A DNA stretch of 52,543 bases from a virus: the IMG/VR virus record IMGVR_UViG_3300033145_003423, positions 1 through 52,543 of that record; one strand, given 5' to 3'. Below, piece after piece: positions 1 to 52,543 of this stretch. The position numbers and the translations under genes are program-made. The notes below the pieces were generated by a model. The model was not told the origin of the DNA, searched no databases, and worked only from the letters and a program-made list of their open reading frames with translations. Within the stretch, counting starts at the first letter, position 1; each line of letters opens with the position of its first letter.

Positions 1-861
1 ATGAGTAAAGATGCTTTTTATTTCTCACACGATGCAAATGCAAGAAACGACCCCAAGATATTAGCCATGCGAAGTATTTGTGGCTCTGAAGGTTACGGCT
101 GGTACTGGATGCTAATTGAACTTATGCGAGAGCAAGAGAATTATTGCCTATCTATAGCTGGCAAATACGATTACAATGCGATTGCCATGCAATTGCAATG
201 CGAACCGGATGCTATCAAAACTTTTATTACAGATTGCATCAATGAATTTCATTTATACGAAACAGACGGGCAATTATTTTGGAGTGATTCTCTGTTAAGA
301 CGTATGGGGAAGATGAATAAACTTCGTGATAAACGAAAATTAGCGGCTCACAAAGGTGCGGAAGCACGGTGGTCTGATGCCAAACGCATGCCAAACGCAT
401 GCCAAACGGATGCGATTGATATGCCAAAACATGCCAAAGAAAAGAAAACTAAAGAAAAGAAAATAGAAACTAAATCAAACAAAATAACAGATGAACACAT
501 CTCTATCTTCAACCATTGGAACCAACAAGAAATAATAATACATAAAAACCTAACCGAAGAAATCAAAAAAGCAATAGAAGCTGCTCTCAAAAAACATTCA
601 CTTGAAGAGATTCTCCAATCAATCGCAAACTTCTCAACCGCTTACAAAAATGAAAAATACGAAATGTGTAGTTACAAATGGGGTTTGGTTACGTTCTTGA
701 AACAAAAGAACGCCCTGCCCCATTTTCTTGATGACGGAGAAAAGTGGCTGAGTTATTTGGATTGGCAGAAGAAGAAGCCCGCACAACAACCCAAAAAGCA
801 GAAGTGTGAGACAACCGGGCAGGAGTACGAGCTGTTCGATGCGAGGGGAGAAAGGGGTTGA
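1..861 (+). CDS. DUF4373-type phage protein, full-length copy
   Basis: This 286-residue protein has the DUF4373 (Lin1244/Lin1753-like) N-terminal domain found in Firmicutes phages next to replication genes. The pattern is visible in residues 1-100: aromatic residues and DANARNDPKI near the start, GYGWYWMLIELMRE around 35-50, then a helical region ending in RRMGKMNKLRDKRK. A low-complexity linker follows (about 120-160, repeated MPNACQ/MPKHA units and KEKKTKEKK), then a C-terminal domain with LEEILQSIANFSTAYKNE, WGLVTFL and LSYLDW. The function is unproven; a DNA-binding role in replication initiation is my inference. The ATG is the first base of the window, so the upstream region cannot be seen. 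A second, truncated copy lies at 44246-44623. Confidence 0.75.
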   Translation: MSKDAFYFSHDANARNDPKILAMRSICGSEGYGWYWMLIELMREQENYCLSIAGKYDYNAIAMQLQCEPDAIKTFITDCINEFHLYETDGQLFWSDSLLRRMGKMNKLRDKRKLAAHKGAEARWSDAKRMPNACQTDAIDMPKHAKEKKTKEKKIETKSNKITDEHISIFNHWNQQEIIIHKNLTEEIKKAIEAALKKHSLEEILQSIANFSTAYKNEKYEMCSYKWGLVTFLKQKNALPHFLDDGEKWLSYLDWQKKKPAQQPKKQKCETTGQEYELFDARGERG

Positions 862-2138
862 TAGAGATAAGACAACAAGCAATGTTTAACGAACTAATAA
901 TAGATTCCTTCGCTGGTGGTGGCGGTGCAAGCACTGGCATTCATCTAGCCATAGGCCGGTCGGTTGACATCGCAATCAATCACGACCCGGCGGCAATAGC
1001 CATGCATAAAGTTAATCATCCAAATACAAAACATTTTTGCGAATCAGTTTGGGATGTAGACCCGCGAGAAGTTACGCAAGGGCAACCAGTGGGATTGATG
1101 TGGCTATCCCCGGACTGCTCTCATTTTTCAAAGGCAAAAGGTGGCAAGCCGGTAAAAAAGAATATCAGAGGGCTTGCATGGATAGCAGTAAAATGGGCAG
1201 CTACAGTCAGACCCAGATTAATCATATTGGAGAATGTAGAAGAATTTAAAACATGGGGGCCGCTTACAAAAGAGGGTTATCCGGACATAGACCAAAAAGG
1301 CCGCACATTCGATTCTTTTGTAAATGCACTTAAACGACATGGATATCAAGTAGATTACAGAGAACTTCGGGCTTGCGATTATGGAGCCCCTACGAGCCGC
1401 AAAAGGTTTTTTATGGTTGCTAGATGTGATGGCCAGCCTATTGCGTGGCCAGAAACCACCCACGGCGACCCTAAAAGCCTAGAAGTTATAAGCGGAAAGC
1501 TGAAACCGTGGAGGACAGCAGCAGAAATCATAGATTGGTCAATACCCTGTCCATCAATCTTTGAGAGGAAAAAACCTTTGGTCGAAAACACCATGAAGCG
1601 AATAGCGCGAGGAATACAAAAGTTTGTAATAGACACCCCGAATCCGTTTATTGTTCCGCAAACTAACCAGTCAAACAAAAGCGACAATTCCCAACTGGTT
1701 GCTGCATTCCTAACTCAATACCACAGTTACGAGGGGGACGGAGCCAGAGGACAAACGCTGGATAGACCGCTTTTAACACTAGATACATCTAACAGATATG
1801 CATTAGTTCAAGCCTTCTTAATCGCTTATTACGGGACATCCAGAGGCAGTAAATGTAATGAACCGCTACAAACAGTGGTGTCAAAAGACCGATTCGGCTT
1901 AATTACGATTCACAATCAAGACTACAGAATAGTGGATATTGGCATGAGAATGCTGGCACCGCGCGAGCTGTTTAACGCACAAGGATTTCCTGTCGATTAC
2001 ATAATTGATGTAGATTCTAAAGGCAAACGGTATCCAAAGACCGCGCAGGTGGCCAGATGTGGCAATGCAGTACCACCTCCCTTTGCTGAAGCATTAGTTA
2101 GGGCTAATCTGCCAGAACTTTGTAGTGTAGCGGCGTAA
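858..2138 (+). CDS. DNA (cytosine-5) methyltransferase, orphan
   Basis: The protein transfers a methyl group from S-adenosylmethionine to cytosine in DNA. The family motifs are readable: motif I DSFAGGGGASTG at residues 16-27, motif IV SPDCSHFS with the catalytic Cys at about 87, motif VI ENVEEF at 125-130, and YGAPTSRKRFF at about 175-185. RCGNAVPPPFAEAL near the C-terminus is the usual final motif. The TTG start at 858 overlaps the end of the preceding gene and has a GGGGAG Shine-Dalgarno about 7 bases upstream; the ATG at 882 has no comparable site. No restriction endonuclease gene is adjacent, so it is probably an orphan enzyme protecting phage DNA from host restriction. Confidence 0.93.
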   Translation: MIEIRQQAMFNELIIDSFAGGGGASTGIHLAIGRSVDIAINHDPAAIAMHKVNHPNTKHFCESVWDVDPREVTQGQPVGLMWLSPDCSHFSKAKGGKPVKKNIRGLAWIAVKWAATVRPRLIILENVEEFKTWGPLTKEGYPDIDQKGRTFDSFVNALKRHGYQVDYRELRACDYGAPTSRKRFFMVARCDGQPIAWPETTHGDPKSLEVISGKLKPWRTAAEIIDWSIPCPSIFERKKPLVENTMKRIARGIQKFVIDTPNPFIVPQTNQSNKSDNSQLVAAFLTQYHSYEGDGARGQTLDRPLLTLDTSNRYALVQAFLIAYYGTSRGSKCNEPLQTVVSKDRFGLITIHNQDYRIVDIGMRMLAPRELFNAQGFPVDYIIDVDSKGKRYPKTAQVARCGNAVPPPFAEALVRANLPELCSVAA

Positions 2139-2156
2139 TTTTAAGGAGGACAGCCA

Positions 2157-2669
2157 ATGAATATAATAAACCAAATACCCCCATACAACGACAGGAATGA
2201 CAACATCCAGGGCTTCCAGCTTTGGTTGAGAGACCTCGCTGAGTGTCACAGCGAAGGAATCTCCGAGAGGTATCAAAAAAGAGCGCAGGAAGCATGGGAG
2301 GCGGCACATAAGATTATTGCCAGAGGTAAGGAACACAAAAGTCCTGTAAAATTAGATTTTTGTGAAGATAAAGAATACACTCGCATCTGCCCTGAATGCG
2401 GCACGGAATTCACCACGAACCGATCTAATCAAAAATACTGCAAAAGCAAATGTACAGTAGAACACTGTACCAGAGTGTATCGAGAGAAAAACAAAAAGCC
2501 GCCGAAGCAACCTGTGAAGAAAATCTGTGCTAATCCTGCATGTGGAATGGAATTCGAGACTGCCGATGCAAGGCAGAAATATCATAGCACTGAGTGCCGG
2601 AAAGTCAACACAGCTAGAAAGATGCGGGAAAGAAAGCGGAAGAAAAAGGAGATGGTCACTTGTCAATAA
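2157..2669 (+). CDS. Tandem zinc-ribbon protein
   Basis: The function is not recognised. The N-terminal 75 residues are helical and charged, and two zinc-ribbon-like motifs follow: CPECGTEF...YCKSKC at about 80-100 and CANPACGMEF...YHSTEC at about 123-145. The C-terminus is very basic (RKMRERKRKKKE), which suggests nucleic-acid binding. The start has a strong AAGGAGG site. The 3' end overlaps the RuvC-like gene by 10 bases, so the two are probably translationally coupled and may act together on DNA. Confidence 0.7.
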   Translation: MNIINQIPPYNDRNDNIQGFQLWLRDLAECHSEGISERYQKRAQEAWEAAHKIIARGKEHKSPVKLDFCEDKEYTRICPECGTEFTTNRSNQKYCKSKCTVEHCTRVYREKNKKPPKQPVKKICANPACGMEFETADARQKYHSTECRKVNTARKMRERKRKKKEMVTCQ

Positions 2670-3202
2670 CAATCGGGATAGACCCATCATACACAGGAAC
2701 AGGCATTATAGCACTTGATACCGACACCGGCAATCTGAAAGATCAACTGGTAATCAGTACAACAACCAAATATACCGAAATAGAACGAGTGAGACAGATA
2801 TGGAAAGAAATATCTGCCTTTTTAGTTGAACCGATTGACGCAGTAGTCATTGAAGGATTAGCTTTCGCTAAAAAAAATAAGGCTCACCAGATGGGATACC
2901 TGCACTACAGGTTGAGAGAATACCTTGAAGCCAGCAAGACCAATCCTTTAATCGTAATTCCACCCCCTAGTCAACTGAAGAAGTTCGTAACCGGTACAGG
3001 AAATGCGGGTAAAGAAATAATGCTCAAAGAGGTTTATAAACGATGGGGATTCGACGCCAATGACAATAATTTAGCGGATGCGTACGGATTAGCTTGCATA
3101 GGTAGGGGTTACGTAGGGGCAGAGCCAAAGCTGATTAAATGCCAACAGGAAGTGATTGCGGTGATGAAGGGCGAAAAGGTGAAGAAAACTAGGAAGAAGT
3201 AA
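2660..3202 (+). CDS. RuvC-like Holliday junction resolvase
   Basis: The 180-residue protein belongs to the RuvC-type RNase H-fold nucleases used by phages to cut branched DNA before packaging. The acidic residues expected of the active site are visible: D8 in GIDPSYTGTG, E at about 64 in VVIEGLAF, and the C-terminal ADAYGLACIGRG segment. PPPSQLKKFVTGTGNAGK in the middle is typical of bacterial RuvC-like proteins. The TTG start at 2660 has an AAGGAG site about 8 bases upstream and overlaps the previous gene. The length fits the family (about 160-190 residues). Confidence 0.88.
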   Translation: MSITIGIDPSYTGTGIIALDTDTGNLKDQLVISTTTKYTEIERVRQIWKEISAFLVEPIDAVVIEGLAFAKKNKAHQMGYLHYRLREYLEASKTNPLIVIPPPSQLKKFVTGTGNAGKEIMLKEVYKRWGFDANDNNLADAYGLACIGRGYVGAEPKLIKCQQEVIAVMKGEKVKKTRKK

Positions 3203-3212
3203 GGGGGCTAGT

Positions 3213-3590
3213 ATGAGTTTTTGGAAAAGCAGAGAACATAAAGCCCGAAAAGTCCACAAATGCCTTTATTGCGGAAGAACGATAGAGGTTGGCGAGATTT
3301 ACGACAGGGAAACAGGTGTGTTCGAGGGTGATTTTAACGACTATTGTTTGTGCCTTAGATGCCTATTTTTGGTGGATAAATATGAACGCAATGGAGACGA
3401 GTTGGGCAATTTTTACGACACGCTTCTTGAGCAATATTTAATGCCTTGCCCTTCTTGCGATTCAATTAACTTGCGAACTCATAACTTTTCAAAAGATAAA
3501 ATGTCGTGCGAATGCGAGTGCGGCAGTTGTGGGGAGAAATGGACTGCTGATTTAAGCATAGAAGGGATAAAGAAGAGATTGGAGGACTAA
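3213..3590 (+). CDS. Small protein with two zinc-ribbon motifs
   Basis: The protein is not recognised by name. Residues 15-55 contain KCLYCGRTIEVGEIYDRE and YCLCLRC, and residues 78-110 contain CPSCDSIN and CECGSCGEKW, so it probably binds two zinc ions. The first motif resembles phage proteins annotated only as zinc-finger domain proteins. It has a good AAGGGGG ribosome site and sits in the early operon, 10 bases after the resolvase gene. The next gene begins 1 base after its stop codon. Confidence 0.65.
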   Translation: MSFWKSREHKARKVHKCLYCGRTIEVGEIYDRETGVFEGDFNDYCLCLRCLFLVDKYERNGDELGNFYDTLLEQYLMPCPSCDSINLRTHNFSKDKMSCECECGSCGEKWTADLSIEGIKKRLED

Positions 3591-3591
3591 T

Positions 3592-4035
3592 ATGAACATA
3601 AACGAAATGCCAGCAGGCTATGAAATGGATGCGATGATAGCGGAGATGGAAGGATATAAAGCTTACGAAGAAAAACGCGGAGAATGGAATTTAGCCGTAA
3701 TACAAAAACCAGGGGAACGCGAGCCCTGGAAAAGCGGGAGAATGGAATACTGGGAATCAGCAAGCAAACGGTACACTAAAATAACCTGTGTCGAAGCCAG
3801 TAGAATAGGTTTTTATGGAGTCGGTTTTCCACGCTACTCCACAAACATAGCAGATGCGTGGCCCCTGGTCGAAAAGCTCAGGATGTGGTTATTTCCTACT
3901 TGCGATGTAGATAAAACATACGAATGGACTGTCGTAATTGATGGTGAGTCCTGGGAAGATAGAATTTGCGCCGAAACAGCACCCCTTGCAATTTGTAGAT
4001 GCGCATTGAAGAGATGGGAGGCAGAGAAGATATGA
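3592..4035 (+). CDS. Hypothetical early protein
   Basis: A 147-residue soluble protein with no family I can name. It is rich in Trp, Glu and Arg, has no membrane segment and no obvious metal site, and its C-terminus CAETAPLAICRCALKRWEAEKI looks helical. Similar C-termini occur in the phage ABA-sandwich type of small early proteins, but I cannot confirm that. The start has a TTGGAGGA site. Its stop overlaps the next gene's ATG (ATGA), which indicates coupled translation. Confidence 0.6.
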   Translation: MNINEMPAGYEMDAMIAEMEGYKAYEEKRGEWNLAVIQKPGEREPWKSGRMEYWESASKRYTKITCVEASRIGFYGVGFPRYSTNIADAWPLVEKLRMWLFPTCDVDKTYEWTVVIDGESWEDRICAETAPLAICRCALKRWEAEKI

Positions 4036-4451
4036 CAGCTGGTAAATTACCCGACAATATAATCCCAATTGATATTTTGAGAATAGAACGCAACCAGCAT
4101 AAAAAATGCACATGCATCAAACCTAAATACACAATTGATGTCTCTCTGAGAGAAGTGCATTGCAAGAGATGCGGGGCAAAAGTAGAGCCCTTTGATGCCT
4201 TAACGGAAATAGCTAGGGATATTGAAAGATGGAATAGCGAAATAGAGAGAATGTTAAAGCAAAGGCAGGAATTAGCAGACTGGAAGCCGTGGTTAATAGC
4301 TTTAAGAAGGGTAGAAAAGACTTACAGAGGCGGAAAAATGATTCCTTCCTGCCCTCATTGCGGCAGGGGCATACTGGCAGAAGAATTAGCTGATGATTGT
4401 TCGGTATATAAAGATAGGGAGTTGGAACGAAGGAAGTTCGAGAGAAGGTGA
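4032..4451 (+). CDS. Hypothetical protein with CxC/CxxC zinc motifs
   Basis: The protein has 139 residues from the ATG at 4032. That start is preferred over the in-frame ATG at 3999 because it overlaps the upstream stop (ATGA) and follows GGGAGG. Residues around 25-50 contain KCTCIKPKYTIDVSLREVHCKRCGAKVEPFDAL, a treble-clef-like pattern seen in Clostridia phage proteins. A predicted helix follows, then SCPHCGRGIL near the C-terminus. The function is unknown; metal binding is inferred from cysteine spacing only. Confidence 0.65.
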   Translation: MTAGKLPDNIIPIDILRIERNQHKKCTCIKPKYTIDVSLREVHCKRCGAKVEPFDALTEIARDIERWNSEIERMLKQRQELADWKPWLIALRRVEKTYRGGKMIPSCPHCGRGILAEELADDCSVYKDRELERRKFERR

Positions 4452-4457
4452 CACCCG

Positions 4458-4694
4458 ATGCAACCTAAGGCGATTACATTCAACCGAGAAGGCCGAAATA
4501 TCATCGGTACCGTCTACAATTACATATTAGAACCCTCTGCTGGTGGAAGATACAAACACCAGCTTATTTATTTTGTGAAAGATTCGGATGGTAAGCGGTA
4601 CAGGGTGCCGAAGGTTGACGTAATAACAATGGGGAAACTCAAAACCAAAAAGAGCAAGAAATCTAAGAAGAAAAAGACAGCGCAAAGAAGGTGA
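4458..4694 (+). CDS. Small basic hypothetical protein
   Basis: A 78-residue protein whose N-terminal part is beta-rich (a short SH3-like pattern with YNYILEPSAGGRYKHQLIYFVKD) and whose last 20 residues are almost all Lys, Ser, Thr and Arg. The tail suggests nucleic-acid contact, but no function is known. It has a GAAGGTGA ribosome site and is packed tightly between its neighbours. Confidence 0.6.
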   Translation: MQPKAITFNREGRNIIGTVYNYILEPSAGGRYKHQLIYFVKDSDGKRYRVPKVDVITMGKLKTKKSKKSKKKKTAQRR

Positions 4695-4698
4695 TTAA

Positions 4699-4998
4699 AT
4701 GTCACTAGCCGATGAATGTAACACCCTCAGCGATAAAATCCTGGCCCTAGAACAAGAGAACGAAACCAATGAAATAATCATAGCCCAGCAAAGAGAAATC
4801 ATCGCAGAGCTAAAATCTAAGCCCAATGAGAGTACGTATTTGTTACAGATAGCGGACGAGATTAGGAAGATAAGACCCACGCTGATGACCTACTATGATA
4901 GGTTGCCTGATTATTTGCAGAATATATTGAGATTGCACGACCTATGGGGGAAAGAAAGGGGTGAAAGCGATGTTAGCGAAAATGAGACAGTTCTTTAA
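4699..4998 (+). CDS. Coiled-coil hypothetical protein
   Basis: A 99-residue protein whose first 45 residues have coiled-coil heptads (DKILALEQENETNEIIIAQQ). The C-terminal half is amphipathic with no cysteine motif. It has a GAAGGTGA site upstream of the ATG. The 3' end overlaps the next gene by 38 bases in another frame. The function is unknown. Confidence 0.6.
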   Translation: MSLADECNTLSDKILALEQENETNEIIIAQQREIIAELKSKPNESTYLLQIADEIRKIRPTLMTYYDRLPDYLQNILRLHDLWGKERGESDVSENETVL

Positions 4999-5200
4999 GC
5001 TAGAAGTGCCCGAGCCTGAAATAGACCCAAAAGAACAACTGTTGTCGGAACTTCAGCAGGCGTGGCGTGAATGGGTAGTGGCACAGCAGAGGATTAATAA
5101 CGCCGAGCCGGAGTTTGTTGAGGCCGCTGTACTTGGGTTGCTTGCGGCTGAAAAGAGATATGGGGCATTGTTGCGGAGATATAAGGAATTGGAGGGCTGA
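4961..5200 (+). CDS. Small hypothetical protein, start uncertain
   Basis: A helical, acidic 79-residue protein if translation begins at the GTG at 4961. An ATG at 4970, three codons later, is better spaced from the AAGAAAGGGG purine tract and may be the true start. The sequence LLSELQQAWREWVVAQQRINN is typical of short helical proteins in Clostridia phage early operons (for example those annotated DUF2508 or YaaL-like), but I do not claim that family. Confidence 0.55.
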   Translation: MKAMLAKMRQFFKLEVPEPEIDPKEQLLSELQQAWREWVVAQQRINNAEPEFVEAAVLGLLAAEKRYGALLRRYKELEG

Positions 5201-5202
5201 AA

Positions 5203-5373
5203 ATGTGGGGTAAAATCAGTGACGATACTATTTTCACTTGCTCAAATTGTGGTTTCAAGATTAATCCTTACGCGTACTATGACGTGATGGGGCTTAGTCC
5301 GGAGCAAATGTTTAGCAGAATGCCTGTGTGCCCAAAGTGCGGTCATTGGGCATGGATGAACGGAGGTTATTGA
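5203..5373 (+). CDS. 56-residue zinc-ribbon peptide
   Basis: This short gene encodes a protein with two CxxC pairs, FTCSNCGF at residues 12-19 and VCPKCGHW near residue 46, spaced as in a single zinc ribbon. The ATG follows TTGGAGGG at good distance. The stop is 1 base before the next gene's TTG start. Early operons of Firmicutes phages often carry such mini zinc-ribbon proteins; the role is unknown. Confidence 0.65.
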   Translation: MWGKISDDTIFTCSNCGFKINPYAYYDVMGLSPEQMFSRMPVCPKCGHWAWMNGGY

Positions 5374-5374
5374 T

Positions 5375-5614
5375 TTGAAAATGATGGATTTAGACCTTGA
5401 TAAGCTGGAGGAACTTTGCGAGAAAGCCAAGACCATCCCTGAAGTTTTTGTATTAAGCATTGTCCTGTCTGAGCTAATCGAACGGGTGCGGAAGGCGGAG
5501 AAATTGGCGGAGGCATGTAAGGGATTACAGAAGGTCGTGGGAGCAGGTGCCTGGGCGCGTTATGATGCTTGGAAAAAGTTCACACAAGCCCTAGCAGAAT
5601 GGGAGGGACAGTAG
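5375..5614 (+). CDS. Small helical hypothetical protein
   Basis: A 79-residue helical protein (MKMMDLDLDKLEELCEKAKT at the start, WKKFTQALAEWEGQ at the end). The TTG at 5375 is chosen because a GGAGG lies 8 bases upstream; the ATG at 5381 would be 14 bases away. There are no recognisable motifs. The next gene starts directly after its stop. Confidence 0.6.
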   Translation: MKMMDLDLDKLEELCEKAKTIPEVFVLSIVLSELIERVRKAEKLAEACKGLQKVVGAGAWARYDAWKKFTQALAEWEGQ

Positions 5615-6100
5615 ATGGACAAAAAAGAAATTTTAATTTCAAGTGATGATCAACCAAGAGTTATCCAGCTATTGCTAAAACTGCAAACCGAACTAAAAAT
5701 CGAGCGAGAAGCCCGGGAGCAGGCTGAGGCTGATTGTGTAAATATGTTCAGCACTCTTAAAAACATTAAAGAAATTATGGATGAATCTGAAGGAATAGCT
5801 GGTTGGCATTTAAACGGAGATATAAGTCCTTGGGAAGAGGGGTTATTTCAAGATGTTGCAAAGTCTTTATCTGGTGAGGGTAGCAAACTGGATAAAGCTG
5901 ACCAGTATATAGTGCGACTTGAAACGGAGTTGGAAAACTACAAGCGGGCGCTGGAGTTAGCGTGTCAATACGCGGTAGACCCCGAATCAGTGATGCATGA
6001 GTTCCTCGCCCAAGCCCGAGAGATGGGGCAGGATGGTTGGGAGGTAAAGCCAATGAGGCCGGGAACGGGTTTATATCCCCAGGACAGGGGGCAGGAGTAA
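5615..6100 (+). CDS. Coiled-coil hypothetical protein with Ead-like tail
   Basis: A 161-residue protein with a long coiled coil (residues 20-60 and 85-120: LLLKLQTELKIEREAREQAE, QYIVRLETELENYKRALELA). The organisation resembles the Ead/Ea22-like early proteins of phages, in which coiled-coil segments carry short variable ends. The function is unknown. Its stop (TAA) overlaps the ATG of the following gene (TAATG). Confidence 0.55.
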   Translation: MDKKEILISSDDQPRVIQLLLKLQTELKIEREAREQAEADCVNMFSTLKNIKEIMDESEGIAGWHLNGDISPWEEGLFQDVAKSLSGEGSKLDKADQYIVRLETELENYKRALELACQYAVDPESVMHEFLAQAREMGQDGWEVKPMRPGTGLYPQDRGQE

Positions 6101-6309
6101 TGGGAAAGACTGAGCGTGTTTTAAGGTTTTATTTATATCAAATATTTATATTATTTCCTCTAGTAAGGGGCGGACAAATTGCAATAACTGCCGAAACTAC
6201 CATAGGTTATATAAATGGTGTGCTTTTAATAATAGGTGGAACGCTTGTGACGATAGCGGTGTGTAGTGAAGCGGTGCGTTATAAAGCAATCCAAAGGGGG
6301 CAGGAGTGA
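6100..6309 (+). CDS. Small membrane protein
   Basis: The protein has 69 residues from the ATG at 6100, which follows GCAGGAG and overlaps the upstream stop. A hydrophobic stretch at about 10-24 (FYLYQIFILFPLV) and a second at about 38-54 (INGVLLIIGGTLVTIAV) suggest two membrane helices. The function is unknown; superinfection exclusion is one possible role for such early membrane proteins, but nothing in the sequence shows it. Confidence 0.5.
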   Translation: MGKTERVLRFYLYQIFILFPLVRGGQIAITAETTIGYINGVLLIIGGTLVTIAVCSEAVRYKAIQRGQE

Positions 6310-6354
6310 TGAACATAATGTTTATGTTGCGACAGAGAAAGAAGGTGCACGAAA

Positions 6355-6753
6355 ATGTTAAGTATTGAAGATACAGTTGGGTGTTATGAGAACTGCCCAC
6401 GTAAAGAACAATTTGTAGATATGGCACGGGAAAGTATTACTCTTGAAGAAGTTGAAAAACTATACAGGTTTTTACAGGGTGAAATTCCTAAAGGATTCGA
6501 TATTAAGGCAATGCCAAATCTATCGCCTGACCAAGCTTTCTCTGTAATATATTACCTTCAGGAAGGGCTAAGGATATTACCAGATAAATACGAGAAATGC
6601 TGTGTAGATGGATGTAACACTTTGTATGATTCGGACTCAGAGGGCTGTCTGGCAATGCTTTGTGAGAGTTGCTATGAAAATATGTGCCCTCATTGTGGAG
6701 ACGGCATTGAGTGTGTAGATTGCGAATTGTACAAAAAGGTACACGGTGATTAG
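6355..6753 (+). CDS. Cysteine-rich hypothetical protein
   Basis: A 132-residue protein with an N-terminal helical part (EEVEKLYRFLQGEI) and a cysteine-rich C-terminus (KCCVDGCNTLYDSD, LCESCYENMCPHCGDGIECVDCE). The C-terminal spacing fits a RING-like or double zinc-ribbon fold. The ATG follows AAGAAGGTG. A 19-residue reading frame at 6309-6368 overlaps its start but has no coding character. The function is unknown. Confidence 0.6.
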   Translation: MLSIEDTVGCYENCPRKEQFVDMARESITLEEVEKLYRFLQGEIPKGFDIKAMPNLSPDQAFSVIYYLQEGLRILPDKYEKCCVDGCNTLYDSDSEGCLAMLCESCYENMCPHCGDGIECVDCELYKKVHGD

Positions 6754-6791
6754 TGTGTTGCAGTACAACGATTTAGCGAAGGAGTGAGAAG

Positions 6792-6950
6792 TTGAAGGAA
6801 TATAAAGAGGTACAAATTATAAAACATGCATTAATGAATTATATCAAAAGACCAGGGGCTACTGATAAGGAAATCAAGCAAGAAAAACAATTGTTACAGG
6901 ATTATACCGAAAGAGCAGAGAGATTTAAACAAAGGTATGGGATTAAATGA
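6792..6950 (+). CDS. 52-residue helical peptide
   Basis: The TTG start is preceded by GGAGTGAGAA. The product is basic and helical, containing YKEVQIIKHALMNYIKR and LLQDYTERAERFKQRYG. It is not recognised. The match of start site, codon use and position between two operon genes supports a real gene. Confidence 0.5.
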   Translation: MKEYKEVQIIKHALMNYIKRPGATDKEIKQEKQLLQDYTERAERFKQRYGIK

Positions 6951-6984
6951 TTATACAACGATTAAACGACAGAGGAGGTAGACA

Positions 6985-7425
6985 ATGCCAAAATACCTAA
7001 ACGCCGATAAACGAGAAGGCATATATTGGGCATGTGCAACAAAAGGCTTTTTCATGGATAAACAACAATACTATACAGGCAAACCACTGACTTGGCTCAA
7101 CTCCATTATGTTGAGCCTTGATTGTTTTATAGTCGCAAACTTGAAAAACATAAGCCCAGACGAGGACCGAGCGATAAGAAACACAATTAAGCGAGTAACG
7201 CCTTCAATTGTAGTAAGTAGGGTTGTCACGAGCGATAGAAAGCCGGTGCAAGTTGATGCTGAGATCGTTGACGATTTAGCGGAATTCTCCTTAGAGAATT
7301 GCAAGAACTGTAAAGAGAATCCGAATGAGTGTAAGCTCAGGAAAACGCTGTTGGAGTTGGGAATACCGCCTTATGTAGAAGAAGGCCCATGCCCTTATTG
7401 GCAGGGAGGGAGTGAGGAAGCATGA
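6985..7425 (+). CDS. Hypothetical early protein (DUF5651-like pattern)
   Basis: A 146-residue protein with a helical N-terminal domain (residues 1-95) and a cysteine cluster at the C-terminus: CKNCKENPNECKLRKTLLEL followed by CPYWQGG. This layout resembles a Clostridia phage family annotated DUF5651, from memory and not verified. The ATG follows AGAGGAGG. The last 4 bases overlap the next gene's ATG. Confidence 0.6.
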   Translation: MPKYLNADKREGIYWACATKGFFMDKQQYYTGKPLTWLNSIMLSLDCFIVANLKNISPDEDRAIRNTIKRVTPSIVVSRVVTSDRKPVQVDAEIVDDLAEFSLENCKNCKENPNECKLRKTLLELGIPPYVEEGPCPYWQGGSEEA

Positions 7426-7592
7426 AGATAATAGGGTGGATATGCTTTGCTTTGAGTGTTATAGCACTTGTTGATGCAATTACACGTGGTGATTATGGTC
7501 CCGGCGTGAGATTATTTGCTGTTTTCGCTCAGGGTTTGTTTGTTTTTTACATTGGTTGGACGCTATTAGGGTTAGGAGGGAAAATCATATGA
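7422..7592 (+). CDS. 56-residue two-helix membrane peptide
   Basis: The ATG overlaps the preceding stop region and follows GGGAGGGAGTGAGGAAG. Two hydrophobic stretches (IIGWICFALSVIALVDAI at 3-20 and LFAVFAQGLFVFYIGWTLLG at 32-51) predict an inner-membrane hairpin. The function is unknown. Confidence 0.5.
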   Translation: MKIIGWICFALSVIALVDAITRGDYGPGVRLFAVFAQGLFVFYIGWTLLGLGGKII

Positions 7593-7625
7593 ATACCATA
7601 CGTTTAGTAGCAAGGAGGATGCATC

Positions 7626-7943
7626 ATGTGGCGAAAAATAATCGGCTTACCCAAAGTAAATATTAAACCCGAATGGACGATTGAGGGGCAGATTCTGAAA
7701 ATGGTTGAAGAAATTGGCGAGGTTAGTCAAGCGGTCGTTAAGAAGGGAGATTTAAGGGAAGCAGGTAAAGAAACTATTGACGTAGCACAGACCGCAGTAA
7801 CTTTACTAGCGATGCTTGAAAAACAAGGCGTGGACATTGACCAATGCCTAATGGAGCATATCACGAAACTGCATTACAAGGGGTATGTAACAGACAAACG
7901 CATTCCCGTGGTAACTGGTATAGAAAGGGTGGATGACCGATGA
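7626..7943 (+). CDS. MazG-like nucleotide pyrophosphohydrolase
   Basis: This 105-residue protein resembles the single-domain, all-alpha MazG-like NTP pyrophosphohydrolases common in phages, which hydrolyse nucleoside triphosphates to monophosphates and may lower ppGpp or clean the dNTP pool. The metal-binding pattern is visible as KMVEEIGEVSQAV at residues 27-39 (the ExxE half) and KETIDVAQTAV at about 51-61 (the ExxD half). The ATG follows AAGGAGG. It overlaps the next gene by 4 bases. Confidence 0.8.
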   Translation: MWRKIIGLPKVNIKPEWTIEGQILKMVEEIGEVSQAVVKKGDLREAGKETIDVAQTAVTLLAMLEKQGVDIDQCLMEHITKLHYKGYVTDKRIPVVTGIERVDDR

Positions 7944-8662
7944 AAGAGACTCCAATTATTTTTAACACCGAAATGGTGAGAGCGATACTAGACGGGCGCA
8001 AGACTATGACGAGACGGATTGTTAAGCCACAACCTAAATTATTCTATACTCTTGGTGAAACAAGTGACCCCATTAATCCTGAAAAAACTGCTTTTAAGGT
8101 TATGGATAAAGGTGGTAGAGACTATTTAATGTTACCACCCTATCAGCCCGGAGACAGGTTGTGGGTGAAAGAGACTTGGGCAGTAAAGATTACAGGTGAT
8201 TCCGAGGACCCCGGTTTTAGCTTTACATACAAATCCAGACCAGAAGATTATATATGGAATGTATATCCAACAGATGATGATAGGTTTGAATTGATTAACA
8301 AATACGCAGATAAAAACGGTTGGCAATCGTCGTTATTTATGCCCCGAGAAGCCGCAAGACTAACACTCGATGTAATCAGCGTGCGGACTGAGAGGTTGCA
8401 GGATATAACAGACGCTGATTGTTGGGCGGAAGGCATAGACGATGACGTTCCATTCGGCACAGCAGAAACAAAATTTGCCGACTTCTGGGACTCCAGCTAT
8501 GCCGCACCCAAACCCGTAGAGAAAAACGGTATCATAACACACTACGAGTCCTATCCGTGGGAGGATATACAAGAAACACGCATGCACCTTGGCTTGCCGT
8601 GGATAGTGTGCGGCAATCCTTATATTTGGCGGGTAGAATATGACCCGAGATTGGAGGTCTAA
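7940..8662 (+). CDS. ASCH-domain-like phage protein
   Basis: The N-terminus PIIFNTEMVRAILDGRKTMT followed by RRIVKPQP is the signature of the phage ASCH-like family, which is related to PUA domains and thought to bind RNA or modified bases. LPPYQPGDRLWVKETW at about 55-75 and DVISVRTERLQDITDADCWAEGI at about 145-170 are also typical. It has 240 residues, normal for the family. The ATG overlaps the MazG-like gene's stop (ATGA). Some phage annotations call this a morphogenetic protein, without evidence here. Confidence 0.8.
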   Translation: MKETPIIFNTEMVRAILDGRKTMTRRIVKPQPKLFYTLGETSDPINPEKTAFKVMDKGGRDYLMLPPYQPGDRLWVKETWAVKITGDSEDPGFSFTYKSRPEDYIWNVYPTDDDRFELINKYADKNGWQSSLFMPREAARLTLDVISVRTERLQDITDADCWAEGIDDDVPFGTAETKFADFWDSSYAAPKPVEKNGIITHYESYPWEDIQETRMHLGLPWIVCGNPYIWRVEYDPRLEV

Positions 8663-8663
8663 C

Positions 8664-8897
8664 ATGCCTAAAATAAAGCCCTACAACAAACTCCTGCTCG
8701 ACACGGAGTTAGGAGAAGATGCCATACTCACAATTGATTATCTGGACTGGGATGTGGCCAAAATGACATTCCGGGACATGCTGATAAACCACGAACACAT
8801 GATAAGGGCCGCCGACAAGGTGGTCCTTTCTTCGTCTGACATTGGCGAGTGGAAATACAACCATGACAGCAAGAAATGGGAGAGGCGGCGAATATGA
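8664..8897 (+). CDS. Hypothetical early protein
   Basis: A 77-residue acidic protein (MPKIKPYNKLLLDTELGEDA... DIGEWKYNHDSKKWERRRI) from the ATG at 8664 with a TGGAGGT site. It is not recognised. Its stop overlaps the ATG of the next gene (ATGA). Confidence 0.55.
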   Translation: MPKIKPYNKLLLDTELGEDAILTIDYLDWDVAKMTFRDMLINHEHMIRAADKVVLSSSDIGEWKYNHDSKKWERRRI

Positions 8898-9382
8898 AAA
8901 ATTGGTTTAGAGCAACAGAATGGTATCTGTTCAACTTCTCTCAGTTCCCGGCTATGGCGGCCGCACGCCGAGCAAGAGTCGAGGATATAAGGGAAGGCTA
9001 CATTCCTTCACTAATCCCCGTATATGAACTACGAGAAGGACAACGAGGGAATACGGTATCGTCCCCTGTGGAAAAAGCCGCAATAAAGATAGCAGACGAT
9101 GAAGAGATTAAGCTGCTTGAAAAAGAGATACGCTTTTACGACAGGTGGTATCCTGCAGTCAGGCAACTTGTAGACAAAAGAACGCCGTTTGTTAAGAAGT
9201 TTATTGCAATAGTGTACATAGAACAAACCCCGCCTGCTCTTGCATGGGAGAAGTTAGGATATGAAAAGTCACAGTTTTACAGGGAAAAACAAAAAATAGT
9301 GCGGCAGTTGGCGATAGAGTTGGGATTTCTGCATGATGTGCAGGGGCGGTTGGATTATGGAGAGAGTGAGAAGGAGGAATAA
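8894..9382 (+). CDS. ArpU/DUF1492-like phage transcription regulator
   Basis: The C-terminal third has a sigma-region-4-like helix-turn-helix pattern (QTPPALAWEKLGYEKSQFYR, EKQKIVRQLAIELGF), as in the ArpU/RinA/DUF1492 proteins that switch on late genes in Gram-positive phages. The N-terminal half is helical (KNWFRATEWYLFNFSQFPAM). The ATG at 8894 is chosen because it overlaps the previous stop and follows GGGAGAGG; an upstream ATG at 8876 has no site. The position near the end of the early operon fits a late-gene activator. The family call is inferred from the pattern. Confidence 0.6.
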   Translation: MKNWFRATEWYLFNFSQFPAMAAARRARVEDIREGYIPSLIPVYELREGQRGNTVSSPVEKAAIKIADDEEIKLLEKEIRFYDRWYPAVRQLVDKRTPFVKKFIAIVYIEQTPPALAWEKLGYEKSQFYREKQKIVRQLAIELGFLHDVQGRLDYGESEKEE

Positions 9383-9384
9383 TT

Positions 9385-9780
9385 ATGCCATATTTAAACG
9401 ATTGTAAAATAATGGGACATGCCGGAAGAGAGGCCGAACTATCGTATTCGCAAAATGGTGTTGCAATTTGCAAGTTCTCCATCGCAGTAAGTAGGGGAAA
9501 AGATAAAGAGACCGATTGGTTTAACGTAACATGCTTCAATAAAACCGCTGAAATTGCCGCAGAGAATGTGCAGAAAGGCTCGCTTGTGTTGTGTTCAGGT
9601 TCTATGCAAAGCAACAAATATCAGGAGAAAACATACTGGAACTTCATTGCAAACCGGATTTACAATCTTGACCGCAAAGGCGAGGGGCAGAGTAAGAGCA
9701 AGGCTGATGATGAATGGGGCAAAATTGGGAAGGAAATTGATTTGAGTGATGGGGATGATTCGGAAGTAATTCCGTTTTAG
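9385..9780 (+). CDS. ssb: Single-stranded DNA-binding protein
   Basis: A 131-residue SSB with the OB-fold core: LNDCKIMGHAGREAELSYSQ, ICKFSIAVSRG, TDWFNVTCFNKTAEIAAENV and KGSLVLCSGSMQSNKY. It ends with the acidic tip DDSEVIPF, which in SSBs recruits partner proteins. It coats single-stranded DNA during replication and recombination. The ATG follows AAGGAGGAATA. It is slightly short compared with host SSBs because the linker is reduced. Confidence 0.95.
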   Translation: MPYLNDCKIMGHAGREAELSYSQNGVAICKFSIAVSRGKDKETDWFNVTCFNKTAEIAAENVQKGSLVLCSGSMQSNKYQEKTYWNFIANRIYNLDRKGEGQSKSKADDEWGKIGKEIDLSDGDDSEVIPF

Positions 9781-9804
9781 TTACACCTGTGATAACAACA
9801 CACC

Positions 9805-9823
9805 GGGGAGTTTTGTACTCCCC
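9805..9823 (+). promoter_or_regulatory. GC hairpin after ssb
   Basis: GGGGAGT at 9805-9811 pairs with ACTCCCC at 9817-9823 around a 5-base loop. No T-run follows, so it is not a classic terminator. The CCGGGGAGT sequence is also found in the operon terminator at 10298-10329. It may protect or attenuate the ssb transcript. Confidence 0.4.
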
Positions 9824-9837
9824 TGAAAGGAGAAGCT

Positions 9838-10005
9838 GTGAAAAAAGATATAAATACAATTATTGATGAAATGCGAAAGGTCGCGGAGATAACTATAAGA
9901 GCAGCAGGCAATGGAGACCAGATTAATCTTGCGAATCTCACTAATATTATTGACTCATGGAGATTTAGCTTAGAGAAACTAACGCCGCATATAACGATTG
10001 AATAG
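9838..10005 (+). CDS. 55-residue hypothetical peptide
   Basis: The GTG start follows AAAGGAGAAGCT. The product is helical (DINTIIDEMRKVAEITIRAA... NIIDSWRFSLEKLTP). It is not recognised, but the ribosome site is strong and the gene lies between two operon members. Confidence 0.5.
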   Translation: MKKDINTIIDEMRKVAEITIRAAGNGDQINLANLTNIIDSWRFSLEKLTPHITIE

Positions 10006-10025
10006 ATGAAGGGAGAAGGAAACAA

Positions 10026-10289
10026 ATGAAAGATAGAAGTGTTGGCGAGATAGTAGACCAAGTGCTAAACGCTATACCAGATGAACATAAGCATTATTTT
10101 GATAAAGTGTTGGATGATTTACTTTATACTGCGCCTGAAGTTATAAATAACTGGTTTAACGAAAGGTTTTTAAGAACATTTAACAATGCTGTGCCTAATC
10201 CACCGATAGATGAATGGCATTTTAATGCAGTAGCCGCCCTAACTAGAAAAACCGTAGAACAGGTGCGTGAAGAATTTACAGTCTCTTAA
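10026..10289 (+). CDS. Last gene of the early operon, hypothetical
   Basis: An 87-residue acidic protein (VGEIVDQVLNAIPDEHKHYF... LTRKTVEQVREEFTVS) with an AGGGAGAAGGA site. It is not recognised. It ends just before the bidirectional terminator at 10298-10329. Confidence 0.55.
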   Translation: MKDRSVGEIVDQVLNAIPDEHKHYFDKVLDDLLYTAPEVINNWFNERFLRTFNNAVPNPPIDEWHFNAVAALTRKTVEQVREEFTVS

Positions 10290-10297
10290 CACAAAAA

Positions 10298-10329
10298 ACT
10301 CCCCGGTAGGCACAAGCTAACCGGGGAGT
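10298..10329. terminator. Bidirectional terminator between convergent operons
   Basis: ACTCCCCGGT at 10298-10307 pairs perfectly with ACCGGGGAGT at 10320-10329 (10 bp, 12-base loop). TAATTTTGTTATTT follows on the plus strand. On the minus strand the stem is followed by TTTTTTGTG. It separates the plus-strand early operon from the end of the minus-strand late operon. Confidence 0.88.
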
Positions 10330-10336
10330 AATTTTG

Positions 10337-10699
10337 TTATTTCCTTATAGCTTCAGCCCACTCTTCACCAAATGCATCTTTAAATGTCCTTAATGCTCCC
10401 TCAATCAGCCCTTTCACTTCATCAGGTGTTATCCTCAGTCCGTACTCCTTTGCCCTGTCAGCCAGCCATTCTGCCGCCTTGCCGTACTTATCCTGGCCAT
10501 GTAAGTCCTTGTAAGCCTGCTCAACAAACTTCACAGCAAGCATAGCTAATTCCTGCTTTGCGTTCAGCGCTATATCAGCCTGTTTCATCTTCTCCACGCC
10601 TATCCTTTGCCGTATAAGTTCCACAGCCAAAACAGCAAGACCAGCTCCCAGCAGTGCGAAAAATTCAAAGGCAAACTCTTTGATAATCTGTTCAAGCAT
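10337..10699 (-). CDS. LL-H-family phage holin
   Basis: A 120-residue protein with one N-terminal membrane segment (FEFFALLGAGLAVLAVELI at about 10-28) and a long soluble helical tail. The tail motifs AMLAVKFVEQAYKDLHGQDK and YGKAAEWLADRAKEYGL are characteristic of the LL-H phage holin family. Holins permeabilise the membrane to release or activate endolysin. It lies directly downstream of the amidase gene with a GGAGATAATAG site. A second holin-type gene (11298-11816) is in the same cassette. Confidence 0.8.
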   Translation of the reverse strand: MLEQIIKEFAFEFFALLGAGLAVLAVELIRQRIGVEKMKQADIALNAKQELAMLAVKFVEQAYKDLHGQDKYGKAAEWLADRAKEYGLRITPDEVKGLIEGALRTFKDAFGEEWAEAIRK

Positions 10700-10702
10700 C
10701 TA

Positions 10703-11329
10703 TTATCTCCTTTCATCAAGTCGTCTTAACATGGTGAAAAACAACCAATACGGAGGTTCGCCTTCCCCTAACCTGGGCTTCCAATATTCGGGGTTTTTTA
10801 TGATTCCCTCTTTAACCAAGTAGTCAATAGATTCCTCTCCCAGTTTTTTCATCCAAATTTCCAAATTATTTCCCTCCAATCTTTTGTACAGCTCCACCCA
10901 TGGGAAATTCTTCCCGGGGCAAGCAGTAGCCATCACATCTTTGTGACCAATCACCGGGATACCCGGATACCTGTTCCGGATATCTTTGATGAGCCAAATC
11001 ACAGAACTCAACTGCGCTTCAGTGGGCTTTCCCTCCATGAAGTTACCTATCAGGCAGATACCCAGGCCATCAGTGTTAGCCTCATGCTGTGCATCTTGCC
11101 AGGCATGAGCGCCCCTAGCCCATTCCGGCCTACCCTTATAGATGGTGCCATCCGGATAAATTACATAGTGATATCCCAGCCCACTCCATCCCTTGCCTTG
11201 ATGCCAACGGTGCATGTCCTGGATGGTAGTAGTTATAGAGCTGGCAGAATGATGTAGCACAATCCGTTCTGTCTTATACCGTTTCCTAAAAATCCCTTTA
11301 AATTGGATATTGGTCTTTATTGTTTTCAT
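10703..11329 (-). CDS. N-acetylmuramoyl-L-alanine amidase endolysin
   Basis: An Amidase_2 (PGRP-like) endolysin of 208 residues that cuts the amide bond between muramic acid and the peptide stem. The zinc ligands and catalytic pattern are visible: IVLHHSAS at about 23-30, GLGYHYVIYPDG, RGAHAWQDA, and HKDVMATACPG at about 130-140. The C-terminal 45 residues (IDYLVKEGIIKNPEYWKPRL) look like a small wall-binding or spacer region. The ATG at 11329 is chosen because AAGGAGG lies 13 bases upstream; a longer frame begins at 11353. It overlaps the upstream holin gene by 32 bases. Confidence 0.92.
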   Translation of the reverse strand: MKTIKTNIQFKGIFRKRYKTERIVLHHSASSITTTIQDMHRWHQGKGWSGLGYHYVIYPDGTIYKGRPEWARGAHAWQDAQHEANTDGLGICLIGNFMEGKPTEAQLSSVIWLIKDIRNRYPGIPVIGHKDVMATACPGKNFPWVELYKRLEGNNLEIWMKKLGEESIDYLVKEGIIKNPEYWKPRLGEGEPPYWLFFTMLRRLDERR

Positions 11330-11816
11330 TACTTGTCTCCCCTCCTTCCTCAACTATCTGCTCCAGTTTTCTCTTACTAAACTTCTTCAACCACCGGAAC
11401 TCTTCAACCCCGGCTTCCAGGAAGTTCTCACAGGTACTTTCCAACTCCACAAAGAAAAATATTCCATATATAACGCTGGAAGCTACATAGGTGTATTCAT
11501 ACGGAAACTTCTCCATCTGGCAGGCAAACACGCACATAATGAAATAGGCAGGTATCTTAATCTTCGCTCCCTGAAACATCTTGTCCGATTGTATGTGTCC
11601 CTCTTTAATGGCCTTTACGAGCCCGCCATGTTGAGCAGATTCGGATACAAGCCTTGACAACAAGTCACAAGCTACCGCAATCCACAGAGCATAGAATGCA
11701 GGACCCGGGCCTATCAAGTAAGTAATCGCACCCACAAAAAAGCCCCCCAGCCACGCTAGAGGGTTAGTGAGGGCGTTCATGCCTATCTTCCCGAAGGAAG
11801 CTAAAAATTCGGTCAT
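11298..11816 (-). CDS. Phage holin, holin_4-type (TcdE/Bacteriophage lysis family)
   Basis: A 172-residue membrane protein with several hydrophobic segments (LAWLGGFFVGAITYLIG, FYALWIAVACDLLSRLV, AYFIMCVFACQ, VASSVIYGIFFFVELEST). The ...SENAEKAG-like motif of the family is present in modified form as ESTCENFLEAG. It probably forms lesions in the cytoplasmic membrane at lysis. The ATG at 11816 follows CGGGAGG; an in-frame longer start at 11837 has no site. It is the first gene of the holin-amidase-holin lysis cassette. Confidence 0.8.
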   Translation of the reverse strand: MTEFLASFGKIGMNALTNPLAWLGGFFVGAITYLIGPGPAFYALWIAVACDLLSRLVSESAQHGGLVKAIKEGHIQSDKMFQGAKIKIPAYFIMCVFACQMEKFPYEYTYVASSVIYGIFFFVELESTCENFLEAGVEEFRWLKKFSKRKLEQIVEEGGETSNENNKDQYPI

Positions 11817-11837
11817 TGTCAAACCTCCCGTCTCCAA

Positions 11838-11858
11838 TAAAAAAGAGCCTCCCGGCTC
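11838..11858 (-). terminator. Terminator upstream of lysis cassette
   Basis: On the minus strand GAGCC-GGGA-GGCTC is followed immediately by TTTTTTATT. It would end or attenuate transcripts from the late operon before the lysis genes. The short peptide frame just before it (ending at about 11861) has only 12-13 codons and was not called. Confidence 0.65.
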
Positions 11859-11914
11859 ACTTCTTCACGTGAATCTTGCTCATATCAATAGGCACCACTC
11901 CTTGAAATTGCGCA

Positions 11915-11957
11915 TAAAAAAAAAGCGGGGTTTTGCGCCCGCTTGATTACTTTTTTA
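11915..11957. terminator. Bidirectional terminator
   Basis: AAGCGGG at 11923-11929 pairs with CCCGCTT at 11938-11944 around GTTTTGCG. On the minus strand a run of nine T follows; on the plus strand TTTTTT appears 7 bases after the stem. Two terminators in 120 bases imply that the lysis cassette is insulated from the virion genes. No lysis promoter could be identified with certainty. Confidence 0.75.
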
Positions 11958-12017
11958 GTTCTGTTCACTTCATTTAATATAATAAGAGTAGACTAACTAG
12001 TTTAAGGAAGTTGTATA

Positions 12018-12095
12018 ATGAAAATTAAACAAATAATTAAACCTGCATTAGTGTTTGTTGTCCTTTATTGGTTGTGGCAATTGGTTACGCTGTAA
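12018..12095 (+). CDS. 25-residue single-span membrane peptide, antisense to late operon
   Basis: The ATG follows TTTAAGGAAGTTGTATA. The product begins MKIKQIIKP and continues with a hydrophobic segment (ALVFVVLYWLWQLVTL). A TTAATATAATAAGAG stretch about 35 bases upstream could be a minus-10 region. It runs opposite to the late genes and ends at the base before the neighbouring gene's stop. It could be a small lysis or toxin-like peptide, but it is too short to be sure it is a gene. Confidence 0.35.
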   Translation: MKIKQIIKPALVFVVLYWLWQLVTL

Positions 12096-12359
12096 TTATT
12101 TATCCTTGTACCAATATTTAGGCGCTTCAGCAATGCAATAAGCCAAGATTGTCAAAAAACCAACTCCTAAAACGTAAGCGCAAATATAAAGCACACTCCA
12201 ATCTCGTCCCGTGTACCAGCTCCATACAGCCACTATAGAAAACAGCGCAATGAACATTCTTCCATAAAGTGTCTCCTTAGCAGTAAGCCAACGCTCTATC
12301 ACTATGCTCATTTTATCTACAAACCGAAACCAGCGACTCCTTTCTTTTTCAACATCCAC
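12096..12359 (-). CDS. Small two-span membrane protein
   Basis: An 87-residue protein with two predicted membrane helices (FIALFSIVAVWSWYTG at about 36-51 and LYICAYVLGVGFLTILAYCI at about 57-76). The N-terminus is charged. The ATG follows GAAGGTGAG. It lies between the ejection protein and the lysis cassette, so it may be a further holin-like or spanin-like protein, but no family signature is visible. Confidence 0.55.
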   Translation of the reverse strand: MDVEKERSRWFRFVDKMSIVIERWLTAKETLYGRMFIALFSIVAVWSWYTGRDWSVLYICAYVLGVGFLTILAYCIAEAPKYWYKDK

Positions 12360-12419
12360 AAACTCACCTTCTTTCTATTTACAATATACTCGAAAGCTTA
12401 CAAAAGATGAAATTTACTA

Positions 12420-15400
12420 TTATTGGCTTCTAAGCACATCCATATCTCGCGGATGCACTTTACCACTTTTAGCATTATATCGTATGCCTCTGTTTTCCAA
12501 AACATAATCCTTGCCCATGCGCCCAGCATCGGTTAATACACTCATCATGCGTTTAATCTTTTCTTCATCAGATAGGTGTGGCGATATTCTCCCAAATCCC
12601 TTCATGGTTTCCTCACCCATAACCCTCTGCATCTCAACATACTCATCTGCCGTTAAAACGACCTTTTGCCCTGATACGGTGAAATACTTCCTAACTGAAC
12701 GCGGAACATGCTTAGTCTCGCCGGTGTTATTGAAAACTTCAATAACCATTTGAGCTTCAGGAGTAGGGTTATACCGACTCTGGAAAGACGGCATAAGGTA
12801 GACATTTAACGGATTCTTATTGCTTGACCAAATATCCTCATTTTGATACGTAGTCCGTGGTTTACCCAAAGTATCATACTGTTGTGGCAGGCTATAGCTT
12901 ACGCCAGGTATTCTGCCTACTGCACGATTTACCATCTGTTTACCCCAATTCGGGTCATAACTAGAACGTGCTGCTTCATCAGTTGACTGCTTGGTTTGGT
13001 TGAGAATTGTCGGTACAAAGGAAGATAGAACACCTTTTAGCACATTGATTATGCCTGTGCCTAATCCTCCACCGCCCATGAGAGTTTCCACTCCTTGCAT
13101 TAAGGGTTGTTCAGCAAATGCATTAACCCCTTCACCAAAGGCCATCGCCATTGTACCGAGCAAACCCATAGCATCTGTAGCGTTATTGTCAATTTCTGCT
13201 CCTAGCATTATCGGTAACGCAAATGGCTGGAACCAGTCGTAAGTAACGAGCATGTCATTCTTCTGCACCTTCGCTTTTTCGGGGTCAAATCCACTTAGCA
13301 CAAAGCGTTTTAAGCCGGAAGCATTAATCTTATATGCTCCAAGCCCCGCCTGTTTGTTTAGCTTCTCAATATCCCAATCTGAAGAAGGTTTACCGCTTAG
13401 AATTCCCAGCTTATGAAGAACTGCACCTGTGCCTGCCAATGAAGTAGAACCAACCAATGCCCTAGAAAATGATTCTACAAAAGCCTTCTGATTAAACTTT
13501 ACACCCATTAAAGGCTTGCTTGCTTCAAAGATTGTTCTTGCAAATCCTGCAGGAGAATAAGCAAATCCCCTATTTATTAAGTTTGCCGGAGTCTTGGGGT
13601 ATTTGATTATGAAATCACCGGCACCAAATTCCTTGTCCATGTTCAATAGTCGCTTCAGGCCCGAGAACAGGTTGCTCAAAGCGTTGTCGTCCTGGAATGT
13701 GCGATAAAGCCCTGTATATGTAGCAATTTCCTCTGCCGCTTCCGCGTCTAACTCTCTGCCATTCATTTCAGCAAGCTTAATTTCTTGCCTCATAGCATCC
13801 TCATAAGCCGCCTCAAAGAAGGCCCTATCCGTTGCTCTTAGCTCAACGCCCAAAGCCTTCTCAGCTTTAGCCAAACCCCTCTCAATAACGCTATCAGCAT
13901 CCGATTTAAAAGTTGGTTGTCTGCTTAGCTCAAACTTGTTCATAGCGGCAGGGCCAGTATCTATGCCGCGTATAGCATCTTCATAACCCTCTCTTAGTCC
14001 CTGTTTAAATCCGCTTGTTTGTGCGTTAAAGGAGGGTATCAGTTTAGATCGTTGCCCTGTGAATTTCGATACCATTTTATCAACGCCAACCCCGACAACA
14101 TCACTTGCGACCTCACCAGCGGCAAAGCCAGTATTGCCGATGATATTTCTCATAGCTGTTTTAGGGTTCAGCAATTGCCCCATAGTGTGAACAGTGGATA
14201 CCTTCTTTAAGAATGAAGATGGTACTTGTCCATCAATATAATTCAACAGTTGTTTGGTCGCTACTAGCTTTTCCCGGCCTTCAGGCATGGTTTCTATTCG
14301 CTTCATTTCCTTCGCTACCTTTTCAGCTACATCGGGAGCAAGTTTCAAATCGCCTTTTCTTCCAGCCTTTTTCAGTGCATCATTAGCCCTGTCAATTGTC
14401 TTTTGAGTATATTTCAGCATACCTTCAGGGGTCATTTTACCCCAAAGGCTTAGAGACTGGATGGCCTGCCCCTGAGTAGTGGATTTCTGAGATATACCCT
14501 CTAAAATGTCTATAGCCTCGTCATATTTGCCTTCTGTATTGGCCTTTTGAACTAATCTCAAAGCCACCGTATTTGAAAGAGCGTTTCCCGGTTCTTCTCT
14601 GACCAATCGTCTTGCGGCTTCAATATCCTCTGCAATCAACTTTTCAGCTTGTGCAATAGTTTCTTTGTTGGTGATAGCATCATAAGCCCCACGCTTTCCG
14701 GGAGCCATTTCGTTAATTAATCCCTTTTGCATTTCAGGAGATACCCAATCAGACCCAGCAGAAGTCACCCCGAGGCTTCTAACCTTCTGCCCATTGCCCA
14801 GCGTCTCCATTTTTTCAGGAACTTCAATCCTTTTCGCCCCTCTGCCCAATTCCTGTCCCTTGAAAGGCTTTCCGAGATTTTCAGGAGCAATTGCATTACC
14901 GGGTTTAATTCCGCTTGTCTGTGGGGATTCTAGAGAAGTGTTTCTTGTCACACCCTTGCCGAGAGGTTGCGCCTCGTTGGTTTTAGGCAATATTGCATAA
15001 TGATTAGTCCCGTTTTCTGCATATCGCATAGCATCATAACCATTTTTTTGCATCCATTCTACAAATTCATGAGCAGAAGCATCATTCTCCCTATAACTGC
15101 GAAGGAGTTTCCAAGGTTCAAGGATGTCCGATTCATCCGTTGTTTTATTAACTACAAACTGACGTTCAATGTCATTAAATCGTTTCCACTTGGGAGCATT
15201 TATATTTTCACCTTTGGTGTATTTAGGAATTGGCGAACCTTCAGCCTTCAATAAATCATTTATCACATCGTTCCATTTAGGCGTTTCACCTAACTCGCTT
15301 AAATCCAATACCTTTGTTGGAGAAATAGAATATTCTTTTACATTCCCTTCACCTGTCGGCTTTCTTCCCACTAATGTTTCAAAGGTTTTCTCCGCTTCTT

Positions 15401-17042
15401 GTCTATTTTTCCCTGTGGCTTCCATTATCCCGATAACGTCTTGTTCGTCTTGGCTGGCATATAATTTGGCCACATCGGATGATTCGGTATAATATTCAAC
15501 ATCTAGTGGCTTATACTTTGCTTTTGGCTTCTCACCTTTAGTTTTGCTTAGCACTTCGTCAAATGTTTGCATTCTTGTTAAATTAGCGTCCTTGGCGTTT
15601 TCTCCCGAAGCGTAACCACGATAAACCTTGATTTCAGGTGTTTTTGACCTTGTCACACCTTTGCCGAGATGAAAATTATCCTGTAATCCTATTTGATATT
15701 CTGGTTGTAAAAGTTTTTCTTGCTCTGCTCTTAATTCAGCAATGGCTTGATCTTTTTCAACATAAGAATATTCTTTATTGGCATTTATCTCTTGTATTAC
15801 CTTTTCAAGATTCTCCCATTCTGTTTTTATAGGTCTATTTAATTGCAATTCTTTTTCCAAACGTAAAAACTCAGTATTAGCAGGAATAGGAGTACCATCA
15901 AAATGTTCTGTGCCATTTTGCAAATTCTTTATAGCAAGCTTTTTATACTGTTCGACAGTTGGTTTTCTTCCTGCCGGATATTTTTCGCTGGCATTACTTT
16001 TATATAAATCTTGATACCATTTAGGATTAAGACTCTTTCTACCCCAAGCGGTAACAACACTGCCTTCAGAATCCCTACCTAAGCCACTTTGCATTACACC
16101 CTGTCCACTTTCGCTTTTAAGCCGCTCAATCTCTCCTGCCACTAATTGCCAATAACGATTATTTTTTGGTAAAGTAGTGTTTTTTTGCTCAATGCCAATA
16201 GGCTTCTCTGCGATAGGTGCTTCAGTTAAGCCGCTTTCAAAAGGACGAAAAGGCTTTGCTTCTCTTAACTCAACATTAGTTTCAGGTTTTTTAAGCTTGT
16301 CAACAGCCCTACTTGCACCCTTACCCAATGCCTTACTGCCAGCCTTTAACCCTGTGCCGCCTAAACGCATAACCCCCTCACCACCAGCCCAATAAGCCGC
16401 CCATTCAGGGAAAGGTATCCTCTCGCCTTCGGGTTTAGGGGCTTCCATCATCATCCATGTATTCACCATGTCAGGTGTGGTTTTTGTCGCTCCACCCGCA
16501 ACCTTACCAATTGTTTTGCCACCTAACGCCTTTTCTATGGCAGTACCGGCCTTTTCTATTTTGGGCGCAAGTCCTGCCGCCCTAGTTATCCCGCCAGATA
16601 TAGCCAATGAAGGGATAAACTCCGCTATTTCCCCGGCAACATTTTCTGCCGTAGTACCCTTTAAGCCTATAGCATCGCGTATCGGCTTAGTGGTTTCATT
16701 AAACAATTTCTCATGTCCCTTAGATCGTTTAAACGGCTCATACTCCGGGCCACCCAAAAGGCTCACAATAGCATCATGCGGTTGCAATACAAGGTCAGTA
16801 GCCAATGCGCCTATTTGAGTAGCACCCCGACCTAAACCCAATCCTGCCGCCCCTGCTAATCGCCTTGCCGGACCTACTTCCGGTTCACCCGTAATCTGCA
16901 TGTCCATGTTATGATAATTTGCCATATCGGGCGTAAGTTTCTTGTAAGTTGGTGCAGTTTTTTTAGATGAAGTTGTGAAGTCAAAGCCTGTTTTTTTAAG
17001 TTCCTCCCGATTTGCTTTACCACCTGTGAAATCAAATGACAT
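12420..17042 (-). CDS. 1540-residue ejection/internal virion protein with ART-like domain
   Basis: This is the largest gene in the window, last of the virion genes, where podoviruses encode internal proteins ejected with the DNA. Residues 55-250 are Gly/Ala-rich with hydrophobic stretches. Residues 470-690 resemble the ADP-ribosyltransferase domain of phage polyvalent proteins: VYRGYASG at 473-480, YYTESSDVAKLYAS at 517-530, YSISPTKVLDLSEL at 571-584, and NGYDAMRYAENGTNHYAI at 667-684. Linker motifs LGKGVTR recur at 459 and 694, with variants at 70 (LGRGATQ) and 732 (LGRGAKR). The remaining part (about 800-1540) is helical and mostly unassigned, with conserved-looking segments such as GLYRTFQDDNALSNLFSGLK. 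No muramidase signature was found. The ART call is inference. Confidence 0.65.
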   Translation of the reverse strand: MSFDFTGGKANREELKKTGFDFTTSSKKTAPTYKKLTPDMANYHNMDMQITGEPEVGPARRLAGAAGLGLGRGATQIGALATDLVLQPHDAIVSLLGGPEYEPFKRSKGHEKLFNETTKPIRDAIGLKGTTAENVAGEIAEFIPSLAISGGITRAAGLAPKIEKAGTAIEKALGGKTIGKVAGGATKTTPDMVNTWMMMEAPKPEGERIPFPEWAAYWAGGEGVMRLGGTGLKAGSKALGKGASRAVDKLKKPETNVELREAKPFRPFESGLTEAPIAEKPIGIEQKNTTLPKNNRYWQLVAGEIERLKSESGQGVMQSGLGRDSEGSVVTAWGRKSLNPKWYQDLYKSNASEKYPAGRKPTVEQYKKLAIKNLQNGTEHFDGTPIPANTEFLRLEKELQLNRPIKTEWENLEKVIQEINANKEYSYVEKDQAIAELRAEQEKLLQPEYQIGLQDNFHLGKGVTRSKTPEIKVYRGYASGENAKDANLTRMQTFDEVLSKTKGEKPKAKYKPLDVEYYTESSDVAKLYASQDEQDVIGIMEATGKNRQEAEKTFETLVGRKPTGEGNVKEYSISPTKVLDLSELGETPKWNDVINDLLKAEGSPIPKYTKGENINAPKWKRFNDIERQFVVNKTTDESDILEPWKLLRSYRENDASAHEFVEWMQKNGYDAMRYAENGTNHYAILPKTNEAQPLGKGVTRNTSLESPQTSGIKPGNAIAPENLGKPFKGQELGRGAKRIEVPEKMETLGNGQKVRSLGVTSAGSDWVSPEMQKGLINEMAPGKRGAYDAITNKETIAQAEKLIAEDIEAARRLVREEPGNALSNTVALRLVQKANTEGKYDEAIDILEGISQKSTTQGQAIQSLSLWGKMTPEGMLKYTQKTIDRANDALKKAGRKGDLKLAPDVAEKVAKEMKRIETMPEGREKLVATKQLLNYIDGQVPSSFLKKVSTVHTMGQLLNPKTAMRNIIGNTGFAAGEVASDVVGVGVDKMVSKFTGQRSKLIPSFNAQTSGFKQGLREGYEDAIRGIDTGPAAMNKFELSRQPTFKSDADSVIERGLAKAEKALGVELRATDRAFFEAAYEDAMRQEIKLAEMNGRELDAEAAEEIATYTGLYRTFQDDNALSNLFSGLKRLLNMDKEFGAGDFIIKYPKTPANLINRGFAYSPAGFARTIFEASKPLMGVKFNQKAFVESFSRALVGSTSLAGTGAVLHKLGILSGKPSSDWDIEKLNKQAGLGAYKINASGLKRFVLSGFDPEKAKVQKNDMLVTYDWFQPFALPIMLGAEIDNNATDAMGLLGTMAMAFGEGVNAFAEQPLMQGVETLMGGGGLGTGIINVLKGVLSSFVPTILNQTKQSTDEAARSSYDPNWGKQMVNRAVGRIPGVSYSLPQQYDTLGKPRTTYQNEDIWSSNKNPLNVYLMPSFQSRYNPTPEAQMVIEVFNNTGETKHVPRSVRKYFTVSGQKVVLTADEYVEMQRVMGEETMKGFGRISPHLSDEEKIKRMMSVLTDAGRMGKDYVLENRGIRYNAKSGKVHPRDMDVLRSQ

Positions 17043-17053
17043 CTTATCACCGC

Positions 17054-17776
17054 CTACCTATATTGTCCCCCCGGAAGAATTGCATCAATGAATCTTTGTC
17101 CGCCCGACCTAGCTTGCAGTCTTTTCTTCTCTATTTCCTCAGGAGTCATTTGTTCTTCTTCTCTTTGTTCTGCAGGATAAATGGAGTCAAGATAAAAAAT
17201 AACATCGTCTATATTAACCCCTTCAGAAGTCAATGCTCCTGCGCTATTATAAATATTGTTATAAATTTCGTCATAACTCAGACCTAAGTTAACTGCTTTG
17301 CCAACCGCATCTAGCGCTTGTCCTTTGGATTGGTTTACTCTTTCGGTTACAGTAGATGGTACATTAGGGGCAGATTCCCCACTATATGAGTTACCATTAG
17401 ATGGACCCCCACTCGAAGGAATCAAACTTCTTACCACTTTATCAGCATACATTTGATTCTCGTAAGTGGGCTGTCCAGCTATAGGGCCCAAAGTATTCTG
17501 CAAACCCACCATGTTCAAATAATCCATGTTAGGCACTTTACCGCTTAAATTCGTATAAGCGTTTACTTTATTGAGAGCATTGTTTATATCCATCTGCTCT
17601 TTTTGCATGGTTCGCATTGGCTGATTAGCCTGTCCGCCCGCCATTTCTTTCATGCCCTGAAGATAACTGCCTGCCATAGACTTAGCGCTTTCAAGCATAC
17701 TTCGTGCCTGTTGTTGCGATTGAGTTTGATAATTCTGTGCGATCTTATTTGCTGAAGTAGGCAATAATGAACTCAT
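17054..17776 (-). CDS. Putative internal virion protein
   Basis: A 240-residue Gln/Ser/Met-rich helical protein (NYQTQSQQQARSMLESAKSM, MKEMAGGQANQPMRTMQKEQ), with an acidic C-terminal domain (IDDVIFYLDSIYPAEQREEE). The position between two other ejection-type genes suggests a structural protein of the internal core. No family is recognised. Ribosome site AAGGGGGTGAAGA. Confidence 0.5.
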   Translation of the reverse strand: MSSLLPTSANKIAQNYQTQSQQQARSMLESAKSMAGSYLQGMKEMAGGQANQPMRTMQKEQMDINNALNKVNAYTNLSGKVPNMDYLNMVGLQNTLGPIAGQPTYENQMYADKVVRSLIPSSGGPSNGNSYSGESAPNVPSTVTERVNQSKGQALDAVGKAVNLGLSYDEIYNNIYNSAGALTSEGVNIDDVIFYLDSIYPAEQREEEQMTPEEIEKKRLQARSGGQRFIDAILPGGQYR

Positions 17777-17788
17777 ATCTTCACCCCC

Positions 17789-19015
17789 TTAAAGGTAATT
17801 ATAGATTCTATCAGGTAAACCGCTTAACGAAGAATAATCGTATGATTGCTGTTGTGGTTGTGGTTGTGCTGCACCAATAGTACCGAAGTTAGCCAACGTG
17901 TCGTTAGCATAACCCTGTGCAAGCAGTGCATTCCTGTATGCATCATCAGAAATAAACCTAGCTTCATCAATCTGTCCATTCAATGCTGCTAACCCAAGAT
18001 TTAAAACCTGCTGCTCCCAACGCTGCTGTGCTGCCAATGATTGGCTTTGCTGATTCTGATAAGCGTTATTAGCCAAACCACCTAATGTATTTGCAAACTC
18101 AGCATCACGCAAAGCGTTTGAAGTGGCATACTTATTATAAATCTTAGCCGCTTCGATTTCGTTCATATCCGAGTTATAGACACCTCTCGAAGCAAGATTT
18201 TCCTTTAATGCATTAATATCATTTGCCTTGTTGGTGTTAGCAATATCAGTCTGATAATCCTGTAGTGGTGCCATTTGGTCTCTAAATTGCTGTAAGATAT
18301 CGTCATAATTAGGTGTCTCAATATCTGGTTTCTGCATATATGGTTCTGCCCACGCCATAAATTCGTTCCAAACATCTTCCACTTGTTGGGGATTATAAGC
18401 CATCTGTTGTTGTCCTTGTGGTTGCATGGGCTGTTGTATAGGTGGTGCCGCAGGAAGCTGTAAACCATTATACCACTCTGAAAAAGCTGAACTTTCAGAA
18501 TCATCAACAGACTTTCTTGTTGAACTGGGCAAAGTGCCATAATCAGGCAAAGCCCCTGAAAACTCATCATACGCAAGTGGTCTGTCAGTAGCAGCAGGTG
18601 CAAGCCCTATACTTGATAAATTTGAATTCGCCTGTTGCTGATAACTTTCAGGCAGATTAGTAAACCAATTTGGGTCATAGCTTGTTATTTGACTTGGACT
18701 AAAACCAGTAGTGTTACCAACGTTGTTATTGTCTCTACTTGCGGGTGCATTCCATCTTCCAGTAGTAGGGTTGTAAGTTTCTCCTGTCCCCGCTTTCGCG
18801 TCCACGACATACTGGTGAGCAGCATCCTTACCGGCTTGGCCTAAAGTTGACCATTTTTCTTGGGCATCCTTGACACTAGAGAAAGTATATGTCTTTGATT
18901 TCGATTTTGATTTTGACGAAGAACTAGTACTAGAGCTACTATTAGTTTTCTTTTTCGGTGGTGTCCCAAAATGATCTATACCTTTGTTGTCTTTATACCA
19001 TGTTGCTCTTGCCAA
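17789..19015 (-). CDS. Putative internal virion protein, low-complexity
   Basis: A 408-residue protein. Residues 25-45 are nearly all Ser, Lys and Thr; the middle is Gln/Pro-rich (PPIQQPMQPQGQQQMAYNPQ). The C-terminal 180 residues are Ala/Asn/Gln-rich helices (NDINALKENLASRGVYNSDM, YNKYATSNALRDAEFANTLG). This composition is common in podovirus inner-core or ejection proteins. The start has GAAAGGAGTTGATTTA. The function is inferred from position and composition. Confidence 0.5.
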   Translation of the reverse strand: MARATWYKDNKGIDHFGTPPKKKTNSSSSTSSSSKSKSKSKTYTFSSVKDAQEKWSTLGQAGKDAAHQYVVDAKAGTGETYNPTTGRWNAPASRDNNNVGNTTGFSPSQITSYDPNWFTNLPESYQQQANSNLSSIGLAPAATDRPLAYDEFSGALPDYGTLPSSTRKSVDDSESSAFSEWYNGLQLPAAPPIQQPMQPQGQQQMAYNPQQVEDVWNEFMAWAEPYMQKPDIETPNYDDILQQFRDQMAPLQDYQTDIANTNKANDINALKENLASRGVYNSDMNEIEAAKIYNKYATSNALRDAEFANTLGGLANNAYQNQQSQSLAAQQRWEQQVLNLGLAALNGQIDEARFISDDAYRNALLAQGYANDTLANFGTIGAAQPQPQQQSYDYSSLSGLPDRIYNYL

Positions 19016-19036
19016 TTAAATCAACTCCTTTCTTTC

Positions 19037-19201
19037 TTACTTAGCCGCCACTGGTTCTAGTTCAGTTAGTCTACTTTTAACTTCCACCATGTCTGCCCGT
19101 GATTCGCCTAATCCTGTTTCAAGGGTCTTTATCCTCTTTTTCAAATCATATATTTCCTTATCCCGTGGGTCTTTGGGTGTAATCTCAACTTTAAGAGACA
19201 T
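19037..19201 (-). CDS. 54-residue coiled-coil peptide
   Basis: The ATG overlaps the end of the preceding tail gene and follows GAGGTGGAAGAGA. The product (MSLKVEITPKDPRDKEIYDL, then KKRIKTLETGLGESRADMVE) is a short heptad coiled coil. It may be a structural or chaperone peptide of the tail. It was too short to be noticed by a length filter. Confidence 0.55.
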   Translation of the reverse strand: MSLKVEITPKDPRDKEIYDLKKRIKTLETGLGESRADMVEVKSRLTELEPVAAK

Positions 19202-19613
19202 TCTCTTCCACCTCCACGCTGACGTTAAAAGGATAGTACCCTTCGCCGTTAATGCTTATATCTATTATCTGCGGTATTTCGCATGTCAATTCTATCTGTA
19301 ATACGCCATTTTCAGGTTGTAGATTATAACGAGTACCTTCTATTTCAACGTCCAAAAATGAATCTTCGGTTGTTAATAGACCATCCTCGTGGTCACAACA
19401 ATTAAAGTTCAATGTAATAGTTCCCACATAATAGGGCGACTGAGTATCTAAGACAATTTGTTTATCAATCAAATAAGGATAATACGGTATTTTAATGTCA
19501 GATGGGATATCATCGCCTTCAAATGGGCTTATAACTTGAATATCATCACTTAACAATACTTTTGCATCTCTACTTGTTTTATCGTGTGGGTTGTGGAAAA
19601 ATAATCTTTGCAA
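19191..19613 (-). CDS. Hypothetical tail-associated protein
   Basis: A 140-residue, beta-rich acidic protein (ISPFEGDDIPSDIKIPYYPY, YYVGTITLNFNCCDHEDGLL) lying between the tail fibre and internal virion genes. The TTG start follows AAGGTGGTGATGTT. It is not recognised; a baseplate or fibre accessory role is inferred from location. Confidence 0.5.
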   Translation of the reverse strand: MQRLFFHNPHDKTSRDAKVLLSDDIQVISPFEGDDIPSDIKIPYYPYLIDKQIVLDTQSPYYVGTITLNFNCCDHEDGLLTTEDSFLDVEIEGTRYNLQPENGVLQIELTCEIPQIIDISINGEGYYPFNVSVEVEENVS

Positions 19614-19625
19614 AACATCACCACC

Positions 19626-22600
19626 TTATAAGGCTATGGTTGTTATCGTGCCAGCAGAGCCAGCAGTGCCGTTTGTGCCGACACTACCATTATGATATGC
19701 CGTACCTCCCAATCCTCCATTACCAGGAGTACCAGCATTTACAGTAACACTACCGCTATTGGTATAAGAACCGCCATAGGCCAGAATAGCAGTTCCGCCG
19801 CCACCTGAACCTTGGCCACCACCTCCACCGCCACCACCTCCATCGTTCCAGCTATTATTCCCACCATCACCACCATCACCACTGTCCGATCCATTACAAT
19901 TAACAACTCCAGCGGCACCAATTATAATATCGTTCTTGACACATGCAAGAAACATACAACCACCAGCACTATCAACACTGTCGCCATTTTCACCGGGATC
20001 TCCATATGCTTCAGGAGCAGGCCCTCCAATACCACCATTAATACCTGCTCCGCCACCACCTCCGCCTCCTTGACTTCCATTTTTGAAATTACCAGAACCG
20101 CCGCCGCCGCCACTAAAATTTCCTCCAATTCCACCTTCAGCCAAAGATGTGCCTGTGCCACCATCGCCAATAGCAATATCTAAATCAGCAGATCCAGCAT
20201 CACCACCATTCCAACCACCAATACCAGTAGCATCATCATCAGGGACACCACCGCCGCCCCCAGCACCGGGAGCACCCCAACCGCCGCCAAACCAATTCCC
20301 CTCGGTGCCAGTTGTTCCATTTCCGCCAACTCCTGCCAGAGGACTACTATCGCCACCGCCATCGCCACCGTCACCGCCGTCACCGCCAGAGCCACCAGGA
20401 GGAACTTCAAATACAACCGCACCCAGTGGTACCTGAAGTGTGCGCTGAATAGTTTCATCCTTAGACACTTTAGCCGATTTTCCTTGAAGATTTACAGTCC
20501 CATTAATAACCACATTACCACGAACATAAACAATCACTCCACGGCACCGCTTATCCACTGTGAGGGTGTGTCCTTCGTTCAAAGTGAAGGAAGTAAACTG
20601 CTTAACAATGGTACTTGAATCCTCCGTAGCTACTGTCCATGTAACATTGCCCGTGGAATTAAATGCTCCGTCTGAGCCAGTACCGTAGCCATCTAAGGCG
20701 TCAGAGATGCCACCAGCAGTTTTAGTTGCAACACCGGCAGATTCATTAATATCTCCTGTAAAATCAGGGCTTCCTTCCGTCACATCTTGCCAATCTGGAG
20801 TGGAAGTAGGACTTTGAATTGCTCCTATTTCAAGTCCATTTTCAGTCCTTCTTGCAGCAGCTATCCCAAAAGAATAGTATTTCTCAGGAGCTACACCCTC
20901 AAAGGTATAATACGAAGCCCCCGTAGTATTAACATTAAAAGATACACAATTATCATTTAATGTTGAAGCACCAAGCCCCGAATTTACACCTTTTTTCCAA
21001 AACAGTAAAATCTGATCTGCTTGCTTTGCCCCCTGTGTGTAACTATCCCAGGACAATTTAATATCCAAAGAACCATTAGAAGTCATTTCTTTATCAATAC
21101 CCACAGGAGAAGGATTACTGCTAGGAGCACCTGCTGTGCGGTATGTTGCTGTACCTGTGTAAGCAATCGCGCCATTTGCAGCATTGGTTTCAAGCACAGA
21201 AGCATACGTCCCGGCTATCACCACATCGGCATTAACCGTTCCTGCATTCACGGTCCCCAAGTTTGCAGATATAGCAGATAAGTCCGATATATCCATCTTG
21301 TCGGCAGTAATTTGATTAGCCGCGATGTGGTCTGCAACAATAACCCCAGCTGCGATAGCCGCGGCTCCAACTGCATTAGCCGCTATCTTGTCCGTACTAA
21401 TAGCATTAGCGATTATTTTATCTGCTGTAACCGCGTTTGCCGCTATCTTGTCCGCTGTAACTGAATTTGAAGCCAACGCATTTGCTATTATACTTCCGGA
21501 TACAATTAATCCTCCGTCAACAACCGTTGCAGTAGGCACTACTAAAGAAGTGCCGGACTTGTTATAAAAAGCTAGCACATCGTCTGCCGCTAAGCTGGGT
21601 AAAACATCAGTTTCTTGCAGAACATAAGGATCGTCATAGTCCCAGTAGGCAAATGTATTAGCTGTATCACCATCAGCGATGTTGTAGGAGATGCCTTTAT
21701 ACTGAATGTCTAAGTCTGCCCAAGCAATACTCCCGGCCGAAGGGGAGTCATTTGTTACACTAAAGCCGCTTGTCTTGTCCCTGAGTGTTTTGTCTGTGAA
21801 ATCTATTAGAGCTGTAGTTGAGGATAAACGTTCTAGTTTGTCTGCTGAAGCGTCTGCGGTTATTTGGGTAGAGGACAGAGCTATGTTGTCAAACCTTGTA
21901 TCTCTAAAACAACTATTAGCCCATCTGTCTGTATCTGGATGATATCCAATGGCAAGAGTTCCCCACACGGATGGTTTATAAATTGAAGATAGAGCCTTTT
22001 CACTTTCTTTCACTCCATTTATCCATAGACTCATCAATTCAGCGTCAAAGTCCCATCGTATTGCCCAATGATATGTTGCACCCGTAACCACTTCAGTAGC
22101 GGATACACAGTATGTCCAGCTTCCACCCGCCGGGTCGTTTGAGTTGTTGGATATGGCAAAACTCAAAGTGTTACTCTTACTATTCCGCATAAGTTGGAGT
22201 TCATCTTTGTTGGTCGCTGTTGAATTATGTCCAACTATTCTATTCCATGAACCCTCAAAAAAATTTTCAGATGGAGTAAAATGACCACTAATAGTTCCCT
22301 GATTGAAGCTCATTATCGAGCTAGGGTTTGGGATTATTACTTTTTCAGCCGCCCGTGTCTCATCAATAAAGGTGGTGGGGGAGGGGGATTCTTCTACACA
22401 TACTCCATCTATATACACTATTTCTCCTATCGAACAAGAACCTGGACCTCTAAGGCGCGTCTCAAAATGGTCTATATCAGCATTAGTTGTAAAAGTTACA
22501 GATATTCTTTCCCATTCTCCCAAACCTGTGCTCCACGCACTGTAGGATTGAGCATATCCAGAAGGAGTTAAATATTCCACAGTTTCTAATTTTACCGAAA

Positions 22601-22940
22601 TGGCCGATTTTACATAAGCATTGAAGGTATAAACTGTAGACGGAGATAAAGTTAAAGATTCGCCAAGATGACAGTAAAAGTTATCCGCAGGGTCTGTTGT
22701 CGTTAGTTTTGCAGAATAAAAGCCAAATTTAGAATAAGCGTCATCACGCGCCAAACTACAACGGTAAGAAGCTGACCATCCATCTAAATTAGTTTCTACT
22801 GAAGGATTGGAACATAAATTCGTTGTCCCTTCTTCAACCATAATCCCATCATCTTCAAACCGGGGGACCTTCGCACGGACTACTTCTCCGGCTTCGTTAT
22901 ATGCAATTGATGCTCTTGTAAATTCCGCTGTTACAGACAT
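19626..22940 (-). CDS. Large tail fibre / receptor-binding protein with glycine-rich domain
   Basis: A 1104-residue multidomain fibre. Residues 1-200 include a jelly-roll pattern like a carbohydrate-binding module (NLCSNPSVETNLDGWSASYR). Residues 205-370 look like a LamG/concanavalin-type domain (GTISGHFTPSENFF, LWINGVKES, DNIALSSTQI). Repeats of the ITADKIAANAV type at about 490-570 are typical of trimeric fibre shafts. The C-terminal 270 residues are extremely Gly-rich (GGSGGDGGDGGDGGGDSS, GGGGGAGINGGIGG), like phage adhesins with polyglycine helices. A 70-residue module at about 400-470 is shared with the next fibre gene. It likely binds the host surface. Confidence 0.8.
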   Translation of the reverse strand: MSVTAEFTRASIAYNEAGEVVRAKVPRFEDDGIMVEEGTTNLCSNPSVETNLDGWSASYRCSLARDDAYSKFGFYSAKLTTTDPADNFYCHLGESLTLSPSTVYTFNAYVKSAISVKLETVEYLTPSGYAQSYSAWSTGLGEWERISVTFTTNADIDHFETRLRGPGSCSIGEIVYIDGVCVEESPSPTTFIDETRAAEKVIIPNPSSIMSFNQGTISGHFTPSENFFEGSWNRIVGHNSTATNKDELQLMRNSKSNTLSFAISNNSNDPAGGSWTYCVSATEVVTGATYHWAIRWDFDAELMSLWINGVKESEKALSSIYKPSVWGTLAIGYHPDTDRWANSCFRDTRFDNIALSSTQITADASADKLERLSSTTALIDFTDKTLRDKTSGFSVTNDSPSAGSIAWADLDIQYKGISYNIADGDTANTFAYWDYDDPYVLQETDVLPSLAADDVLAFYNKSGTSLVVPTATVVDGGLIVSGSIIANALASNSVTADKIAANAVTADKIIANAISTDKIAANAVGAAAIAAGVIVADHIAANQITADKMDISDLSAISANLGTVNAGTVNADVVIAGTYASVLETNAANGAIAYTGTATYRTAGAPSSNPSPVGIDKEMTSNGSLDIKLSWDSYTQGAKQADQILLFWKKGVNSGLGASTLNDNCVSFNVNTTGASYYTFEGVAPEKYYSFGIAAARRTENGLEIGAIQSPTSTPDWQDVTEGSPDFTGDINESAGVATKTAGGISDALDGYGTGSDGAFNSTGNVTWTVATEDSSTIVKQFTSFTLNEGHTLTVDKRCRGVIVYVRGNVVINGTVNLQGKSAKVSKDETIQRTLQVPLGAVVFEVPPGGSGGDGGDGGDGGGDSSPLAGVGGNGTTGTEGNWFGGGWGAPGAGGGGGVPDDDATGIGGWNGGDAGSADLDIAIGDGGTGTSLAEGGIGGNFSGGGGGSGNFKNGSQGGGGGGGAGINGGIGGPAPEAYGDPGENGDSVDSAGGCMFLACVKNDIIIGAAGVVNCNGSDSGDGGDGGNNSWNDGGGGGGGGGQGSGGGGTAILAYGGSYTNSGSVTVNAGTPGNGGLGGTAYHNGSVGTNGTAGSAGTITTIAL

Positions 22941-22952
22941 AATATATCACCC

Positions 22953-23699
22953 CTAATACATAAAATGACTTGCAAGGTTTAGCTTACTTTCAGCTACCGC
23001 ACCGGCTCCTATTTTACCGCCGGTTACTGAATTATTTCCTAACTTACCCTCCGTTACAGCAAGTGCACCGATTTTGTCTGCTGTTACTGCACCGGCCGCT
23101 AGCTTACCTTCTATTACAGATAAAGCCGCAAGCTTATCACTAATTATAGCCCCGTTAGCTAACTCTGCAGAATTCACTGAACCATCAATTAATGCACCAC
23201 CGGGCAATAATTTGCCGGGAGTAAGCATCAAACGAGTTGTGCCACCATCGTTAATAGCAATTAGCACATCATCTGTTTCAATAATCGGCTTAGTAGGTGA
23301 AGTTGCAAACTCTGTTTTTGTCTCGGAAAAGTCCCACCATATATACGTATCTGCTGTACTTGCGTCCACAATGGAATAATCAACACCCTTATAAACAATG
23401 TGACATCCTACCCAAGCTACACTTCCAGCAGTAGGACTATCGTCCGAAAATGCAAAACCTTCTAGCATATGCATGGCACTATTTAAGTCCTCTGCTAAGA
23501 AGTTTGCAGGCTTACCCAGCGCCCTTCTTTGATGCTCTTTCAGAATGGCTATTCTATGATCAATGTCATGTAAAATGGACTTCCAGTTCCCCGGAGTTAC
23601 TTTGGGCTTTTTATACGACAGTATATTTCGGGTATTTTTGCTTACTTCTATTTGCATGTCTTTTATGATCTCGTCTAATCTGGCTATAATGGCTTTCAT
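22953..23699 (-). CDS. Tail fibre protein with shared module
   Basis: A 248-residue protein. It has an N-terminal coiled coil (IIARLDEIIKDMQIEVSKNT). A module at about 80-160 (FAFSDDSPTAGSVAWVGCHI) closely matches FSVTNDSPSAGSIAWADLDI in the large fibre. Repeats such as LAAGAVTADKIGALAVTEGK precede the terminal LNLASHFMY. The ending resembles NTHLMY of the next gene. It is probably a fibre subunit or shaft segment. Confidence 0.7.
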   Translation of the reverse strand: MKAIIARLDEIIKDMQIEVSKNTRNILSYKKPKVTPGNWKSILHDIDHRIAILKEHQRRALGKPANFLAEDLNSAMHMLEGFAFSDDSPTAGSVAWVGCHIVYKGVDYSIVDASTADTYIWWDFSETKTEFATSPTKPIIETDDVLIAINDGGTTRLMLTPGKLLPGGALIDGSVNSAELANGAIISDKLAALSVIEGKLAAGAVTADKIGALAVTEGKLGNNSVTGGKIGAGAVAESKLNLASHFMY

Positions 23700-23713
23700 G
23701 TCCAGTCTCCTTT

Positions 23714-24208
23714 CTAATACATAAGATGAGTGTTCCAGTTAGTCTTGGATTCTGAAACTGCAGCAACATCTATCTTGTTGTTTGTAATTGCATTGTTGGC
23801 CACTTTGGGCGCTGTAACAGCTTCATTAGCTAAATTAGCAGTTTCTACAGCCAGTTCCGCTAATTTCTCTGAATCAACCGCGGCATCAGCTATCTTGGAA
23901 GTAATAACAGCAGCCTCCGCTAGCTTTTCCGCTGTTACGGACAAAGCTTCCAACCGTTCTGTAGTAATTTGGGCATTGGCGTCTATCAATGCTTGGGTGG
24001 CATCTATTCCTGCTTGGTTCCAGCTATCGGCGGAAGCAACCGAATCATCTTCAATGCCACCAGCCTGAATATTGGTACTGTTCAATTTGCTCTGTAATGT
24101 CAATGAAAGCAATTCCATGTTGCTGTTTATAGCGTCTAAAACCGCTATTGGCACAGTTTTTGTTTTATCTTCAATTTGAGGTAATTCAGTAAAAAAACTG
24201 TCTGCCAT
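23714..24208 (-). CDS. Tail fibre protein, repeat-rich
   Basis: A 164-residue protein that is mostly short repeats of the pattern LA(E/D)AAVxxxKIAD, for example LSVTAEKLAEAAVITSKIAD, ending in NWNTHLMY. It is a paralog of the C-terminal half of the 22953-23699 product. It may connect the fibre to the tail tube. The 5' end lies 4 bases from the tail-tube gene stop. Confidence 0.65.
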   Translation of the reverse strand: MADSFFTELPQIEDKTKTVPIAVLDAINSNMELLSLTLQSKLNSTNIQAGGIEDDSVASADSWNQAGIDATQALIDANAQITTERLEALSVTAEKLAEAAVITSKIADAAVDSEKLAELAVETANLANEAVTAPKVANNAITNNKIDVAAVSESKTNWNTHLMY

Positions 24209-24212
24209 GCCA

Positions 24213-25571
24213 TCACTTCACTTTCGTTTTAGACTTGCCGCCAAAAGTCAGATTCATTATTTCTGCTTGTACCGTGGTTTGGAGTTTGACCGTCAAATTG
24301 TAAAATTTATTTGTAGACACCTTGATTACTTTAGTAGCCCCCGGAGATGCAGAAGGAATAGTTATCGAATAAGCAGAAGAATATAGTCCATCATCCTCTT
24401 TAAGATAAAGACTCAATGTGCCACCACCTGTGACATTGCCGAGTTCTACTGCTATGTTTTTGACTTTTTTCTTTATGCCCGGCTTGCCTAAATCCAATGC
24501 GTCAGAAATCCAACGATAAGTTATTGCTGCTGAATCATCCTTTGAACCAACATCAAGCAAGTAAATCTTTTTATCGCTTGCCGAGCAGTATAACTCATCA
24601 CCATCCAAACAAAAGTCATAAATAGAAAAAGCATAAACATGTTTAGTCCACCTACCGGTCAGTGTGTCATACTCAAAGACAAGGTTATTAGTAATTGAGC
24701 CCGTACCTGCAATTGCCAATAAATAAGAACTTTTGTAAGCTACCGCCACTGCATTATCTAAGTAATCAATATTTACCAAGTCAGTAAATTCGCCTAAATC
24801 AAAAGCCACTGGATGGACTTTCCCTCCGCCATAGAAATAAACTCCATCCTGCGATAAGAAGTAAATGCTCTCGTTGATATTGACTACACTTCTGCCTGAT
24901 ACAGTACCTACCGGACCTATTGGAACCTTAGTAAAATTACTAGCGCTTGAGCCTAAATATTTATAAGCTGAGAACTCGTTTATGATAACCAATTGATTCA
25001 AAAGCGGTATAATCTGCTTTATGCCATCACCTGTATTTTCTGAAATTTGAACATAATGATCTGAAATAGTACCAGCATTGCCAACGTCTGAATACCGTAA
25101 ATAAGTAGGCTCTGTAGTGTCATTAGTCCATACCCGAGCCTGCCAACTAGCAATCACATCAAATGTAATAGGAGGTCCGCTAATAGCCGCTAATGTTGTA
25201 CCATCGTAAGACAGCATATCTGTGCCATTGCTCATATAAGATTTGTTCAAAAAGGTATCATTGCAAAATACCGCATTGCCACAATCAGTCTTTATTGCCG
25301 GTGTGACCCATGCAGTAAAAGCCAAATTGCCCACCCATAAGTTAGTCCCTTCAGCCCCAAGAAAATACTTTACTCCTGTTTTAGTCGTGAAAAGAAAAAG
25401 CGATTCGATAACTGCTGATGTAGCCGCTATCTGAACCGCTGAGCCATTTCTAGGCTTCAAGGAATCTTCTCTGACTGTGAAGTTTTGCATATCCTCCGCC
25501 TGTGTCCTCTGCCTGTTTGCTAGAGCAGAATAACCTGTAAATCCCGGCAATTGGTAAACAAGTGTTCTCAC
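24213..25571 (-). CDS. Tail tubular protein B / stabilisation-protein-like
   Basis: A 452-residue, beta-propeller-like protein with repeating blades (GVKYFLGAEGTNLWVG, SMSNGTDM-like, INESIYFLSQDGVYFYGGGK, LVFEYDTLTGRWTKHVYAF). The motif LPGFTGYSALANRQRTQAED near the start is typical of podovirus tail-tube or head-tail stabilisation proteins. The GTG at 25571 is chosen because AGGAGGTGAGAAA precedes it; the longer frame would run into the upstream gene. Confidence 0.65.
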   Translation of the reverse strand: MRTLVYQLPGFTGYSALANRQRTQAEDMQNFTVREDSLKPRNGSAVQIAATSAVIESLFLFTTKTGVKYFLGAEGTNLWVGNLAFTAWVTPAIKTDCGNAVFCNDTFLNKSYMSNGTDMLSYDGTTLAAISGPPITFDVIASWQARVWTNDTTEPTYLRYSDVGNAGTISDHYVQISENTGDGIKQIIPLLNQLVIINEFSAYKYLGSSASNFTKVPIGPVGTVSGRSVVNINESIYFLSQDGVYFYGGGKVHPVAFDLGEFTDLVNIDYLDNAVAVAYKSSYLLAIAGTGSITNNLVFEYDTLTGRWTKHVYAFSIYDFCLDGDELYCSASDKKIYLLDVGSKDDSAAITYRWISDALDLGKPGIKKKVKNIAVELGNVTGGGTLSLYLKEDDGLYSSAYSITIPSASPGATKVIKVSTNKFYNLTVKLQTTVQAEIMNLTFGGKSKTKVK

Positions 25572-25596
25572 TTTCTCACCTCCTGTTATCTCTTCT

Positions 25597-26361
25597 TTAC
25601 CATATGCCTGTGCCTCGACCGTAACCCGGTTCTCTTTGCACATAGTTAGGTTTTTCAAGCCGTATCAACCTATTAATTGCAATTTGTTTGTGATAGTAAA
25701 ATTCTTTCATTAGCCGTAATCCATCAACACTTTCCTCATCATCATAAAGCTTGTAGCGTGCGGCCAAGTAGTAAGCCATGCACCTATGCAATAATGTATG
25801 AGCATTTGGCGTGTCACTTGCCAATGTCATATCTGATGGTAGTGCTCTGTAATAAGCTGTCCACTCACCTGTTGTACCCATTCGTATCTGCCCAAGTCTA
25901 ATGTCAAATGCACCAGAATAATAATCCTGTCCATTACTAACTATGTATTGAGTATCTTCTGCGGGAGCATCCGTAAATGCGGCACAGGTAACTTCTAAGC
26001 CAGCACCGTCATAATCGGTAATAGCCTTGACTTCACTTCCTATGGCTATCACCATGCCGTTATAAGCATCATCAACTGTACTACCATTAGTTTTAAGGAT
26101 TATTGAAGTTGTGGTGCAATCAGCATCGCAAACACCATAAACCTTATAAGCAAAGATTTTAAGGATACTTAAAAAGTCACTAGGCAAGTCGGTATAACCG
26201 TATTCGTAAGTTTGCGTTATATTGAAACTCTTGTTGTACCACGCATTCTCACCGAACTCATCACATTGGCATTGATTAGCCCAAAGTATTGCATTGGCAT
26301 CAGTCATTTCATCTTCTTCCAGAAACGATTCAGCAAGAGCTTTGATTTCGTCAAGCGTCAT
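25597..26361 (-). CDS. Tail tubular protein A / head-tail adaptor-like
   Basis: A 254-residue protein whose ends have the podovirus adaptor pattern: LDEIKALAESFLEEDEMTDA and GYTDLPSDFLSILKI at the N-terminus, and HTLLHRCMAYYLAARYKLYD at about 185-205. The middle (100-160) looks like an inserted beta domain. It would connect the portal to the tail tube. The call rests on position before the tube gene and on these patterns. Confidence 0.6.
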   Translation of the reverse strand: MTLDEIKALAESFLEEDEMTDANAILWANQCQCDEFGENAWYNKSFNITQTYEYGYTDLPSDFLSILKIFAYKVYGVCDADCTTTSIILKTNGSTVDDAYNGMVIAIGSEVKAITDYDGAGLEVTCAAFTDAPAEDTQYIVSNGQDYYSGAFDIRLGQIRMGTTGEWTAYYRALPSDMTLASDTPNAHTLLHRCMAYYLAARYKLYDDEESVDGLRLMKEFYYHKQIAINRLIRLEKPNYVQREPGYGRGTGIW

Positions 26362-26377
26362 AGGGAATCACCTCCCT

Positions 26378-26965
26378 CTATTTCCAAACTATAATTTTAG
26401 AAGTCGCACCCGAACCATCACTAATCAAAGTTAGCAAATCTTCTATTGTGAGATTAAGCAGAGTGGAAGAATCAACCAATATCCCGTTTTCGACAGTAGC
26501 GGCAATAGCAGGATAAATATAGAGATTGCCCGATGCCCTTTGGACGCTTATCATACTGCCCTGCAGGTTAAAGCCCACCAAGCCGGTTGATGCTTTTGCT
26601 GCAGCTATAGTGGTTATCGTTAAACCCGCACTCGCTTCACGGAAGGTAATTGTTCCCGTGGCCGGGGTAACATTCTTCCCGTTAATATCGCCCAAAAACG
26701 CGCCAAGCATATTCCCCCAATCAGCTTTAATCGTTGCCACAGCAGTAGTACCTGTTAGAGTCGCTGCTTCATATATCAATGCTCCCGTGGTGTTATCCGT
26801 ACCAAAGATAATACATTTCTGCGTGTCTCCCACATCGTTGGACAAGACTTCAATCTTATCTCCTGCCGGCTGATTGGTGAACCCACTCCATGCCAAGGTT
26901 TCAAACAAGGGAATAACATAGTCTATCTTTTTGAACTGTTCAATTGTATGGTTATACAAGGCCAT
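26378..26965 (-). CDS. Putative virion decoration protein
   Basis: A 195-residue beta-rich protein (IEVLSNDVGDTQKCIIFGTD, TGTITFREASAGLTITTIAA). The ATG at 26965 is chosen over the adjacent GTG at 26968 because of AAAGGCGG spacing. It overlaps the upstream gene by 14 bases. It is encoded with capsid and tail proteins, so a capsid fibre or decoration function is likely. Confidence 0.5.
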   Translation of the reverse strand: MALYNHTIEQFKKIDYVIPLFETLAWSGFTNQPAGDKIEVLSNDVGDTQKCIIFGTDNTTGALIYEAATLTGTTAVATIKADWGNMLGAFLGDINGKNVTPATGTITFREASAGLTITTIAAAKASTGLVGFNLQGSMISVQRASGNLYIYPAIAATVENGILVDSSTLLNLTIEDLLTLISDGSGATSKIIVWK

Positions 26966-27245
26966 CACCGCCTTTCTTGAGCAGTATATCTCTCATAACA
27001 TCAGTTTTCATCTTCGTCCAACCTTCGGGCTTATCATCATCAGTCCAAGTCTTTATTTCTGCCATCATTTCAGCCCGGCTCATAGCATTGATTTTATCCT
27101 CATGGGCCTTTATTTGAGACTCACACTTGTCTTTCTCTTCTTCCTTTGCTGTGCCACTAATCTTTCTTAACTCCTGCCATACGAGATATAAGAGCTTGTT
27201 GGTGTCACCCATTCTTTCAGGCATACATGAAAAGTTTATTTTCAA
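26952..27245 (-). CDS. Hypothetical small acidic structural protein
   Basis: A 97-residue charged helical protein (YLVWQELRKISGTAKEEEKD, INAMSRAEMMAEIKTWTDDD). The start is uncertain: TTG at 27245 is in frame with an AAGAAGGTGATG tract upstream, and an ATG lies 7 codons later. It is not recognised. Confidence 0.45.
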   Translation of the reverse strand: MKINFSCMPERMGDTNKLLYLVWQELRKISGTAKEEEKDKCESQIKAHEDKINAMSRAEMMAEIKTWTDDDKPEGWTKMKTDVMRDILLKKGGDGLV

Positions 27246-27292
27246 TCTTCATCACCTTCTTAATAATGTAGAGAGGGGATTAATCCCCTCTC

Positions 27293-27778
27293 TTATGCCG
27301 TTGCTGATAAAGCTACTGCACCGATGTTTAAGACAATCTGCCATTCGGTTGCGGACTTGTAAGCCAATACCAATGCTTCGCCTACCGCATTAAACGTCAT
27401 TATGTCATTTGTACCATCAACGGTTACACCATCCGCACAGGTAACTACTACATCGCCCGATGAAATGGTATCAATTCTTATGGTTGCTTCATCGCCTGCT
27501 GTTGGTGCGGCTAATGTCATGTCTGCTATGCCCGTACCGCCTGCAATTGATGAAACACCATTAGTTGAGCAAGCTTTCTTACCTGTTGAACCGTCTAATG
27601 CCGTTATGGTGTTTTTAGTCACTAATTTGTTTAGTTGTGTGGCGGTTGCAGTTACTTCAACTTTCTTCTGATATAAAGTACCATCTTGTGCAATGGCAGT
27701 AGACTCGGAACCTGCCTTGCCTACAGCATATCCGTTTGATTTAGAAGAAAAACCCTCGTTGTGAGTGTATCCAGCCAT
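27293..27778 (-). CDS. Head fibre / decoration-like protein
   Basis: A 161-residue protein with VEVTATATQLNKLVTKNTI at about 40-58 followed by a beta-rich domain (ATIRIDTISSGDVVVTCADG, ALVLAYKSATEWQIVLN). The ATQLNKL motif is common at the start of capsid-attached fibres in Firmicutes phages. The position next to the capsid gene agrees. Ribosome site GGAGGTGAACAATA. Confidence 0.55.
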   Translation of the reverse strand: MAGYTHNEGFSSKSNGYAVGKAGSESTAIAQDGTLYQKKVEVTATATQLNKLVTKNTITALDGSTGKKACSTNGVSSIAGGTGIADMTLAAPTAGDEATIRIDTISSGDVVVTCADGVTVDGTNDIMTFNAVGEALVLAYKSATEWQIVLNIGAVALSATA

Positions 27779-27892
27779 TATTGTTCACCTCCATAAAATA
27801 TAGGCAGGGCAGGGTGTTAACCCCGCCCCAAACATCAGAAAATAAAATAACACCCTGTAGGTGTCGGTGTTGGTTGTTCAATCGAGGTAGGT

Positions 27893-28864
27893 TTAATCTG
27901 GAATACTGAAAACGTAAGGCTGATATTTGTACATCCCCGCAGAGTAACGCATGATAGAACCGATTTTCCAGGTTAATGTCTCATTCACTTTCCAGCTACG
28001 TAAATCATAATCATCTCCAGAAGGCAAACGGTTAATGAATTTAGCGGACTGTTTAGCTGCCTTAGAATCCATTACGCACCAAGGAATGTTTGTTTTGCCA
28101 GATTGCTTCTGATACTGTTTCCAGACCACAACCTGCATCGAGCCTTCAAATATATTTGGGTTGTTATCTGCAGTATCACTTTTACCGTTTGCTCCAACAA
28201 TCTCTAACGCTTTCTTTCTTAGCGTTATCGGCACAACGAGAGTGTCAGGTTGCAAATTGGCCGCGTTACCCTCGTCATCCTTCATTGCAAACATGGTTTG
28301 GCAAGCTTCTTCCAAGTTCTCTTCATTGAGCTCTAATGTCAAAAGGTTGCTCTGTGTACCTGAAGCATTTGCCATTGTGTGAGAAGCCGATGCCAAAGGA
28401 AGACTGTCACCCGTAAGCGTCCAGTTAAGACTTACGCCATTAACAGAAAAGCTGGTTTGGTCGGCATAGGTAAATATGCCTGCAGTAGAGTTTTCTTTAG
28501 TTCTTGCAGCTCCAAGGGCAAAATCTCCGTGGTCATTTTTAAGGTTTATTAGTTTTGCATCATCAAGCAAAAATTCATCGTAGGCTCTACCTGCTTGCCA
28601 AATTATGGGAACCCATGTCTTGGTATAGCCTTCTTTCTGCTCGGCAAAAGTAAATTCACCATTCCATTCGGTAAAGTCAACAGCCCCAACTAAACTAGAA
28701 ACGGACTCTGCAACATTACTGGATTGCTCCCTTTGGAATAAATGCGGAATCATGCTGTCTTTTATTGCATCCTCATATACCTGTGTCCAATATTCCAATA
28801 TAGGATATTGAAATTTTCCAACAAGTTTATCAAAATTACTTGAGTCTTGTACCATTACACCCAT
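27893..28864 (-). CDS. Major capsid protein
   Basis: A 323-residue protein in the expected position after the scaffold. The start (FQYPILEYWTQVYEDAIKDS) and the C-terminal part (DSKAAKQSAKFINRLPSGDD, LTWKIGSIMRYSAGMYKYQP) resemble the Mu gpT-like and N4-like groups of HK97-fold capsid proteins. FDLDDAKLINLKNDHG-type sequence around 100 supports this. No prohead protease gene is visible, consistent with scaffold-driven assembly. AAAGGATGG lies before the ATG. Confidence 0.78.
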   Translation of the reverse strand: MGVMVQDSSNFDKLVGKFQYPILEYWTQVYEDAIKDSMIPHLFQREQSSNVAESVSSLVGAVDFTEWNGEFTFAEQKEGYTKTWVPIIWQAGRAYDEFLLDDAKLINLKNDHGDFALGAARTKENSTAGIFTYADQTSFSVNGVSLNWTLTGDSLPLASASHTMANASGTQSNLLTLELNEENLEEACQTMFAMKDDEGNAANLQPDTLVVPITLRKKALEIVGANGKSDTADNNPNIFEGSMQVVVWKQYQKQSGKTNIPWCVMDSKAAKQSAKFINRLPSGDDYDLRSWKVNETLTWKIGSIMRYSAGMYKYQPYVFSIPD

Positions 28865-28881
28865 CTATTTCACCATCCTTT

Positions 28882-29310
28882 CTAACTAGCAACAAGTGCA
28901 TTCTTTATGGCAACGCACTGTACTTTCGTGTTTGTTGTGTCTACATTGAGCAATACCAGATGTCCGCTTGTAACATCGGATGAATCAATGCTCGCGCCGG
29001 TTGCATCTCCTAATGTTGCCGACTCGCAACCTGCTATAAATGTTGCAGCTGCTGTCCCGGTATATGGTCCTTCTATGATGTCACCAGGCTTCACCAGTTC
29101 CATATAGCCCAGCTGATCTGTCCCGCCAGTAGTGGCTTTGTAACAAATTGCGTGGATACGACCTGTGCCAACAGCCTCAGTCCATCTGCCGCTCGAAAGG
29201 GTATAGGCAGTGCCAACAACGCTAGTCTCAGCATCAGTCATGTAAATATTGTCAATATACTTACTGCGGTAATTTCCGGTAAAAATATTACCGATAAGTT
29301 TTAATGCCAT
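28882..29310 (-). CDS. Putative capsid decoration protein
   Basis: A 142-residue beta-rich protein (NIYMTDAETSVVGTAYTLSS, LVKPGDIIEGPYTGTAAATF) between the scaffold and capsid genes. The composition fits a small capsid-stabilising protein. The ATG follows GGGAGG. No specific family is claimed. Confidence 0.55.
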   Translation of the reverse strand: MALKLIGNIFTGNYRSKYIDNIYMTDAETSVVGTAYTLSSGRWTEAVGTGRIHAICYKATTGGTDQLGYMELVKPGDIIEGPYTGTAAATFIAGCESATLGDATGASIDSSDVTSGHLVLLNVDTTNTKVQCVAIKNALVAS

Positions 29311-29343
29311 TTTTCTAACCTCCCATAAATAAATTAAGAAGGC

Positions 29344-30348
29344 TTATTTCGCCTTCTTATGGTACTTAGCCGCTCTTTTCTTTAATTGTGCATCTGTATC
29401 ATTCGGGAAAGTTCCTTTCCATGTTTCCCATTCCTCTGCACTCAAAATTACCTCTATTCCAAAGTCGCCGCTTCCGCTTTTTTCGCTTCGCAAGTGAGCC
29501 TTGGAATCAATGTTTCTTAACGCTTTACTTGTGCCTGTTTTTTTAGCAAATTCCAGTATTTCATCTTCGTGTGTCGCTAGCCATGCAGCTTTTAGTGGCA
29601 CTCCGCGTCTCATCATATCTTGGGTTGCTTCATCAAGTTCCGGTATTGTAGCAGGTACAAGGTCGCCATATTTCTTAGACAATTCAACGTGTTCTTTTTG
29701 CATCTGTTGCATTGCCATTTGTCTAGCGAACTGGTTCTGCTTCTCTGTTTCCCTTTGTTCTCCAGCTTCCAGCCTTTGTTTAAGCTCGTTCAGTTCTTGT
29801 TCTCGCTTCACTTCATCAGCTTTCAACCTTGCAAATTCAGGGTCGTAACCTTTGGCAACATATTCGTCATAGATTTGCTGGGGTTTCTGTTCCAATTGTT
29901 TCTTTTGCTGTTCAACTCTGGCTTTTTCTTCACGATCTATTGCCGCCCAATATTGAGCTTCAGTTTGTATTCCATGAGATTGACCAAAGCGTTCAGCAAA
30001 TTTCGCATCTCTTTGAGTCTGAATTTCTTGCCTTGCACTCTCAGCTTTCTTTTCAGCCGCTTCTGCTTTGCGTCTCATTTCTGCAAAAGCTCTATCAGCT
30101 TCGGGTGATTGCTTAACAGATTCAGGAGTTCCATCTTCTTTACTCTGATTAACGGTTTCAGAATCGTTGTCAACTATCGCATCAGCGGTATTGCTTTCAT
30201 CGCCAACTTGAATGTTGTCTGTGCTTACGTCTGCATCAGAAGTTCCCCCTGTGTCTCCGGTATCAATTTCACCTTCCGCGAACAACTGTAAGTCCATTGG
30301 AGGAGTCGCGACCTTCTCCAAACCTTCGTTTACAGGCATTTTTTTCAT
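29344..30348 (-). CDS. Scaffolding protein
   Basis: A 334-residue highly charged helical protein. MDLQLFAEGE near residue 18 is the usual N-terminal signature of scaffolds in Firmicutes phages, followed by an acidic low-complexity part (30-80). The coiled-coil core (EMRRKAEAAEKKAESARQEI, LKQRLEAGEQRETEKQNQFA) spans about 90-215. The C-terminus is basic (DAQLKKRAAKYHKKAK), as expected for capsid binding. Site TGGAGGATTGAAAC. Confidence 0.85.
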   Translation of the reverse strand: MKKMPVNEGLEKVATPPMDLQLFAEGEIDTGDTGGTSDADVSTDNIQVGDESNTADAIVDNDSETVNQSKEDGTPESVKQSPEADRAFAEMRRKAEAAEKKAESARQEIQTQRDAKFAERFGQSHGIQTEAQYWAAIDREEKARVEQQKKQLEQKPQQIYDEYVAKGYDPEFARLKADEVKREQELNELKQRLEAGEQRETEKQNQFARQMAMQQMQKEHVELSKKYGDLVPATIPELDEATQDMMRRGVPLKAAWLATHEDEILEFAKKTGTSKALRNIDSKAHLRSEKSGSGDFGIEVILSAEEWETWKGTFPNDTDAQLKKRAAKYHKKAK

Positions 30349-30383
30349 GTTTCAATCCTCCATTTTAATAATCTTATTTGGTG

Positions 30384-30527
30384 CTATTTACCACTGTTTA
30401 AGCCTTTTCTGGCCCGTAAGTCTCCACCCTTAATAACTTTGGTGGTATCTTCATCTCTGCCGCCCTTGGCCGCTCCGTAAATAAATGAGCCTTTGTTCGG
30501 CATTGGTTTGCTTAGGTTCTTTTCCAT
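30384..30527 (-). CDS. 47-residue basic peptide
   Basis: The ATG at 30527 follows GGGGAGGTGTGGACGC, a much better site than that of the longer frame starting at 30608. The product begins MEKNLSKPMPNKGSFIYGAA and ends RARKGLNSGK. It is located just upstream of the scaffold gene. The function is unknown. Confidence 0.5.
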   Translation of the reverse strand: MEKNLSKPMPNKGSFIYGAAKGGRDEDTTKVIKGGDLRARKGLNSGK

Positions 30528-30670
30528 GCGTCCACACCTCCCCTCAAATAGTGTCCGTGAGCGATTGCCGGCAAGTATCTCCGCCCAATAGGTAGTCAAG
30601 CCTTGCACTCGTTATGAGCGATATGTTAAACCCCAATCCGGGGCAATAAATAGGCAAAGTAATTCAGAAA

Positions 30671-30714
30671 AACAAAAAAGCGGTCCCATCCACAATTAAG
30701 TGGACAGGACCGCT
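30671..30714 (-). terminator. Terminator within the structural operon
   Basis: On the minus strand AGCGGTCC pairs with GGACCGCT, with an inner CCAC/GTGG stem, followed by TTTTTTG. It lies downstream of the gene at 30731-31084 and upstream of the scaffold region. Partial termination could set portal versus capsid levels. Confidence 0.75.
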
Positions 30715-30730
30715 AGGGTCGCTAGTGTTG

Positions 30731-31084
30731 TTATCTCATTTTGTTGCAATATACAATGTTTCTTGTCGGGATAAGAAACGATTCGCTTTCTTCCCAAGCA
30801 CCTTTATAGTAAAACAAAACATCGTGAAAACGCATTAATCCGTTTGAATCGCTCTCAGGTATTTGAGACCCATAAGCAGTTATTTCAAGCCCTTGAACAG
30901 ATGCTATTATCTCATAAACAGGATATTTAATCGGGCTTTTATGTCCATTGGAATCATTGTTTTCTTCATCCATATAAATTACTGTTCTGATGTTCTCTAT
31001 GTTAGATTCAAGCCCATAATGGTCAAGCCTACTCTTTAAAATATTCGTTTCGTCATGCCTCCTTTTGGTGAGCTTAAAATACAA
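30731..31084 (-). CDS. Hypothetical protein between portal and scaffold
   Basis: A 117-residue protein (INRTVIYMDEENND-type middle, HDVLFYYKGAWEESESFLIP near the C-terminus). The TTG at 31084 gives the longest frame and overlaps the upstream zinc-ribbon gene by 11 bases, but its ribosome site is weak. AAAAGGAGG inside the frame at about 31056 could serve a shorter product. The start is therefore uncertain, and the function is unknown. Confidence 0.45.
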   Translation of the reverse strand: MYFKLTKRRHDETNILKSRLDHYGLESNIENIRTVIYMDEENNDSNGHKSPIKYPVYEIIASVQGLEITAYGSQIPESDSNGLMRFHDVLFYYKGAWEESESFLIPTRNIVYCNKMR

Positions 31085-31265
31085 TGAAATTTTTCTTTTT
31101 ACACCTCGGGCAAATCTTAATCACAACAAACTTTTCCTTGATTTCGGGCTTGGTCACAAAAATAGACGGCTCCCTGCCGTCCCTTACGTGCTGTTCAGTT
31201 GAATCTCGATTGCTCTCGAATAGCGTCCTACCACAATGTTTGCATTGATACCTAAATATTTGCAG
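31074..31265 (-). CDS. Com-like zinc-ribbon protein, likely CTG start
   Basis: A 63-residue protein with RYQCKHCGRTLFESN at residues 6-20 and KICPRCKKKNFIVF at the C-terminus. Mu Com and its relatives have this CxxC...CPRCKxxN pattern; in Mu, Com activates translation of mom. Here the only frame-compatible start near AAAAAAGGAGATGACATAA is a CTG at 31265, because an ATG ACA TAA stop precedes it. No mom-like gene is recognised next to it. It sits between portal and scaffold. Confidence 0.5.
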   Translation of the reverse strand: MQIFRYQCKHCGRTLFESNRDSTEQHVRDGREPSIFVTKPEIKEKFVVIKICPRCKKKNFIVF

Positions 31266-31294
31266 TTATGTCATCTCCTTTTTTTTGCGTGACA

Positions 31295-33322
31295 TTATTG
31301 TCCACTCACCATCGCCAACATCTTCTCCTGCATCTCAGGCGGTAAGCCTGCAAATTTCTCCTGAAGTTCAGGCGGCATTTTGTCAACCAATGAAGCCTCA
31401 CCTTCGCCACCACTTCCTTGCAATTGCTGTTGTTGCTGTTGTTTCTGCATCTCCATCTGTTCATCTCTCATAGCTTCCAACTTTTCCACCTCTTTTTCAA
31501 GGTCTGCAAGTATTCTTTCCAAATAAGGCATTCCAATCTTTTGCAGCAGTTTAAGATATGCTATGTTGCCCCGTGTCGGTTCAAATGCCTTCTGACTTGC
31601 CAATTGAACAATATTAGCCATTACCTCGCTCTTATTCTGCATAAAACCTGCCTGAGCCGATACGTTGATGTCAAGGTTGGGATAAACCATGTTACCATTA
31701 TCATCCCTTAATAACGCCAATCTTGAAAACACACCGTATTCAGATTGGTTATTATCTCCGCTTATCCTAAATGGCCTGTCATCATCGCAAAATGCCATAG
31801 CAAAATCTGCCACCATACGATACAGCTTTCTGAACGCTATTGATTTATATGCGCTGGCCAGATTCGTTTTATAGGTAGCCTGCTGCACGTATACCTGTGC
31901 TTGCTTCGCTGACTTAACTCCTGGGTCATGTATACCCATTACTGAGTTTGTAGCACCTGTTATCATTTGCATCATCGACCATAGGAATTCTATCCACTGT
32001 ATTCCATCAATGTTTGTGCCTATGTCTACCTCTTTTACATTACCCCTAACGAGGATTACTGATGAACCGGGGTCTGATATTTCTTTTACATCTTCTCCGT
32101 TTTCACAAAGTATTTTCTTTCTGCCTCGTAAAAACGATTCTTCCTGAATGTAAACCGCCTTTAATGCTGATTCATACAAGTCTTTAATATCATCAATCAT
32201 CGACGTGCCCCAACATGATAGGTCTTTGGGCAAGTACACCTGATAAACTATATCCCACCCTTTGGGTATGTAGTAATCTACTTTAATGCCTATTAAGATG
32301 CCTGCATCATCGTATATTTCATTTTTAGGTTCTCTGTTGACTTCCTCTATCGGCCTGAATCTAGGCTCACCTTTTTCATCCATTCCAGATCTTATCATAG
32401 TACCAACTTCAAGTATTTCAGTATCCACTGGCTCGTGGTTTTCATCTCTGTGCCAATAAAACTTAGGGATTTCTTCAAGAATTAAATCATTAGACCACCA
32501 CAGCTTACATATGTCTCCATCTTCATCCCTGTATGTAGTTTCGACAATGGACCATCGCGATAAGCCTGAATCGCTGCTGTTAGTGTTTTCAGTGCTTGAA
32601 TTACTAACCATACCGGTACTATCACTGATTTCATCGTATTCTTTGTATAACACCGCTTTCTCTTCCAAGTCGTCTCTCGTTATATGTGGCCATCTACGAA
32701 GTATGTATTTCTCGGTTTTGTTTAAAATGTGATGGTAATGTTCTAAATCTTTGTCCCAATCCAATGCCCCTGCATTAGGTATGATATGTAGGGGGTGTGG
32801 GTCACTTATTTCAATATTGCCCACATAAGAGCCGTATTGTATCGCATTGTTCCAATGCCCCTTGTAGAAACTCCCGCCAAATTTCTTAGCCCTGCGCTCG
32901 TTCCTGAGATTAATCTCTTCAAGGTCTGATGCGTTGCACACTGACTCGACATATTTACTCGTTAATTTGACTACCTGCTCATCATCTAATGCTACTGCAG
33001 ATAGGTCAGGTTTGGGTACGGATAGGTCGATGAGTGCTTCAATGGTAGTGCGAATAAAGTTTATAACAGTTCGGACTTCTCGGCTTTGATTGTAACCTGT
33101 ATCCTTTAAATTGCCGAATTCTTTTTTACCTTGATAGTATTGCTCATTAGAGTTTATGCTTTCATCTATGGGCTTTTTAGCACTTCGATCATTCGCAAAT
33201 TGTTTTTTCCATTTCTCGATCATTTCCTGTTGTTGTCTTTCTTCTTCTTCGGCCTGTTTTCGCTCTGCCATTTTCTTTCTCACCGCCTTTATTGGTTGCA
33301 TTATTTTATCTGTCAGGGACAA
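31295..33322 (-). CDS. Portal protein
   Basis: A 675-residue portal, the length expected for podovirus-like portals. It forms the dodecameric DNA channel at the head vertex. The start has QYYQGKKEFGNLKDTGYNQS and VRTVINFIRTTIEALIDLSV. The middle contains a long beta-rich wing and DIVYQVYLPKDLSCWGTSMI. MITGATNSVMGIHDPGVKSA at about 465-485 is a conserved portal segment, and the C-terminus is a Gln-rich coiled coil (QMEMQKQQQQQQLQGSGGEG). The TTG start follows AAGGGTGGTGATGCGAA. Confidence 0.85.
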   Translation of the reverse strand: MSLTDKIMQPIKAVRKKMAERKQAEEEERQQQEMIEKWKKQFANDRSAKKPIDESINSNEQYYQGKKEFGNLKDTGYNQSREVRTVINFIRTTIEALIDLSVPKPDLSAVALDDEQVVKLTSKYVESVCNASDLEEINLRNERRAKKFGGSFYKGHWNNAIQYGSYVGNIEISDPHPLHIIPNAGALDWDKDLEHYHHILNKTEKYILRRWPHITRDDLEEKAVLYKEYDEISDSTGMVSNSSTENTNSSDSGLSRWSIVETTYRDEDGDICKLWWSNDLILEEIPKFYWHRDENHEPVDTEILEVGTMIRSGMDEKGEPRFRPIEEVNREPKNEIYDDAGILIGIKVDYYIPKGWDIVYQVYLPKDLSCWGTSMIDDIKDLYESALKAVYIQEESFLRGRKKILCENGEDVKEISDPGSSVILVRGNVKEVDIGTNIDGIQWIEFLWSMMQMITGATNSVMGIHDPGVKSAKQAQVYVQQATYKTNLASAYKSIAFRKLYRMVADFAMAFCDDDRPFRISGDNNQSEYGVFSRLALLRDDNGNMVYPNLDINVSAQAGFMQNKSEVMANIVQLASQKAFEPTRGNIAYLKLLQKIGMPYLERILADLEKEVEKLEAMRDEQMEMQKQQQQQQLQGSGGEGEASLVDKMPPELQEKFAGLPPEMQEKMLAMVSGQ

Positions 33323-33399
33323 TTCGCATCACCACCCTTAAAAATTAGCGTTAAAAATCCCGTCAACTACTCGATAATCTCGAATAGTTGCGGGTTGAT

Positions 33400-33675
33400 T
33401 TACAAGATATCTAAGCTTTTGCGCAATGCGTCGTTTATTGATGTTGCGGTATTTCTCAACTCAAGCATTTTTTCCAATATACCTGCCTCTTCAGGAGGAA
33501 CAAATTCGCTTTCTCCACAACAAGGCGTGGGTCCTTCAAAAACAACACTCAAGACATTTGTTTTCATTTTCACATCTTCGAGTATCCCTGCAGTAGCTTT
33601 TATTATTTCTCGTAAAGTCTCTTGTTTTCCCTGTATCCCTGCTTTACATGTTTCGTAATTTGTTACACTATTCAT
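33400..33675 (-). CDS. Hypothetical small protein
   Basis: A 91-residue protein from the ATG at 33675, which follows AAGGAGGAATATTA; the longer frame to 33726 lacks this support. It has a helical N-terminus (CKAGIQGKQETLREIIKATA) and PTPCCGESEFVPPEEAG. The function is unknown. It starts exactly where the preceding gene ends. Confidence 0.55.
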   Translation of the reverse strand: MNSVTNYETCKAGIQGKQETLREIIKATAGILEDVKMKTNVLSVVFEGPTPCCGESEFVPPEEAGILEKMLELRNTATSINDALRKSLDIL

Positions 33676-33944
33676 TAATATTCCTCCTTGTTTTTCATGT
33701 TCTTCGTTATGAGTGAATCGCCGCAAACAATAAGTGCCACAAAGTCAGCAAACATGACCGCTTCGTCAATAGTCATTTCAACAAGCGGTTTCTCTCCTTT
33801 CGATTTGAACATCTGAAAAGTCTTTTTGGCTCTCAGATATATTGCGCTCGGACCTTCACCCATTTCCGCGTATTGAGCGTTTTTGATGTTTTCCTCAATC
33901 AATGTTCCTATTCCGGCGCAACAATGTTCGCCTGCAAATTCCAT
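33675..33944 (-). CDS. Hypothetical small protein
   Basis: An 89-residue protein (MEFAGEHCCAGIGTLIEENI, SAIYLRAKKTFQMFKSKGEK) with an AAAGGAGGGAAACCG site. Its stop touches the next gene's start. It is not recognised. Confidence 0.55.
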   Translation of the reverse strand: MEFAGEHCCAGIGTLIEENIKNAQYAEMGEGPSAIYLRAKKTFQMFKSKGEKPLVEMTIDEAVMFADFVALIVCGDSLITKNMKNKEEY

Positions 33945-33972
33945 CGGTTTCCCTCCTTTACCACCTAAGTGG

Positions 33973-34233
33973 TTAATCTTCGTCTATATACCTTTCTGGG
34001 TTTTCTCTTATCATTTGGTCTATGATGTCACACTGAATGTGCCCGCATAATTCCTGCCTAAGTCCAAAATCACATTTGTGGTATCCAGTAACCACATATC
34101 CATCTTTGCTCCTACCGGCAATTAGAACGGATTCTACCTTTTCATCTTCTAGCACTTTGATTGAGTCATTAAGAAAATCAGTGGCGCTATCAAACTTAGG
34201 CCTGTTGTCCGGAAAATGTATTATCTTGGCCAT
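33973..34233 (-). CDS. Hypothetical protein (phage small regulatory type)
   Basis: An 86-residue protein with SVLIAGRSKDGYVVTGYHKC in the middle and DIIDQMIRENPERYIDED at the end. The VLI-xGxxxDGxxxxGYxxC pattern is common in uncharacterised phage proteins. AAGGAGGGAGTT precedes the ATG. The function is unknown. Confidence 0.55.
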   Translation of the reverse strand: MAKIIHFPDNRPKFDSATDFLNDSIKVLEDEKVESVLIAGRSKDGYVVTGYHKCDFGLRQELCGHIQCDIIDQMIRENPERYIDED

Positions 34234-34245
34234 AACTCCCTCCTT

Positions 34246-34521
34246 CTACCATCCAAACATGCTATTCTTCCTTCCCTGCATCTTCTTGTAAACTTCTTCA
34301 AACTGTACGTTGGTTCTAATCCTCTCCTTGTCAACTTCGCTTGTGCCTTTTGGGAATACTAGCTTTGAGTCGATTGATGACTCTGGGTGCCGGGACATGC
34401 AGAAATAACGGCAATTATGTACAATCAAACCACCGCAAATACTGAAGTTATGATAGCCGCCTACCGTTAAATCGTAAGTATCTGCTTTTCCTGCATATCT
34501 AACAGTTTTAACTTTAGCCAT
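34246..34521 (-). CDS. terL: Split intein C-segment fused to terminase large subunit C-terminus
   Basis: A 91-residue protein. Residues 2-36 are an intein C-terminal segment: block F TYDLTVGGYHNFSICGG (15-31) and block G LIVHN followed by Cys37. The rest (CRYFCMSRHPE... KMQGRKNSMFGW) is the C-terminus of the large terminase. The N-terminal partner is encoded at 35155-36630; together they would splice into HINES-CRYF, the region of the last nuclease-domain carboxylate. The ATG overlaps the HNH gene by 8 bases and follows GAGAAAGG. Without trans-splicing this is a useless 55-residue tail. Confidence 0.85.
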   Translation of the reverse strand: MAKVKTVRYAGKADTYDLTVGGYHNFSICGGLIVHNCRYFCMSRHPESSIDSKLVFPKGTSEVDKERIRTNVQFEEVYKKMQGRKNSMFGW

Positions 34522-35155
34522 AAGCCATTACCTTTCTCGGCCTCTGCTTTTTGCCCTTTCGGTTTAAAGCACTAGATATTGCCCCACATTCCTTAGAACA
34601 CGTTTTTGTCTTTCCGTATTTATTGGTTACAAATTCCTCCCCGCAAACAGCACATGTTCTTGTTTCATTATCAACTCCACTTTTGCGCCTAGCTTTTGAC
34701 TTACAATTACTAGAGCAAAACTTAGAACCCCAAGACGCAAACACACTTATTTCGTATTCTTTTCCACAACATCCGCATGTTTTAGTTACCATTTTATCCA
34801 TATACAGACCAAGGGAACCTGGCCAATTCTTTTTAGCAAACTCCCTTGCTTCTTCGCTTTTATGCCATTCTGCAGCTAGTTTCCTTCCCTCCACCCCTAC
34901 TTCGAGCAAGAGCTTTATTCTTTCGGGATTTTTGCCGTGTTTGCTTAAATGCTCACTACCGGGTAACGATTCGTAATTGCTTAACTCGTTGTTATCTTTG
35001 TTTTCGTCTTTATGGTGAATATGATGGCCTTCGGGAATGGGACCCATTTCTTTTTCCCACTTATACCTGTGTAATCTGTGTCCATCGCGACTACTGTAAT
35101 ATCCACTAGCACACCTGTAAAACTTTGTATCATCATAAACAATAATCTGTGACAC
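34514..35155 (-). CDS. Free-standing HNH endonuclease inside split terminase gene
   Basis: A 213-residue protein. RYKWEKEMGPIPEGHHIHHK with DENKDNNELSNYE at residues 30-62 is an HNH motif of the type found in phage homing endonucleases. Two treble-clef or zinc-ribbon motifs follow: CGCCGKEYE...FCSSNCKS at about 126-155 and CAVCGEEF...TCSKECG at about 166-190. The GTG start shares one base with the stop of the upstream gene (TAGTG) and follows AAAGGGGGGAGC. It occupies the place where a fused homing domain would be in a contiguous intein, which strongly suggests it moves the split intein. Confidence 0.85.
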   Translation of the reverse strand: MSQIIVYDDTKFYRCASGYYSSRDGHRLHRYKWEKEMGPIPEGHHIHHKDENKDNNELSNYESLPGSEHLSKHGKNPERIKLLLEVGVEGRKLAAEWHKSEEAREFAKKNWPGSLGLYMDKMVTKTCGCCGKEYEISVFASWGSKFCSSNCKSKARRKSGVDNETRTCAVCGEEFVTNKYGKTKTCSKECGAISSALNRKGKKQRPRKVMAYG

Positions 35156-36630
35156 TAAGCTCCCCCCTTTAAACCAATATCAACAATGTCATCCTCAGAA
35201 GTAAGGCGTTGAATTTCCTTCCACCCATTTTGAGTTAGCACTTTGTGGTCTGCCGTTCCTTTGAATTTTCTTCCATCTTCCAATTCAACCTCATATATAT
35301 CTGTATCTGGGCGGGCAAGATGAATATTAAAAAACTCCCCAATAACAGGAGAGTTTTTTTGTTGGTCGTAGCAATGCAAATAACCTCGCTGTCCAACTAA
35401 ATCTTTAATTGAAATACCGCCTTCGGTTGTATCTACAATCGTATCACCGGTTAAACAGCTTTCATTTATGTGCGACACAATGTGCGGCTTATCTGCTGCA
35501 TCCTCTGGATTGTGTTCGTCATGCTGTAACATTGGCAAGTATTTAATAAAGTTTTTGCAAGTGCTGAATATCTGCATCCTTGCGGTTTTACTTACATTGC
35601 CTTCTTCATCTTTTATCTCGAAGGGTTCTAAGTACTCCCTCATTACTCGCCAACCTTGAATACGCTTGTGATTAGCTTTGACAAGCCCTTTAAGCCCTGC
35701 CCGACTCATTATCTCAATGCCAGAGGCGCCCGTTTCTTGGCGTCTGCTCCAAAGGTCGGGGGAAGCGGTTGTATAAGAAATATATTCATCATCAGGCGTC
35801 ATATCAACTATCTTCTCTGCCGCTTTGGTGAGGTTTAGATTGGGTTCGTGTAACTCCCTATAAGCGAATACCTGCCCATTGTTAGCCACCGCCCACCATA
35901 TGCAAGCTGTCATATCTAGGCCGTAATCAAGCGATCTGATTCGCTTCCAGTAGGGGGGTATTTCAAAGGGAGCGACTACGTGTATTTCCGGCTTGAATTC
36001 TCTGAAGAACATTCCCGCAAATGTATTCCAATTACCGTTTAAGTAAGCCTCTCGTAAATCTTCGGGCAAACTTTTTAGTTCGTTTAAGTATTCTGGATTG
36101 CGTTTCATAACCACCGTATTGTCGTAAATTTTGGCAGGAATAAAAACATAATCATCTGGGTTTTCACCTTCTCTGAACTCTCTGTCTATAAAAATTCTCT
36201 TAAACCACTCATGTCCCACTCCCCCCGGATTGGCTGTATAATATCTTCTCGGCCTAAAGGGAACTTTAATAGTCTCAGAAGTACGACAGCATAGTCTAAT
36301 CTGGTTCCACTGAAACTCCGTAAAGTTGGTAGCTTCCTCAAAGCAAACACAGTCATAACTTTGTCCCTGATATTGAATTGTATCTGCATCAGTATCGCAG
36401 TATCCTAATTTAAGCCTTGCGTTTCTCGGAAACATGAAAGATTTCATATCAGCATTGTATTTCGCAACACCACTTAATTCTGCCAATAATGGAATTAAAT
36501 GGTTTTCTTTTAATTCAGGTAATGTACGTCTTAGTAACAATATTTGAATGCCGGGGTACTTGAGGCACAGCATCACACATTTACGCCTTACAGCCCATGA
36601 TTTTCCACCGTCAATATCTGGCACCACCAT
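35155..36630 (-). CDS. terL: Terminase large subunit N-part fused to split intein N-segment
   Basis: A 491-residue frame. Residues 8-391 are terminase: DGGKSW (end of Walker A, 7-12), Walker B CVCFEE (95-99), coupling motif YYTANPGG (130-137), and nuclease carboxylates starting at D235 (RSLDYGLD). Residues 392-491 are an intein N-segment starting CLTGDTIVDTTEGG, with block B GTADHKVLTQNGW at 67-79 of the intein. The extein junction is HINES/C. The first codons (MVVPDI) are out of frame with the true N-terminus, which is in the 36611-36733 fragment. The packaging motor needs both the frameshift to be solved and trans-splicing with the 34246-34521 product. Confidence 0.85.
   Translation of the reverse strand: MVVPDIDGGKSWAVRRKCVMLCLKYPGIQILLLRRTLPELKENHLIPLLAELSGVAKYNADMKSFMFPRNARLKLGYCDTDADTIQYQGQSYDCVCFEEATNFTEFQWNQIRLCCRTSETIKVPFRPRRYYTANPGGVGHEWFKRIFIDREFREGENPDDYVFIPAKIYDNTVVMKRNPEYLNELKSLPEDLREAYLNGNWNTFAGMFFREFKPEIHVVAPFEIPPYWKRIRSLDYGLDMTACIWWAVANNGQVFAYRELHEPNLNLTKAAEKIVDMTPDDEYISYTTASPDLWSRRQETGASGIEIMSRAGLKGLVKANHKRIQGWRVMREYLEPFEIKDEEGNVSKTARMQIFSTCKNFIKYLPMLQHDEHNPEDAADKPHIVSHINESCLTGDTIVDTTEGGISIKDLVGQRGYLHCYDQQKNSPVIGEFFNIHLARPDTDIYEVELEDGRKFKGTADHKVLTQNGWKEIQRLTSEDDIVDIGLKGGA
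35158..35457 (-). other. Intein N-segment (100 codons)
   Basis: The segment starts at Cys of CLTGDT, contains the block B TxxH motif (GTADHKVL), and ends with the stop at 35155-35157. The matching C-segment is 34414-34521 (36 codons). The total of about 136 residues is the size of a mini-intein without a homing domain. Confidence 0.85.
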
Positions 36631-36733
36631 AAGCTATATGCGCTTCCCTTGCTAAGAAAAATTCTTTTTGTTTTTCATTGGGAGTACCTTTTAAGACTAA
36701 TTGTTTGGACTTTTTTTTACTTGCGGTTGCCAT
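36611..36733 (-). pseudogene. terL: Terminase large subunit N-terminal 40 residues, frameshifted in Walker A
   Basis: The ATG at 36733 follows AAGGGGGTGAT. The product starts MATASKKKSKQLVLKGTPNE and reaches EAHIAYGGARY before TGA at 36611-36613. In related terminases AYGGAR continues directly into GGGKSWA; here TATTGAC (7 bases) sits between the Arg codon and GGT GGA AAA, so the frame is shifted. The rest of the gene is readable in another frame (35155-36630). The shift may be a real mutation, a sequencing error, or a recoding site at a TGA-C stop. Confidence 0.7.
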
Positions 36734-36760
36734 GAATCATATCACCCCCTTTTCGGACAT

Positions 36761-36788
36761 AAAAAAGAGCCTTTATTCAAGACTCTTT
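36761..36788 (-). terminator. Terminator between ATPase paralog and terminase
   Basis: On the minus strand AAAGAG is separated by about 13 bases from CTCTTT, which runs into TTTTTT. The first arm overlaps the last codons of the upstream paralog gene. It suggests that the terminase has its own expression control. Confidence 0.6.
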
Positions 36789-37386
36789 ATATAGAAAAAT
36801 AATATTGATACAATGCGCTTAATCTTGGCAGGCAAGTATAGTAAAGCCGTGGCTTAAAATCTTTTATAGTCGAACAATTACAAGTTTTTATATGCTCAAC
36901 CTGAAATATCGCAAACAACTCAATATCATCTATGCCAATTACATCAAAACGTTGTCCAGCAAACTTGAAAACATCGTTATCCGCATCACCAATAAAACCA
37001 AGCTGTAAAATAGAACCATTGGGAAAAATAAGCCTGTCGGAACTAGATGTGTGTGTGCAAATATCACCCAATTCCTCGATTAAACGCGATCTATTTTCCA
37101 TGTGTCCTATTACGCCTTTCTTGATCAACAGTAATATATTTAGTCCCGGATATTTCAACGCCATAAGGATTAGCTTTCTTCTTAAAGCCCATGATTTGCC
37201 TGTACCCGCATCACCGCTAAAACAAACAGGGCTCCCTTTCGCAAGGAAAAATTGCTCTTGATCGTGCGTAGGCTTACCCTTTAAGACCAACTCTTTCTTT
37301 GTTTTCTTTTTCCTCTCAATACATGCATGAAGATATTCGGCTTGACTTGCTGTAAATGGAGCCATCTCATCAAACCACATAATCAT
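36787..37386 (-). CDS. Terminase ATPase-only paralog
   Basis: A 199-residue protein homologous to the ATPase half of the large terminase beside it. Shared segments include KELVLKGKP near residue 31, EQFFLAKG, GKSWALRRKLILMALKYPG and the beta strand LNILLL. Walker A is intact (SGDAGTGKSW at 57-66), Walker B is DVIGIDD at 148-154, and a degraded coupling region (LYYTCLP) is near the end. It has no nuclease domain. It could be a decaying duplicate or an accessory packaging ATPase. GGAGGGG lies before the ATG. Confidence 0.7.
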   Translation of the reverse strand: MIMWFDEMAPFTASQAEYLHACIERKKKTKKELVLKGKPTHDQEQFFLAKGSPVCFSGDAGTGKSWALRRKLILMALKYPGLNILLLIKKGVIGHMENRSRLIEELGDICTHTSSSDRLIFPNGSILQLGFIGDADNDVFKFAGQRFDVIGIDDIELFAIFQVEHIKTCNCSTIKDFKPRLYYTCLPRLSALYQYYFSI

Positions 37387-37396
37387 AAAACCCCTC

Positions 37397-37633
37397 CTAT
37401 TCCTCTAGCGCGTCCTGTAGCGCATCTCGTTTTATAACATCGCTCGCTCCACATACTTGAAGAGTATCTAAACCGCTTCCGCCCGGCAACACGCGACCAT
37501 CTTTTGTCACTATTGCGTAAATCACTCCTTCAACATTGCCCGAAACAACCCACTTGTTGATTGTGTCGACAACAACTTCAAGAGTTATATCGCCATTATT
37601 CCGATCACGCAAAGCCTTTATATTTCTTATCAA
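37397..37633 (-). CDS. Hypothetical small protein
   Basis: A 78-residue protein from a TTG at 37633 that follows AGGAGG by 9 bases; the longer frame to 37729 overlaps a hairpin and is unlikely. The sequence VDTINKWVVSGNVEGVIYAI, then VTKDGRVLPGGSG, resembles small phage proteins of unknown function that contain an amphipathic helix. It is the first gene after the tRNA region on this strand. Confidence 0.5.
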   Translation of the reverse strand: MIRNIKALRDRNNGDITLEVVVDTINKWVVSGNVEGVIYAIVTKDGRVLPGGSGLDTLQVCGASDVIKRDALQDALEE

Positions 37634-37677
37634 TGCAAAGCACCTCCTCATTCCTCCCTCGTGAAACATCAGCAGGT

Positions 37678-37716
37678 AAAGCGCGGGGAAAGAAGGAGGG
37701 AAGATCCCCACGCTTT
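37678..37716. terminator. Hairpin with T-run
   Basis: AAAGCG-C-GGGGA at 37678-37689 pairs with TCCCC-A-CGCTTT at 37705-37716, followed by TT on the plus strand. On the minus strand the T-run is only three bases. It separates the tRNA from the 37397-37633 gene and may stop the tRNA transcript or serve as a processing stem. Confidence 0.5.
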
Positions 37717-37790
37717 TTGAATAACCCACTGAAACTTGATTACCACGAAAAAACCACTCCCTGAGGAATGGCCTTTTCTATAGCTTAATA

Positions 37791-37864
37791 TGGTTAGAGA
37801 GGCAGGACTCGAACCTGCATTGACGGAATCAAAATCCGTTGTCCTGCCTTTGAACGACTCTCCA
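37791..37864 (-). tRNA. tRNA-Gln (anticodon TTG), CCA encoded
   Basis: The 74-base gene folds as a full cloverleaf. The acceptor is TGGAGAG/CTCTCTA with one G-T pair, the D-stem GTTC/GGAC, the anticodon stem ACGGA/TCCGT with loop TTTTGAT (anticodon TTG), and the T-arm GCAGG-TTCGAGT-CCTGC. A discriminator A and an encoded CCA follow. T1-A72 is normal for tRNA-Gln. It may compensate for codon bias of the phage, whose structural proteins are Gln-rich. Confidence 0.93.
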
Positions 37865-37871
37865 TTATTGT

Positions 37872-38017
37872 GTGAGTGGGCAGGGGACTTCCACCCCTGC
37901 ATGGTGATTCTCGCGGTATCTCGTTTAATGCCCGATATTGCTGGTGCTTCAGCACTCTATCACCGAGAGCCATTAGCTACACCGCTACTATGCGTCTATC
38001 TTCCGGCCACCACTCAC
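37872..38017 (-). ncRNA. Unidentified structured RNA next to tRNA-Gln
   Basis: A 146-base region is closed by GTGAGTGG/CCACTCAC (38017-38010 with 37879-37872). Inside are the hairpin GCAGGGG-TGGAAGT-CCCCTGC, the stem GGTGAT/ATCACC, and a small GTGC-TGAA-GCAC hairpin. It lies 7 bases upstream of tRNA-Gln and has some tRNA-Leu-like sequence at its 5' end (TGGCCGG...AGACGC), but no valid cloverleaf. The strand is taken from the tRNA context. Confidence 0.4.
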
Positions 38018-38445
38018 AAATATTTAAAGCCCCGAATGGCTTGATCGCATAAAGTCTCTTTTGTCAGCTTTTGTATAACCTCGTCTATATCTGTTCCTAA
38101 TTCATAATCATCATGTAAGTAGCCGGTTACAAATCTGGTGTCCATATCCCTTAAATCATTTAATTTAGTTCTATTTCTAATTGTATACGGTACGATGCTA
38201 TCTGGTTCTACTACGCATTCTTCCCAGCGCTGACAGCCGTAATTGCTTGTGTTAACTTGATATTTAATGTAATAAGTCCATTGATTTTCTTGTGAATACC
38301 AAGGCTTATCAACAAAAATATAGCCAACATGGTATTTATCGTCTAGTACACTTTTTGCTATCCATTGATAATCGTCATGCTTGTCAAAATCTTCAGCACT
38401 TCTTATTACTATTGCTTCTGAGCATCTTCTATTTTTAAAAGACAT
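38014..38445 (-). CDS. Hypothetical accessory protein
   Basis: A 143-residue protein from the ATG at 38445, which follows CAGGAGGAATAAA. It is beta-rich and aromatic (DYQWIAKSVLDDKYHVGYIF, NQWTYYIKYQVNTSNYGCQR). It is not recognised. It is the gene nearest to the structured RNA and tRNA-Gln and may share their transcript. Confidence 0.55.
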   Translation of the reverse strand: MSFKNRRCSEAIVIRSAEDFDKHDDYQWIAKSVLDDKYHVGYIFVDKPWYSQENQWTYYIKYQVNTSNYGCQRWEECVVEPDSIVPYTIRNRTKLNDLRDMDTRFVTGYLHDDYELGTDIDEVIQKLTKETLCDQAIRGFKYL

Positions 38446-38539
38446 TTTATTCCTCCTGTTCAAAAAGTCCCGAAGGGCTTAGTCACATAAAGTCTTTGTC
38501 TCCACAATCAGGTGTAGGTTTCATCAGGCATCACTACCT

Positions 38540-38716
38540 CTAAAACGGCAAATCAACAAACCACCATCTCTTGTAAAACCAATCGCCGCAACCTCGCACC
38601 ATCAACCTCTTATCCCGGAACATCGGGGTTATCATTACCGTTATCTTGTTATTCCTGCGCTTTACCCGGCTTGCAGTGATGTCTAAGCACCTGCCCGGCC
38701 AGTATGGTATGCTCAC
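38540..38716 (-). CDS. 58-residue basic peptide of overlapping gene cluster
   Basis: The GTG start overlaps the stop of the preceding small gene (TGTGAG). The product is MSIPYWPGRCLDITASRVKR then RNNKITVMITPMFRDKRLMV, ending YKRWWFVDLPF. It is basic and Trp-rich. The chained overlaps support expression. The function is unknown. Confidence 0.5.
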   Translation of the reverse strand: MSIPYWPGRCLDITASRVKRRNNKITVMITPMFRDKRLMVRGCGDWFYKRWWFVDLPF

Positions 38717-38811
38717 AGGTATTCACCTTCTATCATGTCTACCGCATCGCTAATACCGTCTAATACCTGTATTGCCTCTGTATTAGTGAGGCCGATTATT
38801 ATTATGTTCAC
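38713..38811 (-). CDS. 32-residue peptide of overlapping gene cluster
   Basis: GTG start overlapping the previous stop (ATGTGA), with GGAGG 9 bases upstream. The product, MNIIIIGLTNTEAIQVLDGI then SDAVDMIEGEYL, is short and acidic. It is supported mainly by the coupling pattern. Confidence 0.45.
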   Translation of the reverse strand: MNIIIIGLTNTEAIQVLDGISDAVDMIEGEYL

Positions 38812-39038
38812 ATGCAAGCCTCCAATTCTCTCCTTAATTCCAACCCATCCGCCGATAGTTCGCTTTCCGGGCACTCTACATACACCGCATATAAGTTATC
38901 TATATCATCTTGGACATCTGCCCAAGTATCGCAGTATTCCATGTCCAACAGGGTGTAGGCCCCGGAATATAGCAGCTTGCCTAGATTGCACCGCACTCGA
39001 TGTGAACTGAAGATTGTAAAAAATGCATCCGCTAACAT
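38808..39038 (-). CDS. Hypothetical protein of overlapping gene cluster
   Basis: A 76-residue acidic protein (YTLLDMEYCDTWADVQDDID, ESELSADGLELRRELEACM). Its ATG overlaps the upstream stop (TAATG), so translation is probably coupled. It is not recognised. Confidence 0.5.
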   Translation of the reverse strand: MLADAFFTIFSSHRVRCNLGKLLYSGAYTLLDMEYCDTWADVQDDIDNLYAVYVECPESELSADGLELRRELEACM

Positions 39039-39262
39039 TACTGGCGCTCATCCTGTTCTCTGCTCCACTGAATCAATCCCCATATCGCCAAAAGAAAGTA
39101 CACTAGAAACAGGAACGATTGAGCATATAGCCCGGCATTGTAGTCTATTACCATCCATGTGAAATTTGAAAAAATCCACAAAATGAAACACCATGTTTTC
39201 TTATAGATGTTAGCTATCACGCCTATTATCGAGATTAGGGTTATTACCCATGTATAGTCCAT
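39038..39262 (-). CDS. Small PnuC-like membrane protein
   Basis: A 74-residue protein with two to three membrane helices (WVITLISIIGVIANIYKKTW, CFILWIFSNFTWMVIDYNAG, FLFLVYFLLAIWGLIQW). The pattern resembles a half-length version of the PnuC nicotinamide riboside transporter, found in several phages. A role in NAD-precursor uptake is possible but unproven. GAGGTGAACTA precedes the ATG. Confidence 0.55.
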   Translation of the reverse strand: MDYTWVITLISIIGVIANIYKKTWCFILWIFSNFTWMVIDYNAGLYAQSFLFLVYFLLAIWGLIQWSREQDERQ

Positions 39263-39266
39263 TAGT

Positions 39267-39422
39267 TCACCTCAAACAATCTGCCCTGTATTTAGACGGC
39301 CTGTACTCGCTCACTAGTTTATGCACAACTTTTTCCCAAAATCTTTCCATATCACTGCAACACAAAGCATATTCATTGAAAACGCAAGTTCTTTCCTGCT
39401 GTTCGCGAACATCGTTTACTAT
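39267..39422 (-). CDS. Possible small gene with non-standard start
   Basis: The frame VNDVREQQERTCVFNEYALC, then CSDMERFWEKVVHKLVSEYR, has protein-like composition and ends 4 bases before the next ATG. No ATG, GTG or TTG exists upstream of residue 18, so a start is not apparent unless ATA at 39422 or the internal ATG at 39350 is used. It may be a gene truncated at its 5' end. Confidence 0.3.
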   Translation of the reverse strand: MVNDVREQQERTCVFNEYALCCSDMERFWEKVVHKLVSEYRPSKYRADCLR

Positions 39423-39424
39423 TT

Positions 39425-39784
39425 TTAGCTCAAGATATCTGATTTAATATCAATCATTAAACCCTTTAAACGTATCCATGCTTCATTTTTTAACACAATG
39501 TCTCCCCATGCATCTGGATAAACGAACTTTTCTTTCTTGCTTTTTTCACAATATTTATTCGCTAACGCACCTAACGGCTTACCAATGTCTTCCCGAGGTA
39601 ATTTTAAGCTAGAACTGAAGTAATCTTTATGTCGAACCCACACATCATCACCAATAACAAAAACACCACACTTACATTTTTTAAGAATATAATCTATCGA
39701 AAATGTTTGCTTAATACCTTTTAATTCTTTTGGTTTCTTTAATTTTGGTTGACCATAAAAACGAGGATAATGGATAAACTCCAT
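39425..39784 (-). CDS. Hypothetical protein next to TnpB element
   Basis: A 119-residue protein (MEFIHYPRFYGQPKLKKPKE, FVIGDDVWVRHKDYFSSSLK). TATAGGAGGGATTGG precedes the ATG. Before insertion of the TnpB element, its upstream leader would have joined the structured RNA element at 41347-41413. It is not recognised. Confidence 0.55.
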   Translation of the reverse strand: MEFIHYPRFYGQPKLKKPKELKGIKQTFSIDYILKKCKCGVFVIGDDVWVRHKDYFSSSLKLPREDIGKPLGALANKYCEKSKKEKFVYPDAWGDIVLKNEAWIRLKGLMIDIKSDILS

Positions 39785-39841
39785 CCAATCCCTCCTATAC
39801 GGAAGGGGCAGGGCTTAACCCTGTAATTCTTCCAGAAAATA

Positions 39842-39955
39842 GTGACCACTCCCCCACTTACTCTTGAAGTCGGGGCTTCTCGGTTCATCGAGTTCGTAAC
39901 CTGCACTCTCACCGAAGGCACGATCCATGCCTGTATTATTTTTATGACTACTAAG
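39842..39955 (-). ncRNA. Putative omega RNA (right end of TnpB element)
   Basis: In TnpB systems the guide RNA is produced from the 3' end of tnpB and the right end of the element. Here the conserved right-end sequence has paired AGCCCC...GGGG segments and ends in GGTCAC. The adjoining flank, beginning TATTTTCTGGAAGAAT (minus strand), would be the guide. The 5' limit of the RNA is not known. Confidence 0.5.
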
Positions 39956-41045
39956 CAGCTATTTGTGCTAATCCTCTGTTTAATATATTGATAGCTGCGT
40001 TTACGTCCCTGTCAATTTCCAAGCCACAATACGGACATTTATGAGTTCTAACTGACAAAGCTTTTTTAACTATTTCACCGCAACCGCTACATATCTGGCT
40101 GGTGTACTTAGGGTCTACTGCAATAACTCTCTTGCCTGGCGCTTGTTTAGCCTTTGCTTCTAAGATATTGAAGAAGATTCCCCAGCCTGCATCAGATATG
40201 GATTTAGCTAAGCAGTGATTTTTAACCATATTGTTTATTTTTAAATCTTCACGAACAATAGTGTCATAGTTAGTTAATAAGTGACTAGCTACCTTATAAG
40301 CATTGTCTTTACGTTTATTGGAGATATGCTCATGAGTTTTGGCAAGTATAGTAACTGCCTTTTTACGTCTGTTAGAACCTTTTCTCTTGCGGCTGACTGA
40401 TTGACTTTGTTTCTTTAATTTAGATTCAGCTTTACGGTAGTTCTTGGGGTTAGGAATTAATTCGCCATCAGATGTAATTACGAATTCCTTAATACCCATA
40501 TCTATACCAGTATCCTGGTATGTTAGAGGAATCACCTTTTGTTCTACCTCACAGGAAAAACAGACATAATACCTTCCGTTCTTTCTGACAATGGTACAGG
40601 TTTTAATATTACCCTCTACTGCTCGGTGCAATTTTACTTTCACATTACCGATTTTGGATAGCTGTAGGTGCTTGCCCGAAAGTGCAAAACCACTCTGAGG
40701 GTAAGTAAAACTGTTGTACCTTTTATAGCTCTGAAACCTTGGAAAACCAGCTTTTTCACCTTGCTTAAGCCTACGAAAGAAATTTTGATATGCTCTGTCT
40801 AATCGTTTTAATACGTCTTGTAGGACTTGTGACTGTACGGTTTTATATTCCGGCAATACATTCTTGATTTTTGGTAATTCGTTTTGTTGGTTATAATAAC
40901 TAATGTTAATTCCACAATGCTTATATAGGTAGATACGGTGTTCTAAAGCACAATTGTATAGACGCTGGCATAGTGTAACTGTCTGATCTATAACTTCTCT
41001 CTGCTTTTTAGTTGGATATATTCGGTACTTATAGGTTTTTATCAT
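39951..41045 (-). CDS. tnpB: TnpB RNA-guided endonuclease
   Basis: A 364-residue IS605-type TnpB, ancestor group of Cas12. The N-terminus has YKYRIYPTKKQREVIDQTVT. The RuvC-like residues are D182 (TGIDMGIKEF), E266 (IVREDLKI) and D345 (EIDRDVNAAINIL). The zinc ribbon CSGCG...CPYCG lies at 319-340. All key residues are present, so it is probably active. The ATG at 41045 follows GGAGGTGAAAAG; a longer frame to 41096 has no site. It nicks or cuts target DNA at a TAM using the omega RNA, favouring retention of the element. Confidence 0.93.
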   Translation of the reverse strand: MIKTYKYRIYPTKKQREVIDQTVTLCQRLYNCALEHRIYLYKHCGINISYYNQQNELPKIKNVLPEYKTVQSQVLQDVLKRLDRAYQNFFRRLKQGEKAGFPRFQSYKRYNSFTYPQSGFALSGKHLQLSKIGNVKVKLHRAVEGNIKTCTIVRKNGRYYVCFSCEVEQKVIPLTYQDTGIDMGIKEFVITSDGELIPNPKNYRKAESKLKKQSQSVSRKRKGSNRRKKAVTILAKTHEHISNKRKDNAYKVASHLLTNYDTIVREDLKINNMVKNHCLAKSISDAGWGIFFNILEAKAKQAPGKRVIAVDPKYTSQICSGCGEIVKKALSVRTHKCPYCGLEIDRDVNAAINILNRGLAQIAA

Positions 41046-41135
41046 CTTTTCACCTCCTATGTATATCATATAATAGTTACATAACCTTGTCAACATTATT
41101 TATATATAGTATTATAATTATTGGAGGTGTTTAAT

Positions 41136-41279
41136 ATGACGATTTCAGATAAGAATACAAGAATATTGGTTATTATCCCAAAGGAACTAAAAAAGCAATT
41201 AGAACAAAAAGCTAAAGAAAACAATCGTTCAGTTAGTAACTATGTTGTAACTCTCATACAAAAAGATGTTAGCAAATAA
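41136..41279 (+). CDS. RHH (Arc/CopG-like) protein of the TnpB element
   Basis: A 47-residue protein (MTISDKNTRILVIIPKELKK, QLEQKAKENNRSVSNYVVTL) with the ribbon-helix-helix layout: a beta strand (RILVIIP), helix, and the SVSNYV second helix. It is divergent from tnpB and shares the roughly 90-base promoter region, so it probably represses tnpB. TTGGAGGTGTTTAAT precedes the ATG. A close homolog lies at 47978-48127, next to an HNH gene. Confidence 0.75.
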   Translation: MTISDKNTRILVIIPKELKKQLEQKAKENNRSVSNYVVTLIQKDVSK

Positions 41280-41346
41280 GAACTTCGGCATTTATCCCCC
41301 ACCTACATTAACAATTAGAGGTGGGGGTATTCTGCCTTAGTCAATA

Positions 41347-41413
41347 TAAACCCATTACCAAGCGGTAGGGTAACACCGCAATTCGGCTCGCGAAAACCTA
41401 GATAATGGGCATA
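41347..41413. ncRNA. Three-way-junction element, copy A
   Basis: TAAACCCATTA and TAATGGGCATA (41347-41357 and 41403-41413) close an 11-bp stem with one mismatch. Inside are the hairpin GCGGT-AGGGTAAC-ACCGC and a second hairpin TTCG-GCTCG-CGAA. Copy B at 45412-45476 has the same outline but different stem sequence. The active strand is unknown. A run of A follows on the plus strand. Confidence 0.5.
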
Positions 41414-41737
41414 AAAAAAGACGCTATTAAAACGCCCTTTGTTATCTTAATTAGTTATCAAAACCTGATGCCATATGGCTACAATACCTGATGCGAAACC
41501 ACTACAGGTTAAAAACCATCTCAAACGTCGAACACTCTAAGGCTAGACTCGATTTTAAGAAGAAATTTATCTCTTTATCTATGCGTTCTATTTCTCTTTA
41601 TATTTGCTCTTTTTCTTGGGAATATAACCGCAAACATCAAACACTTTATGCTCGTTTATATCTTTCATTTTGCGCCCGTTAAAGGCTATATGAGAATTGA
41701 GCATATACGAATTGCCTCTGCCTGAGCCATTCTTTAC

Positions 41738-42382
41738 CTAATGCAATAACATGCTTGTCTTTTTGCCGTTTACATTCAACACCCTCAACTTCTTTAATTG
41801 TTCTCTAGCTTTTCCAACCTTCGTATCTCTTTCGCTATAAAACATGGTTTTAAAGATTCCGTATTGTGTTATATCCCCACCATTCCAGTATATTTCGGGG
41901 TTAATGCAGTATTTCTTACACCCTCCGCTTTCACCGCGAAAGATTAAGTTTTTATCCATCAGTGATTTAAGTATTCGCTTTGTTTGTCGTTCTTCACGAT
42001 TTATTATCCTAGCTATATCCTCTGTCTCTAATGGCTTCGATTGTAACCCCTTGTGCTTGCTAACTAAAAAATTAGAGTTGATTTCACAGTAAGGAAATAA
42101 AAGCGTTATACAATAAACTTCATTAGGATTTAAGGCTTTTCTCATACCTATCTCCTCCCAAACCTCGCCATAAAACTTAGTAAACTTCTTGCGTTCTTTC
42201 TGCTTCTTGGGTTTTACTTTCTTGTCTTCATCTTGAAAACTCGCATCGTTAAACGCTTTGCTCTGAATATATGTATACCCTGGTTCTGGAGGTGCCATCA
42301 GTACATATCCTTTAAGGGCCGCCTGGGCTGCCAGTTCGCGTAAATTATCCGTTACAATCACCACCATTTCGGGCGCGGACAA
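41738..42382 (-). CDS. Winged-helix replication/regulatory protein (RepL-like pattern), C-terminus probably frameshifted
   Basis: A 214-residue protein. Residues 85-170 form a winged helix-turn-helix (LNPNEVYCITLLFPYCEINS, DIARIINREERQTKRILKSL, then CKKYCINPEIYWNGGDI), similar to Firmicutes plasmid RepL proteins; initiation at a plasmid-like origin is inferred. The frame stops after NVNGKKTSMLLH, but a -1 shift at an AAAAA run (about 41763) continues as KDKHVIALGKEWLRQRQFVY to 41679, which looks like real coding. The TTG at 42382 lies inside a palindromic operator; the ATG at 42367 is an alternative start. Confidence 0.55.
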   Translation of the reverse strand: MSAPEMVVIVTDNLRELAAQAALKGYVLMAPPEPGYTYIQSKAFNDASFQDEDKKVKPKKQKERKKFTKFYGEVWEEIGMRKALNPNEVYCITLLFPYCEINSNFLVSKHKGLQSKPLETEDIARIINREERQTKRILKSLMDKNLIFRGESGGCKKYCINPEIYWNGGDITQYGIFKTMFYSERDTKVGKAREQLKKLRVLNVNGKKTSMLLH

Positions 42383-42422
42383 AAATGTCCTGAATTCGGC
42401 CTTTTGAGTGACAAAAATGTCA
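42377..42422. promoter_or_regulatory. Pair of 14-bp palindromic operators
   Basis: GGACAAAAATGTCC (42377-42390) and TGACAAAAATGTCA (42409-42422) are perfect palindromes sharing the core GACAAAAATGTC. They are 32 bases apart, three helical turns, just upstream of and overlapping the start of the winged-helix gene. They are probably binding sites of that protein or of a repressor. Confidence 0.65.
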
Positions 42423-42607
42423 TGCCCCTAATTACCACTACATAGCCATTAGGTGCGAAATTAACTGCGTTTTGTTCTTACTTCTTATATGTACAAGATA
42501 TAAAACAACTTATAGTACCCATATTTTTTCAGAAAAATATTTTAAAATCCTGTTTGCAGGTAATACCCCCTCATAAAACATAAACCTCCAGGAATCATAC
42601 CGGGGGT

Positions 42608-42739
42608 CTATACTTTATATATTTCTTCTTCAATCGCATCAAGGACTTTGTTAATACGATCTTTAATGTCTGGACGCTCCGCTATCTTTTTTAATTCGTG
42701 AAGATAAGCCATTAAAAATTGAACTCTAAGTTCATTCAT
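42608..42739 (-). CDS. 43-residue helical peptide
   Basis: The ATG follows AAAGGAGGAACGCAGT. The product, MNELRVQFLMAYLHELKKIA then ERPDIKDRINKVLDAIEEEI, is an amphipathic helical peptide. It is in the right orientation upstream of the winged-helix gene. The function is unknown. Confidence 0.55.
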   Translation of the reverse strand: MNELRVQFLMAYLHELKKIAERPDIKDRINKVLDAIEEEIYKV

Positions 42740-42859
42740 ACTGCGTTCCTCCTTTTATTGGCATATTATGGAAAAGAAACTTAGTTTGTTGTGTGTTTAA
42801 AAAAATATATTTGGGGTCGCGTGTAAGCACTAACGTCAAATAAACGACCCCGGGGGGGT

Positions 42860-43171
42860 CTATGTTTCATCGAACAACTCGATTAACGCCTCAACCCATT
42901 CAATATATTCTTGGTGTGTCATTTGTTCTCGGTAGGGTTCACCTTTGTTGTTAGCACTTATTCCACCAAGTCCAATATACTTTACGTCGGTATATCCCTC
43001 TTTTATGTAATCCCATAAATCGTCATAATCGCTGGTCAACACCACGTCATGCCCGCTATGAAAACAATCTGCCCATTTGTTGTGAACGAAGTCCATTAAA
43101 TCTTTACCCCAACGCTCATGGTCTTGGTACACACGACAAGTTTTGCAGTAACTTATGTAATCAATTCCCAC
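42860..43171 (-). CDS. Hypothetical protein with cysteine/histidine cluster
   Basis: A 103-residue protein from the GTG at 43171, which follows AAGGAGGAAAAAAA; the longer frame to 43303 is not supported. It starts VGIDYISYCKTCRVYQDHER and has KWADCFHSGHDVVLTSDYDD, so a metal site is possible. The C-terminus is acidic. It is not recognised. Confidence 0.55.
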   Translation of the reverse strand: MGIDYISYCKTCRVYQDHERWGKDLMDFVHNKWADCFHSGHDVVLTSDYDDLWDYIKEGYTDVKYIGLGGISANNKGEPYREQMTHQEYIEWVEALIELFDET

Positions 43172-43519
43172 TTTTTTTCCTCCTTGATTATTGTGATGGG
43201 ATATTTTTTTTGGGGATGAGCGCACATATACTATATATACATATATACGAGGGGGGGAGGTGCTGCACCGGGGGTCTGTTTGGTATCGTGCACTCTGCCG
43301 CATGCCCCTCCTGGCTCACACCCTGCCCCTTTTTGACTATGCGGGCAGGGAACACTGTAATGTAGCAGGCAAAACACCACTGACTACTGTAATATGAGTA
43401 GAATACAAGGTAAACATAAAATAGTACCGATAAGCATGAAAATGGGTATTATTTCTGCTGGTTTTGGACTGATAACAGACTAAATATACAATACTATTGC
43501 ATAATCCGGCTGTCGTGGA
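43172..43519. other. Intergenic region, no gene seen
   Basis: About 350 bases between the small terminase and the next gene downstream. The region 43240-43270 is G-rich and contains a CACCGGGGGTCTG motif also found near 42600 and 42850. No open frame with a ribosome site was found. A packaging site (pac or cos) could be located here because of the adjoining small terminase, but no specific signal is visible. Confidence 0.4.
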
Positions 43520-43972
43520 CTATTTTGCCCAGTCATCCAGGTCAGGATTTGCGAATGTAACTGTAATATCACCGGAAACGTTTGTGTCTATCTCCTGTTT
43601 GTCCCGCCAGTCATAGTTATTTTTGAGGCTAAACATGATGCCTTGCGCTGATTTGGCAGTAAACAATGACTCCGCCGCAAAACTCTCTATTTTAGCCTTC
43701 GCGCGCGATATTGCGTCATGATACTCAATGCCATAATTGTCCTGATAAGTCATTAAAGTTTGTCTGTTTGTCCCCATAAACACCGCTAATCCCGACACTG
43801 TAAGCGGTTTAATGTTTTGCTGATACTTGTCTCCATTGTCGTCTATCTTTGTAATATAGCAGCTATCAAAGTAATCCTGTATAACTGCCTCTAAAACCTC
43901 CGGTGTCTCAAATTTACGTGGTTTACCGCCATGGTTGCCGATCGCATTTTTATTATTTCTAGGTGCCGCCAT
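43520..43972 (-). CDS. terS: Terminase small subunit
   Basis: A 150-residue DNA-packaging initiator that recognises phage DNA and hands it to the large terminase. The sequence KNAIGNHGGKPRKFETPEVL and FDSCYITKI at the N-terminus, PLTVSGLAVFMGTNRQTLMT (a helix-turn-helix) at about 65-85, and IMFSLKNNYDWRDKQEIDT near the end match the P22 gp3-like/Terminase_5 type. The ATG at 43972 follows GGGGGTGATCACA. It is separated from the large subunit by about 6.8 kb of accessory genes, which is unusual. Confidence 0.85.
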   Translation of the reverse strand: MAAPRNNKNAIGNHGGKPRKFETPEVLEAVIQDYFDSCYITKIDDNGDKYQQNIKPLTVSGLAVFMGTNRQTLMTYQDNYGIEYHDAISRAKAKIESFAAESLFTAKSAQGIMFSLKNNYDWRDKQEIDTNVSGDITVTFANPDLDDWAK

Positions 43973-44245
43973 TGTGATCACCCCCAATCATTTTTATCAT
44001 CTATTATATATGTAAGCTAATTTTATCTTTTTTGGTGAACAAGGTTTATCCCTCGCTCACCAATTTTTACCGTCGTTTTGGTCTATAACTTTTAAAAAAG
44101 AATAATTTTGTAAACCAGGTTTCCCTTTCCTTTTCTCCCTAGTACCCTCATATCTATTCTCTTCCTATACACTCAATTCTCTTCTAATCATATCTATTCT
44201 TCTCTCTTCGCATACCATATGCAATGCATTTGCATACCATTTGCA
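43973..44245. other. Intergenic region with degenerate ATGCAA/AGAAGAGA repeats
   Basis: On the minus strand the bases after the truncated DUF4373 gene contain repeated ATGCAAATG/ATGGTATGC units and AGAAGAGAATAGA units (about 44150-44245). These match the linker found inside full-length DUF4373 proteins, so the region looks like the decayed continuation of that gene. A terminator was not seen. Confidence 0.5.
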
Positions 44246-44623
44246 TTACCTGTCTTTCCATCGAGTATTTGCAGCTTCTCTTCTTTTTTCCACTATCTCA
44301 TCATAAGCCTTCATTTTTCCCAAAAGAATCGGGCTCCAAAAAGTTTCCCCGTCTGACTCAAAGAGTTCAAATTCTTCTATGCAATCGCCTATAAACTCCT
44401 GCATTTTGTCTGTATCGGCGTCTAATTCCTTCGCTATGCCCTTCATTGCATACTTTCCTACTAATTTAAGTCGGTAGTTTTCAGATTCTCTCATCATCTC
44501 TAACAGCATCCAATACCATCCATAACCTTCTGCACCATAAATTGTACGCATAGTAAGCGTTTTTTGTTCTCTACGTGCGTTTCCTTCGTGTTTAAACCAA
44601 TATACTTCCTGTTTTCTTGCCAC
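44246..44623 (-). CDS. DUF4373 protein, truncated paralog
   Basis: A 125-residue protein with only the N-terminal DUF4373 domain: YWFKHEGNARREQKTLTMRT, GAEGYGWYWMLLEMMRESEN and a helical end LGKMKAYDEIVEKRREAANT. Compared with the 286-residue copy at 1-861, it lacks the linker and C-terminal domain. Right after the stop, ATGCAA-type repeats typical of the linker continue out of frame, so it was probably truncated by mutation. The GTG start follows AAAGGGGTTG. Confidence 0.7.
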   Translation of the reverse strand: MARKQEVYWFKHEGNARREQKTLTMRTIYGAEGYGWYWMLLEMMRESENYRLKLVGKYAMKGIAKELDADTDKMQEFIGDCIEEFELFESDGETFWSPILLGKMKAYDEIVEKRREAANTRWKDR

Positions 44624-44625
44624 AA

Positions 44626-45375
44626 TTACACAACCCCTTTTGCATTTTTGTAAAGGGGTCTCGGTTTAGTAAATTTTATGCCAGGTAGTTTAATTGTTGG
44701 TAAATCATCGTTCACCCCGCTGCTATTAGCTGGCGGTTTTAATGTTGCTATATAATATAATTCATATATGTCTGTATCGGATTTATTGCTTAGCAAGCTA
44801 TATGCAAAGTATCGCGCTTTCCTTTCGCCAGAAGACGTTGCAATTCTTCTACCTAAATCATAACTTTTACCTATATAAAGCAATTCTTTTTTACTATCGT
44901 AAAGCTTGTACAATCCAGATTTCGAAAATAATCCCATTAATATTTCTAATGTTTTTTCGCTTAATTCGAGCGTTGCCTTGCTCACTTTATCTTTATATGA
45001 TGCATCTTGCCGAATAGAATTTACGCCCATAAAAGGTTTGCCATATTTCGAAAATTCCGAACACAACAAAGCTGCTTGTTTATCTAGTTCTAACATAGAT
45101 ATGTAGTTTTTAATAATGTTATCAACGTCCATTAACAACGCTTTCGTTTCTTCGCCGTTAACACACTTAGAAAGCCTAAACGAAAACACATTAACAGGCT
45201 GTCTGAGACAATATTCATGAATAGAACCTACATTTTCTTCATTAAAGCAATAAAGTTTATTTGTTTCTTCAAGAAGCAACTTCTTTAATTCTTCATTAAC
45301 GTCAACACCGTTATTAAGGGTTATTTTCCTGCAATAATAAAAGTAATGCATATGATTCTGGTAACGTTTATTCAT
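44626..45375 (-). CDS. GIY-YIG family nuclease
   Basis: A 249-residue protein. The C-terminal third has the GIY-YIG signature: GLYKLYD at 154-160, LLYIGKSYDLGRRI at 165-178, a conserved Glu in DIYELYYIATLKPPAN at about 202-217. The N-terminal 150 residues are helical and not recognised. Such enzymes act as homing or restriction-like endonucleases. The leader contains the structured element copy B (45412-45476) 37 bases upstream. AGGTGAAAA precedes the ATG. Confidence 0.7.
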   Translation of the reverse strand: MNKRYQNHMHYFYYCRKITLNNGVDVNEELKKLLLEETNKLYCFNEENVGSIHEYCLRQPVNVFSFRLSKCVNGEETKALLMDVDNIIKNYISMLELDKQAALLCSEFSKYGKPFMGVNSIRQDASYKDKVSKATLELSEKTLEILMGLFSKSGLYKLYDSKKELLYIGKSYDLGRRIATSSGERKARYFAYSLLSNKSDTDIYELYYIATLKPPANSSGVNDDLPTIKLPGIKFTKPRPLYKNAKGVV

Positions 45376-45411
45376 TTTTCACCTGTCCTTTCAGTGCGTC
45401 CTAAATAAGGT

Positions 45412-45476
45412 TAAACCCTAGTTGAGGGGCGGTAGGACATCCGCTTTTCGCTAGCTAAGCTATCAACCAGGGCATA
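45412..45476. ncRNA. Three-way-junction element, copy B
   Basis: TAAACCCTAGTTGA and TCAACCAGGGCATA (45412-45425 and 45463-45476) form a 14-bp stem with one mismatch. Inside are the hairpin GCGG-TAGGACAT-CCGC and TAGC-TAA-GCTA. Relative to copy A, the TAAACCC/GGGCATA base and the first hairpin core GCGGTAGG are conserved, while the middle of the basal stem differs on both sides and keeps pairing. It lies in the leader of the GIY-YIG gene on the minus strand. Confidence 0.5.
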
Positions 45477-45503
45477 TAAAAAGCACCGGCTCTCGCCGAT
45501 GCT
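45477..45503 (-). terminator. Terminator downstream of 45506-45676 gene
   Basis: On the minus strand AGCATCGGC-GAGA-GCCGGTGCT is followed by TTTTTATA. The T-run runs into structured element copy B. Confidence 0.8.
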
Positions 45504-45505
45504 AT

Positions 45506-45676
45506 CTACCTATGATAAATCCTTATTTTCGTATCCCGGAAAATCCTATCCTCAAGCTTGAGCGTTCCGGGCTTCTCTTTTGCTTCCGTTGCCGGTGCTG
45601 GCTCTTCTTTTCTGTTTGCCACCTCCACCAGCTCCCGGATTTGATCTAGGTAGTTTATGATTTTCTTTTTTGCCAT
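45506..45676 (-). CDS. 56-residue basic hypothetical protein
   Basis: The ATG at 45676 follows GTGGAGGGAATT. The product starts MAKKKIINYLDQIRELVEVA and has a charged Glu/Pro-rich middle, ending DRIFRDTKIRIYHR. It may be a small regulatory protein. Terminators lie on both sides, so it appears to be a single-gene unit. Confidence 0.5.
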   Translation of the reverse strand: MAKKKIINYLDQIRELVEVANRKEEPAPATEAKEKPGTLKLEDRIFRDTKIRIYHR

Positions 45677-45690
45677 AATTCCCTCCACGC

Positions 45691-45711
45691 AAAAAAGCCC
45701 CGCTGCCGGGG
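45691..45711 (-). terminator. Terminator
   Basis: On the minus strand CCCCG-GCAG-CGGGG is followed by CTTTTTTG. It isolates the 45506-45676 gene from transcription from further right. Confidence 0.8.
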
Positions 45712-45764
45712 ACTCCTTGCTACCGCAATATTGTATATTACCATTTTACGCCTTTTTTCCGCCC

Positions 45765-45797
45765 GTTTGGTCCCCTGTTTGTCCCCTTTTTGTCCCA
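45765..45797. repeat. Three 11-bp direct repeats
   Basis: GTTTGGTCCCC, TGTTTGTCCCC and TTTTTGTCCCA follow each other without gap, placing GTCCC on the same face every 11 bp. They lie between the minus-strand terminator and the plus-strand promoter at 45844. They may be iteron-like or repressor-binding repeats. Confidence 0.55.
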
Positions 45798-45843
45798 TCC
45801 AGAAAAAAGCATGGTTGCGTCTCTACTATATATAGCTTGCGTT

Positions 45844-45872
45844 TTGACACACGTACCGTATCGTAATATACT
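45844..45872 (+). promoter_or_regulatory. Sigma-A-type promoter
   Basis: TTGACA (45844-45849), a 17-base spacer, and TATACT (45867-45872). This is a near-consensus promoter for the 45899-46063 gene. Confidence 0.85.
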
Positions 45873-45898
45873 ATATAAGAAGAGAGGAGATGATCGCA

Positions 45899-46063
45899 AT
45901 GGCAAAGGCAAAATTGATATTTGATGTTCACCCGGGCGAAAAAGAGTGGCTAGAAAATGTAGTACTGGCAGCGGAGCCAGGGCAAACCAAAATTGGCCTC
46001 TTTCGGCAGCTGCTAGATAGATATGCTGCCGAAAAGGGACTCCCATCGCGGCCAAAAAAATAA
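45899..46063 (+). CDS. 54-residue hypothetical protein, possible RHH-like regulator
   Basis: AGAGGAGATGATCGCA precedes the ATG. The product begins MAKAKLIFDVHPGEKEWLEN and has KIGLFRQLLDRYAAEKGLP near the end, a strand-helix-helix arrangement similar to short ribbon-helix-helix proteins. It has its own strong promoter and terminator, as expected for a regulator. Confidence 0.5.
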   Translation: MAKAKLIFDVHPGEKEWLENVVLAAEPGQTKIGLFRQLLDRYAAEKGLPSRPKK

Positions 46064-46105
46064 TTCCAAAATAATTTAATGAATTTTCACCAAAAAGCCT
46101 GCAAT

Positions 46106-46126
46106 GCCCAATATTGTGGGCTTTTC
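46106..46126 (+). terminator. Terminator
   Basis: GCCCA-ATATTG-TGGGC is followed by TTTTCTTGT. It ends the monocistronic transcript of the 45899-46063 gene. Confidence 0.75.
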
Positions 46127-46154
46127 TTGTACTCAAAAATAATTCATTTTCCCC

Positions 46155-46183
46155 TTGCAATGCACCACGCCACGTGCTATACT
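46155..46183 (+). promoter_or_regulatory. Sigma-A-type promoter of the right-hand operon
   Basis: TTGCAA (46155-46160), a 17-base spacer and TATACT (46178-46183). It would start the long operon that ends with the recombinase gene. Confidence 0.75.
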
Positions 46184-46189
46184 TATATC

Positions 46190-46508
46190 AGATCAAGGGA
46201 GCAGGCAAAGCACCGCGACAGGGCCTTTGAGCAGACGGCGGCAGTAACCTAAACTCCCAGCAACCCGGACGAGACGCAACCGACCGGCAAGCCCGGCAGG
46301 CTCTTTGAAAACTAAATCCCCGTAAACCGCAAGTACACGGTATACCTGGTCAACAGCCTGACGGAGAAACAGTTCATAGGAGTACCCGTCAAACCCCAAC
46401 ACATAGCCGGTCAGGACACAAAGGAGAAAGCGGGAATCAAACCGGGCGCAAGAATCCCGAAGCAAGCCACAAGGTTTGTTTGAGGATTTTTGAAAAGGAG
46501 GCGGAAAC
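46190..46508 (+). promoter_or_regulatory. Long untranslated leader
   Basis: About 320 bases lie between the promoter and the first gene. The leader is purine-rich and contains many short repeats such as GGCAAGCCCGGCAGGC and AAACCGGGCGC. No plus-strand frame with a ribosome site was found. A minus-strand frame of 105 codons exists but has no start site. A regulatory RNA or a known riboswitch could not be recognised. Confidence 0.5.
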
Positions 46509-46673
46509 ATGCATTATATAGCATTGTTTGACGGAATGGAATGGCACGTAGGCACAGTACCAGCGATGCTGGCAGACTCAGAAGACGCTAGCAAGGTAGT
46601 GAGCAGCAAAGCAGAATGTGAAGCAATATGCGCACAGCGCAACGCAGACGGAATAGAGCCAGAAGGCTGGTAG
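46509..46673 (+). CDS. 54-residue hypothetical protein
   Basis: AAAAGGAGGCGGAAAC precedes the ATG. The product is MHYIALFDGMEWHVGTVPAM then LADSEDASKVVSSKAECEAI. It is a small acidic protein of the type often encoded next to DUF3560 genes on plasmids. The function is unknown. Confidence 0.55.
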   Translation: MHYIALFDGMEWHVGTVPAMLADSEDASKVVSSKAECEAICAQRNADGIEPEGW

Positions 46674-46716
46674 CTAACAGATAACAAACAAGCCGGGGCC
46701 GGCAGAAAGGGGTAAT

Positions 46717-46878
46717 ATGAAACATTTGATAATGTACAGCAGCACAAAGAATCGTTGGCAGTATTGCCGGCGAGTTGGAAAAAACGAGCTAGCTAATCTG
46801 ACCGCCCGCAACATGCAAATCCTGGAGGGCAGCAAAGCCGAGGTAATTGCACAGCTGGACAGTATAGCAAGGCCATAG
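46717..46878 (+). CDS. 53-residue hypothetical protein
   Basis: AGAAAGGGGTAAT precedes the ATG. The product MKHLIMYSSTKNRWQYCRRV, then GKNELANLTARNMQILEGSK, is basic. It is a small operon member without recognised family. Confidence 0.55.
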   Translation: MKHLIMYSSTKNRWQYCRRVGKNELANLTARNMQILEGSKAEVIAQLDSIARP

Positions 46879-46920
46879 CCAGCCCGCCGGAGCTTATCCG
46901 GCAGAGAGGGGAATGAAAAT

Positions 46921-47343
46921 ATGAGTAACTTTTTAAAAACAAAATATAGCAAAGCCCTAGAAATCATTGAGGAAACCGGAAAACTTAAAACGGAAACAAT
47001 AGACGATGGCGATATCGGATTTTTATGGACGGAAATCCAGAATGCAGGCTATGAAGTAGAACTCAGCTCCAGTACTGACTACCTGCTCTGCACCCCAAAG
47101 AAATTTACAGGGCCGTGGGAGCGGGAGGGATACTCAGTAGAAATGCGGGATTTTGATTACGACCTGAAGCAATTTGCAGTAATCGTACTGGGCAAAAAAG
47201 AACAGCTTATTATTCCCGGCAGCATCGAGAGCATGAACAGCATCATTGAGGACCTCAATAACGGCGAGGACGTCGACGGCTGGGAGGATGGCATGGGCAA
47301 CACCATTTATACCGACCCGGAATTTTTGGAGGATGCAGAATAA
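46921..47343 (+). CDS. Hypothetical protein
   Basis: A 140-residue acidic protein (TETIDDGDIGFLWTEIQNAG, PGSIESMNSIIEDLNNGEDV). It is likely an alpha/beta single-domain protein. GAGAGGGGAATGAAAAT precedes the ATG. It is not recognised. Confidence 0.6.
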   Translation: MSNFLKTKYSKALEIIEETGKLKTETIDDGDIGFLWTEIQNAGYEVELSSSTDYLLCTPKKFTGPWEREGYSVEMRDFDYDLKQFAVIVLGKKEQLIIPGSIESMNSIIEDLNNGEDVDGWEDGMGNTIYTDPEFLEDAE

Positions 47344-47416
47344 AACCACTTTTTAGCATACCTGGGGCTCCGGCCCCAAAGGAAGCCAACAACCGGCAGG
47401 AAAGGAGAGATATATA

Positions 47417-47608
47417 ATGGAGTATTGGAACAGTCTACTGTGCCAGCTCATCACAGGCCAACAGGACGACTTGAAGGCAATCATGTTAGAACAAATGTCC
47501 GACTACACAGCAGGAGAGATCGTTTTTGAAGAACTGACCATCGGAGAAATCGTTGGATGGTTGGTTGACAATCAAGCCGAAATTAAATCGGCTGGATTGA
47601 TTAAGTGA
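47417..47608 (+). CDS. 63-residue hypothetical protein
   Basis: AAGGAGAGATATATA precedes the ATG. It is acidic and helical (MEYWNSLLCQLITGQQDDLK, VFEELTIGEIVGWLVDNQAE). The function is unknown. Confidence 0.55.
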   Translation: MEYWNSLLCQLITGQQDDLKAIMLEQMSDYTAGEIVFEELTIGEIVGWLVDNQAEIKSAGLIK

Positions 47609-47711
47609 GCTATAGCCGTCCTGCGGACAGCCAAAAGGAAAACAACGGCGAATGAAGAAGATAGGGAATAGGACCGCCGGCACAGCCGACAGAAGGAATG
47701 GAGGGAAAATC

Positions 47712-47924
47712 ATGAATTACACAGTAGAAATTACTTTTGAGGGAATGACAACGGATGAAATAACGGGCTTGACAAAGGCACAAGCAATCAAAACCGCAAA
47801 AATTAAAGCAGCGGAATCAGGCGAAGAATATCAGGTATTTGTTAGCTTTTTCCGCCCATCGGATGGGCAGCGCGGATATTTAAACCGCGATGGCAATCAT
47901 GAGATTACGGGCACTGCATGGTAG
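47712..47924 (+). CDS. 70-residue hypothetical protein
   Basis: From the ATG at 47712 with AATGGAGGGAAAATC; a longer frame from 47652 covers an intercistronic hairpin and is unlikely. The product MNYTVEITFEGMTTDEITGL then TKAQAIKTAKIKAAESGEEY is a short alpha/beta protein. The function is unknown. Confidence 0.55.
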   Translation: MNYTVEITFEGMTTDEITGLTKAQAIKTAKIKAAESGEEYQVFVSFFRPSDGQRGYLNRDGNHEITGTAW

Positions 47925-47961
47925 CCGCACGTAGCCGCACTGACGAACTGTAAGACAGCGC

Positions 47962-47991
47962 ACGGGATAAGCGCAAATTACTTATCCCGTT
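47962..47991. terminator. Bidirectional terminator
   Basis: ACGGGATAAG (47962-47971) and CTTATCCCGT (47981-47990) form a perfect 10-bp stem, followed by TCTATTTTCTCTTTT on the plus strand. It overlaps the stop of the minus-strand RHH gene. It would end the first part of the right-hand operon. Confidence 0.75.
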
Positions 47992-48127
47992 CTATTTTCT
48001 CTTTTAAAGCTACAATAACATAATTGCTAAAACTTCTTATTTCCTTACTAGCAGCTATCTTACATTTATTGTGTAAATCTTTAGGAATGGTTATAAAAAC
48101 ACGAGTATTGTCCTCTGAAATAGCCAT
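47978..48127 (-). CDS. RHH (Arc/CopG-like) protein divergent from HNH gene
   Basis: A 49-residue protein (MAISEDNTRVFITIPKDLHN, KCKIAASKEIRSFSNYVIVA) with the ribbon-helix-helix pattern. It is similar in sequence and layout to the RHH gene of the TnpB element (41136-41279): MxISxxNTR, IPKxL, and SxSNYV are shared. AATGGAGGTGATTTTAT precedes the ATG. It probably represses itself and the divergent HNH gene. Confidence 0.75.
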   Translation of the reverse strand: MAISEDNTRVFITIPKDLHNKCKIAASKEIRSFSNYVIVALKEKIERDK

Positions 48128-48173
48128 ATAAAATCACCTCCATTAAGTAAGTGTAACATGAAAGAAATGTATA

Positions 48174-48202
48174 TTGCAATGGTGTTACGCTAGTGATATA
48201 AT
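48174..48202 (+). promoter_or_regulatory. Promoter of the HNH gene
   Basis: TTGCAA (48174-48179), a 17-base spacer and TATAAT (48197-48202). GTGTAAC (48151) and GTGTTAC (48182) around the minus-35 box are inversely related and could be the operator of the divergent RHH protein. Confidence 0.75.
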
Positions 48203-48223
48203 CATAAGCAGAGGTGATGCGAA

Positions 48224-48676
48224 ATGAATGCAAATCAAAAATGGCGCAAACAAAACCCCGAAAAGGTTAAAGCGCATTGGCAAGTAGAGGAAATGAAAAG
48301 GCGAGGTGAATTAACACCGCAACCGTGTGAAAAATGTGGCAGCACAGTAAGAATCCATGCTCATCATGACGATTATTCTAAACCAGCAGAAGTTAGGTGG
48401 TTATGCTCTAAATGCCATCGTCGGTTGCATGCATTACAGCAAGGGCAATATATAAACTCGAACATACCAGAAAAGCAAAAAGAATACTATCGTAGATATT
48501 ACAAGAAAGTTGTCGTCCGAAAATACCAGATTCCATTGGCACCTAAAAAAGAATTATTAGGCAATGCGGCACAAGAACTAAGGGAGCAAGGATTGTCTTA
48601 TAAAGAAATAGGTGAAAAAATAGGTGTTAGCAAGGGAACTGTTTATAAATGGTTAAATGACGTTAATTATAGTTAG
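48224..48676 (+). CDS. HNH-like endonuclease with C-terminal HTH
   Basis: A 150-residue protein. CEKCGSTVRIHAHHDDYSKP and VRWLCSKCHRRLHALQQG at residues 35-75 make a zinc-stabilised HNH motif as in phage homing endonucleases. The C-terminal 45 residues are a helix-turn-helix (ELREQGLSYKEIGEKIGVSK, GTVYKWLND), probably for DNA recognition. It has its own promoter and a divergent RHH gene. The pair interrupts the series of small genes and looks like an inserted mobile unit. Confidence 0.75.
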   Translation: MNANQKWRKQNPEKVKAHWQVEEMKRRGELTPQPCEKCGSTVRIHAHHDDYSKPAEVRWLCSKCHRRLHALQQGQYINSNIPEKQKEYYRRYYKKVVVRKYQIPLAPKKELLGNAAQELREQGLSYKEIGEKIGVSKGTVYKWLNDVNYS

Positions 48677-48754
48677 ACAGCGAAACCGGGGAAACCCGGT
48701 CGGCGGATGTAAACAACACCGGCTAGAGCCGGAGAAAAAAAGGAGGATAAATCA

Positions 48755-48979
48755 ATGAAAACTACTAGACAGGACATATTGGAAGAAACTCTGAAGAACT
48801 GCCACTCAGCGATGACACGCGGCGAAACTCAGGAATACACGGCCTCAGATGCAGATGGCGGCGCATTCTACACCATCACGCCTCAGCAGATGGCGAACTG
48901 GGACTACATCCGCGAAGAATGGGACCGGATGGATTTTCATCTCCTCGCAGGGGAAATCATGGAGAATTGCGGTTTTTAG
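48755..48979 (+). CDS. Hypothetical protein
   Basis: A 74-residue acidic protein (ILEETLKNCHSAMTRGETQE, FHLLAGEIMENCGF). AAAGGAGGATAAATCA precedes the ATG. It is not recognised. It follows the hairpin of the intercistronic series. Confidence 0.55.
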   Translation: MKTTRQDILEETLKNCHSAMTRGETQEYTASDADGGAFYTITPQQMANWDYIREEWDRMDFHLLAGEIMENCGF

Positions 48980-49045
48980 TTTTTAGTTTACCTGCCCCTT
49001 CGGGGGCGTAGGAAGCCGTAAAATCGGCAGAAAGGGGATAGAAAA

Positions 49046-49321
49046 ATGAAATTTGAGATATACGGACAGAGGTTTAGCGACGACGTTTTGGTGGCGGGGG
49101 AAAAAGAAGTCCCGAACCCTCAGTACGATGGGAAATGTATCCCGGTCATCAGTATCAGGAAGAATACCGGAGAGGTCATGGAAACCCGCCTGGAACCAGT
49201 CGATAGCGACTACTGGGCCAATGCTGATGTAGTTACTCACCCAGTTTATTCTTTCATCGTCCAGGAATTGGGCGGGGAAGAGAACATCACAGCGATGTTA
49301 GAGGTAATCATAGCCGACTAG
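49046..49321 (+). CDS. Hypothetical protein
   Basis: A 91-residue protein (MKFEIYGQRFSDDVLVAGEK, then TGEVMETRLEPVDSDYWANA). It is beta-rich. GAAAGGGGATAGAAAA precedes the ATG. It is not recognised. Confidence 0.55.
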   Translation: MKFEIYGQRFSDDVLVAGEKEVPNPQYDGKCIPVISIRKNTGEVMETRLEPVDSDYWANADVVTHPVYSFIVQELGGEENITAMLEVIIAD

Positions 49322-49377
49322 CGCCCCTTCGGGGGCGTAGGAATGGGTGGCGGCCTACACCGGAAGGAGTGGAGAAC

Positions 49378-49683
49378 ATGAAACTAAACATACTTTATAA
49401 AGGGTATGGAAACATACAGGCCCAAGCTGTTGGAACACCTGAAGAATTGGGAATGATTTTAGCCCGGGATATACAATCCCAGGCTAAAGGTCGAGTCCGG
49501 GAAGGCACGGTGGGATGGTATGCAAAAGAATACGCCCGCATCCTTCGTGAGGATGCAGAAAATCCCGCAAGCAATTGGATCACACTCGAAGGAGACGGAA
49601 TGCCCTTTGAAGTCGGAACCAATGCTGGGCAGTCAGTCAGCTATGAAGTTCCATTTATTATCTGCGATGTTATCGAAGAATAG
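49378..49683 (+). CDS. Hypothetical protein
   Basis: A 101-residue protein from the ATG at 49378, preferred over 49369 because of GGAAGGAGTGGAGAAC spacing. The sequence (MKLNILYKGYGNIQAQAVGT, WYAKEYARILREDAENPASN) is alpha/beta. The function is unknown. Confidence 0.55.
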   Translation: MKLNILYKGYGNIQAQAVGTPEELGMILARDIQSQAKGRVREGTVGWYAKEYARILREDAENPASNWITLEGDGMPFEVGTNAGQSVSYEVPFIICDVIEE

Positions 49684-49765
49684 TTTCCTGCTCCAGCCCA
49701 TCACGGTGGGCTGTATGGAGGGAATTGTAGACGACAGCCCGGGAGGGCAGGAGGAGGAAATAAAT

Positions 49766-49990
49766 TTGGATAAATTGATTGCAGAAATTGAACGCGTAGT
49801 AGTGACCCATCCAAATCTGCAGGATGGAGAAATCTACACAGAGGACAAATCGAATGGAATGCATGTATTGGCCAAGACCAAGGGCGGCAAATTTGAGTTC
49901 TTGCCGATTGGCATCCTAGCGCCGGAAGGATGGTACCCAGATGCACGGACGTATGCAACGTCAGCGGGCATCGATACCCGAAACTGGTAG
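49766..49990 (+). CDS. Hypothetical protein
   Basis: A 74-residue protein from a TTG at 49766 with GGAGGAGG 8 bases upstream. The frame is open upstream to 49520, but that part overlaps the preceding gene. It has MDKLIAEIERVVVTHPNLQD and FEFLPIGILAPEGWYPDART. The function is unknown. Confidence 0.55.
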   Translation: MDKLIAEIERVVVTHPNLQDGEIYTEDKSNGMHVLAKTKGGKFEFLPIGILAPEGWYPDARTYATSAGIDTRNW

Positions 49991-50056
49991 TCGCCACCTC
50001 TCAGGGCATTGTGTAGTGCCCTGGTGGGTGTGGATTACAGGAAGGGAGGAATGAAG

Positions 50057-50263
50057 ATGGCAACATGTAAAAACCAGTGTTGCAATTACTGGAACACTCC
50101 AGATTGTGCGCTGAAAAATGGGGAAGCGAAAGAGCTGGAAAAGAAATGCTGCCCAGCTCAGCAGGTCATATGCGATGGCATGCCCAGAATAGAATGGGCA
50201 TACTGTCCCGAATGCGACGAGTACCAGGCCGAGGGCGGTACATGCGAGGACTGCCCATTGTAG
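50057..50263 (+). CDS. Cysteine-rich hypothetical protein
   Basis: A 68-residue protein with eleven Cys residues (CKNQCCNYWNTPDC, KKCCPAQQVICDG, YCPECDEYQ, CEDCPL), so it probably binds metal. The ATG at 50057 has GGGAGG 7 bases upstream, better than 50051. The role is unknown. Confidence 0.55.
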   Translation: MATCKNQCCNYWNTPDCALKNGEAKELEKKCCPAQQVICDGMPRIEWAYCPECDEYQAEGGTCEDCPL

Positions 50264-50370
50264 ACAGCCAAGAGGCCGGGCCTCGACCGCCCGACCTCTC
50301 AGGAAATCCGGGGTAATTTGTATCTCAGTGAGTACATTTTACCTGAAAAAATGAAAGGGGTGTAAATTAA

Positions 50371-51624
50371 ATGCAGGTAACAACAGAGAGAGAATACATC
50401 TTAAACCTGGAAACCGGCAAAATCGAATTACATTTTGAAAAACAAGAATACCAGGCATTGCCGGAAGCCACTAAAAAGGAAATCAAAAGCGCTTTTATAT
50501 TTAGCGGTAAGCGGTCAGCCTGGGTAAGCAGGGCAAAAGAGCCTAATTTGTGGAGAGCGCACCGAATAGCAGCAAAATTAGGTTTTACTCAGGAACAGCG
50601 CACCGGCGAACGCCTCAGTTATGCAAAGCAGGTAGAACGCAAGGCAGAAAGAGCAGAAGCCCGCGCGGAAAGATACGAAGGGTACGCAGACAACGCCGAC
50701 AAACGGCGGGAGCACTTGCAGGCAGATTTTAACAAGCATCGCGGAGATATTGCTTTTGTGACTCAACCAAACATTAACAGCAACGGCGGGAGGGCCTTTA
50801 CCAACTATAGAAATAAGGTTATGAATCGGTATAGCAAAGGCTTTGAAGAATATCGCAAATCAGAATATTTCAAGGAGCGTGCGACAATTGCTCAGAACAC
50901 CGCAAACATGAAAAAATACCAGGACCGGGTATACCTGGACAATAGAATTCGGGAATGCGAAAAGAACCTTAAACAACTTACCGGGAACCTTGTTAGATAT
51001 GAAGAAATCCTGCACAGCCTGGAAAACGCTACAGATGATAGACCGAGCATTTACACCAATAACACCATCGAAGGCGTGCAAAAGTCTATAGAATACGTCC
51101 TGGAGCGCATGGAAACCGAAATAGATAAACAGGCATATATGGAAAACTGCCTTGATGAAATCGGCGGCATACAGTACAGCAAGGCAAACATTAAGCCGGG
51201 TTACATTGTGCAAATCAGAGGGAGCAGAGATTACCAGGTAATAAAAGCAAATCCTAAAACGGTTGACGCGCTACATATAGGCACAGGCATGACGTTGAAT
51301 TATAACTACTCAGAAATCCAGGATATTGTCAAAGCTGAAGAAGTGAAACCAAAAAACGAAACCGAGCAACACCCATACAAAGAAGGCGAGATTTTAGTAC
51401 ATTACAATTGCGGCGGCAATCGTGTAATTAGAGCCTATCAAGTTATCAAGCGCACAGCAAAAACTATACAGGTGCAGGAAGTAGAAATAGTTGATAATAT
51501 TCCTCAGCAGGGACAGTTTAAATCCGGGAGCAAGCCGCAACGTAAAAAACCAAGTATCAATAATTGGTCTGGAAATTGGGCAGTTTACGACGATGACTGG
51601 CAGCTATATAAATATACTGCATAG
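50371..51624 (+). CDS. DUF3560-domain protein
   Basis: A 417-residue protein. SGKRSAWVSRAKEPNLWRAH with RIAAKLGF at about 45-75 and the coiled region RAEARAERYEGYADNADKRR at about 93-112 are the DUF3560 signature, common in plasmids and integrative elements beside DNA-metabolism genes. The C-terminal part (275-400) is beta-rich (KPGYIVQIRGSRDYQVIKAN). The biochemical role is unknown. AAAGGGGTGTAAATTAA precedes the ATG. Confidence 0.8.
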   Translation: MQVTTEREYILNLETGKIELHFEKQEYQALPEATKKEIKSAFIFSGKRSAWVSRAKEPNLWRAHRIAAKLGFTQEQRTGERLSYAKQVERKAERAEARAERYEGYADNADKRREHLQADFNKHRGDIAFVTQPNINSNGGRAFTNYRNKVMNRYSKGFEEYRKSEYFKERATIAQNTANMKKYQDRVYLDNRIRECEKNLKQLTGNLVRYEEILHSLENATDDRPSIYTNNTIEGVQKSIEYVLERMETEIDKQAYMENCLDEIGGIQYSKANIKPGYIVQIRGSRDYQVIKANPKTVDALHIGTGMTLNYNYSEIQDIVKAEEVKPKNETEQHPYKEGEILVHYNCGGNRVIRAYQVIKRTAKTIQVQEVEIVDNIPQQGQFKSGSKPQRKKPSINNWSGNWAVYDDDWQLYKYTA

Positions 51625-51668
51625 ACAACGAGCGCCGGGGTTAATTCCCCGGCAGGAAGGAGTACAAC

Positions 51669-51866
51669 ATGAAAAAAAGCCTATACTCCATCTTCAGTAA
51701 TGCCCGAGAGATACAAAAAATCGTCGGTGAGCCCTACATTTACATGCTCACCAAATCGCCGGAAATAGAGCACACAGAGCTTACCCGGGATGACGAATTT
51801 AGAGTGCTAGACCTCGGGTGTAAAGTAGTCGACGAGGTAAAGATGTTGTTGGAAAGGGGGAATTGA
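51669..51866 (+). CDS. 65-residue hypothetical protein
   Basis: A charged protein (MKKSLYSIFSNAREIQKIVG, DDEFRVLDLGCKVVDEVKML). GGAAGGAGTACAAC precedes the ATG. Its stop overlaps the start of the recombinase gene (TTGA), indicating coupled expression. Confidence 0.55.
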   Translation: MKKSLYSIFSNAREIQKIVGEPYIYMLTKSPEIEHTELTRDDEFRVLDLGCKVVDEVKMLLERGN

Positions 51867-52543
51867 TTGTGCAAATAGACCTCAGTACACTAACCCCGGC
51901 GGAACTTCTGGAGCTGTCAAAAAAGGCGCAGGAGCTGGCCGGGGAGAAGCCGAAGAAGAAGCGAAGGAAACACGCCCTGCCTAAAGCTCTTAGCGGAGCT
52001 GATATGGAAAAAATGCTCTCAGTGCCCAACCTTAGCACCAAATCGGGCTTAAAAAACCGGGTGATGCTGGAGGTCATGCGCGGGGCAGGTTTGCGCGTGT
52101 CCGAAGTCTGCAATCTCACCCCAGCGGACGTGGATATGGAAGGCGGCGATATATTCGTGCAAAATGGCAAATTTTCACGAGACAGACACATCCCGATAGG
52201 GCCCGACCTGATTGAGTGGCTTCAGCGATGGAATGCCATTCGTCCAGAATCAGAATGGTTTTTCTGCACATTTCAGGGTGGACAATTAAACCAGAGGCAG
52301 ATTCGAAGCATGTGTTATCGCATCTCAAAAAAGGCTAATGTGTCCGTGCAGGACGGACATAAGAAAAAGCCTGTTAGTCCCCATTGTTTGCGACACACAT
52401 ACGCCACAAACCTGCTGGAATCGGGAGCAGTAAACCTGCCCGAATTGATGCTACTCATGGGGCACGAGGATTTAGGGACTACACAAATTTACTTGCACGT
52501 AAGCAACCCGGCGTTGGCAGCGAAGATTAAGGCGTTGGGATAG
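51863..52543 (+). CDS. Tyrosine recombinase / integrase
   Basis: A 226-residue tyrosine recombinase, short because the N-terminal arm-binding and core-binding domains are reduced. Catalytic residues: Arg in GAGLRVSEVCNLT at about 75-87, His and Arg in HCLRHTYATNLLESG at about 175-189, GH in LLMGHEDLGTT at about 199-209, and Tyr in IYLHVSN. The size is close to small XerC/D-like enzymes that resolve dimers or integrate without accessory arms. The TTG at 51863 and the GTG at 51869 are both possible starts. The stop codon is at the last base of the window. Confidence 0.88.
   Translation: MIVQIDLSTLTPAELLELSKKAQELAGEKPKKKRRKHALPKALSGADMEKMLSVPNLSTKSGLKNRVMLEVMRGAGLRVSEVCNLTPADVDMEGGDIFVQNGKFSRDRHIPIGPDLIEWLQRWNAIRPESEWFFCTFQGGQLNQRQIRSMCYRISKKANVSVQDGHKKKPVSPHCLRHTYATNLLESGAVNLPELMLLMGHEDLGTTQIYLHVSNPALAAKIKALG

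Follow-up and report, generated by a model that had tools for sequence, protein, structure and literature searches.

A probable split intein at the last nuclease motif of a viral large terminase, with an overlapping HNH endonuclease gene between its halves, and its place in a family of terminase inteins

The large terminase (TerL) gene in one IMG/VR virus record (IMGVR_UViG_3300033145_003423; 52,543 nt, referred to below as the 52.5-kb window) is very probably interrupted by a mobile split intein located at the last TerL nuclease motif, with the HNH endonuclease that lies between the intein halves encoded as an independent overlapping gene and not as an intein domain. On balance we also lean, with a good deal less assurance, toward a more general statement: that in the family of TerL inteins to which this one belongs the HNH endonuclease is normally an overlapping out-of-frame gene rather than a domain, and that the family is widespread and a source of split inteins and fractured genes, its overprinted, split, antisense and re-fused mini states interconverting through the gain of stops and the gain and loss of HNH.

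Materials and methods

Relatives were collected by profile scans of IMG/VR, from which 80 of at least 537 HNH relatives and 80 of 169 relatives of the intein N-segment (IntN) were kept; a scan with the single IntN sequence found no close relatives of this segment and a profile was required. GTDB genomes added 23, the two sources together giving ∼190 loci (numbered with the prefix L), and after removal of near-copies 127 inteins were left. One of these, L173, is contiguous and in-frame, with a short HNH match, a non-TerL site and different exteins, and was left out of the TerL cases. The numbers of stops expected in the intein frame were obtained by shuffling HNH codons among synonymous positions.

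Results and discussion

All parts of the fractured TerL locus are on the minus strand and consecutive ORFs overlap end to end. The first-pass annotation had described three overlapping genes in the region 34246-36733, and while the three-gene overlap stands there are four ORFs and not three, because a TGAC excess (36613-36610) splits TerL at Walker A, giving rise to an extra 40-aa TerL fragment (36733-36611) in another frame. The features of the locus are as follows.

36787-37386, minus strand: truncated paralogue resembling TerL, 199 aa, whose Walker A, SGDAGTGKSW, is intact (39% identity over ∼130 aa; PHROG TerL, 1.9e-10)
36611-36733, minus strand: TerL N-terminal fragment, 40 aa, ending in IAYGGARY and a stop inside Walker A (ORF list and alignment to GGARYGGKSW of L012-L014)
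36610-36613, minus strand: TGAC excess, 4 nt, disrupting the TerL reading frame at Walker A (DNA comparison with L012-L014)
36630-35155, minus strand: main ORF, TerL N-extein plus IntN (restart ATG at 36630)
35458-36630, minus strand: TerL N-extein, ATPase and most of the nuclease domain (PHROG TerL, 4.7e-37; Terminase_6N, 9e-8; TIGR01547, 7e-9)
35155-35457, minus strand: IntN (CLTGDT..., block B TADH), 100 aa and stop (TIGR01445, 2.4e-7; Pfam Intein_splicing positions 10-93)
34514-35155, minus strand: HNH homing endonuclease gene, 213 aa, GTG start (HNH_3, 3.4e-11; phrog_15471, 3e-41; two Cys4 zinc motifs)
34414-34521, minus strand: intein C-segment (IntC; MAKVKTVRYAG...GGLIVHN), 36 aa (TIGR01443; Pfam Intein_splicing positions 122-155)
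34246-34413, minus strand: TerL C-extein, 55 aa, from Cys+1 (CRYFCMSRHPE...; gap-free alignment to intein-free L012-L014)

The IntN residues C1 to A100 are encoded by 35457-35158 and are followed by a TAG stop (35157-35155), with a single nucleotide common to this stop and to the start of the HNH gene, which extends from a GTG at 35155, preceded by a Shine-Dalgarno-like aaaggggggagctta, to a stop at 34514. The third ORF, comprising IntC and the C-extein, runs from an ATG at 34521 to 34246, its start overlapping the HNH stop. The N-extein has matches in 659 phage records (tblastn). Elsewhere in the phage genome a DNA methyltransferase is found at 858-2138 (plus strand; phrog_116, 4.5e-103) and a transposase gene at 39951-41096 (minus strand; phrog_506, 1e-120).

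Profile matches establish the identity of both intein halves, as had been proposed at first pass from an N- and a C-segment: intein_Nterm (TIGR01445, 2.4e-7) is found on IntN, intein_Cterm (TIGR01443, 0.005, with a score above the cut-off) on IntC, and Pfam Intein_splicing matches the two at complementary profile positions. These matches, along with those to HNH_3 (3e-11) and TerL PHROGs (5e-37), argue that the locus is not a product of chance. The window contains each of the class 1 intein residues, Cys1, TxxH (TADH), the penultimate His and terminal Asn (HN) and the +1 Cys, and the host gene consists of two ORFs, one ending and the other starting in an intein half. AlphaFold predicts a HINT fold for L135, the contiguous mini-intein closest to that of the window (pLDDT 95.5; TM 0.94 to the Npu DnaB intein), and the halves in the window, with the residues of a class 1 intein, would be predicted to adopt this fold as read from their contiguous relative.

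In order to place the splice point we rely on the intein-free TerLs of L012-L014, which are 68% identical to that of the window. The TerL of L012 (PHDVTHGPEALRYGAMSRHPE) and the joined exteins PHIVSHINES/CRYFCMSRHPE are equal in length, with 0 residues gained or lost; the first-pass annotation had suggested comparison with intact terminases as a check, and across L012-L014 no gain or loss is seen at HINES/CRYF. The splice site coincides with the final nuclease motif of TerL, which reads H-x-x-D/E-A-x-R-Y throughout the family, in keeping with the original placement. The H and D of this motif probably correspond to the catalytic H400/D403 pair of SPP1 gp2. The TerL profile gave no match to solved structures at E 0.01, and it is the motif, together with the example of SPP1 gp2, that would put the splice site at the catalytic pair.

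While the split-intein locus is thus real, it is not the isolated case that it was initially seen as; rather, it represents one of several states in which a large family of TerL inteins occurs. Among the matches listed, 62 of the 127 inteins are contiguous TerL inteins with an out-of-frame HNH gene (60 in −1 and 2 in +1), a further 49 are split around an HNH gene, and HNH-free inteins number 10 contiguous and 5 split. Most other family members have an unbroken intein with HNH overprinted out of frame, and this includes Acinetobacter phage Highwayman, Tetrasphaera phage TJE1 and a faecal phage, where TerL and intein form one ORF and HNH lies inside it in another frame. The N-exteins match TerL in 10 of 10 representatives. 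Every one of the 49 split loci has an IntC start in frame and a +1 Cys, Ser or Thr, and Cys1 is present in 48 of them.

The frame of HNH varies over the 49 split loci, with 22 in +1, 15 in −1, 9 in the IntN frame and 3 on the opposite strand. An HNH gene on the strand opposite TerL, between split-intein halves, is observed in L020/L042, L047 and L098. The small size of the overlaps in the window, only a few nucleotides, and the common frame of IntN and IntC are what would be expected were programmed frameshifts at the overlaps (TAGTG and ATGGCTAA) to generate a polyprotein, that is, a classical intein with an in-frame HNH domain. However, HNH relative to IntN is found in −1, +1, 0 or antisense among the relatives and no frameshift fits all of these; moreover, HNH has its own start with a Shine-Dalgarno-like sequence, and IntC its own start in 49 of 49 split loci. 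With every frame and the opposite strand in use, we give frameshifting into one classical intein almost no credence.

Support for HNH as an independent overlapping gene is provided by the pattern of stops. Across HNH the intein frame of the 62 contiguous loci contains 0 stops, against 129.5 expected (log10 joint probability ∼ −82). The corresponding number for the 37 sense-strand split loci is 498, against 544.6 expected, which is the neutral level, and in the window the intein frame is not a single open one, with 10 stops within the HNH gene. For close contiguous pairs the overprinted DNA gives pN/pS of ∼0.2 in the HNH frame and ∼1 in the intein frame. This contrast and the absence of stops indicate that HNH is a real protein and that the intein frame over HNH is filler that is kept open. 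An AlphaFold model of the overprinted L104 agrees with such a role for the intein frame, with pLDDT values of ∼91 predicted for residues 1-90 and 280-319 and of <50 for residues 91-278.

Loci L015-L017, from three assemblies, have the same three overlapping genes, with HNH 62% identical, and as judged from their sequences carry the fractured-TerL arrangement independently of the window record. Comparison of the window with L015 gives dN/dS values of 0.17 for IntN and 0.14 for IntC and pN/pS of 0.32 for HNH, purifying selection from which we conclude that all three are maintained. In L028 both intein halves are kept and HNH is frameshifted, as would follow if the host depended on the parts of the intein and not on the endonuclease. 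The order TerL-IntN, HNH, IntC recurs in the Schitoviridae Vibrio phages 1.245.O and 1.238 (NC_055736, MG592604), in whose deposited records a terminase and a 'hedgehog/hint domain protein' are given and most of HNH lacks an annotated gene; gene order is like that of the window, but the Vibrio inteins are distant in the tree. In L015 there is an apparent second intein, seemingly of the LAGLIDADG type, which interrupts the same TerL shortly before Walker B (∼1746-2730) and ends in TMWTGQ ahead of SQQFDILLFDEM.

The break at Walker A raises the question of the state of the host gene. Loci L012-L014 read GGARYGGKSW at Walker A, without the TGAC of the window, and instead have excesses of 7-8 nt at Walker B; Walker-type breaks of this sort were seen in none of the other loci. 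Insertions in TerL that start with TGAC are thus observed at Walker A in the window (TGAC) and at Walker B in L012 (TGACGAC) and L013/L014 (TGACGTAT). Walker A and Walker B are classical intein sites. As an explanation for these breaks an RF2-like +1 frameshift at TGAC was rejected, since it leaves the frame of L013/L014 unrestored. With its frame broken at Walker A, the host TerL may be non-functional in this virus. The TerL-like paralogue (36787-37386) lies directly upstream of the broken TerL.

It might then be asked whether TerL in this virus has become a pseudogene, with the fracture a stage of its decay, as the TGAC excess, the truncated paralogue upstream and the Walker B excesses in the closest intein-free relatives, L012-L014, would all allow. 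Against this, IntN, IntC and HNH are open and under purifying selection relative to L015, and the splicing residues are intact in split loci despite the neutral level of stops in the intein frame across HNH. We therefore regard decay as an improbable origin of the fracture, and retain a split intein with an independent HNH gene as our reading of the locus.

The relation between the different states can be seen in L166 and L167. The two share 97.1% identity across 3.2 kb upstream and 95.9% across 3.35 kb downstream, and a single segment of ∼650 bp, the HNH gene, sets them apart: L166 has a contiguous mini-intein and L167 a split one. In a tree of 115 inteins (131 columns), many of whose forks are weakly resolved, split inteins and contiguous inteins with HNH cluster strongly by state, with 4 changes when mini-inteins are omitted, and mini-inteins are scattered within the split group, with 8 changes of which at least 5 fall on strongly supported branches. 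This favors repeated loss of HNH with refusion into a mini-intein, the direction being that given by parsimony. The 3' HNH tail kept in L166 is silent as to direction, because the IntC start overlaps the tail.

Intein identity exceeds extein identity in 610 of 658 family pairs (62% and 20%, respectively, for L124/L126, for example), and the inteins of L177 and L163 are 92% identical, differing by the HNH gene, in TerLs that have diverged so strongly that they align poorly. Mobility of the cassette is thus strongly indicated for the family by these comparisons of sequence, but not for the copy in the window. Here the intein and neighboring extein are equally similar to those of L015 (identities of 0.70 and 0.71), with synonymous divergence of the intein, 0.60-0.63, somewhat less than the 0.80 of the extein; recent transfer of the cassette between these two TerLs was entertained and discarded since the identities are equal, leaving transfer of the window's own copy unsupported. 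The C-extein of L015 is 94% identical to that of the intein-free L012, compared with 52% for the rest of TerL, which suggests recombination at the intein.

The HNH protein itself comprises HNH_3 and two Cys4 zinc motifs that are invariant or nearly so in 12 relatives (alignment A1), with the HH, D, N and Cys columns of HNH invariant. The earlier description of a free-standing HNH with two zinc motifs between the halves is therefore correct. Its closest solved structure is the homing enzyme I-HmuI, which does not sit well with a role as an accessory nuclease in packaging, like HK97 gp74 near its terminase. It is the case that HNH nucleases encoded upstream of a terminase can help to cleave cos (as discussed in PMC10448857) and that some members of the present family adjoin TerL without any intein. 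However, within inteins HNH can take any frame and either strand, near-identical kin lack it and it is dead in L028, and the inteins that carry it move between diverged TerLs; a packaging function in place of homing seems to us very doubtful, and we continue to view HNH as a homing enzyme. In L102 what looks to be a fragment of a second, different HNH gene (...LCATCNLSKKAK) immediately precedes the TerL N-extein ORF.

Both fractured genes and HNH insertions in another frame are already in the literature; what would be new to the specialist is to find the series of states within a single TerL family, backed by statistics, rather than the single locus. Fractured genes, with the host gene in two ORFs that include intein halves and an endonuclease gene between them, were reportedly described by Dassa et al. 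in 2009 (NAR 37:2560) from environmental phage sequences, and the endonuclease first described in them is said to belong to a Vsr-like family. The window has the same two-ORF host gene, intein halves and intervening endonuclease, but the latter is HNH_3 with two zinc motifs and not Vsr-like, and the TerL nuclease motif, contiguous overprinted sisters and antisense forms are features of the TerL family.

Other relevant systems include a split PolB intein in Pseudomonas phage MIJ3 with an HNH ORF between the halves (PMC6892783), where the host gene is PolB and not TerL; it is a single case that is not known to have overprinted or antisense relatives. A 2025 report describes an HNH gene concealed out of frame in a methylase that has no intein (PMC11855218, which cites a preprint on non-canonical intein architecture). 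As in the TerL family, this HNH uses another frame of an unbroken host ORF, with start and stop inside the insertion, but in the TerL family HNH occupies the endonuclease site of an intein that should itself be removed by splicing. AceL-TerL and GOS-TerL are naturally split inteins in phage large terminases (PMC11766414), with an atypical split and an IntN of 25-37 aa, in contrast to the 100-aa IntN, 36-aa IntC and canonical endonuclease site of the window. Finally, mycobacteriophage TerL inteins splice and home, and all of those reported are in the ATPase domain (PMC5050341), unlike that of the window in the C-terminal nuclease motif.

Concluding remarks

In the mechanism that we propose, three genes whose translation would be coupled produce TerL-IntN, HNH and IntC-TerL tail, and IntN and IntC would associate into a HINT domain that trans-splices the 55-aa tail onto TerL. 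The packaging nuclease may, as the first-pass annotation proposed, be active only once this has taken place. Judging from the family and the genetic pattern, HNH would cut intein-free TerL alleles near HxxE/D-xRY, with repair copying the whole IntN-HNH-IntC cassette into the cut allele. In relatives the same HNH gene occupies another reading frame inside an unbroken intein; once the intein frame gains stops, or HNH uses another frame or strand, the intein would work only in trans, as in the window, and loss of HNH would restore a contiguous mini-intein, the direction again from parsimony.

The origin of split inteins, and why endonuclease genes sit between their halves, have been open questions since fractured genes were found. 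Because the states occur side by side, and near-identical phages differ only by HNH, the route from whole to split intein becomes testable. The family offers ∼50 natural split inteins among the matches listed, a site of insertion that falls in the TerL nuclease domain and not in the ATPase domain, and an instance of dual coding under selection, where one frame encodes an enzyme and the other has only to stay open. An HNH gene hidden in another frame of whole inteins suggests how split elements arise.
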